A stretch of 38,590 nucleotides of DNA from a virus. The position numbers were made by a program, and so were the translations under genes. Under the pieces are notes generated by a model, which saw only the letters and a list, made by a program, of their open reading frames with translations, ran no database searches and was not told where the DNA came from. The stretch's first letter is position 1; the number at the start of each line of letters is the position of its first letter. Shown here piece after piece: positions 1 through 38,590 of this stretch. The stretch is taken from positions 1 through 38,590 of IMG/VR virus record IMGVR_UViG_3300024262_000100; one strand, 5' to 3'.

Positions 1-71
1 CTCCCACCCTAACCCCCCCCTAAATATAATCCCCAAAAAAGCCAAAACAGACTCCACAACACTTTCCATGA

Positions 72-99
72 TTGTAAAGCGAAAGTGAAGTGGTATAAT
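72..99 (+). promoter_or_regulatory. Candidate sigma70-type promoter near the left end
   Basis: TTGTAA (72-77) and a perfect TATAAT (94-99) are separated by 16 bp. It points rightward, yet the next genes (157-730) lie on the minus strand, so it would make an antisense or leader transcript, or it may be fortuitous in AT-rich DNA. I see no gene in 1-156; 12-20 holds a C-rich run. Confidence 0.35.
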
Positions 100-156
100 A
101 TACTTTGAAGTAGTGTTTAAAACTTGATAATAAATATACCTCCGCAGCTACATTTT

Positions 157-354
157 TCATTTTGGAGTTGTAGCATTCCCGGTTTTTTTTATTTTTATTT
201 TTTTGGATTTTATAATTTGAAACTTAAATAATATTTTATAAACCGAGATAGACACCCCAAACAGTTTGCCATAACTGGTACTTTCGTATTGGTACGAAAA
301 CATTGCATCATCCCAAGCCCCTCCTTCTTTTCTTCTTTTAAAAAATGTCTTCAT
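157..354 (-). CDS. Hypothetical small basic protein (65 aa)
   Basis: I do not recognise this protein. It is Lys-rich, with an acidic and aromatic patch near residues 14-27 and a basic C-terminal half. The ATG follows the stop of the 56-aa gene at 370-540 by 15 bp, so the two could be co-transcribed. There is no Shine-Dalgarno sequence, which is normal for this genome. It is the last gene of the left minus-strand block, and coding potential is less certain than for its upstream neighbours. Confidence 0.4.
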   Translation of the reverse strand: MKTFFKRRKEGGAWDDAMFSYQYESTSYGKLFGVSISVYKILFKFQIIKSKKIKIKKTGNATTPK

Positions 355-369
355 ATAGGTTTTATTTGG

Positions 370-540
370 TTATTGTTTTTTAAACAAAAGCTTTGTTATT
401 TCCTTTTCATGCATTTCTATTGTTATTTTTATCATCTTCTCCACGCACCCAGGACAGGAAGGTACAAGCATACTAGATAATACGTTTATGTTTCTCTGGA
501 GCCGTACAACTTTCCTGCATTGTTCAACTGTAAACGCCAT
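370..540 (-). CDS. Small CxxC protein (56 aa)
   Basis: The reading frame starts ATG GCG TTT ACA and ends TAA at 370-372. The protein begins MAFTVEQCRK and carries a CPGC pair at residues 29-32, a possible half zinc site or redox pair, followed by a charged helix ending LLFKKQ. It sits in a tightly packed row of minus-strand genes and fills what would otherwise be a gap. Function unknown. Confidence 0.55.
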   Translation of the reverse strand: MAFTVEQCRKVVRLQRNINVLSSMLVPSCPGCVEKMIKITIEMHEKEITKLLFKKQ

Positions 541-574
541 ACCATTTTAGTTAATTAATAGGTTTTTCAGTTGG

Positions 575-730
575 TCACATTTTGTGACTCGCTGGTTTTA
601 CTTCGTCTATAAGTTCCTGCGGTGTTCCTAAAAGGATAAACTTTGGGCGATCGTCTTCCATAATTGACTTCGGTATTTCGTTGCCAATATATAATATTTT
701 ATTTAACATTGCCTGTTCTAGATCCTTCAT
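575..730 (-). CDS. Small hypothetical protein (51 aa)
   Basis: Begins MKDLEQAMLN and ends SHKM, with TGA at 575-577. The composition is acidic and amphipathic and protein-like (PKFILLGTPQELIDE near residues 29-43). It lies 25 bp downstream of the anti-CBASS gene and in the same direction, so it is probably co-expressed with it. No family recognised. It could be an accessory counter-defence gene by position only. Confidence 0.6.
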   Translation of the reverse strand: MKDLEQAMLNKILYIGNEIPKSIMEDDRPKFILLGTPQELIDEVKPASHKM

Positions 731-755
731 CTTATTTTAGTAATAATAATTTAAG

Positions 756-962
756 CTAAGCTGTTGCTGCTTTTACTGCCCACATAGCAGCTTCTTCGTA
801 TGAGGTTTGTGCTAAGCTGGCCAACCTTCCGTCTTTTTCTTTTAAAGTTTCACAAAGGTTAATTAACTCCGCTGATTTTTGTTTAATCTCAGAAACAATA
901 TCATTATTATCTGGATTAAATGTTGTGCGAACTCTTTGTTCGCCGATTGTTAATTCTTCCAT
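756..962 (-). CDS. acb2: Acb2-family anti-CBASS protein (cyclic-nucleotide sponge, 68 aa)
   Basis: The protein matches the short Acb2/Tad1-hairpin family by eye. An N-terminal GEQRVRTTFNP segment (residues 7-17) leads into a helix with KSAELINLCE near residues 29-38, then a second helix with LASLAQTSYEEAAMWAVKAA near residues 47-66. The ending AAMWAVKAAT is the family hallmark, and the length is typical. Known members, such as T4 Vs.4 and Pseudomonas phage Acb2, form small oligomers that bind cyclic di- and trinucleotide signals and so keep CBASS effectors from being activated. It lies in the left minus-strand accessory block with other tiny genes and directly downstream of the structured stretch 1016-1181. 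Ligand preference cannot be read from sequence. Confidence 0.85.
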   Translation of the reverse strand: MEELTIGEQRVRTTFNPDNNDIVSEIKQKSAELINLCETLKEKDGRLASLAQTSYEEAAMWAVKAATA

Positions 963-1015
963 ACTTTTTTTTGATTATTCCCGATCTAAAATTGTCGGGT
1001 TTAATAATAATTATT

Positions 1016-1181
1016 GCTGGTAGTGAATGGACAAGGTTTGACTTGCAGTTCACGGTAGGGCTGTCCTTCTGCGTCCTGCGTGTACTTAACAGGATGTTTT
1101 TTCGTTTAAGCAGTAGTAGATTCCTACTTACCCACCCATCTACAGGGTTATGGCTCACTGGCCACACCACCCACTACCAAC
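1016..1181 (-). ncRNA. Candidate structured RNA (166 nt), unknown class
   Basis: This gap between two minus-strand genes is 49% GC against roughly a third in its surroundings. Read on the minus strand, a 10-bp stem closes the domain (GUUGGUAGUG at 1181-1172 with CACUACCAGC at 1025-1016). Inside are five further hairpins: UGGC/GCCA (1164-1151), ACCC-type stem 1148-1134, AGUAG/CUACU with a 4-nt loop (1128-1115), UCCUGU/GCAGGA (1094-1074) and GGACAG/UUGUCC (1066-1029). Two pairs are G-U on the minus strand but would be A-C mismatches on the plus strand, which favours a minus-strand RNA. A rival reading is a decayed or recoded gene; see findings. Confidence 0.45.
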
Positions 1182-1205
1182 AAAATGACTATTAAAGGTT
1201 ATTTA

Positions 1206-1442
1206 TTAAGTAGCTTCGACATTATCTGTTTTGATATTAGTAACCTTAGAATAAGTCACTCCTGACAAAATATCTTTAACAATACCCCAGTACATAAGTA
1301 AAACTCCTATTCTATCTGTTACGAATTCAAAGGCACTTTGTGGTTTTATAGAAAATCCACCATACCAAGTTCCAACAGACCAAATAAATAATCCAATCCA
1401 AAATATTTTAATTCCTGTTATTTTCTTTATTTCTTTATCCAT
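1206..1442 (-). CDS. Small membrane protein (78 aa, two TM segments)
   Basis: After a short charged start (MDKEIKKITG) there is a hydrophobic, Trp-rich segment at about residues 13-32 (IFWIGLFIWSVGTWYGGF). A second hydrophobic stretch lies near 46-58 (IGVLLMYWGIVKDIL), followed by a polar tail, so two membrane passes are likely. No family recognised. It starts 5 bp after the stop of the 94-aa gene upstream and is probably in the same operon. An inner-membrane role such as superinfection exclusion is possible but only a guess. Confidence 0.65.
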   Translation of the reverse strand: MDKEIKKITGIKIFWIGLFIWSVGTWYGGFSIKPQSAFEFVTDRIGVLLMYWGIVKDILSGVTYSKVTNIKTDNVEAT

Positions 1443-1447
1443 AGTTT

Positions 1448-1732
1448 TTATTTATTAAGTTTTTTTGGTCTAATTAATATAGTATTCCCCTCCTCAATAA
1501 TCTCCAACTGAGGCTTTAGTAGTTTTCTCACTGACTCCTGCCAGCTCTCAACCTCTGTATCAGAGAACGATTCAATGAACGCAGCTACCTTCTGTTCAAA
1601 AACAGGCGTAACAGGCTGATCCACAAGCCTTGAGAGATGATTAACCACTTTGTTGTAGTCGTGGTCTGGTGAATCAACCATCATTGGCACTGCGTCTAGT
1701 TCTAGGGTTTTATTCATTGGTAGGTTTTTCAT
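1448..1732 (-). CDS. Hypothetical protein (94 aa)
   Basis: Unrecognised soluble acidic protein, mostly helical, with a C-terminal beta-like segment (IEEGNTILIRPKKL). Two starts are possible. The ATG at 1732 overlaps the upstream gene by 23 bp. The ATG at 1717 (MNKTLELD) overlaps only the upstream stop region (ATGAATAA) and would be translationally coupled, giving 89 aa. I give the longer form but consider the shorter equally likely. Confidence 0.65.
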   Translation of the reverse strand: MKNLPMNKTLELDAVPMMVDSPDHDYNKVVNHLSRLVDQPVTPVFEQKVAAFIESFSDTEVESWQESVRKLLKPQLEIIEEGNTILIRPKKLNK

Positions 1733-1907
1733 GATTATATCCTAATCTTTTCAAAGGATTTTTATGTCCTTGAATTTCTCTTCGTTTAAAAAATGACTCT
1801 GTTAATAAATCTACTCTTGGACAGTCTAGGTTGATACAACTATAAAGCCCTTCAAAATCCATAAGGGGAAGTGTGCATTTATCACATTTTTTTACATTTA
1901 ATTTCAT
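1710..1907 (-). CDS. Zinc-ribbon-like small protein (65 aa)
   Basis: Two cysteine pairs, CDKC near residues 8-11 and C-x4-C (CINLDC) near 24-29, look like a zinc ribbon, followed by a basic tail. The frame can be opened at a TTG at 1922, but that would overlap the upstream 41-aa gene. The ATG at 1907, preceded by TTAATAAT, fits the genome's start pattern and is preferred. Zinc ribbons in small phage proteins often bind nucleic acid or protein partners; the partner here is unknown. Confidence 0.6.
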   Translation of the reverse strand: MKLNVKKCDKCTLPLMDFEGLYSCINLDCPRVDLLTESFFKRREIQGHKNPLKRLGYNHEKPTNE

Positions 1908-1911
1908 ATTA

Positions 1912-2037
1912 TTAAGTATCAAATAGGTATCTTTTAGGTGTAATTACACCTGTTCTATTGTAACCGAGTAGTAAACTGCCTTTCTTTACTATCGGAATAG
2001 AGTAGTCTACTTGTTCTTTTGTTAGTTTTTTACTCAT
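1912..2037 (-). CDS. Small hypothetical protein (41 aa)
   Basis: The frame runs MSKKLTKEQVDY to KRYLFDT and ends TAA TAA at 1914-1909. It fills the gap between two minus-strand genes exactly, with 4 bp to each neighbour. Composition is protein-like (GSLLLGYNRTGVITPKRYL). Unrecognised. The tight packing is the main support. Confidence 0.55.
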   Translation of the reverse strand: MSKKLTKEQVDYSIPIVKKGSLLLGYNRTGVITPKRYLFDT

Positions 2038-2041
2038 ATAA

Positions 2042-2380
2042 TTATTGATTATTTTTTGTTAAAGATGAAGAGATGGCTTTTTGAATGGATAGCGCTGTCT
2101 GAAATAAACCATGTGAGTAAAAGCTTGCAGAACCATTGCTCCACTCTTTAAAGCTAAAGCCATAATTACTAGGGGTTATTTCTAGGTTTTTAATTACAAT
2201 TATTTTATCGTTAAATTCATAATCAGTGCCTTCTATAATAAACTTGTGCAGTAAATCAACTATTATTTTGTAAAGATCATCGTGCTTTTTTAGTTTATCC
2301 AGTTTTTTATTCCAAATATTTGAATTATATCCGTTTTGTGGAAGTTTTTTCTCCATAACTACTTTGTTTTTTGTTATCAT
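2042..2380 (-). CDS. Hypothetical protein (112 aa)
   Basis: Unrecognised alpha/beta protein, Lys-rich at the N-terminus, with an aromatic and polar C-terminal part (GFSFKEWSNGSASFYSHG). The frame is open further upstream (to 2401), but that would overlap the preceding gene. The ATG at 2380, 4 bp after the upstream stop, is a better start; a third ATG (MEKKLPQ, 2356) is possible. It is the second gene of the left minus-strand block. Confidence 0.6.
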   Translation of the reverse strand: MITKNKVVMEKKLPQNGYNSNIWNKKLDKLKKHDDLYKIIVDLLHKFIIEGTDYEFNDKIIVIKNLEITPSNYGFSFKEWSNGSASFYSHGLFQTALSIQKAISSSLTKNNQ

Positions 2381-2384
2381 TATT

Positions 2385-2576
2385 TTATTTTTTAGGAACA
2401 ATCTTGATAGTGAATGAAGTTTCTCCCTCTTTTACTTCGCCACCTTCAATAATAATAGTATTTCCACCGGAAAAAGCCCCTTTTCTTGTACTCTCTTTGA
2501 TAGCCCTAGTGATCGTCTTATGTAAATACTCGTGATCAACCTCTAAAGCACGTGATCTATTTTCTTTATCAGACAT
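2385..2576 (-). CDS. Hypothetical protein (63 aa), first gene of the left minus-strand block
   Basis: A charged N-terminal helix (SDKENRSRALEVDHEYLHKT) is followed by a Gly-rich turn and two beta-like strands (NTIIIEGGEVKEGETSFTIKIVP). No family recognised. It is the promoter-proximal gene, starting 32 bp downstream of the candidate promoter at 2608-2636, and is therefore likely to be expressed with the anti-CBASS gene further down. Confidence 0.6.
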   Translation of the reverse strand: MSDKENRSRALEVDHEYLHKTITRAIKESTRKGAFSGGNTIIIEGGEVKEGETSFTIKIVPKK

Positions 2577-2607
2577 ATTTTTGGTTTTTTATAAAATATA
2601 CGGATAA

Positions 2608-2636
2608 AAGATACATTATCACTAGACATTAATCAA
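2608..2636 (-). promoter_or_regulatory. Candidate sigma70 promoter for the left minus-strand block
   Basis: On the minus strand, TTGATT (2636-2631), a 17-bp spacer and TATCTT (2613-2608). It sits just upstream of the 63-aa gene at 2576. It is the only well-spaced pair I found pointing left in the 284-bp divergent gap 2577-2860. Confidence 0.5.
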
Positions 2637-2774
2637 GGCTTATGATACTTTATTTCCTGTAGAACATATAAATGTAAAATATAGAGTAGGTGGGTTTTTG
2701 TTTTTCCCTACACATCTAGGGTTATTTTTCCCCCGAAATTCTAATATTTTTTTTATCCTTCTACACTGCACTAG

Positions 2775-2813
2775 AAATGGGGGTAGCCAGTTGCTCGGTT
2801 ATCCCCATTTTTT
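2775..2813 (+). terminator. Terminator-like hairpin in the late-operon leader (possible attenuator)
   Basis: AAATGGGG (2775-2782) pairs with CCCCATTT (2803-2810), and the stem continues inward as GUAGCC/GGUUAU with two G-U pairs, giving 14 bp around an 8-nt loop. The right arm runs into TTTTTT (2808-2813). It has the form of a rightward intrinsic terminator but lies 48 bp before the first late gene with no rightward gene upstream. A weaker hairpin, CCCTA/TAGGG (2706-2721) followed by TTATTTTT, precedes it. Together they suggest attenuation of late transcription. Confidence 0.55.
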
Positions 2814-2860
2814 ATGTTATATTGTTTATAGTTTTTTTTATTGTCTAATATTAAAAATAT

Positions 2861-3049
2861 ATGAATGATGACCAAATAAAGATCTATTTTGGCTCGGAAA
2901 GTGGTAAAGAAGTGTCAAAAAAAATGATGGTTTTCCTTACTGAAAACGGATATCAGCCTATTAGTGATGATAAATCACCATTTGTCCTGTATACAAAACG
3001 TATAGAAAAAAAAATAAAAGTATCTAAAAAGAAAAGTAAAAATAACTAA
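2861..3049 (+). CDS. Small hypothetical protein ahead of the terminase (62 aa)
   Basis: Acidic N-terminal half and a strongly basic C-terminal tail (KKIKVSKKKSKNN). It occupies the place where the small terminase subunit normally lies, 5 bp before the large subunit, but is far shorter than usual small subunits and shows no helix-turn-helix that I can see. It could be a reduced DNA-recognition partner or an unrelated protein. First gene of the late operon. Confidence 0.6.
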   Translation: MNDDQIKIYFGSESGKEVSKKMMVFLTENGYQPISDDKSPFVLYTKRIEKKIKVSKKKSKNN

Positions 3050-3054
3050 AAAAT

Positions 3055-4653
3055 ATGGGAATTTTCTATGAAAAAGGGAAAAGTAAGAGCGAAATGAGGC
3101 AGCTCAGGCTCAAACACCCTAGTAGATACCTATCTGAAGAAGCTGCAAAACTACTCATGGATAAAGAGTGGAGATTATCGCACCTCTATAAAATACTGGA
3201 TAAAAATGGAAAACTAATCACATTCAGACCCAATGAAGAACAGTTATACGTTCTTAGGGATATAGTTATGGGTGGTGTGAGTAAATATATAATTCTAAAG
3301 GCAAGGCAGCTAGGGATGACTACCTTCCACCTTATTAATGATCTGGATTCTTGTATCTTTACACCAAACTATCGTGCCGGAATAGTCGCTCACCAATTAG
3401 AGGCTATGTACGGTATCTTCGAGATAGTAAAAAGAGCATGGCAACACCTACCAGACTCAATAAAAAAAATGTGCGGTGATATCAAACCTACCAGAACTTC
3501 TATAAAATTTCCGCATGGTTCTGAATTAACAGTAGCCCTATCCTTCAGATCCGGAACTCTATCTCATCTACACGTTTCTGAATTAGGTAAAATGGCCAAG
3601 AAATACCCGGAGAGAGCCAAAGAGGTGATAACCGGTTCATTCCCCACCGCAGAACAAGGGATTATCTCTATCGAGTCTACGGCTGAAGGTGTCGGTGGTA
3701 TCTTCCACAACCTCTGGACTGGTGCGCCTGATAATGGATTCAAAAAAATCTTCTTTGATTGGACTAAACATAAAGAGTACGTTTCAGAAAAAAGGAAGAT
3801 ATCCGTAGAATTCTTAAATATACAACGTAGAAATAAATTAACAGCACAACAGATATGCTGGTACTACTGGAAATATAAGCAGATGGGTAGAGAGGTCTTC
3901 CAAGAATACCCTCTAAGTCCTCAAATGGCCTTCCTCCAGAGCGGAGAGGCTATCTTCGATGCTGCTCATCTTTTTCTTTCCTGTTTTCCTTCTGCCCCCG
4001 AAAGTGAAGAACATTATGTAATCGGCGCAGACCCTGCTGGTGGTGAATCTGTAGGCCCTGATCCTGACCGCTCATCTATGGATATTATAGATTGGCGCAC
4101 TGGTAACCAGGTGTATCACTGGTCTGGGATAGAAAAGCCTGATGAGTTCGCGCTTCGGCTTTACGCAATGTCAAAAAAGTACAATAATGCAATTATAGGT
4201 TGTGAAAGAAATCCGGGCGGTTTTGGAATCGTCGTGGTGAACAAACTAGCTGAACTGGGAGCTAAACAGCATTCTACCAGAACATACTCAAGAAAAAGAG
4301 ATAAATATGCCGATAAATGGGGATGGGAAACCAATTCAGCGACAAAAAGACTAATAATTGAGGAATTAGAAGAAGATTTAAGGAAAGAATCTATCGGTTT
4401 AGCGTACCAGAAGTCTATTGATGAATTACTTTCCTACGAGAGAAAAGAGAATGGATCTACTGGAGCTGTTGAAGGCTGCCATGATGATACCGTTATGTCC
4501 CTTGCTATAGCCAATAGAATGAGAAGAGAGCATCCACCAAAAGGTTTTGGTTCTCTAGCAAAAAAAAGACCCAAAAAAAAGGGAGAAACATTTATGGAGG
4601 CTATGAGGAAAAACACTAAAAAGAAACAACAGAACATTAGAATAGGTCGTTAA
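3055..4653 (+). CDS. terL: Terminase large subunit (532 aa)
   Basis: The ATPase and nuclease motor that packages DNA into the prohead. The N-terminal ATPase domain shows the Walker-A-like KARQLGMTTF (residues 82-91) after the adenine-binding segment FRPNEEQLYVL. The region LHVSELGKMAKK is followed by the coupling-type ESTAEG near residue 207. The C-terminal RNase H-like nuclease has its first acid in VIGADPAGG (about 323-331), a second in IIGCERNPG (about 382) and the third in GCHDDTVMSLA (about 480). Length is typical. The last 40 residues are very Lys-rich. It precedes the portal by 39 bp, the standard packaging gene order. It uses a leader AAAAAAT before ATG with no Shine-Dalgarno sequence. 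Confidence 0.93.
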   Translation: MGIFYEKGKSKSEMRQLRLKHPSRYLSEEAAKLLMDKEWRLSHLYKILDKNGKLITFRPNEEQLYVLRDIVMGGVSKYIILKARQLGMTTFHLINDLDSCIFTPNYRAGIVAHQLEAMYGIFEIVKRAWQHLPDSIKKMCGDIKPTRTSIKFPHGSELTVALSFRSGTLSHLHVSELGKMAKKYPERAKEVITGSFPTAEQGIISIESTAEGVGGIFHNLWTGAPDNGFKKIFFDWTKHKEYVSEKRKISVEFLNIQRRNKLTAQQICWYYWKYKQMGREVFQEYPLSPQMAFLQSGEAIFDAAHLFLSCFPSAPESEEHYVIGADPAGGESVGPDPDRSSMDIIDWRTGNQVYHWSGIEKPDEFALRLYAMSKKYNNAIIGCERNPGGFGIVVVNKLAELGAKQHSTRTYSRKRDKYADKWGWETNSATKRLIIEELEEDLRKESIGLAYQKSIDELLSYERKENGSTGAVEGCHDDTVMSLAIANRMRREHPPKGFGSLAKKRPKKKGETFMEAMRKNTKKKQQNIRIGR

Positions 4654-4692
4654 AAAATATATATACTCATTTTTCACTTAAAAACTAATATT

Positions 4693-6771
4693 ATGGGAAA
4701 AAAAATATCATATGAAGGTAAAGCAAAGGAGAAAGAATTGGAAAAGAAACTATTACAAGAATTACAAGCTGAGGTTAGTATCGCTGACTCTTATTGGGAA
4801 CATAATTTCAAAAAGAAATGGGATATGAATTCCAAATATGTAGCTGGTGATCAGTATGAGAAGCTTGCCGGATATGATGATCAGATAGTTACAAACTATG
4901 TCTTGAGAAATAATGAGGCTGTTTTCCCGGAATTAATAAATAAGAATATAGATATTACTGTAGAGCCACGCAGGTCACAGTTTTTTGAGGCTTCTAAAAG
5001 GGTTAGAGGTGCTATGTACTATATCTGGGAGGATGAGGAGTTCGGTGTTTATGATAGATGTGAGGAAGCTGTTAAAGATATGGTCGATATCTCTATGGGT
5101 GTGGTGAAAACTACATACCTCTTTGAAGATGAAGAGATCACTACTGAAAAGAAGGTTCCTGAAGATAGACCTTTTATTAAACAAGCGAAGCAATTAGCAG
5201 GGATGGTTAATGGTAAAAAAGCTGAAAAAACTATAAAGGAGAAAACACAATATGTCTTAGAAGATAGAATCCTTGTAGAAACGATTTCACCTTTTGATAT
5301 TCGTGTTTCTTTCGGGTGCGATGGTAGGAATGGTACTAATTCTATCCCTTTAATAGCCCAGGAAAGAGAATTTAGAAAAGACCAGTTCACTAGAATGGTG
5401 GGGAAAGAGAATTTGGACAAATATACTGCTGTTCCAATGAAAAACACAGATAAAAGTAAAAAGGTGTTTACAAATAAGGATGGATCAAAAATTGAAGTGT
5501 ATCGAGGTTGGGAAATTTGGATGAAAGATAAATATGTCGAGAATGGATATGTTGTCTGTATCGTTGATGAAGATTTCAAAGCCTTTATTAAAAGACCTAC
5601 TTCTAGCCAGTATCTATTCGGACATCCTTTCCACTTTATTAGAAGCAGATCAGAACAAGGTGAGTTCTATCCTCGTGGAAGAACTTGGTATTATAAGGAT
5701 AATCAAGACGAGTATAATATGCAGACTTCTTTTTTGATGTCATTTACTAAAAAAGCGCTACCAAAATTTGGATATGATGAAGATTTTATTTCTCCTAGAG
5801 ATGCTGATAAAATAGCTAATGGTGAAGAGCTTTCATTGATAGGTTTTTCTGATCTACAAGGGGCTAGTCTTAAAGATGTTTTCCAACAAATAACCTCTGC
5901 TCAAATCCCTAGAGAGGTTTTGATGGCTCGGGATGCTTCAAGAGTGCATATAGATGAAATCCCGGGAGTTACAAATACTTTCGCTGGTGGTGGTGTCGAT
6001 AAACAAGACAAAGCTACCCTTGGAGTTCTTCAAGACAGAGGATCAAGCAGGAGAATAGAGCCTTTAAAAGACAAAGTTGATGCCTTTATTGGAAAGGTTA
6101 TGAATAATGTCTTCCTTCTAATGCAGGAATTTTTAGACAAAGAGATTGTTATAGGGATTGAAGGTGATGAAGGGGTTAGAATGGAATCTATCACAAAGAA
6201 GCAATTGGTGGGTGATTATGCTATGACGGTGAGAACTAGAAGAGCAGAAGATGTTCAAGATGTTGTAAATATTCTTACCTTATTAAAAGGTGTTCCAGAG
6301 GCTGTTCAGCCAAATCCTATTACTGGAGAAAGTATTTCTTTGGTTAAAATAGCAAAAGTTTTGATAGATCAGTCAAGGATTTTAAGGAAAATTCCGGGTA
6401 TAATTATGATCGCTGGAGATGCTGATAATGAGAATATGAGAATGTTGAAAGGTGAGAAGATAAAGCCAAGAATGGGTGAGGATCATATGCTACACGCTGC
6501 GAAGCACACAAAAGCCCTACAAAAAGCAGAACAAGACAAAGTTGACCCACAGGTGCTTTCTATTATAGAATCACACTTAGAGGAAACAATGACATTAATT
6601 GAGGAGGAGAATACTACCCAGATGAAGGAAATGATCGGTGGCGGTTCCGCTTCTTCTGGCAGTGGACAGGTTCAACCGATAGCACCAAAGGGAGTGGCTT
6701 CAGAAGCTAGTCCTGCTGGTATGGGTAATACCGCTGGTATTCCAACGGCCCAAACTACACAAACAGTATAA
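4693..6771 (+). CDS. Portal protein (692 aa)
   Basis: The dodecameric head vertex through which DNA is packaged and ejected. Placement directly after terL and before the scaffold, the 692-aa length and the overall character all fit large podovirus-type portals. It has a charged helical N-terminus with YVAGDQY near residue 50, a core with VEPRRSQF, DISPFDIR-like segments (ETISPFDIRVSFG) and a long helical C-terminal stem. The last 50 residues are low-complexity Gly/Ser/Pro/Thr (GGGSASSGSGQ). T7-type portals are shorter (about 535 aa), so the P22 or phiEco32 style is closer in size. Assignment rests on context and length more than on a single motif. Confidence 0.85.
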   Translation: MGKKISYEGKAKEKELEKKLLQELQAEVSIADSYWEHNFKKKWDMNSKYVAGDQYEKLAGYDDQIVTNYVLRNNEAVFPELINKNIDITVEPRRSQFFEASKRVRGAMYYIWEDEEFGVYDRCEEAVKDMVDISMGVVKTTYLFEDEEITTEKKVPEDRPFIKQAKQLAGMVNGKKAEKTIKEKTQYVLEDRILVETISPFDIRVSFGCDGRNGTNSIPLIAQEREFRKDQFTRMVGKENLDKYTAVPMKNTDKSKKVFTNKDGSKIEVYRGWEIWMKDKYVENGYVVCIVDEDFKAFIKRPTSSQYLFGHPFHFIRSRSEQGEFYPRGRTWYYKDNQDEYNMQTSFLMSFTKKALPKFGYDEDFISPRDADKIANGEELSLIGFSDLQGASLKDVFQQITSAQIPREVLMARDASRVHIDEIPGVTNTFAGGGVDKQDKATLGVLQDRGSSRRIEPLKDKVDAFIGKVMNNVFLLMQEFLDKEIVIGIEGDEGVRMESITKKQLVGDYAMTVRTRRAEDVQDVVNILTLLKGVPEAVQPNPITGESISLVKIAKVLIDQSRILRKIPGIIMIAGDADNENMRMLKGEKIKPRMGEDHMLHAAKHTKALQKAEQDKVDPQVLSIIESHLEETMTLIEEENTTQMKEMIGGGSASSGSGQVQPIAPKGVASEASPAGMGNTAGIPTAQTTQTV

Positions 6772-6791
6772 AATTAATAATAAAAATTGAT

Positions 6792-7634
6792 ATGAACCAA
6801 GGACAAGGATCAGACCCAAATACTCCAAACACAGCACCGACAGCACCAGAAAATGCGCCCACTAATACTGGAGATCAAGGACACTCTGAGCCAAAAACAG
6901 AAGGACACGTTCCGGAAGGTTCCCCTTCGACAGAAAATGAAAAAGGTGGAGAAGCACCTAAAGCGCAAACTGAAACACCTCAAAAGTTCTACAATGAAAA
7001 GTATGAATCCAAGGAGGCTTTCGAAATTGCGTACAAGGAAGCAGAAACAAAGCTGCATAAGCTGAGTGAGGAAAACTCAAAGTGGCAGACTACGTTCCAG
7101 ACGTTTCAACCTATAATTGAAGCGATATCCAAAAACCCTGAATGGGCTGATGCGATAGAAAAAGGGATGTTGCCTAGCGACTATGAGAACTTACCAGAGG
7201 AAGATAAAATGCAGAGAAATATCCTTGCTGCAATAGATCAAAGGTTAAAACCTGTTATGGATAAGTTGGCCCTCGTAGAGCAAACTGGCTCAAAATTCGA
7301 GGATACCCTAGAAGTCCAAAACTATAAAAAAACTCTTGATGCAGATGAAGCTACTCTTTACACAAAGTATGAAGAACAGATAAAGCAAAAGCGAGAAAAT
7401 GTTAAAGGATTAACACTTGCTGAGGCTCAAGCTCTCGTTGTCCCTCAAAGTGAGAAGGAAAAGATTCGTGCTGAAAAGGAGAAGATTGCAAAAGAAGAGG
7501 CTGAAAAAAAGAAGCGAGCTGCTTCTGTTGGTGCTACTTCCGTCAAAAGCGGGACTGGTGCTAATGTGCCAAAAAAGAAAATGTCAGTATCAGAAGCTTA
7601 CGCTTTCGCACTAGGGCAACACAAAAACCTATAA
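6792..7634 (+). CDS. Capsid assembly scaffold protein (280 aa)
   Basis: Lies between portal and major capsid, the usual place for scaffold. The first 70 residues are Pro/Thr/Glu/Asn-rich and disordered. The rest is helical and highly charged, with a long Lys/Glu coiled-coil segment at about residues 205-250 (EKEKIRAEKEKIAKEEAEKK) and a basic C-terminus (NVPKKKMSVSEAYAFALGQ), as in scaffolds that bind coat protein through a basic tail. I see no protease motif, so self-cleavage is not indicated. Confidence 0.82.
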   Translation: MNQGQGSDPNTPNTAPTAPENAPTNTGDQGHSEPKTEGHVPEGSPSTENEKGGEAPKAQTETPQKFYNEKYESKEAFEIAYKEAETKLHKLSEENSKWQTTFQTFQPIIEAISKNPEWADAIEKGMLPSDYENLPEEDKMQRNILAAIDQRLKPVMDKLALVEQTGSKFEDTLEVQNYKKTLDADEATLYTKYEEQIKQKRENVKGLTLAEAQALVVPQSEKEKIRAEKEKIAKEEAEKKKRAASVGATSVKSGTGANVPKKKMSVSEAYAFALGQHKNL

Positions 7635-7651
7635 ACTAAACTTTTAAGATA

Positions 7652-8593
7652 ATGAATTCAAACTTCAATACAGATATCTTATCTACTACTCTTGATGCTT
7701 ATACTGAAAGCACAATGAGAGATAATATCTTCGATTCCAACGCTCTTTTCTATACTTTAAAAAAGGAAGGCGCTTATGTCCCACAAAATGGTGGTAAAAG
7801 AATTCTAGAACCTATCATGTTCGAGAAAAATTCTACTGCTAAATCTTACGATGGATATGAACTTCTTGACGTTACACCTCAAAATGGTCTAACTGATGCA
7901 GAATTTGATTGGAAACAATACTCTGTACAAGTTTCTATCGATGGTAAAAGCGAAAGAATTAACAGTGGTGATAGTGCTGCTATTAATCTTTTAGATACAA
8001 AGATCAAACAAGCTGAAATGTCTATCATTGACCAACTGAACCAAGGTTTATTCGGAGATGGTACTGGAAATGGTGGAAAAGATCTTACTGGTGTTGAAAT
8101 TGCTGTAGATTCTACTGGAACTTACGGTAATATCGCTCGTGGAACTTATTCTTACTGGGCTTCTTATGAAGAAAGTACTTCTGCTGTTTTGACTGTTGCA
8201 TACGTTCGAAATCTTGTTACTGGTATCTCTTCTGGTGGTAAAGATACTCCTAGATTACATATCACGACTGATACTCTTTATAATAAATATGAAGAGCTAT
8301 TATTCGACAAACAACGTTTTGTAAATGTTATGGATGCTGAAGCTGGTTTTGATAATATCAAATACAAAGGTGGAATGATTACTTGGGATGAAGGATGTGT
8401 TTCTACTAACTGGTACGCTTTGAACACAAACTACCTAAAATTCAGATATCACCCTGATGCTGATTTCAAAAACACTCCATTTATTCAACCTGACAATCAA
8501 GATGCGATGGTATCTAAGATTCTATGGATGGGTAATTTGACTGGTTCAAATTCAAGAAGACAAGGTAAATTGACTGGTAAGACTGCTGCATAG
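7652..8593 (+). CDS. Major capsid protein (313 aa)
   Basis: Follows the scaffold by 17 bp and has the character of an HK97-fold coat protein. An N-terminal arm (TLDAYTESTMRDNIFDSNALFYTLKK) is followed by KRILEPIMFE, a helix near residues 120-150 (AINLLDTKIKQAEMSIIDQL) and the sequence GLFGDGTGNGGKDLTG common before the A domain. The C-terminal half contains a conserved-looking KYKGGMITWDEGCV segment. Length is at the short end for podovirus coats. The codon choice looks more uniform than in neighbours, as expected for a very highly expressed gene. Confidence 0.85.
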   Translation: MNSNFNTDILSTTLDAYTESTMRDNIFDSNALFYTLKKEGAYVPQNGGKRILEPIMFEKNSTAKSYDGYELLDVTPQNGLTDAEFDWKQYSVQVSIDGKSERINSGDSAAINLLDTKIKQAEMSIIDQLNQGLFGDGTGNGGKDLTGVEIAVDSTGTYGNIARGTYSYWASYEESTSAVLTVAYVRNLVTGISSGGKDTPRLHITTDTLYNKYEELLFDKQRFVNVMDAEAGFDNIKYKGGMITWDEGCVSTNWYALNTNYLKFRYHPDADFKNTPFIQPDNQDAMVSKILWMGNLTGSNSRRQGKLTGKTAA

Positions 8594-8638
8594 GTAGTTT
8601 TTGGCTGGATTTTTATATTTTATTAAATTAAAACCACT

Positions 8639-9343
8639 ATGGGATTATTTTTAAGCGGTTTACAAAAAAGAATTTCTAAAGCAGAACTCTTTAAAGAATC
8701 TGCAAGTAAACAAGAAGATTTAGGACAGATTGCATTAGATCAATATGGTAATACATATAGATATGTGCAACTAAAAAACGCGATTGGAGCTAGGGGTAAA
8801 TTAGTAATTACTACTAAGACTGCTGAAGCTACGCTAGCTTCTAGTACTGATCTACTTGAGGTTACTCAAGCTGCTGCTGGTTGGACTGCCAATCAATATG
8901 CAGGACATAGCCTTTTCATCGATGATGGAACAGGAGAAGGGCAAGTACGAAGAATTAAGAGTAATACTGAAACAGTTTTAACTCTTGAACAAGCTTTAAC
9001 TACTGCTCTTTCTGTAGCTGATTCTGATGGAACAGTTTTCTCAGAAAATCATGTAAATATTTCTGCGATCACTGCTACGATCCAAGCTGTTCAAGGTGTT
9101 TCTGTAATGGCTCATACTGATGAGTATTATGGATGGATTCAAATCGGAGGTGTTGCTGAAGTACTTGTAGGTGCTGCTGTAGCTACTGATACTTATATCA
9201 CTCCGGGAGATGATACTACTGGACAAGGTAAGGTAGTAGGTGGAGGTGCAACTATTGATACTGTTACCCTTGTTGGGCGAACAGAGGTTGCAAATTCAAA
9301 TGCTGATACTGGAATTCCGACAAAACTTCTTTTAGGTTACTAG
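8639..9343 (+). CDS. Putative capsid decoration or head-fibre protein (234 aa)
   Basis: Comes directly after the major capsid gene. It is rich in Ala, Thr, Val and Gly, with beta-strand periodicity and no membrane segment. The C-terminal end TVLVGRTEVAN-like followed by IPTKLLLGY resembles the end of many capsid-surface proteins. By position and composition it should coat or stabilise the capsid. No catalytic motif is visible. It could instead be a head-completion component. Confidence 0.6.
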   Translation: MGLFLSGLQKRISKAELFKESASKQEDLGQIALDQYGNTYRYVQLKNAIGARGKLVITTKTAEATLASSTDLLEVTQAAAGWTANQYAGHSLFIDDGTGEGQVRRIKSNTETVLTLEQALTTALSVADSDGTVFSENHVNISAITATIQAVQGVSVMAHTDEYYGWIQIGGVAEVLVGAAVATDTYITPGDDTTGQGKVVGGGATIDTVTLVGRTEVANSNADTGIPTKLLLGY

Positions 9344-9355
9344 GTATTTTCCATG

Positions 9356-9378
9356 CTGGTCATCACTACGGTGGCCAG
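9356..9378 (+). other. Intergenic hairpin after the decoration gene
   Basis: CTGGTCA (9356-9362) pairs with TGGCCAG (9372-9378), 7 bp with one G-U, around a 9-nt loop. No U-tract follows, so it is not a classic terminator. It may be an mRNA processing or stability element separating the abundant capsid messages from the minor virion genes downstream. Confidence 0.35.
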
Positions 9379-9398
9379 TTGGAAGCTAACTAAAAAAT

Positions 9399-9674
9399 AT
9401 GAGTACAAATCACGCAGAAAAAGAGGCATTAAGAGAGATCTTTGGAGATGACTGGAAAAAAGGCATGAAAGAAAAGCCTGAAATCGATTCTAGGAGAAAT
9501 TGCCCGGCTAGTGTAGCTACAAGTGCAAAAAACAGAATTAGAGAGAATCGAGAGCATGAGCGTAGAAAGATGATGGCTAATGCTGTAGATAAGGTTAAGG
9601 CGAAACATTCGAACATTTCTGCAAAAGAGGCTAATATATATGCAAATACTATTTTAGATTTAAATAATAAATAA
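9399..9674 (+). CDS. Hypothetical virion-region protein (91 aa)
   Basis: Small, strongly charged helical protein (EREHERRKMMANAVDKVKAKH-like centre) with an early EALREIFGDDW segment. Unrecognised. Located between capsid and head-tail joining genes, so a minor head protein or assembly factor is likely from context. It starts 55 bp after the decoration gene, downstream of the hairpin. Confidence 0.65.
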   Translation: MSTNHAEKEALREIFGDDWKKGMKEKPEIDSRRNCPASVATSAKNRIRENREHERRKMMANAVDKVKAKHSNISAKEANIYANTILDLNNK

Positions 9675-9686
9675 CTATTTTTCTTT

Positions 9687-10130
9687 ATGAACAATGATGT
9701 AAAAGCATTCCAAGGAGCAAATTTACACTCACTAAAAGCTGAGTTTAATGCTGGAAGAAAGGCTTGGATGACAAAAAACATGGAAAATGAAGGTCTAACT
9801 TTCGAAGAGGTTAAAGATATTTTCCCAGAGGAGTTTAAATCTTTTGATCATTATAGAGTCGCTAATGAAACAAAATTACTAGAAAAGACACTAGATATTG
9901 CCAAAAAAGCAGTAGCAGAACATGAAAAAGCTTTAAAAAGAAAAAAGAAAGCAGTAAAAAGGGAAGATATTGAAATTGACCCAGAGGCAGTAATGAAGCA
10001 AAATGAAAAAGAAGAAGGTAAAAAAAAGGAGATAGATAGTCTAGCAACTGAAGTGGATCCCGATGACTTTCCTGTTTTAGAAGATTCAGCAAAACCAATG
10101 GCAGATAAAAAAGGAGGATCTAAAAAATAA
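9687..10130 (+). CDS. Hypothetical helical head-region protein (147 aa)
   Basis: Long helical protein with a Lys-rich centre (KALKRKKKAVKRED, about residues 82-95), an acidic segment near DPDDFPVLED and a basic tail ending GGSKK. The alternation of basic and acidic blocks suggests a nucleic-acid-binding or scaffold-like role, but no family is recognised. It sits 12 bp after the preceding gene and before the head-tail adaptor. Confidence 0.65.
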   Translation: MNNDVKAFQGANLHSLKAEFNAGRKAWMTKNMENEGLTFEEVKDIFPEEFKSFDHYRVANETKLLEKTLDIAKKAVAEHEKALKRKKKAVKREDIEIDPEAVMKQNEKEEGKKKEIDSLATEVDPDDFPVLEDSAKPMADKKGGSKK

Positions 10131-10169
10131 ATAGGAGAAAAAAGCCATATCATCTCATAACTAAGTGAT

Positions 10170-10898
10170 ATGCAATTCGTAGATATAAAGACGGCCTTCA
10201 CCTCGTTTCGTGGTGATCCTAGTAATGCTTTTCATAGTGATGTCTCTTCTTCTGGGGTTCCTTCTGATGATGAGATCTATATTAATTCTGCATATCAATA
10301 TATTGCAAATTACACTACTGACTGGCCTTGGCTTGAAGATACAGATGAAACTTTAGATTCTGTTGCTGGACAGCAAGAATACACAATGCCCTCAACTATT
10401 GGATCGGCTAGAGTCGTTTCTGTTGATGGTATAATTTGTGATCCTTCGCAGAAAAGTGATGTTTTAGTGGCGAATAATTACAATACTACTCCGATGGCTG
10501 GACAGCCACGTTATTTTTATATTACTGGAGATGGTAGTGAGAAGAAAATAGGATTCCATCCTGTAAAAAGTGATAATGGGGTTAATGATATTTATATATA
10601 TGGTTCAAGAATTATTGCGCCTTTGGTTGACGATTCTGATGAGCCTCTATTTATGACAACTGGAGGGCAGGAATATTTAATGACAATTCTAACTGGAGCC
10701 TATTATTACTATCTTTTAAAAGAAACGACCGATAGAGATCGGCAAAGACAAAGTAGAGCTATTTTTATAGAAGAATTAAGAAGCATGAAAAAGAATTCAG
10801 TAAGAAAAATTGATAGACCTTATGCTATTACAATGCGCCCGAAAAGAAGAGGGACTTACCCTCCAGAAGGGCATATTGCTAGGACTCCTTTTCCATAA
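10170..10898 (+). CDS. Head-to-tail adaptor, P22 gp4-like (242 aa)
   Basis: The N-terminal part shows the pattern of gp4-type adaptors: a helix-rich start with DEIYINSAYQYIANYTTDWPW (about residues 34-54, split here by neighbouring turns), then GQQEYTMPSTIG and AGQPRYFYITGDG strands (about 68-117), then KIGFHPVK and a helical C-terminus (ILTGAYYYYLLKET). Such proteins form a ring below the portal. The order portal, scaffold, coat, small proteins, adaptor is consistent. The acidic SDVSSSGVPSDD loop is unusual but not diagnostic. Confidence 0.6.
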   Translation: MQFVDIKTAFTSFRGDPSNAFHSDVSSSGVPSDDEIYINSAYQYIANYTTDWPWLEDTDETLDSVAGQQEYTMPSTIGSARVVSVDGIICDPSQKSDVLVANNYNTTPMAGQPRYFYITGDGSEKKIGFHPVKSDNGVNDIYIYGSRIIAPLVDDSDEPLFMTTGGQEYLMTILTGAYYYYLLKETTDRDRQRQSRAIFIEELRSMKKNSVRKIDRPYAITMRPKRRGTYPPEGHIARTPFP

Positions 10899-10917
10899 AC
10901 TTTAACCAAAATTTTAT

Positions 10918-11754
10918 ATGGCCAATGAAGACGCAAAACAAGATAATAATTCGGTACATTCCTTACTGGTTGTCGATTCGATAACAGGTGAAACTATTAG
11001 ACTGAAGGCTAATGCCTCTGGTGAACTAATGGTAGTTTCTAGTGGCGGTTCTTCCGGTGGCGGTTCTGCTTCTGGGGGTGGATTAAATACTTACTATGCA
11101 AAACCAAGCGGAGTAAATGCAGATGCCACAAGTGCATACTCGGCAGGAACAGTTATTGCCGTAACTGGCTTGGCTTATCTATTCGCTCTTTTAGATATTG
11201 AATCTATTGACCGTTATAATTCAAGTGGTGTTTATCAAGATACAATCACACCAAAAACTGAAGATATTACGGTTGCAGGTACCCAAGGGAATCAAACAAT
11301 CACAGTTACTGGGGCTACATTTACGGCTGGTGATCAGTTCAAGGTCACTTTCTCTTTAGATCCAAAAACCATAAATGAATCAAACGATACGCAAAAAAAT
11401 GAGGTAGTTAGTCAATCAAACAAGCCATATGATGAGAATCCTTTGTGGATAGATGAAACTAATGTTGCTGCTTCTACTTATAGATCAAGGCTCAAAACTG
11501 CTGACCACTCGGCTCAGACTATCCATGTGGATTGTGCCGGTGGTGTTACTGTTACTTTGTGGAAGTCTAATCTTACAGATCCTAGCACATCAGCCGATAC
11601 TGATTGGGTTCAAGACACATCATTCCCTGCAACGGTAGACACAAAAACAGCATATGCAATTAATAATGAAAGGTGGACTTGGCTAATGATTAAGTATGTT
11701 ACATCAGATACTTCAAACACAATGCAAGCTTCTATCAATAGGGCTAATAACTAA
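10918..11754 (+). CDS. Virion appendage protein with Gly/Ser linker (278 aa)
   Basis: Starts with a short N-terminal domain (about 38 residues, ITGETIRLKANASGELMVVS) then a flexible linker of Ser and Gly (residues 41-56), then a beta-rich region with Thr repeats (TVAGTQGNQTITVTGATFTAG) and a C-terminal beta domain (HVDCAGGVTVTLWKSN). The build resembles head or tail fibres whose N-terminus docks on the virion. No receptor-binding family is recognised. Confidence 0.55.
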   Translation: MANEDAKQDNNSVHSLLVVDSITGETIRLKANASGELMVVSSGGSSGGGSASGGGLNTYYAKPSGVNADATSAYSAGTVIAVTGLAYLFALLDIESIDRYNSSGVYQDTITPKTEDITVAGTQGNQTITVTGATFTAGDQFKVTFSLDPKTINESNDTQKNEVVSQSNKPYDENPLWIDETNVAASTYRSRLKTADHSAQTIHVDCAGGVTVTLWKSNLTDPSTSADTDWVQDTSFPATVDTKTAYAINNERWTWLMIKYVTSDTSNTMQASINRANN

Positions 11755-11776
11755 ATATCTATAACCAAAATTTAAA

Positions 11777-12163
11777 ATGTTTACATCAAGAAATCCTTAT
11801 AGGCAAGAGCGTGTCGAGGTGCTTACAACAGAGCAAAAAGATAAAATAACAGAATTATATTCTGCTGGTCTTTTAGAAAACAGTATGCGCCATTATTTCG
11901 TAACAGAGGCTCCTGCCGAGCTGAAATTTGAGGGCGGTAAAAAATTCGACCATCTTATAAAAAAGTCCATAAACAAGCTCAAGGCTGTTGGGAATGATAC
12001 TCTTCTTGTAATGATGAAGGAAAAGCCGGGAACTCTTTCTGGACTAAAGAAAATTATTTATGAAAAGCACTCTGACTGCACAAAAGAATGCCTTGAAAAA
12101 GTTGTAGATGCAATCGTAGCAACCACTGGAACATGGACAGAATACAAAGCAACCTTTAACTAA
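11777..12163 (+). CDS. Hypothetical virion-region protein (128 aa)
   Basis: Mostly helical, with a KKFDHLIKKSINKLKAVG segment in the middle and a Cys pair (DCTKEC) near residue 105. Unrecognised. It ends 5 bp before the LamG-domain protein, so translation is probably coupled. A tail-assembly or chaperone role for the adjacent appendages is possible, by position only. Confidence 0.6.
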   Translation: MFTSRNPYRQERVEVLTTEQKDKITELYSAGLLENSMRHYFVTEAPAELKFEGGKKFDHLIKKSINKLKAVGNDTLLVMMKEKPGTLSGLKKIIYEKHSDCTKECLEKVVDAIVATTGTWTEYKATFN

Positions 12164-12168
12164 AAGAA

Positions 12169-13452
12169 ATGCCACAATCTATTTTTTCTGCAAAATCAAA
12201 AAAGTGTATTTTCTTGGAAAAATTTCAAGATAGATATTCAGTCTTTAAAAATGGAGGATTTGTTGATAACTCTTTACTTATTAATGGAAGTGTTGATATT
12301 GATAGTGCTTCTAAGCTGATGAGCTATTCAAATTCCTACAAGCTTAGTAATTCAATAAGAATTAGTGCCGATGTAAATTTTAAGAATGTTTTGTCTGATA
12401 TTCAGCCAATAGTTTCATTCGGTGATTTTATGACAACTTCTTTTGAAATTGGGTTAGAGGCTACCCCGACAGGATCAACTAAGAGAATCTATTTTAAAGA
12501 CCCATCTGCAACCATATATTCAACAGAATATCTACCTACTGGAAGAAATAAGATTGATGTGGTCGTAAGTGGAACAAAGGTTTATTTTTATGTTAATGAT
12601 GAGCTGTTTGGGACTTCTGTAACTCACACCTTCACTTTCGTAAGTGTTGACTGGCAAACTCTATTGGTAGGAGGAGATCAAAGCTATATGTATTATTTTG
12701 ATGGGGATATTTATTCCGTAGGGCTATATGATAAATATTTTACTGAGCAGGAACTTAGCGATGCACCATTGACATACCTAAAAAACTCAACTGTAATACT
12801 AGCAACAAATTCTGTTATAGGTAATAGTGATCCATTCGTTACACCGGATAGTGCTAATTATGAATATGATGCAATCCTCGGAGATGGATTAGGAAATAAC
12901 AAGCCGACTAAAATAGTGAATGATCTTGGTTTTGATTATAGCGTAGGAACAACACCATACTTAGCTATATATGACATTGACGATCAAGAACTATCAACTA
13001 ATTTTACAGTAGGTCTTTGGGTGAACTGGAACAGCTCTGTAAATGCTCATTTTATGGGAACTTCCAGCCTAAGTTCTCCTTGGAATGGTTTTTGTTTGCG
13101 ATTCCAAAATGTTTACTTGGAAATGGAAATCGGAGGTGGTGGAACATGGAGATCGGCAAATGATGTAGTTTCAAAAAACAATAATGCTTATGAGCTGATT
13201 ATCGCAACTATGACGCCTACAGCACTCAGAATATACAGAGATGGTGATCAAATTGGAGCTAATGGATCTTCAATGCCAAACATATCAAATGACCAACCAT
13301 TATATATTGGCAAGCTCATAACCGCTAGGTCTGGGGCTAATTTTGCTGGACAACATGGCCCTGTTTTTGTAGATAGCAAAAGGGCTTGGACTCCAACAGA
13401 AATAAAAGATCTCTATTTAAAAGGAATGAATTACTTTAAAACTTATGCTTAA
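12169..13452 (+). CDS. Appendage with two LamG/ConA-like domains (427 aa)
   Basis: Two jelly-roll lectin-like domains can be seen by their strand pattern. Domain 1 spans about residues 25-195, with KIDVVVSGTKVYFYVNDELFG and LLVGGDQ before a YFDGDIYSVGLYDKYFTEQEL closing segment. Domain 2 spans about residues 280-420, with FTVGLWVNWN, LIIATMTPTALRIYRDG, LYIGKL and a final AWTPTEIKDLY. LamG folds in phage tails usually bind carbohydrate. The last 8 bp overlap the next gene, which carries more of the same domains, so the two probably form one appendage. Confidence 0.75.
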   Translation: MPQSIFSAKSKKCIFLEKFQDRYSVFKNGGFVDNSLLINGSVDIDSASKLMSYSNSYKLSNSIRISADVNFKNVLSDIQPIVSFGDFMTTSFEIGLEATPTGSTKRIYFKDPSATIYSTEYLPTGRNKIDVVVSGTKVYFYVNDELFGTSVTHTFTFVSVDWQTLLVGGDQSYMYYFDGDIYSVGLYDKYFTEQELSDAPLTYLKNSTVILATNSVIGNSDPFVTPDSANYEYDAILGDGLGNNKPTKIVNDLGFDYSVGTTPYLAIYDIDDQELSTNFTVGLWVNWNSSVNAHFMGTSSLSSPWNGFCLRFQNVYLEMEIGGGGTWRSANDVVSKNNNAYELIIATMTPTALRIYRDGDQIGANGSSMPNISNDQPLYIGKLITARSGANFAGQHGPVFVDSKRAWTPTEIKDLYLKGMNYFKTYA

Positions 13453-15328
13453 AAAAAACTTAGCGCTTGCAATGGATTTTACAAAAGGTGCTTTACTGGA
13501 TCTTTCTGGAAACGAAAATGATGGAGCAATGACTTTTGGTGAGGTTTTTACCTCTCTCAATGGTAGTTTGGCTATTAATGGACAAAATGGACTAATAAAT
13601 ATTCCTAATGATTCTACTTTAGACACAAATGCTATAACTCTTTGTTTTGGTGGTGATCTTACAGACGGACTAAAAAAAGAGCAGTGTTTTATTGATAAAA
13701 GGTCTGCTGGTAGTGCTGATTTTGTAGTCTACACTCCATCAGATAATAATCTGACATTCTTAGGCACTGTAGCTTCTAATATAAATATCCCTGATTCTGA
13801 TCTAAAGGGTGCAACCTCTCTTATCATTACAAAGGCTAATGGGTCTTCCATCCCAAAAGTTTATCTTAATGGTATTTTTTATGGAAATATGTCTGCTGCA
13901 ACTGAAATTGGCAATAATGGAAATAATATATATATAGGTAGAATTTATTTCAATGTTTATCCTTTGAAAACAAAACTAACATCAATAGCGATTTATAATG
14001 ATGAAAAAGGTGTTTATGACTTAGGTATTATTAAGAAGTGGCAAAACTCAGTAAAAACACCATACTCTTCGGTTAGAAATAATCTTTATCCAATTAATGT
14101 TCAGAAAGACAATGATCCAGATTTAGTTTCTGCTTGGACTATGGAGATCATAAACTCTAATATTGTAGACAATATTAGTGGTGGTTTGGACTTAATGAAG
14201 GCTGGGATTGTTGAAAATAGGATTGGTATCTCAAGAAATAAATTATTATATTTTGGAGGTGGGTATGCTACTGGAATGATGTATGCGAGCGAAGACTGGT
14301 CAAGTGGTTTCTCTTTTGGTGCTTATGTTTGTCCAGATTCCGTTGTGGGAATTCAATACTTAATAGATCATAGGGATTCTTTTGCATCAGATCAGGGCTT
14401 TGCCGTTAGGCTAAACTCTGGTGTTTTGGAGTTTTGGGGGATGGATGCCGGTGTTGGTGCGTGGAAATCATGTTCAAATACTATCGCAGCCGGTCAAGAA
14501 ATACATGTAGGGGTTGAATATGATAATGTTAATGTTGGTTTTTATTTAAACGGAACTTTAATAAATCAAGAGGCTTATACTGAGCCTGTTGGTGTTTCTA
14601 GTGCTTTTGTTTATTTGTCTGCTGATACTTCCGGTGCGAACACTTATTTGGGAACTATGGATGAGCCAAAGATAATGAAAAGAGCGATCGGTGCTTCTAA
14701 AATGATGGAGTGGGCGAGTACAAAAAAAGGGCGTGTTTTATATAATCAAGATTTTTCTGATTCATATGTTCAGCTTAATAATACTAATGCCATAGGATCT
14801 CCTATACCATCTACAGATCTAAACATTATTGCTGCTGGTTTTAAAGTAGTGAATTCTAGCGAGAGAGGCAGAAAGGCTATAATTGGGTCAACCTTTGGAT
14901 CAAGGGTATCTACTGTTCATGATGGAAGGCCTTACGGAACTTATGAGTGGGATGTTGAAAGGGCATCTGGTCAAAGATTATATTTTAGTGCCATGAATAA
15001 TGATGATTCCTTATTAACTGGACAATTTATGTCTGTTGATTGTGGTGGGGGTGGAAATGATTATGTACAGGTAAACACTGAAACTGGTGTAAAACTGACT
15101 ACCTCTGTTGGCTCCCTTCCAGTTGGTAATTATAAGCTTAGGCTTGTTATTGAGGATCCGGCAGTTAAGCCTACTAATAACTGTAGCTTATTTGTCGATG
15201 GTTCTTTGATAGCAGCAGATACAGGTTCAAACCCTTGGACCTATGCACCGTCATTAGGTTCAATTAATTACATGCTCGCTGCTCCTTATTCTGGCGGAAA
15301 AATATTGAAGATAACAAAAAAATATTAA
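13445..15328 (+). CDS. Appendage with three LamG/ConA-like domains (627 aa)
   Basis: Starts with LamG-like signature LALAMDFTKGALLDLSGNEND and continues through three beta-sandwich units: about 1-200 (LIITKANGSSIPKVYLNG, IYIGRIY), about 225-420 (FSFGAYVCPDSVVG, HVGVEYDNVNVGFYLNG, AFVYLSAD) and about 435-627 (YEWDVERASGQRLYFSAM, YKLRLVIED, CSLFVDGSLI). It overlaps the 427-aa gene by 8 bp and shares its architecture, so the pair likely arose by duplication. Probable glycan-binding host-recognition part of the tail. Confidence 0.75.
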   Translation: MLKKNLALAMDFTKGALLDLSGNENDGAMTFGEVFTSLNGSLAINGQNGLINIPNDSTLDTNAITLCFGGDLTDGLKKEQCFIDKRSAGSADFVVYTPSDNNLTFLGTVASNINIPDSDLKGATSLIITKANGSSIPKVYLNGIFYGNMSAATEIGNNGNNIYIGRIYFNVYPLKTKLTSIAIYNDEKGVYDLGIIKKWQNSVKTPYSSVRNNLYPINVQKDNDPDLVSAWTMEIINSNIVDNISGGLDLMKAGIVENRIGISRNKLLYFGGGYATGMMYASEDWSSGFSFGAYVCPDSVVGIQYLIDHRDSFASDQGFAVRLNSGVLEFWGMDAGVGAWKSCSNTIAAGQEIHVGVEYDNVNVGFYLNGTLINQEAYTEPVGVSSAFVYLSADTSGANTYLGTMDEPKIMKRAIGASKMMEWASTKKGRVLYNQDFSDSYVQLNNTNAIGSPIPSTDLNIIAAGFKVVNSSERGRKAIIGSTFGSRVSTVHDGRPYGTYEWDVERASGQRLYFSAMNNDDSLLTGQFMSVDCGGGGNDYVQVNTETGVKLTTSVGSLPVGNYKLRLVIEDPAVKPTNNCSLFVDGSLIAADTGSNPWTYAPSLGSINYMLAAPYSGGKILKITKKY

Positions 15329-15657
15329 TGAACAAACCTGAAAATGAAAGATTGGCAGTTGTAGAAACAAGAGTTGATGCATTCGAAAAAGCAGTAGAAA
15401 GGCTTTCAAATAGATTAAATAGCCTTTTAGATAAATTAGATACAATTCTTACTAGGCACGAACAGCAAATAAAAGCATCGGTAGCACAAGAAATGTCTAT
15501 ATATAAAAAAGAATTTAATATAATGAAAATGAAGTTAAAACAATTAGAAGTTCTATTATTCTTCTCAAAATATCCAAAACTAGCTATTTTTATAGCTATG
15601 ATCCTGTACCTTTTCGCAATATCAGACGTAAGAGATTATATTTTTAAAATACTCTAA
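15328..15657 (+). CDS. Coiled-coil protein with C-terminal TM segment, XhlA-like (109 aa)
   Basis: An N-terminal heptad region (about residues 5-75, RLAVVETRVDAFEKAVERL then LLDKLDTIL) is followed by one hydrophobic segment (about 83-100, LAIFIAMILYLFAI) and a short tail. This is the layout of the XhlA/haemolysin-associated family found in lysis cassettes. Its start overlaps the previous stop by 1 nt (TAATG), and the next gene begins directly at its stop, so it is tightly coupled to the tail genes. A virion or membrane-tethering role is equally possible. Confidence 0.6.
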   Translation: MNKPENERLAVVETRVDAFEKAVERLSNRLNSLLDKLDTILTRHEQQIKASVAQEMSIYKKEFNIMKMKLKQLEVLLFFSKYPKLAIFIAMILYLFAISDVRDYIFKIL

Positions 15658-17286
15658 ATGGCATCAGAATTTACTCCAATAGAAATAAAGAACTTTTCAG
15701 GGGCATTCACAAATGTTGGTGATCCTAGATCTTTGCGCCCGGATGAGGCTCAAGACTTTAAGAATCTTGTCTTATTTGGAAACGGTTCTTTTGGTTCAAG
15801 AGCTGGTGCGAAAAGAATAGCAGAGCAAATAGACACAACTGAAATTACAGCATTAATGGCCTTGGTCAAAAAAAGTGGCCCTGTCTGTTTAATAGCAGGG
15901 TATGATGATAAAATTGTGAAATGGGATGAGAGTGGTAATGTTTGGTCTTCTGCTATTCACACCTCCACTACAAGTGGTGAATCTCGTGATGGTGTTTCTT
16001 ATGATGATTATATTTGGATGGTAAATAAAGGCACTGGTCTACTTGATGATTTTGCGAGGTATGATGGGACTACTTACACTGAATATCCAGCCAATCCTAA
16101 AGGGAATAAAATAACACTAAACAAACAAAGGGCTATCGTTTCCGGAGTGGATTCTGCGCTCCAGAATGTCTACTATTCTGCTATTGATGATTTAACTGAT
16201 TTCACCTATTCAACACCTAGGGCCGCTGGGGAAGGGGGTATTGTTTCGTTCCCCGAATTTGGGGATGCTGTTACCTCTTTGGTTACTAGAGATTTTGGGG
16301 CAGATTTAAAATCACCGACCTATATTTTCAAAGGCTCTTCAATTTGGACTTTATCATGGGAAACCATAACATTAACCTCCGGAGTTGTAGAAGATTATCC
16401 TGTAAGAAGCTTATTGAAATCAAACACTGGCTGTTCTTTTGCTAGAGCTGCTTATTTTGATAGTAATAATATTTTTTACGCAGATGAGAAACATAAAGAC
16501 ATGAGAACTCTTGGATATCAAGCAAGTTTAACAGATCAAAGGACTAATAGTATTACCAATCGGATTAAGAATACTATGAAATATTTGAATTTTGATGAAG
16601 CTGCGATAATAGAATATGACAATAAGATATTAATGGCCTGTAAAACGAGTGAGGCAACATTCAATGATGTTGTCGTTTGTGCTGATTCTCTCTATCCGAG
16701 TGAAGATAGGCCGGCAGCTCTCTCTGTTTTTGACTGGCATGTTAATTGTTGGGAAATATATAAAAATGATCTATACTTTGGATCAAGTGATTCCGGTGAT
16801 GTTTATAAAGCCTTTGAAGAAAACGATGATGAAGGCGCTGCGATATCTTGCCTTTACTCTAGCGGAAACATGGGCTTTGGGATCCCGAGCATAGCAAAAA
16901 GATGTGAGTCTGTTTTTATCGAGGGGTATATGACAGATGTTGCAGAAATAACGATCAAAGCTTTCCATGATTTCAATATCAGTGAAACTTGGTCTGTAAC
17001 TATAAATGGTCAAAGCGATGTTGTTTCTCAAAATATTTCTGTTGCATTGGGTACTTCTTCTCTTGGATCTGAAACTCCTTTAGGAGGTGGCTCTGGTGGG
17101 AATCCCGATACAGATTATAAGCCGTTCTACGCTTCTATTAAAACACCTAGAACTAAATGGTTTAGGCAAAAGCTGACAATAGAATCCGATACGGCAGGTG
17201 GGGCTTGGATTGTAAATAATATTACTTATAATGTTTCTTCTGAAGATCCTAAATGGATGCCTACTTCTCACCAAATACCAACTTAA
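15658..17286 (+). CDS. Tail hub/nozzle protein, P22 gp10-like (542 aa)
   Basis: Large beta-rich protein with a propeller-like periodicity. The N-terminal segment NFSGAFTNVGDPRSLRPDEA and FKNLVLFGNGSFGSRAGAKR (residues about 12-52) resembles podovirus tail stabilisation and tube proteins, which open with a loop setting out rows of points. It continues with repeats such as VCLIAGYDDKIVKWDESGNVW and NVYYSAIDDLTDF. A Gly-rich loop lies near residue 480. Located between appendages and fibre. The similarity is by pattern, so the exact family is uncertain. Confidence 0.6.
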   Translation: MASEFTPIEIKNFSGAFTNVGDPRSLRPDEAQDFKNLVLFGNGSFGSRAGAKRIAEQIDTTEITALMALVKKSGPVCLIAGYDDKIVKWDESGNVWSSAIHTSTTSGESRDGVSYDDYIWMVNKGTGLLDDFARYDGTTYTEYPANPKGNKITLNKQRAIVSGVDSALQNVYYSAIDDLTDFTYSTPRAAGEGGIVSFPEFGDAVTSLVTRDFGADLKSPTYIFKGSSIWTLSWETITLTSGVVEDYPVRSLLKSNTGCSFARAAYFDSNNIFYADEKHKDMRTLGYQASLTDQRTNSITNRIKNTMKYLNFDEAAIIEYDNKILMACKTSEATFNDVVVCADSLYPSEDRPAALSVFDWHVNCWEIYKNDLYFGSSDSGDVYKAFEENDDEGAAISCLYSSGNMGFGIPSIAKRCESVFIEGYMTDVAEITIKAFHDFNISETWSVTINGQSDVVSQNISVALGTSSLGSETPLGGGSGGNPDTDYKPFYASIKTPRTKWFRQKLTIESDTAGGAWIVNNITYNVSSEDPKWMPTSHQIPT

Positions 17287-17307
17287 AAATCCAATAACCT
17301 CAAATTT

Positions 17308-19068
17308 ATGCCATCAGAAATCATAAAATACACACAACATAGTTTATATGAATCAACATTATCTGCTGAAATTTCAGCAACAGATACAGAAATAAAACCT
17401 GTAAGTATTGGTACATTGCAAGATGGAGATGTCGTAATGTTCACCATAGAGCCAAAGAAAAGCAAAAAAGAGATATGTTACGGTGTTTGGTCGGCAGCCA
17501 ATGCGCAGCTTGAATCATGTTTAAGAGGTTTACGCCTGTATGGTGCTTTAACAGAGGTTACAGCAAATAAGCAAAAACATAGTAAAGGGGCAAAAATAGT
17601 TATTTCAGATCATCATGGTTGGCACCAAGAAATAAAAGCAGCAATGAATGGCATTGGTTTCCATGAACAGGTAGCAGATTTGGCAGCCTTAGCTGCTGTA
17701 ACTGGAATGGCAAGCTATGACCTAAGATATGTTCAAGATCAAGCAAAGTTTTATTACTACGATGGGGTGGCATGGCAAGCACAAACGACTGGTGCTGTTT
17801 CTACAGCCACCACTACTACGTTTGGAACTGTAAAGGTAGCAGATGCTCCTGCTGGAGATGCTACAGCAATCACAACTGACAATACTGATAGATTATTAAG
17901 TGCGGTCAATTTAACAGACCTAACAGATGCCGGAGATTCGGCTCTGCATTATCATGCTACTGATCGAGCTAGAGCAAATCATACAGGGACTCAAACGGCA
18001 GCTACTGTTTCAGATTTCAATGAGGCAGCTCAAGATGCAGTTGCAGCTTCAATAGCCCTTGGAACTCACGTTGCAATCGATATTACTTACACAGACGGTT
18101 CTGATAAATTCGATTATGCGGTGAAATATGATAATTCTTCAATTAAAATTAATGGAAGTAATCAACTATATACTTCAGTACCAGATATCGTAGATGGGAC
18201 TTCTGTAGAGGATAATGGATCGAATGTTATTAGAGTGAAAGCCGATGGAATAGATACTACTCATATTGACTGGGGAACTGGGGCAAATCAGGTTTCTTTA
18301 GATGATGTGCCGAATGGTTCAACATACGAAAAGCTAACCATAGCTCAAGTTACCGATCTAACAGATGCTGGAGATTCTACACTTCATTACCATGCAGCAG
18401 ATCGAGCGAGAGCAAACCACACAGGAACACAGGTACTTTCAACAATAAGCGATGTTACCGCAACAGCAACAGAAATAAACCAAGCCTTAGCTGGGATTGA
18501 TGCCTCTGTTACTCAAGCTCACCTAGACGCATTATGTAATGGTTCAACTCTAAGCAGTATTCATTTCCATTCAAATTCTTATTCAGAAGATCCGGGCCAG
18601 CTCACAACAGGAAATCAAACAACACAGCAAGACAAAACTATCACAGTCAGTCCGGGAATTATTGGCAATGCCTTCTCTTGTATTATTGATATCGGGGTTT
18701 GTGGCTCTACGTGGGGGACAAGCTCAAATGATTCAGTAAGAAGGTCAAGTTATTTTGTTTCCGGCTCTTTAGAAGATTCAACTATAGTAATACAATCTTA
18801 TTCTACTTATTCTAATGCAGGGGCTTATCCGACAAATTACACAGTTCTTAATCCTTTTTGGTCAAGCGCTCAGAATTCTAGTATGGGCTTTGGCTCTGCT
18901 ACATTTGCAGCTCCATCAATAAGTGGTTCTAATACTTCTGGGGCAACAGCTTCTTTAAACTCAATAACTAGATCAACTACGGATCTCCTCTTTAACTTCA
19001 GAGGTGTAAAGGGAGGGGCTGCTTCTTTTGATCTTTTATATGGAGTCCGTAGTATTTGTGTATGGTAG
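17308..19068 (+). CDS. Tail fibre protein (586 aa)
   Basis: Contains the fibre hallmark HTGTQ twice, at about residues 230 and 373, each in a repeat of the form LTDAGDSxLHYHAxDRARANHTGTQ. Such repeats form the trimeric shaft of phage fibres. The first 130 residues form a separate head-binding domain (SLYESTLSAEISATDTEIKPV, then HEIK-like GWHQEIKAAMNG). The C-terminal 150 residues are Ser/Thr-rich and beta, ending FDLLYGVRSICVW, and probably form the tip. Expected to bind host surface receptors. Confidence 0.82.
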   Translation: MPSEIIKYTQHSLYESTLSAEISATDTEIKPVSIGTLQDGDVVMFTIEPKKSKKEICYGVWSAANAQLESCLRGLRLYGALTEVTANKQKHSKGAKIVISDHHGWHQEIKAAMNGIGFHEQVADLAALAAVTGMASYDLRYVQDQAKFYYYDGVAWQAQTTGAVSTATTTTFGTVKVADAPAGDATAITTDNTDRLLSAVNLTDLTDAGDSALHYHATDRARANHTGTQTAATVSDFNEAAQDAVAASIALGTHVAIDITYTDGSDKFDYAVKYDNSSIKINGSNQLYTSVPDIVDGTSVEDNGSNVIRVKADGIDTTHIDWGTGANQVSLDDVPNGSTYEKLTIAQVTDLTDAGDSTLHYHAADRARANHTGTQVLSTISDVTATATEINQALAGIDASVTQAHLDALCNGSTLSSIHFHSNSYSEDPGQLTTGNQTTQQDKTITVSPGIIGNAFSCIIDIGVCGSTWGTSSNDSVRRSSYFVSGSLEDSTIVIQSYSTYSNAGAYPTNYTVLNPFWSSAQNSSMGFGSATFAAPSISGSNTSGATASLNSITRSTTDLLFNFRGVKGGAASFDLLYGVRSICVW

Positions 19069-19093
19069 AAACTATATTTTAAACTTAATTATT

Positions 19094-20701
19094 ATGCCAC
19101 CGAATTCAGAAACCTTTGCTCCACTACAACAAGCTCAAGCTTTGGCAGCTCCTACAGCAGTTGCGCCTATAGCTTTGGGTGGACAAGTTGAAAAGGTGGC
19201 GCAGGGAGATTTTTCTTCAGATCCGACATCAGAAGTTTTTAGACAAAGACTGAAGGTCGCTCAAGAACAAAATGCACTTACAAAACAAGCACTCCAAAAC
19301 CAGTTTGCTCAGACTCTTCAGGGCGCTCAAGAACAAGCTACTAATTTAATCGGACAGCAAAAATCACGATTAGCGAAACTGGGAGGTGTTGGAACTTCTA
19401 TCAGTTCTATCGGTCAAGAAACAGATTTCACCCGGAAAATAAATGAAGGTTTAGCTAATTTACAAACAGAGCAAGCTACCCAGACAGCGCAGGTAAGTAT
19501 AGATGCTCAGACAAAAGAATTAGATATTATCGAGGCTCAATATGGACTTGAGGCTAAAAGACAGGCAGAAGCACAAGTTCAGCAATTAGAAGTTGCGAAA
19601 CAAAACGCACAAATCCAGATGATGAATCAGGAAACACAATTAGCAGTTGCTAAGTTTAATGCAGATATGCAGCAAAAAGGACGAGAAGAAGCTCAGAGGA
19701 ACGCAATGGCCGCAGGTTATGTTGTAGGCCAAGATGGACAATTAGTGCCTACAATCGAGAAAGAAAAGCAAGTTCAAGCTGTTGTAGAGCAAGATAGAAG
19801 ATATACCTTCGATGTTAAGAAATTTGAAGCTGAAGAAAGAGCAAGGCAAGCAGAATTAGCACTTCAAACTGCTAATCTTACTGGTGATCTAGGTGGTGTC
19901 AAAACTCTTGGCGCAAAAAGTTTAGATCTCCAAGCCCTGAAATTACAAGAAGATATTAATCAGTTTAATCAGCAAATTAAATTAAAAGAGCAGGGTCAAA
20001 CTTTTGATCAAGGAATTACTACTGAAACTCTTTCAATGGAGAAAAGAGCGCAGCAATTTAATGAGGCTTTGCAGGATGCCGAGCAGATAATAAAAGAGAA
20101 ACTAGCAAACAATACAATAAAGAAAACTGATGCTGATATCGCTATGGATAAAATCACTGAAGCTAGACAAGGAAAAATGACTAATCAACAAATCAGAGCC
20201 AGTGATCTTGATATGGCTTTGAAATTACAAGACGATCTAAGAAAAGAAAAGATGATGCCATTAGAAATGGACAAGACAAAGGCTCAAACGGCAGCTTTGA
20301 ATGCGTCTGCTGCGGCAGACATAGCAAGGGCTAAAAACACTGTTGCTTCCGCATTACAAGGGGGAGTTGTAATTCCGGATGAGGCTACAGGCCAAATGCT
20401 TAATAAGGTTATTGATCGTGAGGATAATGATGATCCAAGCAGTGAAATTATCGGCTTTAATATGGAAGAGCTAAATAAGCTGTCGCAAAAAGATAGGGAT
20501 AAAGTCTTAAATGCCTATAATTATGCATACAGAGAGAGTACAAAGGCCAGTGATGCTGCTGCTAAAAAAGAACTTGAAAACAAACTTGCACAGTCCATTG
20601 CTAGATCAAAACTTGCAAAAGAAAAAGGATTAACTGATACTGCTTCCTTAGCTCCTCTTCCTAGACCATCAAGATCTTCTTCTTTTGGTAATCCATCATA
20701 A
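19094..20701 (+). CDS. Coiled-coil virion protein, ejection-protein candidate (535 aa)
   Basis: Almost entirely Ala/Gln/Glu/Lys helix with long heptad stretches (about residues 50-260 and 270-440, for example FRQRLKVAQEQNALTKQAL), a Gly-rich break near LGGVGTSISS and a Pro/Ser tail. The frame is open upstream to 19028 inside the fibre gene, but the ATG at 19094, with an AT-rich leader, is the sensible start. Placed between fibre and the 1099-aa protein and before lysis genes, it fits an internal virion protein ejected with DNA. Confidence 0.6.
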   Translation: MPPNSETFAPLQQAQALAAPTAVAPIALGGQVEKVAQGDFSSDPTSEVFRQRLKVAQEQNALTKQALQNQFAQTLQGAQEQATNLIGQQKSRLAKLGGVGTSISSIGQETDFTRKINEGLANLQTEQATQTAQVSIDAQTKELDIIEAQYGLEAKRQAEAQVQQLEVAKQNAQIQMMNQETQLAVAKFNADMQQKGREEAQRNAMAAGYVVGQDGQLVPTIEKEKQVQAVVEQDRRYTFDVKKFEAEERARQAELALQTANLTGDLGGVKTLGAKSLDLQALKLQEDINQFNQQIKLKEQGQTFDQGITTETLSMEKRAQQFNEALQDAEQIIKEKLANNTIKKTDADIAMDKITEARQGKMTNQQIRASDLDMALKLQDDLRKEKMMPLEMDKTKAQTAALNASAAADIARAKNTVASALQGGVVIPDEATGQMLNKVIDREDNDDPSSEIIGFNMEELNKLSQKDRDKVLNAYNYAYRESTKASDAAAKKELENKLAQSIARSKLAKEKGLTDTASLAPLPRPSRSSSFGNPS

Positions 20702-20710
20702 AAAAAACAA

Positions 20711-23700
20711 ATGACAAAGTTCTCTAATTTTAACTTTGGATCTGCAAAAGACAATTCTTTTAATATAAGTTCTTTTAATTTTGGAGATTCCAAAAAAAAT
20801 ACATTTGATGTAAGTTCTTTTAATTTTGGAACAGCTCAGAAAAAAGAAGGGTTCGGATCAAGGCTTTTAGACGAGGCGATAGGTACATTACCTGTAATCG
20901 GAAAACTTGCAGGAAAAAGCGAAAGCTACCTTGGGAATGTCTTTGAACAGTCCGCAGAGGTAGGAGGTGCGATTATTAGTCCTTTAGCTAGGGCAAGTAT
21001 CGGGCCTTTATTGGAAGCGTCTGGATTGGCTAGTCCAGAATCTTTAACCAACGTGCCTTACTTAGGTGATATTCGTGCGCCCGGTGCGAGAGCAAGAGAT
21101 TTATTAGAAAAAGGTGAAATATCAAGAGAGGGGGCTATTCTTCGTGGTATGGCTGAGGCGGTGTCTGACTCCTTCGATATCGGGTCTTGGCTTTATGGAG
21201 GTGGCGCTGCTAACAAAATGGCAACGATGTCTTTTGCTCCACTAATGAAGGAATCATTAAAAGTGGGCGCTGTTGAGGCTTTGTTAGGTTTTGGTTACGG
21301 AACAAGCGATGCTATTAGTGATGGTGATGATCTTTCAGATGCCTTTGGAAAAGGTTTGGAGGTGGCTGCAATGACTGGGGCTGCTGCTCTTGTTTTACCT
21401 GCTGCACTCTCTGGTGCTGCTGAAGGCGCATCAAAGACTGCTGTCGGATTTATAAAGGGAGTTGATAAAGGAATATCTATTGCCGATAATTCATTGGGGC
21501 TTGCGGAAAGGCTGGCCACAAAAATAGAAAATAGGTTACCATTTGAAACAAACAAGTTAACCAGAAGTGTTCGGGCTATGGGTGAAGCAAAAAAGACTTT
21601 GGAAAATGTCTTTCTTCCTCAAGACTATCTTATAAGCAAAAGAAGTTCTGCTGGAAAAGAGCTTGTTAATACTACTGAAAGAAGAATAGAGATCCATGAA
21701 ATTGGGAGGGCAAAGGATAATTACAAGATGGGTGGATCTAAAGGATATAAATCAATTGATTTAGATGGAAAAATGACAAAAGAAGATGCCTATGCCTTTA
21801 TTGATCTATCCGAAGGTAAGGTTGCAAATGCTTCTCCAAAAACTAAGGAGATGGTTAGTAGATGGAAGCAAGTACATAATGATATTAAAACAAAGGCCAA
21901 TCAGAAGTATGAAGCTAGAAAAGTAGAGCTTGAAACAGATATAGAAAATTTGAAAACTGATTATCATTCAACAATAGAAGCGGAAAAAGAATTGTTTGAT
22001 GTTTCTGCTAGAATAGATGTTATTATGGCTGCTCAAGATTCTAATCCTGCTGCTGCTCTTAGGAAATATGCGAAAAGAGGTAGTGATACGCTTCCAGAAG
22101 CTACTGGTAAATCTCTAACCTATAAAGAAGCTAGGGAGTTAAAACTAGGTAAAAATGAAGCTACTTTCATTCGGGAAGGTGATCAAATAGCGCAGGAACT
22201 AGGGTACAGATCTTCAGAAGAGGCTAGAGAGGCTTTTGCTTTCTATAATAAACAAAGGAAAAAACTTAATGAACTTTTCGATACAGCGAAAACTCTAAGG
22301 AAAAGTGGGGCAAGAATAGGAAAAGGGGACAATCTTTTACACAAAATTTATGCTAAATCTCAAAGACTAGAGAAACTCGAAAAATCTGATTGGGGTAAGT
22401 TATTAAAAGGAACTAAAGAAAACTATTTCCCTCATCAAACCATATCTGTTGATAGCATAGACAAAAGAGATATTATTTTTAAGCAGGTAGCTGAAAACCT
22501 AGTAAGGCTTGGTGAAGCTTCTGACTTAGACATGGCAAAAAAACAGATCATTGAATTTGGTGCTTTTTTGAAGGGTGATAGAGAAGTGCCTTCAAGTATT
22601 ATAAAAAAATTAATAAAAAGTGGACAAGCTGTAACTGAAGATGAAGCGAGGGGATTAATTATCAACTTTAGAAAAGGGTATAACTCACCGAAGTTCGGTG
22701 CATTTAAACAAAGGACTGTAAACTTACCTTTCTATGATCCTAATCCTGCCAGAGTAATACCTCGATATATCGATGGGGCCAATAAAGCATTAGCTGAGGC
22801 TGAAATGTATGGGATTAGAAATGAAAAGAAAACCAGATTGCTAGGAAGGATAGCCAAAGAGGTCGGGCGTGATGATGCTGACTTTGCTAAAAAGTTCTTG
22901 GCTCAAGTAGACAGAGGGCCAGTTAAATTAAATGCTTTTGCTAAAGGTATAATGTCTTTTGAGATTCTAACTAAAATGGAGTTTTCTGCTGTTTCTAATG
23001 CAACCCAAGGTCTGAACACACTTCTTCAGACTGATATGCCGGCAATGTACAAAGGATTCAAAAGTCTTCTCACTAAAGATGGAAAATCTTTTACTGCTTT
23101 ATCAGGGGTTGCAACAAGGGAGGCGATAGGACTAGCTCCGGAAAGAGTTAATTCTACTCTTACAAATATGATGTTTGATATTTCTTTGTTTAATACTGTT
23201 GAGGGTACTAATAGGAAAGTGGCTGCCGTTGCTAGTGTTGATATGTTGATGCGAGAGTTTAATTTCCTTAAAAAGAATCCCACAAACATGGGGGTAAGAA
23301 ACTCTATCCAACAGAGAATGGGGGCTTATTTCGATGTTGATGCTGCCTTAAAAAAAGGAGTGCTTGATCCTGATGATCTACTTGTGGCTGCCTTTAGAGG
23401 AACCCAAGCCTCTCAGTTTATGAGTAGGGCTGGTTCTTTACCTCAATGGGTGAATGAAAATTCCCTTGCTAGGATGGCCTTCCAGTTGAAATCATTTTCT
23501 GTGCATCAGACTAGATTTATTATCGATCAAACCTTTGGTGAGTTTTCTAGGGGGAGGCCAGGAAGAGCTGCAAGAAATCTTCTTATATTGTCGACTGTCT
23601 ATCCGGCCGTTGGTGAGGTAAAGGAGTGGATTAGAAATGGAATTATGGGAACTTTGAGGCCGAATGAAAGCTCAGAATTTTTCGGGATTGAAGTACCAAA

Positions 23701-24010
23701 AGAGGTCAATAGATGGGTAGACAATATAGCTTCTGTAGGTGGTTTCGGTGCTTTATCTGATATTGCCAATACATTCTCATACGGAAAAATGTACAGCTTC
23801 GCTGCTGGGCCGGGTATCTCTGACATAGCAGACACTATAGATGGGATCAGACTTGACAAGAGCGGTGATTGGTGGATAAATAAAGCTGGGAAATGGATTC
23901 CATTCTCAGATCCTATAATTAACAGATATTTTCCTACAAACTTCCAGAAAAAAGAAAGGAAGAAGGGAACTCCTCAGCTTATATGGCCTACAGGTGGCAA
24001 AGTATATTAA
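20711..24010 (+). CDS. Large internal virion / ejection-protein candidate (1099 aa)
   Basis: The longest gene. Residues 5-44 hold three 15-aa repeats built on SSFNFG. A Gly/Ala hydrophobic region follows (about 205-245, MTGAAALVLPAALSGAAEGA), then a long charged helical middle (about 390-620) and a helical C-terminal third with RMAFQLKSFSVHQTRF near residue 920, a sequence style seen in large podovirus internal proteins. It ends in a very basic tail (FQKKERKKGTPQLIWPTGG). No transglycosylase or peptidase motif is obvious. With the 535-aa protein upstream it probably forms the ejectosome. Confidence 0.6.
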   Translation: MTKFSNFNFGSAKDNSFNISSFNFGDSKKNTFDVSSFNFGTAQKKEGFGSRLLDEAIGTLPVIGKLAGKSESYLGNVFEQSAEVGGAIISPLARASIGPLLEASGLASPESLTNVPYLGDIRAPGARARDLLEKGEISREGAILRGMAEAVSDSFDIGSWLYGGGAANKMATMSFAPLMKESLKVGAVEALLGFGYGTSDAISDGDDLSDAFGKGLEVAAMTGAAALVLPAALSGAAEGASKTAVGFIKGVDKGISIADNSLGLAERLATKIENRLPFETNKLTRSVRAMGEAKKTLENVFLPQDYLISKRSSAGKELVNTTERRIEIHEIGRAKDNYKMGGSKGYKSIDLDGKMTKEDAYAFIDLSEGKVANASPKTKEMVSRWKQVHNDIKTKANQKYEARKVELETDIENLKTDYHSTIEAEKELFDVSARIDVIMAAQDSNPAAALRKYAKRGSDTLPEATGKSLTYKEARELKLGKNEATFIREGDQIAQELGYRSSEEAREAFAFYNKQRKKLNELFDTAKTLRKSGARIGKGDNLLHKIYAKSQRLEKLEKSDWGKLLKGTKENYFPHQTISVDSIDKRDIIFKQVAENLVRLGEASDLDMAKKQIIEFGAFLKGDREVPSSIIKKLIKSGQAVTEDEARGLIINFRKGYNSPKFGAFKQRTVNLPFYDPNPARVIPRYIDGANKALAEAEMYGIRNEKKTRLLGRIAKEVGRDDADFAKKFLAQVDRGPVKLNAFAKGIMSFEILTKMEFSAVSNATQGLNTLLQTDMPAMYKGFKSLLTKDGKSFTALSGVATREAIGLAPERVNSTLTNMMFDISLFNTVEGTNRKVAAVASVDMLMREFNFLKKNPTNMGVRNSIQQRMGAYFDVDAALKKGVLDPDDLLVAAFRGTQASQFMSRAGSLPQWVNENSLARMAFQLKSFSVHQTRFIIDQTFGEFSRGRPGRAARNLLILSTVYPAVGEVKEWIRNGIMGTLRPNESSEFFGIEVPKEVNRWVDNIASVGGFGALSDIANTFSYGKMYSFAAGPGISDIADTIDGIRLDKSGDWWINKAGKWIPFSDPIINRYFPTNFQKKERKKGTPQLIWPTGGKVY
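20723..20842 (+). repeat. Three 45-bp coding repeats (FNFG motif)
   Basis: The 1099-aa protein begins with three units of 15 residues: SNFNFG-x9, SSFNFG-x9, SSFNFG. The DNA AAGTTCTTTTAATTTTGGA occurs exactly twice. FNFG with polar spacers is a typical short binding or assembly motif. It is an N-terminal flexible tether by appearance. Confidence 0.7.
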
Positions 24011-24028
24011 ATAAATAAAAGTAAAAAT

Positions 24029-24631
24029 ATGGCTAAGAATAAACCAAAAGCGGTAATAGTACATCACTCTGCTATTTCTAGGTTCAAAAATCCAGACCAA
24101 TTTACGGCGATAAATAATTACCACAAAAGGTTATGGGGTAATGCTGTAAGATCTGTTTTAGGTTTTTATGGTGGGTATCATTACCAGATTTCTAGCAATG
24201 GGATTGTGAGAAAATATAGAGAGGAATATGAAGTAGGGGCGCATACGAAAGAGAAAGGTATGAATTATAAAAGTATTGGTATTTGTCTTGATGGTAATTT
24301 CGATATTGAAGAGCCGTCAAAAGAGCAAAAAAAAGCTTTACTGGATTTAATAGGTACTTTGCAAGTTAGGCACAATATCCCTGATTCTAACGTAGAGCCT
24401 CATAGAAATTATGCTACTTATAAGACTTGCTGGGGGAAATTATTACCAAGTGATATCCTCGGGTGTTTAGAGGGTGCTTATGATGTTAAAGAGTATTCAT
24501 GGGGTGAGAAATATGAGAACGACTTGATGGAAAAAGGATTTTTAATTAAAAGAAAACCACTGCATGAGCCTTGTACTCGTGCAGAAGTTTATAAATTTAT
24601 ATCTCTAATCTCTGATAAATATGGAAAATGA
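24029..24631 (+). CDS. N-acetylmuramoyl-L-alanine amidase, endolysin (200 aa)
   Basis: A T7-lysozyme-type Amidase_2 enzyme that cleaves the bond between muramic acid and the peptide stem. Zinc ligands appear in VHHSA (residues 11-15), PHRNYA (His about 125) and KTCWGK (Cys about 134). The catalytic Tyr is in GGYHYQI (about 52) and the Lys in KTC (about 132), which matches the T7 pattern of His, Tyr, His, Lys, Cys. The last 30 residues (LHEPCTRAEVYKFISLISDKYG) look like a small C-terminal wall-binding or SLH-like tail. No signal peptide, so release depends on a holin; the holin candidate overlaps its 3' end. Confidence 0.9.
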   Translation: MAKNKPKAVIVHHSAISRFKNPDQFTAINNYHKRLWGNAVRSVLGFYGGYHYQISSNGIVRKYREEYEVGAHTKEKGMNYKSIGICLDGNFDIEEPSKEQKKALLDLIGTLQVRHNIPDSNVEPHRNYATYKTCWGKLLPSDILGCLEGAYDVKEYSWGEKYENDLMEKGFLIKRKPLHEPCTRAEVYKFISLISDKYGK

Positions 24632-24797
24632 TAAATGGGACTCTAGGAAATTAATGGTTACAGCTTTAATAGTTATCTGTGCAACTATTTTAGCAGGATT
24701 AGGTGTAATCTCTGGTGATATCTGGGCTACTGTCGCTGCTGGTGTCGGTGCTGCATATCAAATCGGGAACGGAATGGAACATCTTAGTAATCGCTAA
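24621..24797 (+). CDS. Holin candidate (58 aa)
   Basis: Starts at ATG 24621 inside the amidase gene (11-bp overlap, ATGGAAAATGA) and ends TAA at 24795-24797. A charged N-terminus (MENDKWDSRK) is followed by a hydrophobic segment (about residues 11-30, LMVTALIVICATILAGLG) and a second, Gly/Ala-rich one (about 34-50, IWATVAAGVGAAYQIG), then a polar tail. Size, two helices and position after the endolysin are those of a small holin. It collides end-on with the leftward operon: its last 14 bp overlap the gene at 24784-24990. Confidence 0.7.
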   Translation: MENDKWDSRKLMVTALIVICATILAGLGVISGDIWATVAAGVGAAYQIGNGMEHLSNR

Positions 24798-24990
24798 ACA
24801 TCTCCGGGTACTCAATTTCAAGCCTAATGGAATCTGCCACTTCCCATAATTCGGAGTCCAGAAGCTCTGTGGTGGATTTCTTTATGACTCCCTGTGCAAT
24901 GAGTCGTTTTTTCATTTCTCTCCTCGTATGGGGCGATTTTGCGACCATTCTTTCATAATACCTTCTGCTTTTTTCAAACTTATTTTTCAT
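24784..24990 (-). CDS. Hypothetical protein (68 aa)
   Basis: Basic N-terminal half (KNKFEKSRRYYERMVAKSPHTRREMKKR) and acidic C-terminal half. Last gene of the leftward operon; overlaps the RusA gene by 11 bp at its start and the holin gene by 14 bp at its end. Possibly DNA-associated given the basic half, but no family is recognised. Confidence 0.6.
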   Translation of the reverse strand: MKNKFEKSRRYYERMVAKSPHTRREMKKRLIAQGVIKKSTTELLDSELWEVADSIRLEIEYPEMFSDY

Positions 24991-25318
24991 ATGGTTTTAT
25001 TTTTACTATTACATACTCAGTTTTTGATTGGAATTTCTCTAGGACTAGCCTTTTAACAAAACGATCATCATCAATAATTTTATGTTTTACTAAAATATCA
25101 GTGAGTGGTTTTTCAAGGTTTCCAGTATCAGTGGTTTTATATCTTTTTAAATAGAATTGGTATTCTATCTCGATCCATCCTTCAACTTTTTTTATATCTT
25201 TTTGGGATAGAAGCCATCCTACTTCTGATTCATAGTTTTGATAATCTTTACTAGAGAATCTTCTACCTTTCCATATCTTATTTACAGATATTGGGTGTAT
25301 ATCAAGCTTAATCTCCAT
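24980..25318 (-). CDS. rusA: RusA-like Holliday-junction resolvase (112 aa)
   Basis: Matches the RusA/YqgF-independent family of small endonucleases that resolve recombination junctions. The key acidic cluster is visible: TTDTGNLEKPLTDIL (residues about 62-76, with D64, N67, D74) followed by IIDDDRFV (81-88). These are the acids that bind the metal in RusA. Length of about 110-120 aa is typical. Its neighbours are ERF annealing protein and a PD-(D/E)XK nuclease, a complete phage recombination set. Confidence 0.85.
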   Translation of the reverse strand: MEIKLDIHPISVNKIWKGRRFSSKDYQNYESEVGWLLSQKDIKKVEGWIEIEYQFYLKRYKTTDTGNLEKPLTDILVKHKIIDDDRFVKRLVLEKFQSKTEYVIVKIKPYEK

Positions 25319-25320
25319 GT

Positions 25321-25979
25321 TTAATTTATTATGTGTATTTTTGCTTCACAAGAAGTATTATCTTTTCTATCCATGAAAAATAAATCACCTCTTTTTCTAT
25401 ATCTAATGTTCATAGCATCCACGACCTCAAACTCCCCATTGCATCTAGGATCATTGCCGTCTATCTGTTCTAACCTGATTTTCTGGTAGGGTTTGATATC
25501 CCCTTTTAACATAGACCATGAAAGCATTTCCTGAGAAAGAGCTATTGGCCTTCTCCCCTGCTTAACCATCTCACATATATTAGCGCCTGTGCCTCCGGCA
25601 ATGCAGGGGGTAGAATCTGTCTGGCCTACTTCTGGGTTATAACTGGTGAAGGTGATGGCTTTTTTTTTAGTTCATCGGGCGGTTCAATCTTCCCCTTATT
25701 TTTTATGAACTTATTTTGAAGTTCTACGATCTTTTTTTGAGCTTCCTCAAGCTCTCTACCTTTAGAGAAATATGCTAATTCAGCTTCCTCATACTTTTCT
25801 TTAGCCTCTGCAACTTCAATGGCCAAGACTCCTGACTTAGAAGCTAATTCTAACAATTCTTCATTCCTTTCTTCCCTTTTCTTGCTGGCTGCTGATGGTG
25901 CAACTAGCATGACGGCCAAGATTATGACCAGCGCAACGGCTATAGCAGCCATTACTTTTATTACTATTTCTTTGTTCAT
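25321..25979 (-). CDS. Membrane-anchored 3D-domain protein made by probable -1 frameshift (219 aa; 117 aa without shift)
   Basis: Two frames join at an A9 run (25668-25660). Frame one starts at 25979: a TM segment (residues about 8-27, VMAAIAVALVIILAVMLVA), a Glu/Lys coiled coil, then PSPSPVITQK and TAG at 25628-25626. Frame -1 opens with a TGA just before the A run and reads on without stop as AITFTSYNPEVGQTDSTPC, AGGTGANIC, RRPIALSQEML, CNGEFEVVDAMNIRYRKRGD to a stop at 25321. The second part resembles the 3D (beta-barrel) domain, with its Asp residues in TDS, VVDAMN and RGD. Only an internal ATG at 25569 could start it alone, which would cut off the TDSTPC segment. A homopolymer sequencing error is the other explanation. 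Confidence 0.7.
25660..25668 (-). promoter_or_regulatory. Slippery A9 run (A_AAA_AAG) for -1 frameshifting
   Basis: The mRNA reads CTA AAA AAA AAG CCA. The heptamer A AAA AAG is the same as the slip site of E. coli dnaX. The -1 frame has a TGA just upstream (ATGAACT), so the shift must happen in the A run. A stop in frame zero follows 10 codons later. Confidence 0.6.
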
Positions 25980-26016
25980 GTTTTTTGTTTTTTTAAGAAA
26001 TAAAAATAGTATTTTT

Positions 26017-26637
26017 TTATCTAATTGTAATTTGATTATCTTGATAGATTTTCACACCTTTAATATCTCTTTCACCTGCTCCTATTGCAGCTCTTATTTT
26101 CACTTCATCTATTAAAAGATACTCATTCGGAACCTTGCTGACATCTTCTACATAGAATTTCCATACTTTCTTTACTATTGTCGCTCCTTCTTCAGCCCTG
26201 TACATAGTCTTTTCTTCTTTAACCATCTCTTTTTTTTCCGGTAGTGCTTCTACTTTTTTACCTTCTGCTAATTGTTTTTCTCTTTCTTCCTCAAGTTTTT
26301 TCCTCTCCGCTTCTTCTTTTCTTTGTTTTTCCATCTGGATTTTTTCTTGCTCATCAATAAAAGTTTTGATCGATTCTTTGATTAGCCTTTCTATCTCTTT
26401 TAAAGGCTCTGATTGAAGTTTGAACTTATTATTAATATTCTTAACTCCAGCTTGAAAAGGTTCTAAGAACTCTTTTCTAAGAGTTTCTATTCTTTTAATT
26501 CTTTTCTTAACTTGAGAAAGGAAATTTGTAGCAGTCCGAACATCACTTTCTGTTTTTACTACAATCCCTGCTGCCTGTTGAGCAACATTATTAACATCTT
26601 CCGATATAGCCTGTATTTTGGATTCTAATTCTGACAT
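26017..26637 (-). CDS. Coiled-coil protein of the recombination operon (206 aa)
   Basis: Helical throughout the first 140 residues, with a highly charged Lys/Glu coiled coil at about 85-150 (EKQRKEEAERKKLEEEREKQ). The C-terminal 50 residues form a compact domain, VWKFYVEDVSKVPNEYL then AIGAGERDIKGVKIYQDN. That ending is common in phage proteins encoded beside RecT/ERF annealing proteins. It lies 18 bp downstream of ERF, so an accessory role in recombination or nuclease regulation is likely. Confidence 0.65.
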   Translation of the reverse strand: MSELESKIQAISEDVNNVAQQAAGIVVKTESDVRTATNFLSQVKKRIKRIETLRKEFLEPFQAGVKNINNKFKLQSEPLKEIERLIKESIKTFIDEQEKIQMEKQRKEEAERKKLEEEREKQLAEGKKVEALPEKKEMVKEEKTMYRAEEGATIVKKVWKFYVEDVSKVPNEYLLIDEVKIRAAIGAGERDIKGVKIYQDNQITIR

Positions 26638-26655
26638 AGTTTTATTTTTTTAAAA

Positions 26656-27120
26656 TTAATATTGTGGACTAAAGCTTTTTTTTGCTGGGGCTGATTTTGG
26701 AGTCGTATTGTCGAAAGTATCAGCATCTTTGGAATCATCGATTGCGAAAAGACCGTTGAGCGCATATTTTCGAGCGTATGAGCTTGTACTACCGGTAATC
26801 TGACTAGAATCCATCCCCTTTTTTTCTAGTGATTCTCTTGCTAAGGCTGCTGTAGATATAGTTTCTAAAGGCTTATCTGCATTAACAGCCGTAGCGGTAG
26901 CCTCCACATATACACGACCAGCAATTTCAACAATTTGGTCTTTTAAAATAAGTACTAATCGGTTTTTTCTTAGTAGTGGCTTGAGGGCTTTTAAGATATC
27001 CTCGCAAGATCGGAACCTATAATTCCCAAATTTATTGACCTGCCCTTTCGGTGCGGATAGATTAGCCTGAACAGCTCCAAGTCTCTCATAGACATTTCTA
27101 TCCTTTTCCTTTTTTTCCAT
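26656..27120 (-). CDS. erf: ERF-family single-strand annealing recombinase (154 aa)
   Basis: ERF (essential recombination function) proteins anneal single strands in phage recombination. Seen here: FGNYRFRSCEDILKALKPLL (about residues 31-50), VYVEATATAVNADKP (about 69-83), and the family core GMDSSQITGSTSSYARKYAL then NGLFAIDDSKDAD (about 103-135). The final segment is a short Lys/Ser/Pro tail. An open frame reaches further upstream to 27153, but that would run into the nuclease gene, so the ATG at 27120 is the chosen start. It follows the nuclease by 11 bp, forming an exonuclease-annealing pair. Confidence 0.9.
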   Translation of the reverse strand: MEKKEKDRNVYERLGAVQANLSAPKGQVNKFGNYRFRSCEDILKALKPLLRKNRLVLILKDQIVEIAGRVYVEATATAVNADKPLETISTAALARESLEKKGMDSSQITGSTSSYARKYALNGLFAIDDSKDADTFDNTTPKSAPAKKSFSPQY

Positions 27121-27131
27121 GATTGTTTTTT

Positions 27132-27686
27132 TTAATAAAATACTTTGTAACAATGTTTATTGTCGAAATAGAAACCTTCGATCTTTTCTATATCTGGCGC
27201 ATTCTGCTTCAAGAGATTCATATAGGTATAAACCTGAATAGCTGCATATTTCTCTTTATTAGCTTTTGGTTTGAAATCTAAGACCTGAACAACACCATCT
27301 TTCAATCTTACAATATCTATAAAGCCTCCCATTTCAGAATCTCCTACTGGAACTTCAACTGCCACCGTATGAGTATCCTCGTTGAGGAAAGCATTCTCTA
27401 CAAATTCATGTTGTTTATTGCCCATTCCTTCATAATCAAGTTTTTTAGCTAGTGAAAAGAAATCAGCCTTTGCAACTTTCTCAACCTTCCCCATAAACTT
27501 TTTCTTTTTTGAATAATCAGAAACAGAAACTTCCGGTATTTCTCTGCCCATAGTAAAGACATGCCCTAAATAGTTAAGCAGTGGCTCCATAGCTGGCTCC
27601 AAGACACAAGAATATGTTGTGAATGGATAGTGTAAAGTGAATGTTTCACTGATCTCCTTTTTGAAAATCCTTATAATTTTGTCCAT
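27132..27686 (-). CDS. PD-(D/E)XK nuclease (184 aa)
   Basis: Motif order GGFIDIVRLKDG (about residues 118-129) then VVQVLDFKPKANKEKY (about 130-145) and QVYTYMNLL (about 149-157) gives the PD-(D/E)XK core: Asp at ID, acid and Lys at DFK, followed by the Gln/Tyr motif of Cas4, RecB and YqaJ-type exonucleases. It sits directly upstream of ERF, so the likely role is resecting DNA ends to give single strands for annealing. No Cas4-style Cys cluster is seen. Confidence 0.78.
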   Translation of the reverse strand: MDKIIRIFKKEISETFTLHYPFTTYSCVLEPAMEPLLNYLGHVFTMGREIPEVSVSDYSKKKKFMGKVEKVAKADFFSLAKKLDYEGMGNKQHEFVENAFLNEDTHTVAVEVPVGDSEMGGFIDIVRLKDGVVQVLDFKPKANKEKYAAIQVYTYMNLLKQNAPDIEKIEGFYFDNKHCYKVFY

Positions 27687-27878
27687 TTAATATCTGTTAA
27701 TTAGTTTTGAATTTAAAATATTCCCACAAACCTGACATACATCCCCTTCATACTCATCTTGGCCATGGCCATGATAATCGTGAGGATTAAAATAATCATC
27801 AACCCATGTTTCTTTTATCGCTTCTTCATAACAATCATGCCCCTTTTTTTTATTTTTTCCTGTCTGCATATTTGACAT
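27687..27878 (-). CDS. Small zinc-ribbon-like protein (63 aa)
   Basis: His-rich middle (NPHDYHGHGQDEY) and a CQVCGN pair near residues 48-53. The other zinc ligands may come from the His residues or from an earlier Cys. Its first Met lies inside the preceding gene; the second Met (MQTGK, 27869) is an alternative. It ends 1 bp before the nuclease gene starts. Unknown function. Confidence 0.55.
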   Translation of the reverse strand: MSNMQTGKNKKKGHDCYEEAIKETWVDDYFNPHDYHGHGQDEYEGDVCQVCGNILNSKLINRY

Positions 27879-28050
27879 TGAATTTATTTTTTAGGTGATG
27901 AATCTGAAGCGGATAATATTTATCACAATCGAAACATTGGAATCCTTTAATTGTTTTGCCTAGATTATGTACGGACATCTTAACTAATTCTTTCTTACAT
28001 TGCGGACAATGAACCTTCTTTACGTTTATTCTTGCCGTTGTTATTTTCAT
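27850..28050 (-). CDS. Zinc-ribbon protein (66 aa)
   Basis: Two CxxC knuckles, HCPQCKKE (about residues 14-21) and FQCFDCDKYYP (about 37-47), form a classic zinc ribbon with a basic tail. It is the first gene after the candidate promoter at 28073-28101 and begins about 23 bp downstream. Likely a nucleic-acid- or protein-binding regulator. Confidence 0.65.
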   Translation of the reverse strand: MKITTARINVKKVHCPQCKKELVKMSVHNLGKTIKGFQCFDCDKYYPLQIHHLKNKFNVKYADRKK

Positions 28051-28072
28051 GTTTCTTTTTGTTTATGCTAAT

Positions 28073-28101
28073 ATACTACTAAATCCCTAGGTTAATGTCA
28101 A
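28073..28101 (-). promoter_or_regulatory. Candidate sigma70 promoter upstream of the zinc-ribbon/recombination genes
   Basis: On the minus strand, TTGACA (28101-28096), a 17-bp spacer and TAGTAT (28078-28073). The -35 is perfect. It lies just after the stop of the 56-aa gene at 28117 and before the gene at 28050, so it could give the recombination genes their own transcript. Confidence 0.65.
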
Positions 28102-28116
28102 GGCTTTAGTTTTGTT

Positions 28117-28287
28117 TTAAATAGAAATACCAGTAGCTTTGTCTATTAGTCTGCGGATAAAGAGGGTTTTATTTGTTCCTCTTTTCTCACACCATTCAGT
28201 TAGTTCTTTTAATTTTGACCGATCTCCTTCAACGTAAAGGACTCCGGTATCTCTGTTTTTTCTTTCTCTGAATTCTTCTATTACCAT
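28117..28287 (-). CDS. Ribbon-helix-helix-like small DNA-binding protein (56 aa)
   Basis: Starts MVIEEFRERK and ends ATGISI with TAA at 28117-28119. The segment TGVLYVEG (about residues 14-21) would be the beta ribbon, followed by helix RSKLKELTEWCEKRG (about 23-37) and helix LFIRRLIDKA (about 42-51), the arc of MetJ/Arc-type repressors. It lies directly after groEL, behind the groEL terminator and before a sigma70 promoter, so it could repress that promoter. Position and fold are inferred by eye. Confidence 0.55.
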   Translation of the reverse strand: MVIEEFRERKNRDTGVLYVEGDRSKLKELTEWCEKRGTNKTLFIRRLIDKATGISI

Positions 28288-28302
28288 ATTGATTTTAAAG
28301 TT

Positions 28303-28342
28303 AAAAAAAATAATAGGGAAAGGTACTGTGTATACCTTTCCC
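28303..28342 (-). terminator. Terminator after groEL
   Basis: GGGAAAGGTA (minus strand, 28342-28333) pairs perfectly with TACCTTTCCC (28325-28316), 10 bp with a 7-nt loop. A CTATTATTTTTTTT tract follows, with eight U over 28310-28303. It lies 8 bp past the groEL stop, so it is a good rho-independent terminator for the chaperonin message. Confidence 0.75.
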
Positions 28343-28350
28343 GAAAATGT

Positions 28351-29976
28351 TTACATAGGTTTTTTTTCTTCAGGTATATCAATTATACCAGCCTCAGTAG
28401 TGATAAGAACACCAGCTACAGAAACAGCATTTACCAAAGCAGTAGATATTACTTTTAGCGGATCAATTATTCCGGATTCAATCATATTAACGCTTTTCAA
28501 TTCATCCCCAGAGACATCAAAGCCAAAGCCTTCTTCTGTGATCATCGGCCCTGTTCCATACTCACTAGCACTCTCACCAGCATTCCTAAGTATCTGATTG
28601 AATGGCTCAATACAAGCATTCACAACCAAAACATATCCGATCTCTACACCTTTTTTTTGCCCCTTTAGTTTAATACTTTTTTTGGCAACATCTCTAAGAG
28701 CAACACCACCACCTGAAACTATTCCTTGCTCCATAGCAGATTTACAAGCATTTACAGCATCTTCAACTCTATATCTCACCTCAATAGCATCTGTTTCTGT
28801 CGGTGCGGAAATTTTAATTGAAGCTATACCGCCATTAATATTAGCAAGTCTTTGTTTCAAAAGTTCTTTATTGTAAGAAGAATCTTCGTTTTCGATCTGT
28901 TCCTCAAGCCCTTTTTTATGTGATTCATAAAGTTCTTTTCCCCCTGCTGTTAGTGTAGGAGCAGTAAATATCGTTTCATGTTTTGATGTTCTTACTGATT
29001 TCACCATTGGTAAATCCTGAATAGTGACTCCCTCAACATAAGTTGCTTCCTCTTTGCTGTATGGCTTTGCTCCAATAACAGCCCCTAGATCATCAAAGAA
29101 GTCTTTTCTTTTTTGACCAAAAAGAGGCGCTCTTAAAAGCATCAACTGGATATTATTTCCTTCTGCAAATTTCATAAGCATAGGCACTATTTCTGGTGCG
29201 TAATCATCAGCTAAAACAACCAATTTATTCTCTCCGCTTTTCACCATCGAATCTGCTAGTGCTGCAAAAGCTTTTACACCATTGGAAATTGAGTCTTTAC
29301 ATACTAGAATCCTAGCATTTTCTATCGTTTTATATTGCTGTGTTGCTGCTGCTTGGTCTTTGAACTGCATCCTACAAGCCAAAAAGCCACTATCCATCTT
29401 AATACCATCAACTTTTTCATATGTAACTTTTTCTTCGTGTCCATCTTCAAGGGTTACCGCTCCATCAGCTCCAACTTGATACATAAGTTCACCAATAAGA
29501 TCTCCAAGTTCTTCATCCTGACATGAGATTCTTGCAACCTGCTTAACTTCATCTTCAGTTTCTACTTTTTTTGCTATCCCTTTTAGAGTTTTAACAATAT
29601 TTTCTTTTGCGATATCCATTCCCCTTCTAATATCCGTAGGACTATTTCCATCCTGAATTGCAGCCATAGCTTCTTTTACAAGTGTAGCTCCTAAAAGAGT
29701 CGCACAAGTAGTACCATCACCAGCAATTTCATTAGTTTGAATTGCAGCCTGTTTCAAAGTTTGCGCTCCTAGATTTTCCCACTGATCTGATAAAACAATC
29801 TCTCTAGCAATCGTTACACCATCATTGGTGACGTGTGGTGCCCTGTGTGGACGTTCCATGATAACATTTCGACCCTTTGCCCCCATAGTTTGAATAACAG
29901 CCTTAGAAAGCTTCTCAACTCCATTTAGTAATTTAGTCCGTAATTCTTCACCGTATAGTAAATCTTTCTTGTTCAT
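28351..29976 (-). CDS. groEL: Chaperonin GroEL (541 aa)
   Basis: A phage-encoded 60-kDa chaperonin: it encapsulates unfolded protein and folds it using ATP together with GroES. Key positions align with E. coli: NDGVTIARE (D52 at residue 52), GAKGRNV, AGDGTTCATLL (D87 at residue 87), VEDA (Asp about 406, corresponding to D398), SGGGVAL (about 421-427) and SVAGVLITTEA near the end. The apical domain (about 190-375) is much more divergent than the ATP-binding domains, and the C-terminal Gly-Met tail is missing; it ends IPEEKKPM. Length is about normal. The gene follows groES by 26 bp and has its own terminator. Confidence 0.97.
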   Translation of the reverse strand: MNKKDLLYGEELRTKLLNGVEKLSKAVIQTMGAKGRNVIMERPHRAPHVTNDGVTIAREIVLSDQWENLGAQTLKQAAIQTNEIAGDGTTCATLLGATLVKEAMAAIQDGNSPTDIRRGMDIAKENIVKTLKGIAKKVETEDEVKQVARISCQDEELGDLIGELMYQVGADGAVTLEDGHEEKVTYEKVDGIKMDSGFLACRMQFKDQAAATQQYKTIENARILVCKDSISNGVKAFAALADSMVKSGENKLVVLADDYAPEIVPMLMKFAEGNNIQLMLLRAPLFGQKRKDFFDDLGAVIGAKPYSKEEATYVEGVTIQDLPMVKSVRTSKHETIFTAPTLTAGGKELYESHKKGLEEQIENEDSSYNKELLKQRLANINGGIASIKISAPTETDAIEVRYRVEDAVNACKSAMEQGIVSGGGVALRDVAKKSIKLKGQKKGVEIGYVLVVNACIEPFNQILRNAGESASEYGTGPMITEEGFGFDVSGDELKSVNMIESGIIDPLKVISTALVNAVSVAGVLITTEAGIIDIPEEKKPM

Positions 29977-30002
29977 ATTTTAAAAAAATTAAATTTAGAT
30001 AA

Positions 30003-30278
30003 TTAAATTTCAACAGCTAAAATATCTTTAGCATCGACAAAAAACAGTTCTTCCCCATCAATCTCAACTTTATCAGGTGAGTATTTTCTATAATAAACAG
30101 TATCAGCAATTTCTAAAATATCACCTAAGTCCTCACTAATATCTATAATTATCCCCTTTACTGGCATTTGTCCTGATTGAAGTTCCTTATCAATCTCAAT
30201 GTTTCCTAACATTTCCTTTTTAGGCTTGATTAGAACTCTCCCCTCTGCAAGATTAAGAGTTTCTATTTTTTTCTCCAT
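30003..30278 (-). CDS. groES: Co-chaperonin GroES (91 aa)
   Basis: The lid of GroEL. The beta-barrel pattern is clear: GRVLIKPKK (about residues 13-21), PVKGIIIDI (about 39-47), ILEIADTVYYRKYSPDKVEIDG (about 54-75, in two segments) and ELFFVDAKDILAVE (about 77-90), matching the family ending of the type LIxxxDILA. The mobile loop (about 22-38, GNIEIDKELQSGQ) is present but differs from bacterial forms, consistent with an adapted partner for the phage GroEL. Directly upstream of groEL, a common chaperonin order. Confidence 0.92.
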   Translation of the reverse strand: MEKKIETLNLAEGRVLIKPKKEMLGNIEIDKELQSGQMPVKGIIIDISEDLGDILEIADTVYYRKYSPDKVEIDGEELFFVDAKDILAVEI

Positions 30279-30284
30279 ATTTTT

Positions 30285-30506
30285 TTAAAGATTATGAATA
30301 TATGAGTGTAGTTTTGCTTGGTTTTTAACATCTTCTTTCATTTTGTTGAACAGCTTCCGGAAATTTATATATAATTTATTTTTAACTGTTTCTTCGTTTT
30401 TAATTTCTTCCGGTACAAAATCAAATTCAATCTTAAGACCCTGAAAAACCAGAACACCTTTCAGAGCTGGCATTAATTCCTTTTCGTTTTTTGTATCTTT
30501 TGTCAT
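30285..30506 (-). CDS. Hypothetical protein (73 aa)
   Basis: Begins MTKDTKNEKELMPALKG; the frame can be opened further upstream to 30533, but ATG 30506 after TTAAAA is the better start. Beta-like first half (LKGVLVFQGLKIEFDFVPE) and a helical second half (LFNKMKEDVKNQAKLHSY). Unrecognised. It ends 6 bp before groES starts, so it is probably in the same transcript. Confidence 0.55.
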   Translation of the reverse strand: MTKDTKNEKELMPALKGVLVFQGLKIEFDFVPEEIKNEETVKNKLYINFRKLFNKMKEDVKNQAKLHSYIHNL

Positions 30507-30519
30507 TTTTAATTTTAGA

Positions 30520-30658
30520 TTAATAAATTTCATCAGCTAAAATAGCATAGAGCCTTTGATAATGTCTAGGATTTTTATTGATAGTGAACCTCTCCAGTTT
30601 CCGGATCTATATATCCTAACCATCCAGTTTCTTGATCTTCATAATATTCTACTGACAT
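30520..30658 (-). CDS. Very small protein (27 aa, or 45 aa if a +1 shift occurs)
   Basis: In frame zero: MSVEYYEDQETGWLGYIDPE then TGEVHYQ and TAA at 30577-30575. The ATG overlaps the helicase stop by 10 bp. In the +1 frame, right after TGE, the sequence stays open as RFTINKNPRHYQRLYAILAD and EIY to TAA at 30522-30520, with no usable start of its own. The joined product (about 45 aa) reads like one small protein, so either the gene is broken, the read has a missing or extra base, or +1 shifting happens here. Confidence 0.45.
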
Positions 30659-31803
30659 ATTGATTTATTATAAAATATACCTACTCTAGGATCATAAGCT
30701 ATGTTCGCAAACCTTTTCGGTCCGAATCTGTTTTTCTTGATATCTATCTTGGCTGGCACAAAAATAGTGCTACTGCCATTTTTAAGAAAATCAGTTTCCT
30801 CTTTGATATTTCTTGTTATTTCTATTCCAACATCACAAGCTGCACTCAATGTCCCTGAGCCTTTGAACCCCATAATATCCGACTTGCTTTTAGCGTGTTC
30901 ATTACTTACCTGTGAGGTGGCGACAATACAAATATCTAATTCTTTCGCCAAAGATTGAAGGCTCAGACTAACATTTGATATTTTTTCATACTCTGTTTTA
31001 TGTTTAGTCATTATATTTTGTATGAAATCAATAAAGACTACTGGCTTTTTATTAAGCCTTATAGCTCTTTCAATGTCTTCATACTCAAAGAATTTATCCA
31101 CAAATTTTATATCCATTTGGCTTATGTCATCTCCGGATGTTTGATCTTTTATCCATTTCAATTTTCTCACAAGATCAATAGATGTCATTTCAGTTGAAAC
31201 AAAAAGGCATGATTCTTTTTGCCTACCTAGATTATAAGCCATTTGCAGGGCAAGCGTTGTTTTTCCCACGTTTGTATACGCTCCAATAACCCAAAAATGT
31301 CCCCTGTATAAGCCTTTTGTATTATCATCGATGAAATCAAAGCCAGTAAGTAGTCCGTATTGATCTCCTTGATTTTCTATCTCCGTAAGATAATCAGCAA
31401 TTTTCTTATCCTCCTCAATCACTACTGAAGCTGTATTTTCTATGATCTTCCTTGCTGCTTTATTAATTACTTTTAAGTCTTTTGTGCCTGTTAGGTCTGC
31501 TAATTTTAGATATTGCGTCCTCGCATAATTACGCCCCCTTTTATCGAGTAATTCCTCTATATATAGCCGTAATTTCCCTTCTGTTAAGGCTTCCCATATA
31601 TCTTCCCCCATAATGTCGCAGAATAGAGATATGTCAAAATCAGTGTCTATTTCTTTTCCTGTAACTAATTTCAATTGTGCCTCATAAATTTTGCGCAATT
31701 TATCATCAGAGAAACATCTGATAGGATTATATTTAATAATCATTTCTCTAGTTTCTTTATCTGTTGAGCATAACCAACGTATGATTTGTTTTTGTTTGTC
31801 CAT
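30649..31803 (-). CDS. DnaB-like replicative helicase (384 aa)
   Basis: RecA-fold C-terminal domain: Walker A GAYTNVGKTTLA (residues about 174-185), STEMTSIDLV after the first strands (about 203-212), Walker B PVVFIDFIQN (about 254-263), VATSQVSNEHAKSKSD (about 294-309) and FKGSGTLSAACDVGIEI (about 313-329). These are the standard helicase motifs. The N-terminal 140 residues are helical and less typical, so it may load differently from DnaB. It unwinds DNA at the phage fork and lies 3 bp after the replisome organiser, the usual phage pair. Confidence 0.9.
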   Translation of the reverse strand: MDKQKQIIRWLCSTDKETREMIIKYNPIRCFSDDKLRKIYEAQLKLVTGKEIDTDFDISLFCDIMGEDIWEALTEGKLRLYIEELLDKRGRNYARTQYLKLADLTGTKDLKVINKAARKIIENTASVVIEEDKKIADYLTEIENQGDQYGLLTGFDFIDDNTKGLYRGHFWVIGAYTNVGKTTLALQMAYNLGRQKESCLFVSTEMTSIDLVRKLKWIKDQTSGDDISQMDIKFVDKFFEYEDIERAIRLNKKPVVFIDFIQNIMTKHKTEYEKISNVSLSLQSLAKELDICIVATSQVSNEHAKSKSDIMGFKGSGTLSAACDVGIEITRNIKEETDFLKNGSSTIFVPAKIDIKKNRFGPKRFANIAYDPRVGIFYNKSICQ

Positions 31804-31806
31804 ATT

Positions 31807-32460
31807 TTATTTTTTTTTATAAGTTTTAAACCACTCCTTGAAATTAGGTAGATTATCATCACTTTCATTATTGATTTCATCTTCCCACCTTTCACCATTA
31901 ATCCAAGTAGTCGGATGAGGAATAAACATACCATCGTTTTTTATCCAATCATCACTTTCCTTAAAACGTTCTAACTGTTCCATGATTTTATCAAAAAGAG
32001 AAAGTTTAAGTTTCAAGAATTTCTCTCTGCTTTTTTTCTTATTCTGTTTATTTGGATACTCCGACCAGAATTTATCAAATTCTGTGTCGGTCATGTATAT
32101 GTTTTTTCTATTAACACTATCACTTACACTTACACTATCATTAACACTAACACTAACACTATCAGCTTGATTTGCTTGATTTGCTACCTTTTGCTTGCAC
32201 TTGCTAGCATTTGCTACTCTTTGCTTGCCTCCTTTTGAACCGGCTATTTTGCGCTTATCTACTATCTTTTCGTACTTTTCATTATCTCTTTTGAACTGTG
32301 CCTTGAAAATACTAAAGACTAAACTTAAGTGTTTTGGTAAATCTATTTGCACTCCTTTTTGCACTTTTATAATTGCTCGAAAAAGCATTCCCAATTCTTC
32401 ATCGGTTAAATCTTTTTCTATTTCTAATGTATCCAAATAAAGGATAAAACTTTTTTTCAT
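31807..32460 (-). CDS. Replisome organiser / helicase loader-like protein (217 aa)
   Basis: N-terminal domain with KKSFILYLDTLEIEKDLTDE and LGMLFRAIIKVQKG (residues about 2-36), as in phage DUF6291-type replication proteins. A basic region (KRKIAGSKGGKQRVANASKC) follows, then a low-complexity Ser-Val linker (about 100-118, DSVSVSVNDSVSVSD) coded by imperfect GTTAGTGTTAGT repeats. The C-terminal domain shows FDKFWSEYPNKQNKKKSREK and HPTTWINGERWED (about 128-147 and 182-194), typical of organiser/loader C-termini. It is first in the replication operon and likely binds the origin and loads the helicase downstream. Confidence 0.75.
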   Translation of the reverse strand: MKKSFILYLDTLEIEKDLTDEELGMLFRAIIKVQKGVQIDLPKHLSLVFSIFKAQFKRDNEKYEKIVDKRKIAGSKGGKQRVANASKCKQKVANQANQADSVSVSVNDSVSVSDSVNRKNIYMTDTEFDKFWSEYPNKQNKKKSREKFLKLKLSLFDKIMEQLERFKESDDWIKNDGMFIPHPTTWINGERWEDEINNESDDNLPNFKEWFKTYKKK

Positions 32461-32462
32461 TT

Positions 32463-32563
32463 GTAGCGGTTAATTATTTAAACAAAAGGGCAGTCAACAA
32501 AACCCGCTACAGATTTAGAGCGTTGACTGCCTTTTTATTTGAACAATATTCCATTTGTAGCGG
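32463..32563. repeat. Three GTAGCGG repeats around the replication control region
   Basis: GTAGCGG at 32463-32469 and 32557-32563 (plus strand, both in a TTGTAGCGGTT context) and inverted CCGCTAC at 32504-32510 inside the loop of the hairpin 32484-32536. The outer copies lie next to the organiser start and beyond the hairpin. They may be operator or initiator-protein sites. Confidence 0.6.
32484..32536. other. 15-bp perfect-stem hairpin upstream of the replication operon
   Basis: AAAAGGGCAGTCAAC (32484-32498) pairs with GTTGACTGCCTTTTT (32522-32536), with one G-U, around a 23-nt loop. Both flanks are A/T runs, so it could end transcription in either direction. It may also serve as an origin structure or a leader attenuator for the operon starting at 32460. 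Confidence 0.65.
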
Positions 32564-32585
32564 TTTAAATTTATTAACTTATATC

Positions 32586-32639
32586 ACTGATCTATATTTT
32601 AAAATAACCACCAAGCAATTTCATTTTATATAGATCAGT
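32586..32639. repeat. 12-bp inverted repeat ACTGATCTATAT
   Basis: ACTGATCTATAT (32586-32597) and ATATAGATCAGT (32628-32639) form an exact inverted repeat with a 30-bp centre. The left arm overlaps the -10 of the leftward promoter, so a bound dimeric repressor or initiator could control it. The centre includes AACCACCAA at 32606-32614 on the plus strand. Confidence 0.6.
32591..32618 (-). promoter_or_regulatory. Candidate promoter for the replication operon
   Basis: On the minus strand, TTGCTT (32618-32613), 16-bp spacer and TATAGA (32596-32591), 131 bp upstream of the organiser start. The inverted repeat overlaps it. Weaker match than the promoter at 38367-38395. Confidence 0.4.
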
Positions 32640-32741
32640 AGTATAAAATAACATCTTTTCTTTTTGCTTATGAATTATACTTCTGCTCTCTAGTTTTTAC
32701 AACTATATGTCAATAGATTAATTTCTAGTTTTTCTATGTTT

Positions 32742-32770
32742 TTGCCTTTTTTCTTTTATATGAGTATTAT
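32742..32770 (+). promoter_or_regulatory. Candidate promoter for ssb
   Basis: TTGCCT (32742-32747), a 17-bp spacer and TATTAT (32765-32770), 37 bp upstream of the ssb ATG at 32808. The rest of the divergent gap 32461-32807 is described by the repeat and hairpin entries. Confidence 0.5.
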
Positions 32771-32807
32771 ATTTATACATCAACATTAAAACATAGAATA
32801 AAAAACA

Positions 32808-33209
32808 ATGATTAACTTAAACAAGATTCAACTAATAGGAAATTTAACGATGAAGCCGGAACGGAAAGAAACAAAAGGTGGTACTAATTTGTGCTTATTT
32901 AGTATTGCTACTAATAGAACTTATAAAGATCCGAATGGTGAAAGTAAAAGCTCTACGCAGTATCATAATTGCATTGCTTGGAAAAAATTATCAGAGGTAA
33001 TCACGCTTATATCTCGCAAAGGCTCTCGTGTATATGTAGAAGGTGAGGTTAATTACAATGAATGGACTGACGATACAGGGAAGAAAAATAAAAGAACTGA
33101 GATTGTTGTTCAAAACTTTATCCTTTTAGAATCTCGTAGAGAGCAGGAGGAGGAAGCACGAATGAATAACGGTAACGATACTACCCCCCAATCTTTTGAT
33201 GAGTTCTAG
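32808..33209 (+). CDS. ssb: Single-stranded DNA-binding protein (133 aa)
   Basis: OB-fold start LNKIQLIGNLTMKPERKE (residues 4-21), the conserved FSIATNRTYKD (about 31-41), YHNCIAWKKLSEV (about 51-63), GSRVYVEGEVNYNEW (about 71-85) and TEIVVQNFILL (about 95-105). The acidic C-terminal tail ends FDEF, the partner-binding tip of SSB proteins. Length is near the small end. It is the only rightward gene in the right third. Its TAG stop shares the palindrome CTAG with the stop of the convergent gene 33206-33493. Confidence 0.93.
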   Translation: MINLNKIQLIGNLTMKPERKETKGGTNLCLFSIATNRTYKDPNGESKSSTQYHNCIAWKKLSEVITLISRKGSRVYVEGEVNYNEWTDDTGKKNKRTEIVVQNFILLESRREQEEEARMNNGNDTTPQSFDEF

Positions 33210-33493
33210 ATTTTCTTGATAAACTTTTCTTGTAAAAGGTGATTTACTTTCCTTCTGATTTTGTGCGTTTCTATATATTCCGGTCTGTCAAATAAGTATC
33301 TTGTTTCGTCCATTATATACACGCATTTTTCGATGAATTCCTTGTCGCTTGTGCCTCCTTTTTCTGCATTATCTAGCAGTATTAGGTACTGGATATATTT
33401 TGTTAGGTTTATTCCTAGTTTTGCGCTTTTTTCTTTCGCTATCTCTTTAATCCAAGGCACCATTTTCATGCTGGTTATCGGTGTTTTTGCCAT
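33206..33493 (-). CDS. Hypothetical protein, ribbon-helix-helix-like N-terminus (95 aa)
   Basis: ITSMKMVPWIKEIAKEKSAK then LGINLTKYIQYLILL (about residues 6-40) resembles the short strand and two helices of CopG/Arc proteins. The remaining half is helical and charged (IMDETRYLFDRPEYIETHK). Its stop overlaps the ssb stop. Could be a regulator, but the fold is guessed. Confidence 0.45.
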   Translation of the reverse strand: MAKTPITSMKMVPWIKEIAKEKSAKLGINLTKYIQYLILLDNAEKGGTSDKEFIEKCVYIMDETRYLFDRPEYIETHKIRRKVNHLLQEKFIKKI

Positions 33494-33506
33494 ATTTTTT
33501 TTAATG

Positions 33507-33719
33507 TTATAGATATCTTAGTGCGTTTCTTTTCTCCTCCTTTTCTAGGAATTCTTTTGCGTGGGAAGTCCTCCATTTTCCTTGCTCGTCCATTAATCTG
33601 TGAGCTGCTAGCAATCCAGACGTTGCGCCGTCCTTGAAGGCATAGCGCGCTGCCCTCTTTGTGTGGATATTTATGACTATTAAAAAAGTTAGTAGTCCTG
33701 ACAAAATTAGTATTTCCAT
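33507..33719 (-). CDS. Small single-pass membrane protein (70 aa)
   Basis: Residues 2-17 (EILILSGLLTFLIVIN) form a TM segment at the N-terminus, followed by a basic region (IHTKRAARYAF) that should face the cytoplasm, then a soluble helical tail. Type I/III orientation is uncertain. The gene lies 6 bp from its upstream neighbour. Unknown function. Confidence 0.6.
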   Translation of the reverse strand: MEILILSGLLTFLIVINIHTKRAARYAFKDGATSGLLAAHRLMDEQGKWRTSHAKEFLEKEEKRNALRYL

Positions 33720-33725
33720 AGTTTT

Positions 33726-34016
33726 TTATTTTTGTTTAATTAATATTAATAATTTCTCAATTGTTTCTATACTCTGGTCATCTGCCGTACATTCTGAGCC
33801 GTCCTCGTTGAGGAGTTGCCAATCATAAAGATCTAAGAAATGTCCGCACCCTTCTATATTAGAAAGTGCAGTGCTTTCTTTTAAAGCCTCTATAACCCTA
33901 GACAAAGAAACATTAAGATACATGTATATATCTCTGAAGTGTTCTGGGTTTGGGTCTGTTAATGCCCAAACTTCTTTATTGAAATTATCCCTTGTTTTCC
34001 TTTCTGATTTATCCAT
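33726..34016 (-). CDS. Hypothetical protein (96 aa)
   Basis: Helical acidic protein with NPEHFRDIYMYLNVSLSRVI in the first half and a Trp/Asp segment (FLDLYDWQLLNEDGSEC). Not recognised. The upstream gene stop lies only 8 bp away, adjacent to the 107-bp repeat copy A. Confidence 0.6.
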   Translation of the reverse strand: MDKSERKTRDNFNKEVWALTDPNPEHFRDIYMYLNVSLSRVIEALKESTALSNIEGCGHFLDLYDWQLLNEDGSECTADDQSIETIEKLLILIKQK

Positions 34017-34017
34017 T

Positions 34018-34124
34018 TTTTTGTTTAATATTTACTTGATATAAAGGTCAGCATTATTATTATTATTCCCAATGCTAGGAAGCTTATCCTGATTGTGGCT
34101 ATATCATTCTCCATAGTTTTATTT
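34018..34124. repeat. 107-bp direct repeat, copy A
   Basis: Identical, base for base by my reading, to 34561-34667 (offset 543). It contains the whole 29-aa peptide gene, its leader and the last codon and stop region of the 144-aa gene. Copies A and B flank that gene. Confidence 0.85.
34025..34114 (-). CDS. Tiny single-TM peptide, copy A (29 aa)
   Basis: MENDIATIRI then a hydrophobic run (FLALGIIIIMLTFI) and SSKY, stop TAA. The leader AAATAAAACT fits the local start pattern. The peptide is almost entirely one membrane helix, like small holin-, toxin- or membrane-stress peptides. It occurs in two exact copies. Confidence 0.55.
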   Translation of the reverse strand: MENDIATIRISFLALGIIIIMLTFISSKY

Positions 34125-34553
34125 GTTAAGATATTCCCAAGCCTTACCGAACTTCTTTCCCCATTCTTCACATCTTTCTTTGGTTTTGTGTTTAATGGTC
34201 GTTACGTTGTATTTTAGTAGAGTAGGATTAACATGGTAGGCTTCATCAACATCGAACCCCCAAATCCAAAACTCTTCACCATTTTTAGGCACGTAGTTCC
34301 ATGATAAACTTTCTATCCGTAAAGAGTACATTTCAGCCTCTTCTCTTGTTTGGAAGAAGTTGCCATGTCTTTGATAGCGTTTGTCGGCATTGTCATTTCT
34401 ATATAAACAGCGCACAACACCCCCGAAGCCAGACACATAATAGTACCCATCCCCAACCTGAGGAAATTTTTTCTTAATCCCTTCTGCAAGAGCGTCATAG
34501 CTCTCTTGTGATATTTCAACGGTATTACCGTTTTCTAATGTTATTTTTGGCAT
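34119..34553 (-). CDS. Hypothetical protein between the direct repeats (144 aa)
   Basis: Starts with a short conserved-looking strand pair (PKITLENGNTVEISQESYDA) as in many small phage proteins, then YYYVSGFGGVVRC, NADKRYQRHGNFFQTREEAE and an aromatic C-terminal half (EEFWIWGFDVDEAYH). Such KFFxTREEAE motifs occur widely in phage proteins of unknown role. It is bracketed by the 107-bp repeats and could be lost by recombination between them. Confidence 0.7.
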   Translation of the reverse strand: MPKITLENGNTVEISQESYDALAEGIKKKFPQVGDGYYYVSGFGGVVRCLYRNDNADKRYQRHGNFFQTREEAEMYSLRIESLSWNYVPKNGEEFWIWGFDVDEAYHVNPTLLKYNVTTIKHKTKERCEEWGKKFGKAWEYLNK

Positions 34554-34560
34554 AGTATTA

Positions 34561-34667
34561 TTTTTGTTTAATATTTACTTGATATAAAGGTCAGCATTAT
34601 TATTATTATTCCCAATGCTAGGAAGCTTATCCTGATTGTGGCTATATCATTCTCCATAGTTTTATTT
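34561..34667. repeat. 107-bp direct repeat, copy B
   Basis: Exact copy of 34018-34124. The stretch beyond it (34668-34721) is noncoding and holds CCCTC/GAGGG, a 5-bp hairpin (34693-34712) and no gene that I can see. Confidence 0.85.
34568..34657 (-). CDS. Tiny single-TM peptide, copy B (29 aa)
   Basis: Identical in sequence and leader to the copy at 34025-34114. Perfect identity of leader and coding sequence suggests recent duplication or ongoing gene conversion. Confidence 0.55.
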   Translation of the reverse strand: MENDIATIRISFLALGIIIIMLTFISSKY

Positions 34668-34721
34668 TTGTTAGTAAGTAGTTTTGTTTATCCCTCTCTA
34701 AAGGTGGAGGGGTTTGAATAA

Positions 34722-35003
34722 TTAAAAGAATGAGTCTTTGCCGCTTAAGATTTCTACAATTTCTTTTTTAGTCATCCTTCCCAATTCATCTTTAATCCTT
34801 GTTTTTAAAGAATGTTCAGTAACATATTCTTTAATGTAATCATCTGCAATTTCCTTGTAGGCTTGCTTTAAAGCGTTGTGAATCTCATCCTTAAACTCAA
34901 AATTATGATCCGTACTTGTATCAACAACGTGTTCTACAAGCCTCTCCCTTAACACTTCTTTTGTTTTAGGACAGCTTATTAGTTCCTTTATTAGTTTATC
35001 CAT
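34722..35003 (-). CDS. Hypothetical protein (93 aa)
   Basis: Helical, charged protein (MDKLIKELISCPKTKEVLRE then DYIKEYVTEHSLKTRIKDEL). No recognisable family. It ends LSGKDSFF. Its start lies 4 bp from the previous stop at 35008. Confidence 0.65.
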   Translation of the reverse strand: MDKLIKELISCPKTKEVLRERLVEHVVDTSTDHNFEFKDEIHNALKQAYKEIADDYIKEYVTEHSLKTRIKDELGRMTKKEIVEILSGKDSFF

Positions 35004-35007
35004 AGTA

Positions 35008-35547
35008 TTATTTTTTTTTATAGAAATAAGTATCTTTAAATATTTTCCTGTCCATTTTTTCCTGATCTAGTTTTTCTAGATATTTGATAGTTTTCTCTAA
35101 CTCTTTTAGTGTTTTCTTGCTTTCTCTTCTGTCGTGGCACGCTTGAGCAATGATTCTTTTTTGCTCTTCTATAATTTCTTCCATTTTTCTTTTTTCTGCG
35201 TATACGCTTTTTTTTACAACTTCATCATTCAGCCTTAAGCGGTCTATCGCTGGAACATAAGCAGTATTGAAGCGGTACTTGCAATATTTAATCGCCTTAT
35301 CTATCATTCTTCGCCTTATTTTTCTCCTCCCTTTTAATGCCTCCCCTTCTTCTTTATTTGTATTTGCAAACCATTCTTCACCTACCTTGATCATCAAGGG
35401 GTGTAAATTTGAGAACATACACACCTTTTTAGCTCCTGAAAGGAAAATGCTAGACCATTTCCCCGTTCTTCTTCTTCTAGCCTTTACAAGCTCTCTATTT
35501 GTCATTTTTAGATATGACTGTATTTTTATGTCTATTCTGTCGGTCAT
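35008..35547 (-). CDS. Hypothetical basic protein with coiled coil (179 aa)
   Basis: The N-terminal half has basic patches (RELVKARRRRTGKW, about residues 18-31, and EALKGRRKIRRRMIDKA near 69-85). The C-terminal 70 residues form a coiled coil (KRKMEEIIEEQKRIIAQ, LKELEKTIKYLEKLDQEK). Basic plus coiled-coil layout suggests a nucleic-acid-binding or structural role. Unrecognised. Confidence 0.65.
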   Translation of the reverse strand: MTDRIDIKIQSYLKMTNRELVKARRRRTGKWSSIFLSGAKKVCMFSNLHPLMIKVGEEWFANTNKEEGEALKGRRKIRRRMIDKAIKYCKYRFNTAYVPAIDRLRLNDEVVKKSVYAEKRKMEEIIEEQKRIIAQACHDRRESKKTLKELEKTIKYLEKLDQEKMDRKIFKDTYFYKKK

Positions 35548-35554
35548 ATTTTTT

Positions 35555-35986
35555 TTAGTTGGTTACTAGTGCGTATAATTCTATTACTTGCATTCCTTCT
35601 TCTTTTTCTATCAATCCGCTACCTTCTAGGACTGATAGGCTGGAGGTTAACCTTCTTAGAAAAAGCAGGTATTTTATAGCTATTTTTTGCTCTGTGAAAT
35701 ACTCCATGTGTTGATCAAAAGTATCTTTATTATTTTCGATATCCTCTAAGAGAATGCGCCCAACATCTTTGGCTAGTTTTTTATTCTTTGAGTAGTCTGC
35801 AAATGCTGTTGTTATTATTTTTGTCGCTGTCATCGGGGTGGTTACTTTTTCATGGTGTGCTATAAAGAAAAACGTAGCTGCTATTTCAAAGAGTTCTGCT
35901 ATTTCCTCCTTAATTTCTAGCTTTTCTCTAATTTCTTTTAAACCTTTTAAATTCAATGACTCTTGGGCTTTGTCAAGTATGTTCAT
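35555..35986 (-). CDS. Hypothetical helical protein (143 aa)
   Basis: All-helical by appearance: MNILDKAQESLNLKGLKEIR, LFEIAATFFFIAHHEKVTTP, ATKIITTAFADYSKNKKL, then YLLFLRRLTSSLSVLEGSG. Not recognised; no TM segment long enough to be certain. The gene ends 7 bp before the next gene starts. Confidence 0.6.
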   Translation of the reverse strand: MNILDKAQESLNLKGLKEIREKLEIKEEIAELFEIAATFFFIAHHEKVTTPMTATKIITTAFADYSKNKKLAKDVGRILLEDIENNKDTFDQHMEYFTEQKIAIKYLLFLRRLTSSLSVLEGSGLIEKEEGMQVIELYALVTN

Positions 35987-36004
35987 AGTGTTTTTTTTTG
36001 TTTA

Positions 36005-36169
36005 TTATTTAATATTTTTACAGCTAGCAATCAGATAGTAATTAACTGGTACATACATAAGAAATCCGAGTATTAGTGTTTCTCCTGCTGTTCCTGCGAG
36101 TATTGAGGAAAGACAAGCAAAAGTGAGAAAGGTCATTAGGGCTGTAGAGTAGTAGTGTAGAAATTTCAT
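36005..36169 (-). CDS. Small two-TM membrane protein (54 aa)
   Basis: MKFLHYYSTA then a TM segment (about residues 9-28, ALMTFLTFACLSSILAG), a short loop (TAGET) and a second TM segment (about 31-48, LILGFLMYVPVNYYLI), with tail SCKNIK and TAA at 36005-36007. It fills an otherwise empty 222-bp gap. Hairpin topology is compatible with a holin-like or exclusion role. Confidence 0.6.
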   Translation of the reverse strand: MKFLHYYSTALMTFLTFACLSSILAGTAGETLILGFLMYVPVNYYLIASCKNIK

Positions 36170-36208
36170 AATATTTTTTTGGGTTATATATTAAAATGAA
36201 ATATTATT

Positions 36209-36574
36209 TTAAAGTTCTGCTGTAAAGTAGCAGTGTCCTATTTTTTTGATACAATCCCTGATCTTTATACCAAGCCCTAGTCTGTAGTACCATTTTAGGC
36301 AAAGTAAGGCTTCTTCCTCGTCTATTCCTAGCAGTTCCGATATTTCTATATTCTTTTTTTCTTTAAAGGCTTTGTCTAGTTTCTCTTTATGTTTCCCCAT
36401 TAGTTTTTTACATTTTTCTATTCCTTCTTCCACCTTTTTAAGGTCATCAGATTCAAAGGAATATTCAATAGTGCATGGCTCGTGAGCCTCAACTCCAAAG
36501 AATGAAGCGTCATCAGAATCTTGTATGCCGAAGGCAAATTTGCCTTCAATATCTCCATCATAGTATCTTCCCAT
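36209..36574 (-). CDS. Conserved-type phage protein MGRYYDGDIEG (121 aa)
   Basis: The opening MGRYYDGDIEGKFAFGIQDSD is a start I associate with a small family of phage and bacterial proteins of unknown role. The rest is charged helix (DLKKVEEGIEKCKKLMGK, about residues 44-61) and a C-terminal aromatic part (LCLKWYYRLGLGIKIRDCIK). No catalytic motif is visible. Confidence 0.65.
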   Translation of the reverse strand: MGRYYDGDIEGKFAFGIQDSDDASFFGVEAHEPCTIEYSFESDDLKKVEEGIEKCKKLMGKHKEKLDKAFKEKKNIEISELLGIDEEEALLCLKWYYRLGLGIKIRDCIKKIGHCYFTAEL

Positions 36575-36643
36575 AATTTTATTGTTTTAAATATTATTAA
36601 GCAGTTTAGAATCATGCTTAGGATTAAATATTTTCTAAACCTA

Positions 36644-37009
36644 TTATTTATTCAGCTTATATATATATTCACCAAGTACAATATTGAAAGTTTCTTCGAA
36701 CCAATGCCATATATCATCTCTACAAGTTCCAATTGGGAAGCTTAAAAATTGTTCTTCTATTTCTTCATTTTCATTTATAGGGACGTCTTTAAACAATCCC
36801 CATGTTTTTTTTAGTGATAAGTTCCGTAATTGTTCTGATTGTTCCGTAATTGTTCCTTTTGTTATCGGCTCTAAGCTTTCAATTTCTAAAAGATTGTCTC
36901 GTTTAAGCTGATACAAAGCCTTTGCCTGCTCCTTTGTTAGACCAACGACGATAACTCCTCTACCTCTATATTTTAATTTATAATCACCTGCTAAGTTTTC
37001 AGTTTTCAT
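36644..37009 (-). CDS. Hypothetical protein with FPIGTxxxDIWHWFE motif (121 aa)
   Basis: N-terminal part is GRGVIVVGLTKEQAKALYQL; the C-terminal segment FPIGTCRDDIWHWFEETFNI (about residues 92-111) is of a type seen in many small phage/bacterial proteins of unknown function. A short internal DNA repeat (GTTCCGTAATTGTTC, two copies at 36824-36858) codes for TITEQSEQL. An 8-bp inverted repeat (36604-36611/36633-36640) lies after its stop. Confidence 0.6.
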   Translation of the reverse strand: MKTENLAGDYKLKYRGRGVIVVGLTKEQAKALYQLKRDNLLEIESLEPITKGTITEQSEQLRNLSLKKTWGLFKDVPINENEEIEEQFLSFPIGTCRDDIWHWFEETFNIVLGEYIYKLNK

Positions 37010-37037
37010 AATTTTATTAATGTTAATTTATTAGGTT

Positions 37038-37256
37038 TTAATTATTTTCGTTGAGAAATCCCATTGCTCCCTCCATTATTCCTCCTGCCATATCTTTTTG
37101 ACCTTCGTCTAAGCTTTGCCATAAAGCCTTTATCTCTAGGGTGCCTACTTCATCATATTTCCCCTGATTGGCTACGTTATACATCACGCCGCCGAAAGAA
37201 TCTTTCAGGATTTCTTTATAGGTGGGGTGGTTTTTAATTAATTGTATTGTTTCCAT
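37038..37256 (-). CDS. Hypothetical protein with AACCACCAA leader (72 aa)
   Basis: Helical, slightly acidic; has GGVMYNVANQGKYDEVG and DEGQKDMAGGIMEGAMGF. No family recognised. Preceded by the AACCACCAA leader motif (37269-37261). Confidence 0.6.
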   Translation of the reverse strand: METIQLIKNHPTYKEILKDSFGGVMYNVANQGKYDEVGTLEIKALWQSLDEGQKDMAGGIMEGAMGFLNENN

Positions 37257-37325
37257 GTTGTTGGTGGTTAAATTAAATATATTATTTTTATTTGATTAAA
37301 TAGTGTTTTTACTAGTATTGGGCTT

Positions 37326-37634
37326 TTATTGTTTATGCAATTCTCCTATGTACCAGTATTTTTCTAGTCCTTTGCCAAAACAATTATAAACAGGTCTTCC
37401 TTTTTTAAATCTTGTCGCCTCACCTGATAAAAAATAGCTTGAAACGGGAAGAGCAAAGTTTATAAATTCATGCCTTGTTTTTCCGCTTTCCTCTGGTGGC
37501 ACGCTTTCAAGGAAATGCCAGTAAATATCTTTTTCTATTCTGATTGGTAGCACTTCCCCATTTGCGAGCCTGTTTGCTATTAACTTTTCAAAGCTTCCCC
37601 ATTCCTTCCATTCTTTGCTTGTTATAGTTTTCAT
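37326..37634 (-). CDS. Hypothetical protein with AACCACCAA leader (102 aa)
   Basis: Trp/Glu-rich start (SKEWKEWGSFEKLIANRL), a middle EKDIYWHFLESVPPEE and a C-terminal aromatic/basic segment (FGKGLEKYWYIGEL). Unrecognised. Leader motif at 37650-37642 just before its ATG. Confidence 0.6.
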   Translation of the reverse strand: MKTITSKEWKEWGSFEKLIANRLANGEVLPIRIEKDIYWHFLESVPPEESGKTRHEFINFALPVSSYFLSGEATRFKKGRPVYNCFGKGLEKYWYIGELHKQ

Positions 37635-37674
37635 AATTTTTTTGGTGGTTAAAATAAAAATTGTTTTTATTTGA

Positions 37675-38079
37675 TTAAATGTTTTTTTCTACTTGTGATC
37701 GGTGGAATAGTTTGTAGGTTTTTGGAAAACAAAAAGAATCGTCTTTTTTATCTTTATCGTCTTTTCTCTCCTTTTTTATCCATGTTATCCCGTTGATCTT
37801 GCTTTTCTCTCCTTTTTTAACTTTGAATCCGCTATCTATCCAGCCTTTGAATGTTTTTGTATCTAGGTATGGTAAGCCTTGAAGTTTTAACTTCTCCATT
37901 TCTGCTAGAGTGAATGCGAAAGAGTACATTGAAACGGATAGACTCGGACTTTGTGAGATTAGAAGGCTATATTTGTTTTTGTAGTTTTCATCTTCTGCGA
38001 GTTCTTTGGCTCTTTGCCATTGCTCCCGCATATTTTTATAGAAATCTTTTTTCTGTTCCTTTGTGTAAAGAGTAGCCAT
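37675..38079 (-). CDS. ArdC-N-like protein, possible anti-restriction or ssDNA-binding protein (134 aa)
   Basis: The central and C-terminal pattern is TFKGWIDSGFKVKKGEKSKI (about residues 74-93), INGITWIK, then FPKTYKLFHRSQVE (about 117-131). It resembles the N-terminal domain of ArdC/DUF1738 proteins, which has W...G..V.KGEK and a final F..SQTE-like motif. ArdC-N binds single-stranded DNA and belongs to proteins that protect incoming DNA from restriction. Only this domain is present; the metalloprotease part of ArdC is absent. Identification is by pattern and moderate. Confidence 0.5.
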   Translation of the reverse strand: MATLYTKEQKKDFYKNMREQWQRAKELAEDENYKNKYSLLISQSPSLSVSMYSFAFTLAEMEKLKLQGLPYLDTKTFKGWIDSGFKVKKGEKSKINGITWIKKERKDDKDKKDDSFCFPKTYKLFHRSQVEKNI

Positions 38080-38112
38080 AATTTTTTGGTGGTTAAATTA
38101 AATAGATATAGA

Positions 38113-38331
38113 TTATATTTGTCCGTCAATTTCTTTTAGAATGTCGTCTGCTTCTGCGATTGTATTACTTGAGTAGTAGACATCGGGCGCAAACTCTTCT
38201 ACAAGATCCATCAGGTTAATGATTACATTCTCAACATCCCCATTTTGTATGAGCTTGTTTAGCTTTCCCCTTTTTGTATTTGCTCCTCTGAGCTTTTCCT
38301 GAGCCTTTTTAACTATTGATAGGATTTTCAT
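38113..38331 (-). CDS. First early gene, hypothetical (72 aa)
   Basis: Helical, with a basic first third (VKKAQEKLRGANTKRGKLNK) and an acidic second half (DVENVIINLMDLVEEF). Not recognised. Promoter-proximal gene of the right-end early operon, 36 bp downstream of the -10 at 38367-38372, with the AACCACCAA motif at 38346-38338. Confidence 0.6.
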   Translation of the reverse strand: MKILSIVKKAQEKLRGANTKRGKLNKLIQNGDVENVIINLMDLVEEFAPDVYYSSNTIAEADDILKEIDGQI

Positions 38332-38366
38332 ATTATTTTGGTGGTTATTGATATGAAACTAATTAC

Positions 38367-38395
38367 ATCTTATCAGATCGTATGTACCTTGTCAA
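38367..38395 (-). promoter_or_regulatory. Strong sigma70-type early promoter
   Basis: On the minus strand, TTGACA (38395-38390), a 17-bp spacer and TAAGAT (38372-38367), preceded by TG at the extended -10 (CTGATAAGAT). It directs transcription leftward into the early genes and is the best promoter match in the window. Confidence 0.8.
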
Positions 38396-38402
38396 TGATT
38401 TA

Positions 38403-38461
38403 ATCTAGGTTTTTGGTATATACCTTTGACATATTCCTATTTTATCTAGGTATATCTAGGT
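38403..38461. repeat. Three ATCTAGGT repeats and a palindrome in the early control region
   Basis: ATCTAGGT at 38403-38410, 38444-38451 and 38454-38461. The last two are one helical turn (10 bp) apart. Between them lie GGTATATACC (38415-38424, perfect palindrome) and a TTGACA on the plus strand (38426-38431). They look like operator sites. Confidence 0.55.
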
Positions 38462-38509
38462 CTATTCTATTTTTCTCCTTCTATTTTCCCTTTGTCAAAA
38501 GAAAAAGGC

Positions 38510-38538
38510 TTGTGCCTCTTGACAGTTTTAACTATAAT
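38510..38538 (+). promoter_or_regulatory. Candidate rightward promoter at the right end
   Basis: TTGTGC (38510-38515), 17-bp spacer and perfect TATAAT (38533-38538), heading off the right edge. An ATG at 38572 opens a frame that runs off the end after six codons. AGGC/GCCT (38506-38517) is a small inverted repeat near the -35. Confidence 0.5.
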
Positions 38539-38590
38539 ATAGAACGGAAGGAAAAGAGGACTGATAGACAGATGGGCTATGATTGTCCGT

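Follow-up and report, generated by a model that had tools for sequence, protein, structure and literature searches.

The locus considered here raises the question whether a short GC-rich island in otherwise AT-rich phage DNA encodes a structured RNA, and, if so, what kind of RNA this might be. The island (1001-1181) occupies most of a 243-nt gap between a 78-aa gene and acb2 in the window, i.e. the whole stretch of 38,590 nt that was analysed (IMG/VR record IMGVR_UViG_3300024262_000100). The original prediction read it as a minus-strand RNA with a closing stem of 10 bp and five more hairpins, took the proximity of acb2 as a hint of counter-defence, and doubted a rival reading as a dead gene. 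The GC island and the bias of its G-U pairs towards the minus strand are real, and acb2 carries the expected domain (see table); the RNA starts about 10 nt past the stop codon of the upstream 78-aa gene, for which family searches gave no match.

Folding of the minus strand of 1001-1181 yielded a minimum free energy of -60.9 kcal/mol (z -4.0; none of 200 shuffles as good) versus z -1.8 for the plus strand, which agrees with the strand originally favoured on the grounds of G-U pairs. The fold of minus 1000-1196 (z -3.2 to -4.3 across runs; z -3.64 for minus 955-1215) is built around a closing helix in which 1183-1167 pair with 1014-1030 without a break (17 pairs), so that the proposed closing stem exists and had been drawn too short; with small mismatches or bulges it is extendable to about 29 pairs, the outermost joining 1196 and 1000. 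Among stems with a span of 90-220 this helix ranks first genome-wide (score 38, runner-up 29), and local shuffling of the genome reached a score of 38 in 4 of 240 cases, shuffling of the gap itself in none of 3,000. Judged by composition-corrected folding energy alone, the fold is good and not exceptional: its z of -3.2 (300 shuffles) is equalled by about 20 of 1,284 genome windows (about 1.5%), and comparative evidence was therefore needed. By shuffled z, the strongest fold of this genome (-4.7 to -5.1) is located at 2641-2870 (plus strand); it is a terminator-like hairpin with a T-run (2773-2812), and the gap that holds it, between divergent genes, precedes the terminase operon.

Relatives were obtained by searching 2.9 million viral contigs for exact occurrences of the 3' hairpin TGCAAGTCAAACCTTGNCC, which matched 15 contigs; the scan fixed this hairpin only, and neither the 5' hairpin nor the closing helix nor the register of these parts played a role in selecting contigs. 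The complete architecture, in constant register, was present in 13 of the 15 contigs, and as many match a single-sequence covariance model (R1) over its full length with 17-32 bits. Two of these contigs (L161 and L165) represent one sequence, hence the family comprises 12 distinct relatives and, together with the window, 13 distinct members. One phage (L162) carries a second, more diverged copy; the others have one copy each. Two contigs with the 3' hairpin alone (L155, L156) were excluded from the family, as was a region of L164 (898-1026) that has a paired stem and lacks the motifs.

Other routes to relatives were less productive. Earlier searches for exact copies of GTTGGTAGTGGGTGGTGTGG and TTAAACGAAAAAACATCC had no useful outcome, which fits both patterns lying in variable parts of the RNA. 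The large terminase, the portal protein and o1448 as protein anchors retrieved no relatives from the viral contigs, and the RNA is absent from capsid relatives (about 43% and lower); the window phage is thus without close kin in the viral contigs searched. A blast search of 50,697 named phage records (30-nt query including the 20-nt 3' motif) found no exact copy, and annotation pipelines will therefore have missed the family; the best hits were partial matches of 90-92%, and the two that were checked, in Aeromonas phage 1233 and Salmonella phage ZCSE2, are not members. No member was found with R1 in about 395 sampled Bacteroidota genomes and about 790 more from two orders, or with the family model R2 in two other phyla (165 and 157 genomes), all under strict filters, in a small sample and with no positive control among cellular genomes; a lone 19-bit R1 match (L143) is at chance level and lacks the motifs. 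The family is certainly undersampled, and a search pattern that consists of P3 would have missed diverged members.

The common core consists, in this order, of the closing helix P1, a 2-nt linker, hairpin P2, a variable insert of 55-154 nt, and hairpin P3, which abuts P1. The consensus of P2 is GCGG-ACAGUGAG-CCGU (loop near ACAGUGAG) and that of P3 is GCAAG-UCAAAC-CUUGC. In all 13 distinct members P1 follows directly after P3 and stands 3-4 nt before the GG of P2. The five additional hairpins originally proposed are accounted for in part: P2 and P3 are conserved in the relatives, and the others fall within the insert, which shares no convincing sequence with the window (2 of 12 comparisons gave p 0.01-0.02 before correction) and contains no convincing conserved structure. 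The positions in the window, and the neighbours of the other members, are collected in the table.

Table. Features of the RNA locus in the window and neighbours of the RNA in other members.
Locus	Feature	Positions	Strand	Basis or remark
Window	Whole structured RNA, extended closing helix of about 29 pairs	1000..1196	minus	Fold of 955-1215, pair list
Window	Core RNA	1011..1185	minus	End-to-end match to family model R2, 83.6 bits (expected, as the window is among the 13 sequences used to build R2)
Window	P1 closing helix, 5' arm, 17 unbroken pairs	1167..1183	minus	Helix covaries in 12 other members
Window	P1 closing helix, 3' arm	1014..1030	minus	Fold, pair list, covariation
Window	P2 hairpin close to 5' end, UGUGGCCAGUGAGCCAUA	1149..1166	minus
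Window	Variable insert, predicted hairpins without conservation	1049..1148	minus	55-154 nt among members
Window	P3 hairpin CUGCAAGUCAAACCUUGUCC, stem GCAAG/CUUGU, loop UCAAAC, no linker to P1	1029..1048	minus	Search pattern
Window	acb2 (Acb2/Tad1 hairpin domain), next gene downstream	756..962	minus	PF24729, E 1.4e-13
Window	Upstream gene, 78 aa, possible membrane protein	1206..1442	minus
L151	Large terminase subunit within ~2 kb			E 2.2e-87
L159	Small terminase subunit within ~2 kb			E 1.4e-14
L162, second copy	Large terminase subunit 170 nt away
L162, first copy	HNH nuclease neighbour
L163	Large-terminase homologue within ~2 kb			tblastn
L153	DNA methyltransferase neighbour			40 nt to next start codon
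L152	Replication initiator-like protein neighbour			35 nt to next start codon
L158	HNH nuclease neighbour
L164	Holliday-junction-type nuclease neighbour
L161	RNA between tRNA genes			Cluster with TROVE/Ro60-like protein and UvsX

Among the 13 distinct members, changes on both sides were observed for 17 of the 20 P1 pairs and for three of the four P2 pairs. The whole structure has 89.6% of its cells paired (68.3% when shuffled), with a covariation score of 0.601 compared with 0.196 +/- 0.024 for shuffled alignments (0 of 500 as high) and at most 0.194 for a slid alignment. The alignment underlying these values joins the two conserved ends of the 13 sequences and omits the insert, and it leans towards structure since the arms were set in register beforehand; the register is identical in all members despite this. 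When P1 arms are kept with their own partners, 16-20 of 20 pairs form (mean 18.2), compared with a mean of 11.0 and a maximum of 16 for arms swapped between members (156 combinations). The stem pairs of P3 are nearly unvarying, so that its support consists of sequence and of one compensated change (CCAAG/CUUGG in the first copy of L162); P3 being the search pattern, its near-invariance is partly imposed by selection, and 'invariant' is an upper bound. A pseudoknot between the P2 loop and a CUG motif had been inferred as well and was dropped, as the loop variants ACUGUGAG and GCCGUGAA break the pairing.

The closing helix is thus kept by compensatory changes across unrelated phages, and the window region is almost certainly a member of a real RNA family. 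Its novelty was examined by the Rfam search that the original prediction had called for: with Rfam 15, no match overlapped the element in the window (E up to 10) or any member (13 member loci at the gathering threshold, and L164 at E up to 5). An antisense action on Escherichia coli 16S and 23S rRNA was rejected, as complementarity did not exceed that of shuffled sequences. The RNA family is previously unrecorded, as measured against Rfam and a non-exhaustive coverage of other descriptions in the open-licence literature, and it occurs in a dozen or more uncultivated phages that are unrelated in other respects. It is uncommon for RNA families with clear covariation to match nothing known, and phage families of this kind are especially under-sampled. 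One of the phages bearing the new RNA also contains a Group I intron (L153, 3186-3440, minus; RF00028, 82.8 bits).

At all loci inspected the members are intergenic and have the same direction as the flanking genes. The distance from the RNA to the next gene ranges from about 35 to 790 nt, and the neighbours are unrelated between members; some of the records are short fragments, for which the evidence on neighbourhood is incomplete. Neither a sigma70-type promoter above chance (consensus sigma70-type for all, and also Bacteroidota-type for the window) nor a terminator was detected at the ends of the element, consistent with processing from longer transcripts. One contig (L161, 515-1984 and 2130-3119) encodes a phage TROVE/Ro60-like protein with a vWA domain, adjacent to a tRNA gene cluster and a Fic-domain protein.

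The linkage to acb2 is not conserved, and acb2 is judged to lie outside the RNA system. The RNA is absent, with nothing similar in sequence or structure, from 80 acb2 loci in viral contigs and five from named phages, and likewise from 42 acb2 loci of bacterial genomes (R1 only); conversely, acb2 was not found in the DNA fetched around the other members. The counter-defence role proposed on grounds of proximity found no support, and the adjacency in the window was not used as evidence. In the acb2 neighbourhood of another locus (L018, 2950-3380), repeated GTTAG / CTAAC palindromes flank small genes upstream of acb2 and resemble integron attC-like cassettes.

We propose that the structured noncoding RNAs of this new tailed-phage family act in trans, are cut from longer transcripts and bind a partner through P2 and P3, a complete reading in which we place about evenly balanced confidence. 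The RNA would be transcribed together with the neighbouring genes and then excised, for which an RNase III-type enzyme cutting within the long double helix P1 is a plausible means; release from longer transcripts is suggested because the ends are without promoters and terminators. P1 carries P2 and P3 side by side at its inner end, with the insert of variable length between them, and this platform may bind a conserved protein of the host or the phage. Since sequence is retained in P2 and P3 alone, a contact with a constant partner is suggested, and near-constant hairpins amid unlike neighbourhoods and helix sequences point the same way; as a working principle the partner-binding platform could turn out either way. 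Action in trans, as opposed to a leader function, is probable because the neighbours vary between members.

The main rival, for the window copy in particular, is a cis-acting leader, in which the structure would regulate the following gene (acb2 in the window phage) at the level of translation or stability. The window RNA fills the gap from the upstream stop codon to acb2 on the same strand and ends 38-49 nt ahead of the acb2 start with no terminator between, and the short spacings to the next start codon in L152 and L153 would also suit a leader. Against it stand next genes that are unrelated between members, distances of up to about 790 nt, a copy between tRNA genes (L161) and acb2 relatives that do without the element; a leader function for the family is, overall, a minority possibility that deserves to be taken seriously.

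A packaging-associated RNA or site, by analogy with the pRNA of phage phi29, is improbable. The family shares with pRNA its phage origin, a length of about 170 nt and a closing helix, and a terminase gene lies within about 2 kb in L151, L159, L163, the second copy of L162 and the window. However, the remaining members lie beside methyltransferase, replication, HNH nuclease or tRNA/UvsX genes, the nearby terminases belong to ordinary large-subunit families with no phi29-type ATPase, the positions vary, and Rfam gives no match for the family; the proximity to terminases in about five of 13 members is suggestive only.

Still less can be said for a DNA element, i.e. an inserted mobile inverted repeat or a protein-binding cruciform, which we regard as very unlikely. 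Distinct GC content and inverted repeats at the ends would be expected of such an element, and a covarying helix is possible in DNA, too; however, conserved G-U pairs (U-G at one P1 position in nine of 13 members) suit RNA, every copy inspected is co-directional with its flanking genes, there is a single copy per phage (L162 excepted), and the repeat arms differ wholly between phages, unlike those of one mobile element. A target-site duplication at the window copy was sought as a sign of insertion, and nothing convincing was seen beyond a 2-nt coincidence.

Decayed protein-coding sequence can be practically dismissed: the minus-strand frame ending in TSNNYY and interrupted by three stops is exactly as originally described, its last 34 codons are protein-like and some chance DNA matches fall in the same frame, but its codon score of -0.275 lies under 99.4% of true 34-codon coding windows of this phage and is typical of out-of-frame DNA, searches of Pfam, PHROG, NCBIfam, PDB and phage records returned nothing for it, the single real protein sharing a decapeptide with it is unrelated to the other matches, which use other frames, and the insert lengths of homologues are not multiples of three. 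DNA matches from the sampled genomes had at first appeared frame-consistent; their true coding frames differ in all but one case. The stems covary among the relatives and no homologue has an intact frame, which favours the RNA and bears out the doubt that the original prediction had cast on a dead gene.

The window genome has further features of its own. It contains two 107-nt direct repeats (34018-34124 and 34561-34667; 100% identical, 543 nt apart) and, in a phage of 38.6 kb, a GroEL homologue (28351-29976, minus) that shares 34-36% identity with the GroEL proteins of bacteria and other phages, with a gene of GroES size (30003-30278, minus) following it. An intergenic region at 32461-32660, where the fold z is low and several inverted repeats occur (arms 32567-32597 and 32628-32658), is a possible replication origin or regulatory site. 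A motif of the TTTTGGTGGTTAAA type occurs three times (37255-37287, 37636-37668 and 38080-38112), the latter two copies directly upstream of minus-strand start codons.

With the family model, the members and their coordinates at hand, the function of the RNA becomes testable, and known systems provide points of comparison. The staphylococcal phage cabRNA is likewise a structured RNA of phage origin and is connected to CBASS, which it is known to trigger; it comes from terminase genes (PMC10686824). Unlike this product of coding sequence, the RNA described here is intergenic, forms a conserved family, and has acb2 beside the window member only.

The layout also resembles tRNA and tmRNA-like domains. 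A 2-nt linker separates the closing helix from the first arm, which has 4 bp and an 8-nt loop, and the 5-bp last arm stacks on the closing helix without a linker; the order P2, P3 resembles that of D-arm and T-arm in tRNA. Differences are a closing helix of at least 20 bp, a last-arm loop of 6 nt instead of 7 nt, and no shared anticodon arm; ARAGORN found no tRNA or tmRNA at the element, and Rfam no tRNA match. There is a small chance that phages make this RNA to imitate the tRNA elbow, with P2 and P3 standing in for the D-arm and T-arm on a lengthened, acceptor-like helix; such a mimic might capture or divert a host tRNA-binding protein or RNA-decay machine (in one lineage the Ro60-like protein) and possibly protect against tRNA-targeting or CBASS-type defences.

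In bacterial Y RNAs a tRNA-like domain is combined with a closing helix that binds Ro60. The family shares with those of the YrlA type a closing helix formed from both ends and, by our own reading, a tRNA-like arrangement at its inner end; furthermore, a TROVE/Ro60-like gene lies about 550 nt from the RNA in the L161/L165 lineage. Y RNAs serve as tethers between Rsr and PNPase, and a tRNA-like domain is present in YrlA (PMC7790460). On the other side, no Rfam Y RNA model matches the members, the conserved sequence of the family is that of the hairpins at the inner helix end, and TROVE was seen in one lineage (two of 16 records, several of the 16 being fragments); a Ro60 supplied by the host could also play this part. 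The tRNA-like layout and the Ro60-like neighbour are leads only.

GOLLD and ROOL of bacteria are, like the present family, orphan structured RNAs; they reportedly occur in phages and near tRNA genes. Both exceed the present RNA several-fold in length and have no sequence relationship to it, and Rfam, which includes both, yields no match to the family. Structures of GOLLD, ROOL and OLE are given in PMC12286853. Orphan structured phage RNAs as such therefore have precedents in GOLLD and ROOL, and it is the RNA family that is new.

What the first reader, a model, noticed from the sequence alone, without database searches (positions are those of the whole stretch)
25321..25979. Programmed -1 frameshift joining a membrane anchor to a 3D-type domain
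The slip heptamer A AAA AAG (dnaX type) sits exactly where the -1 frame becomes open: a TGA lies just upstream in that frame and a TAG ends the zero frame 10 codons later. The short form (117 aa) is a TM coiled-coil; the long form (219 aa) adds a beta-barrel domain with TDS, VVDAMN and RGD motifs whose first strands have no start codon of their own. Two products from one gene in a set ratio would be a neat switch. A read error in the A9 run is the main alternative.
Basis: partly seen in the sequence, partly recalled or inferred. Interest (0 to 1): 0.75.

Follow-up and report, generated by a model that had tools for sequence, protein, structure and literature searches.

The report
Phage gene split by a slippage site
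A bacterial virus appears to make two proteins from one gene, a short membrane anchor and, when the reading machinery slips on a run of nine A's, a longer version carrying a cell-wall-cutting-type domain; a second, distantly related virus has its gene split at the same point.

Summary
On the minus strand, a 117-aa TM/coiled-coil ORF (25979-25626) contains an A9 run (25668-25660). The -1 frame, open only from 25671, encodes a conserved domain with no start codon before its core. AlphaFold gives that domain a confident fold (pLDDT 92) whose first strand begins 3 codons after the slip site. Relatives make the two halves one protein: three viral orthologs (58-66% identity), two of them reading TGA as Gly, and Patescibacteria homologues are single-frame anchor+domain proteins. 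A fourth viral ortholog (L170) is split like the window: TM/coil ORF in frame 0, domain in -1, 46-nt overlap, no canonical start, no long A-run. So recoding at the linker is more likely than a read error; both domains show purifying selection. Corrections: A10 or A7, not A8, would restore the frame. A_AAA_AA(A/G) sites are common here (4% of 48-nt windows). No stimulatory stem exists, and no Shine-Dalgarno helper in the window, so RNA-polymerase slippage on A9 is a serious rival to ribosomal slippage. The domain keeps two of the three 3D aspartates and the assisting Thr. Programmed ratio and function are inferred. A new variant of a known kind.

The parts
25626..25979 (-). Frame-0 ORF, 117 aa: TM helix, coiled coil, Pro-rich tail (short form)
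   Evidence: Kyte-Doolittle maximum 3.18 over residues 9-27; weak matches to phrog_739 Rz-like spanin (E 0.007) and to the N-terminal part of phrog_6631 (E 0.005, fused form)
25899..25955 (-). Predicted transmembrane segment (residues 9-27)
25660..25668 (-). A9 run, slippage tract (CTA AAA AAA AAG in frame 0)
25659..25665 (-). Slip heptamer A_AAA_AAG (an overlapping A_AAA_AAA lies one codon upstream)
25672..25674 (-). TGA closing the -1 frame upstream of the slip site
25626..25628 (-). TAG ending frame 0
25321..25671 (-). -1 frame ORF: DPBB/3D-type domain with TAA stop; no ATG/GTG/TTG before the domain core
   Evidence: AlphaFold pLDDT 92.4, pTM 0.84
25417..25419 (-). Asp188 of the fused protein (VVDAMN), invariant in all 19 aligned sequences; proposed equivalent of YuiC D151
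   Evidence: YuiC assignment by motif and spacing (PMC4499186)
25384..25386 (-). Asp199 of the fused protein (RGDLFF), invariant; proposed catalytic Asp (YuiC D162), same 11-residue spacing
   Evidence: PMC4499186
24980..25318 (-). Neighbour: RusA-like resolvase just downstream; a RusA-like gene also follows the fused gene in L172
24029..24631 (+). Neighbour: Amidase_2 endolysin in the convergent late operon
   Evidence: Pfam E 6e-19

Best explanation
One recoded gene. All ribosomes translate the TM/coiled-coil anchor. Most stop at TAG (117 aa). A fraction slip back one base on the A-rich site in the linker (A_AAA_AAA / A_AAA_AAG) and continue in the -1 frame, adding a double-psi beta-barrel 3D/YuiC-type domain to give a 219-aa membrane-anchored protein. 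The domain probably faces the cell wall and cuts or binds peptidoglycan. Shown: the frames, the missing start codon, the predicted fold, the fused relatives, and the same -1 split in a second phage. Inferred: that slippage occurs and at what rate, that ribosomes rather than RNA polymerase slip, membrane topology, and enzymatic activity.
For: Frames and lack of starts. Single-frame anchor+domain orthologs: L164 in the standard code, L151 and L158 with TGA=Gly; Patescibacteria homologues with the same layout. L170 has a 104-aa TM/coil ORF, the domain in the -1 frame, a 46-nt overlap, no canonical start, A_AAA in CTA AAA GAC, and GGAGGA 6-7 nt upstream; its phage shares terminase, capsid and two nuclease-type genes with the window. 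The N-parts of both split genes match the N-part of phrog_6631 (E 0.005 and 0.007), whose C-part matches a 3D homologue (1e-10). Purifying selection on the -1 domain: window versus L170 differences by codon position are 35/30/62. First beta strand at residues 4-9 of the model, right after the slip site. A_AAA_AAG and A_AAA_AAA make up most slip heptamers in IS1/IS3-family elements, and A_AAA tetramers are also used (PMC4066793).
Against: No downstream RNA structure. No Shine-Dalgarno-like helper close upstream in the window, and Shine-Dalgarno sites are nearly absent from this phage's gene starts, so the L170 GGAGGA may not act. Slip heptamers are common in this genome. Three of five orthologs have no shift. 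No expression data, and no close relative in which slip-site conservation can be measured.
Confidence: 0.5

Rival explanations
1. Transcriptional slippage: RNA polymerase adds an A (or drops two) on the A9 template, so a fraction of the mRNAs carry the fused frame. Two products result, but the RNA is what is altered.
For: A run of 9 A or T gives efficient RNA polymerase slippage in bacteria, and T. thermophilus dnaX uses 9 T (PMC5009743). Citrobacter rodentium tssM1 restores a C-terminal domain through an A11 run without helper signals, and both length forms are needed (PMC4256274). The window likewise lacks helper signals and has A9.
Against: L170 has the same split with only four A's, too few for this mechanism, so it would have to be special to the window phage.
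Confidence: 0.22
2. A consensus error, or a real but unprogrammed indel (including on/off phase variation), in the A9 run. The true or ancestral gene is one continuous frame.
For: Long homopolymers are where indels occur. Three of five orthologs are one frame.
Against: About 15 other A/T runs of 8-9 lie in long genes of this contig without breaking them, so the contig is not riddled with errors. L170 has the same -1 break at the linker with no homopolymer, so one read-error type cannot explain both. The domain is under selection in both.
Confidence: 0.2
3. Two separate genes: the domain ORF is translated on its own by reinitiation at a non-standard start codon after termination of the upstream ORF.
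For: In L170 a CTG overlaps the TGA stop (CTGA), the geometry of ATGA-coupled genes, with GGAGGA about 15 nt upstream.
Against: The window has no ATG/GTG/TTG, and no CTG, before the core; all three unsplit viral orthologs carry the domain behind an anchor; a soluble domain would lose its membrane anchor.
Confidence: 0.08

Closest known systems
Citrobacter rodentium tssM1 (A11 transcriptional slippage)
   Same: Poly-A tract just before a frame-0 stop; a membrane protein with or without its C-terminal domain; no helper signals near the tract (PMC4256274).
   Different: Bacterial T6SS gene, A11 rather than A9, mechanism proven there; another protein family.
E. coli dnaX -1 programmed ribosomal frameshift
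   Same: A_AAA_AAG heptamer.
   Different: dnaX has an upstream Shine-Dalgarno and a downstream hairpin (own knowledge), and the shift there shortens the product; here the shift lengthens it and no helper was found.
Phage tail assembly chaperone (lambda G/GT) frameshift
   Same: dsDNA phage, -1 overlap of a short ORF with a downstream ORF lacking its own start.
   Different: Structural chaperone gene; here an anchor plus wall-active-type domain next to RusA and recombination genes. PRFect treats the known joined phage genes as tail chaperones (PMC10885494).
3D / MltA / YuiC (Sps) lytic transglycosylases and RlpA/expansin DPBB proteins
   Same: Fold (Foldseek: PA4485, expansins, YuiC 4wlk; phage 3D and RlpA proteins); two of the three Asp with the same 11-residue spacing, and the assisting Thr.
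   Different: No Pfam 3D hit; the first Asp is replaced by Ser/Asn.
PHROG 6631 (251-aa phage family)
   Same: Its N-part matches both split TM/coil ORFs and its C-part the 3D homologues.
   Different: Scores are weak for the window; the profile is one continuous protein.

Membership tests
Programmed -1 ribosomal frameshift gene | Slippery tetramer or heptamer in the frame 0/-1 overlap | tested here: met
   A_AAA_AAG in the window; A_AAA only in L170
Programmed -1 ribosomal frameshift gene | Stimulator: downstream stem/pseudoknot or upstream Shine-Dalgarno | tested here: not met
   No stem in window or L170; no nearby Shine-Dalgarno in the window; GGAGGA in L170 of doubtful effect. Stimulators are usual but not always required
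Programmed -1 ribosomal frameshift gene | Downstream ORF conserved and without its own start | tested here: met
Programmed -1 ribosomal frameshift gene | Split arrangement conserved in relatives | tested here: inconclusive
   Split in 2 of 5 closest orthologs, fused in 3; slip sequence not conserved between the two split ones
Programmed -1 ribosomal frameshift gene | Trans-frame product made in vivo | not testable with these tools
   needs reporter assay or mass spectrometry
Transcriptional slippage gene | Run of 9 or more A or T at the frame change | tested here: met
   A9 in the window; not in L170 (A4)
3D (PF06725) / YuiC-MltA domain | DPBB fold | tested here: met
   AlphaFold pLDDT 92; Foldseek hits to phage models (3D/RlpA-annotated among them) from E 3e-7; PDB hits weaker (best E 0.006; YuiC 0.098)
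3D (PF06725) / YuiC-MltA domain | Three conserved Asp incl. catalytic one, plus Thr | tested here: inconclusive
   Asp188, Asp199 (spacing 11 as in YuiC D151/D162) and Thr112 conserved; the D129 position is Ser/Asn by motif alignment
3D (PF06725) / YuiC-MltA domain | Pfam 3D HMM hit | tested here: not met
Rz-like i-spanin | N-terminal TM plus coiled coil, with a partner o-spanin lipoprotein | tested here: inconclusive
   phrog_739 E 0.007 for the short form only; no o-spanin sought

The most novel reading that the evidence does not exclude
A conserved length switch in phages related to TGA-recoding (probably Patescibacteria-infecting) viruses: one gene makes a bare membrane anchor and, by slippage, the anchor carrying a cell-wall lytic-transglycosylase-type domain, so the dose of wall-cutting enzyme is fixed relative to its anchor. 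The trick was gained or lost repeatedly within the family, with different slip sequences at the same linker.
Probability: 0.35. Interest if true: 0.65.

Novelty: new variant of a known kind. Interest (0 to 1): 0.52.

Why it matters
Recoding in dsDNA phages is known mostly from tail assembly chaperones. A -1 recoded, membrane-anchored wall enzyme would extend it to an envelope function, in a phage whose relatives reassign TGA to Gly and whose genes lack Shine-Dalgarno sites, where dnaX-type stimulation should not work well. It also shows that a fused family can have its expression rewired by a slip site, which gene callers would annotate as a membrane protein plus a truncated ORF (82 aa here).

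Tried and rejected
Direct searches for close relatives of the fused protein, GroEL and the 1099-aa protein in IMG/VR found none. The pattern YNPxxxQTDxxP gave only chance hits. Relatives found through the capsid (80 loci, 50 records searched) lack a detectable homologue. No match in 380 Patescibacteria genomes at 1e-12. The phage collection has no close homologue. Considered and rejected: TGA read as sense making the frames join (the -1 frame would still lack a start and differ by one base); an SD- or hairpin-driven dnaX mimic in the window (no such elements). L155 and L156 looked broken but are only cut by the locus end.

Full report
The observation. The window is an IMG/VR virus record of 38,590 nt with a podovirus-type major capsid gene. 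On the minus strand the 117-aa ORF 25979-25626 has a transmembrane segment (residues 9-27) and a coiled coil. Its codons 104-107 are CTA AAA AAA AAG, part of an A9 run at 25668-25660. In the -1 frame a TGA lies at 25674-25672 and the frame is then open to a TAA at 25323-25321. The first ATG/GTG/TTG in that frame is at codon 34, inside the conserved domain. Among open segments of at least 70 codons lying mainly outside genes, this was the only one recognised as encoding a conserved domain without a start. The fused product is 219 aa.

How unusual is it. Slip-type heptamers are frequent in this A-rich genome: 102 in frame in 11,526 codons, and 4.2% of random 48-nt coding stretches contain A_AAA_AA(A/G). 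The heptamer alone is therefore weak evidence. Two other A9 runs in larger genes sit 3 nt from stop codons, a third is in a short ORF (2861-3049), and about 15 runs of 8-9 in long genes have not broken them.

The domain. Pfam and NCBIfam do not name it. An AlphaFold model from an alignment of 19 sequences has pLDDT 92.4 and pTM 0.84, with its first strand starting 3 codons after the slip site. Foldseek finds predicted phage proteins, among them ones annotated as 3D-domain and RlpA (best E 3e-7), and more weakly expansins, PA4485 and YuiC in the PDB. The invariant Asp188 and Asp199 (fused numbering) have the same 11-residue spacing as YuiC D151/D162 and MltA D297/D308, and Thr112 matches the Thr that orients the catalytic Asp (PMC4499186; alignment; the equivalence is by motif and spacing, my inference). 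The third YuiC Asp (D129) is Ser or Asn here. So the fold is 3D/DPBB-like, but the full three-Asp signature is not met.

Relatives. A degenerate DNA pattern for the VxDxMNxRYx4D motif found the family in IMG/VR. L164 (58% identity in the domain), and L151 and L158 (63-66%, phages that read TGA as Gly), encode anchor, linker and domain in one continuous frame. Twelve genome hits, nearly all titled as Patescibacteria, have the domain behind an N-terminal stretch that mostly includes a hydrophobic segment, in one frame. One more ortholog, L170 (59% identity, 40.7-kb contig), is split like the window: a 104-aa TM/coil ORF ending TGA TAA, and the domain in the -1 frame with a 46-nt overlap and no ATG/GTG/TTG before its core. 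Its phage also has homologues of the window's terminase, capsid, 206-aa and 184-aa proteins. L170 has no long homopolymer at the junction (CTA AAA GAC TGA); GGAGGA lies 6-7 nt upstream. The N-terminal parts of window and L170 both match the N-part of phrog_6631, whose C-part matches the 3D homologue L175. Codon-position differences between window and L170 domains are 35/30/62, a purifying-selection pattern in the -1 frame.

Mechanism. The domain is selected, has no start and belongs behind an anchor, and the split recurs at the linker in two genomes. Recoding is the best account (all slippage forms together about 0.7). Ribosomal -1 slippage can serve both sites. In the window RNA-polymerase slippage on A9 is a close rival: no stem was found, no Shine-Dalgarno helper is near, 51 of 52 gene starts lack Shine-Dalgarno-like motifs, and A11 in tssM1 and 9 T in T. 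thermophilus dnaX work this way (PMC4256274, PMC5009743). Error or unprogrammed indel remains at about 0.2 because three orthologs are unsplit and no reads could be checked. In L170, reinitiation at a CTG overlapping the TGA is possible.

Function. The gene lies next to RusA, an exonuclease-like and an Erf-like gene; a RusA-like gene also follows the fused gene in L172. The amidase endolysin is in the convergent operon. I infer a membrane-anchored wall-remodelling or lysis-assisting enzyme plus a bare anchor; neither activity nor topology was tested.

Verdict.

Noticed in passing
window, all genes: Of 52 genes 43 end in TAA, 8 in TAG and 1 in TGA; that TGA (amidase, 24631) is followed at once by an in-frame stop, and the split ORF of L170 also ends TGA TAA. 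With TGA=Gly relatives (L151, L158), this hints that the host does not terminate at TGA.
   Followed up: partly
window, all gene starts; L195-L196: Almost no Shine-Dalgarno-like sequences: 1 of 52 window genes; leaders are A/T-rich in both split-gene phages.
   Followed up: partly
28351-29976 and 30003-30278, minus strand: The phage carries its own GroEL (NCBIfam E 6e-134) and a GroES-like gene (E 3e-7).
   Followed up: no
13445-13458, plus strand: Two adjacent large ORFs (12169-13452 and 13445-15328) overlap by 8 nt with an A8 run right at the first stop; possible fusion or coupling not examined.
   Followed up: no
L172:2786-3352: A 188-aa ORF made almost wholly of MQKYQQ(K/E/D)T-like repeats just upstream of the anchor-3D gene in the TGA=Gly phage.
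   Followed up: no
L152:2137-2454: A variant of the domain (about 40% identity) at the C-end of a longer protein that looks like a CHAP-type amidase fusion by eye.
   Followed up: no
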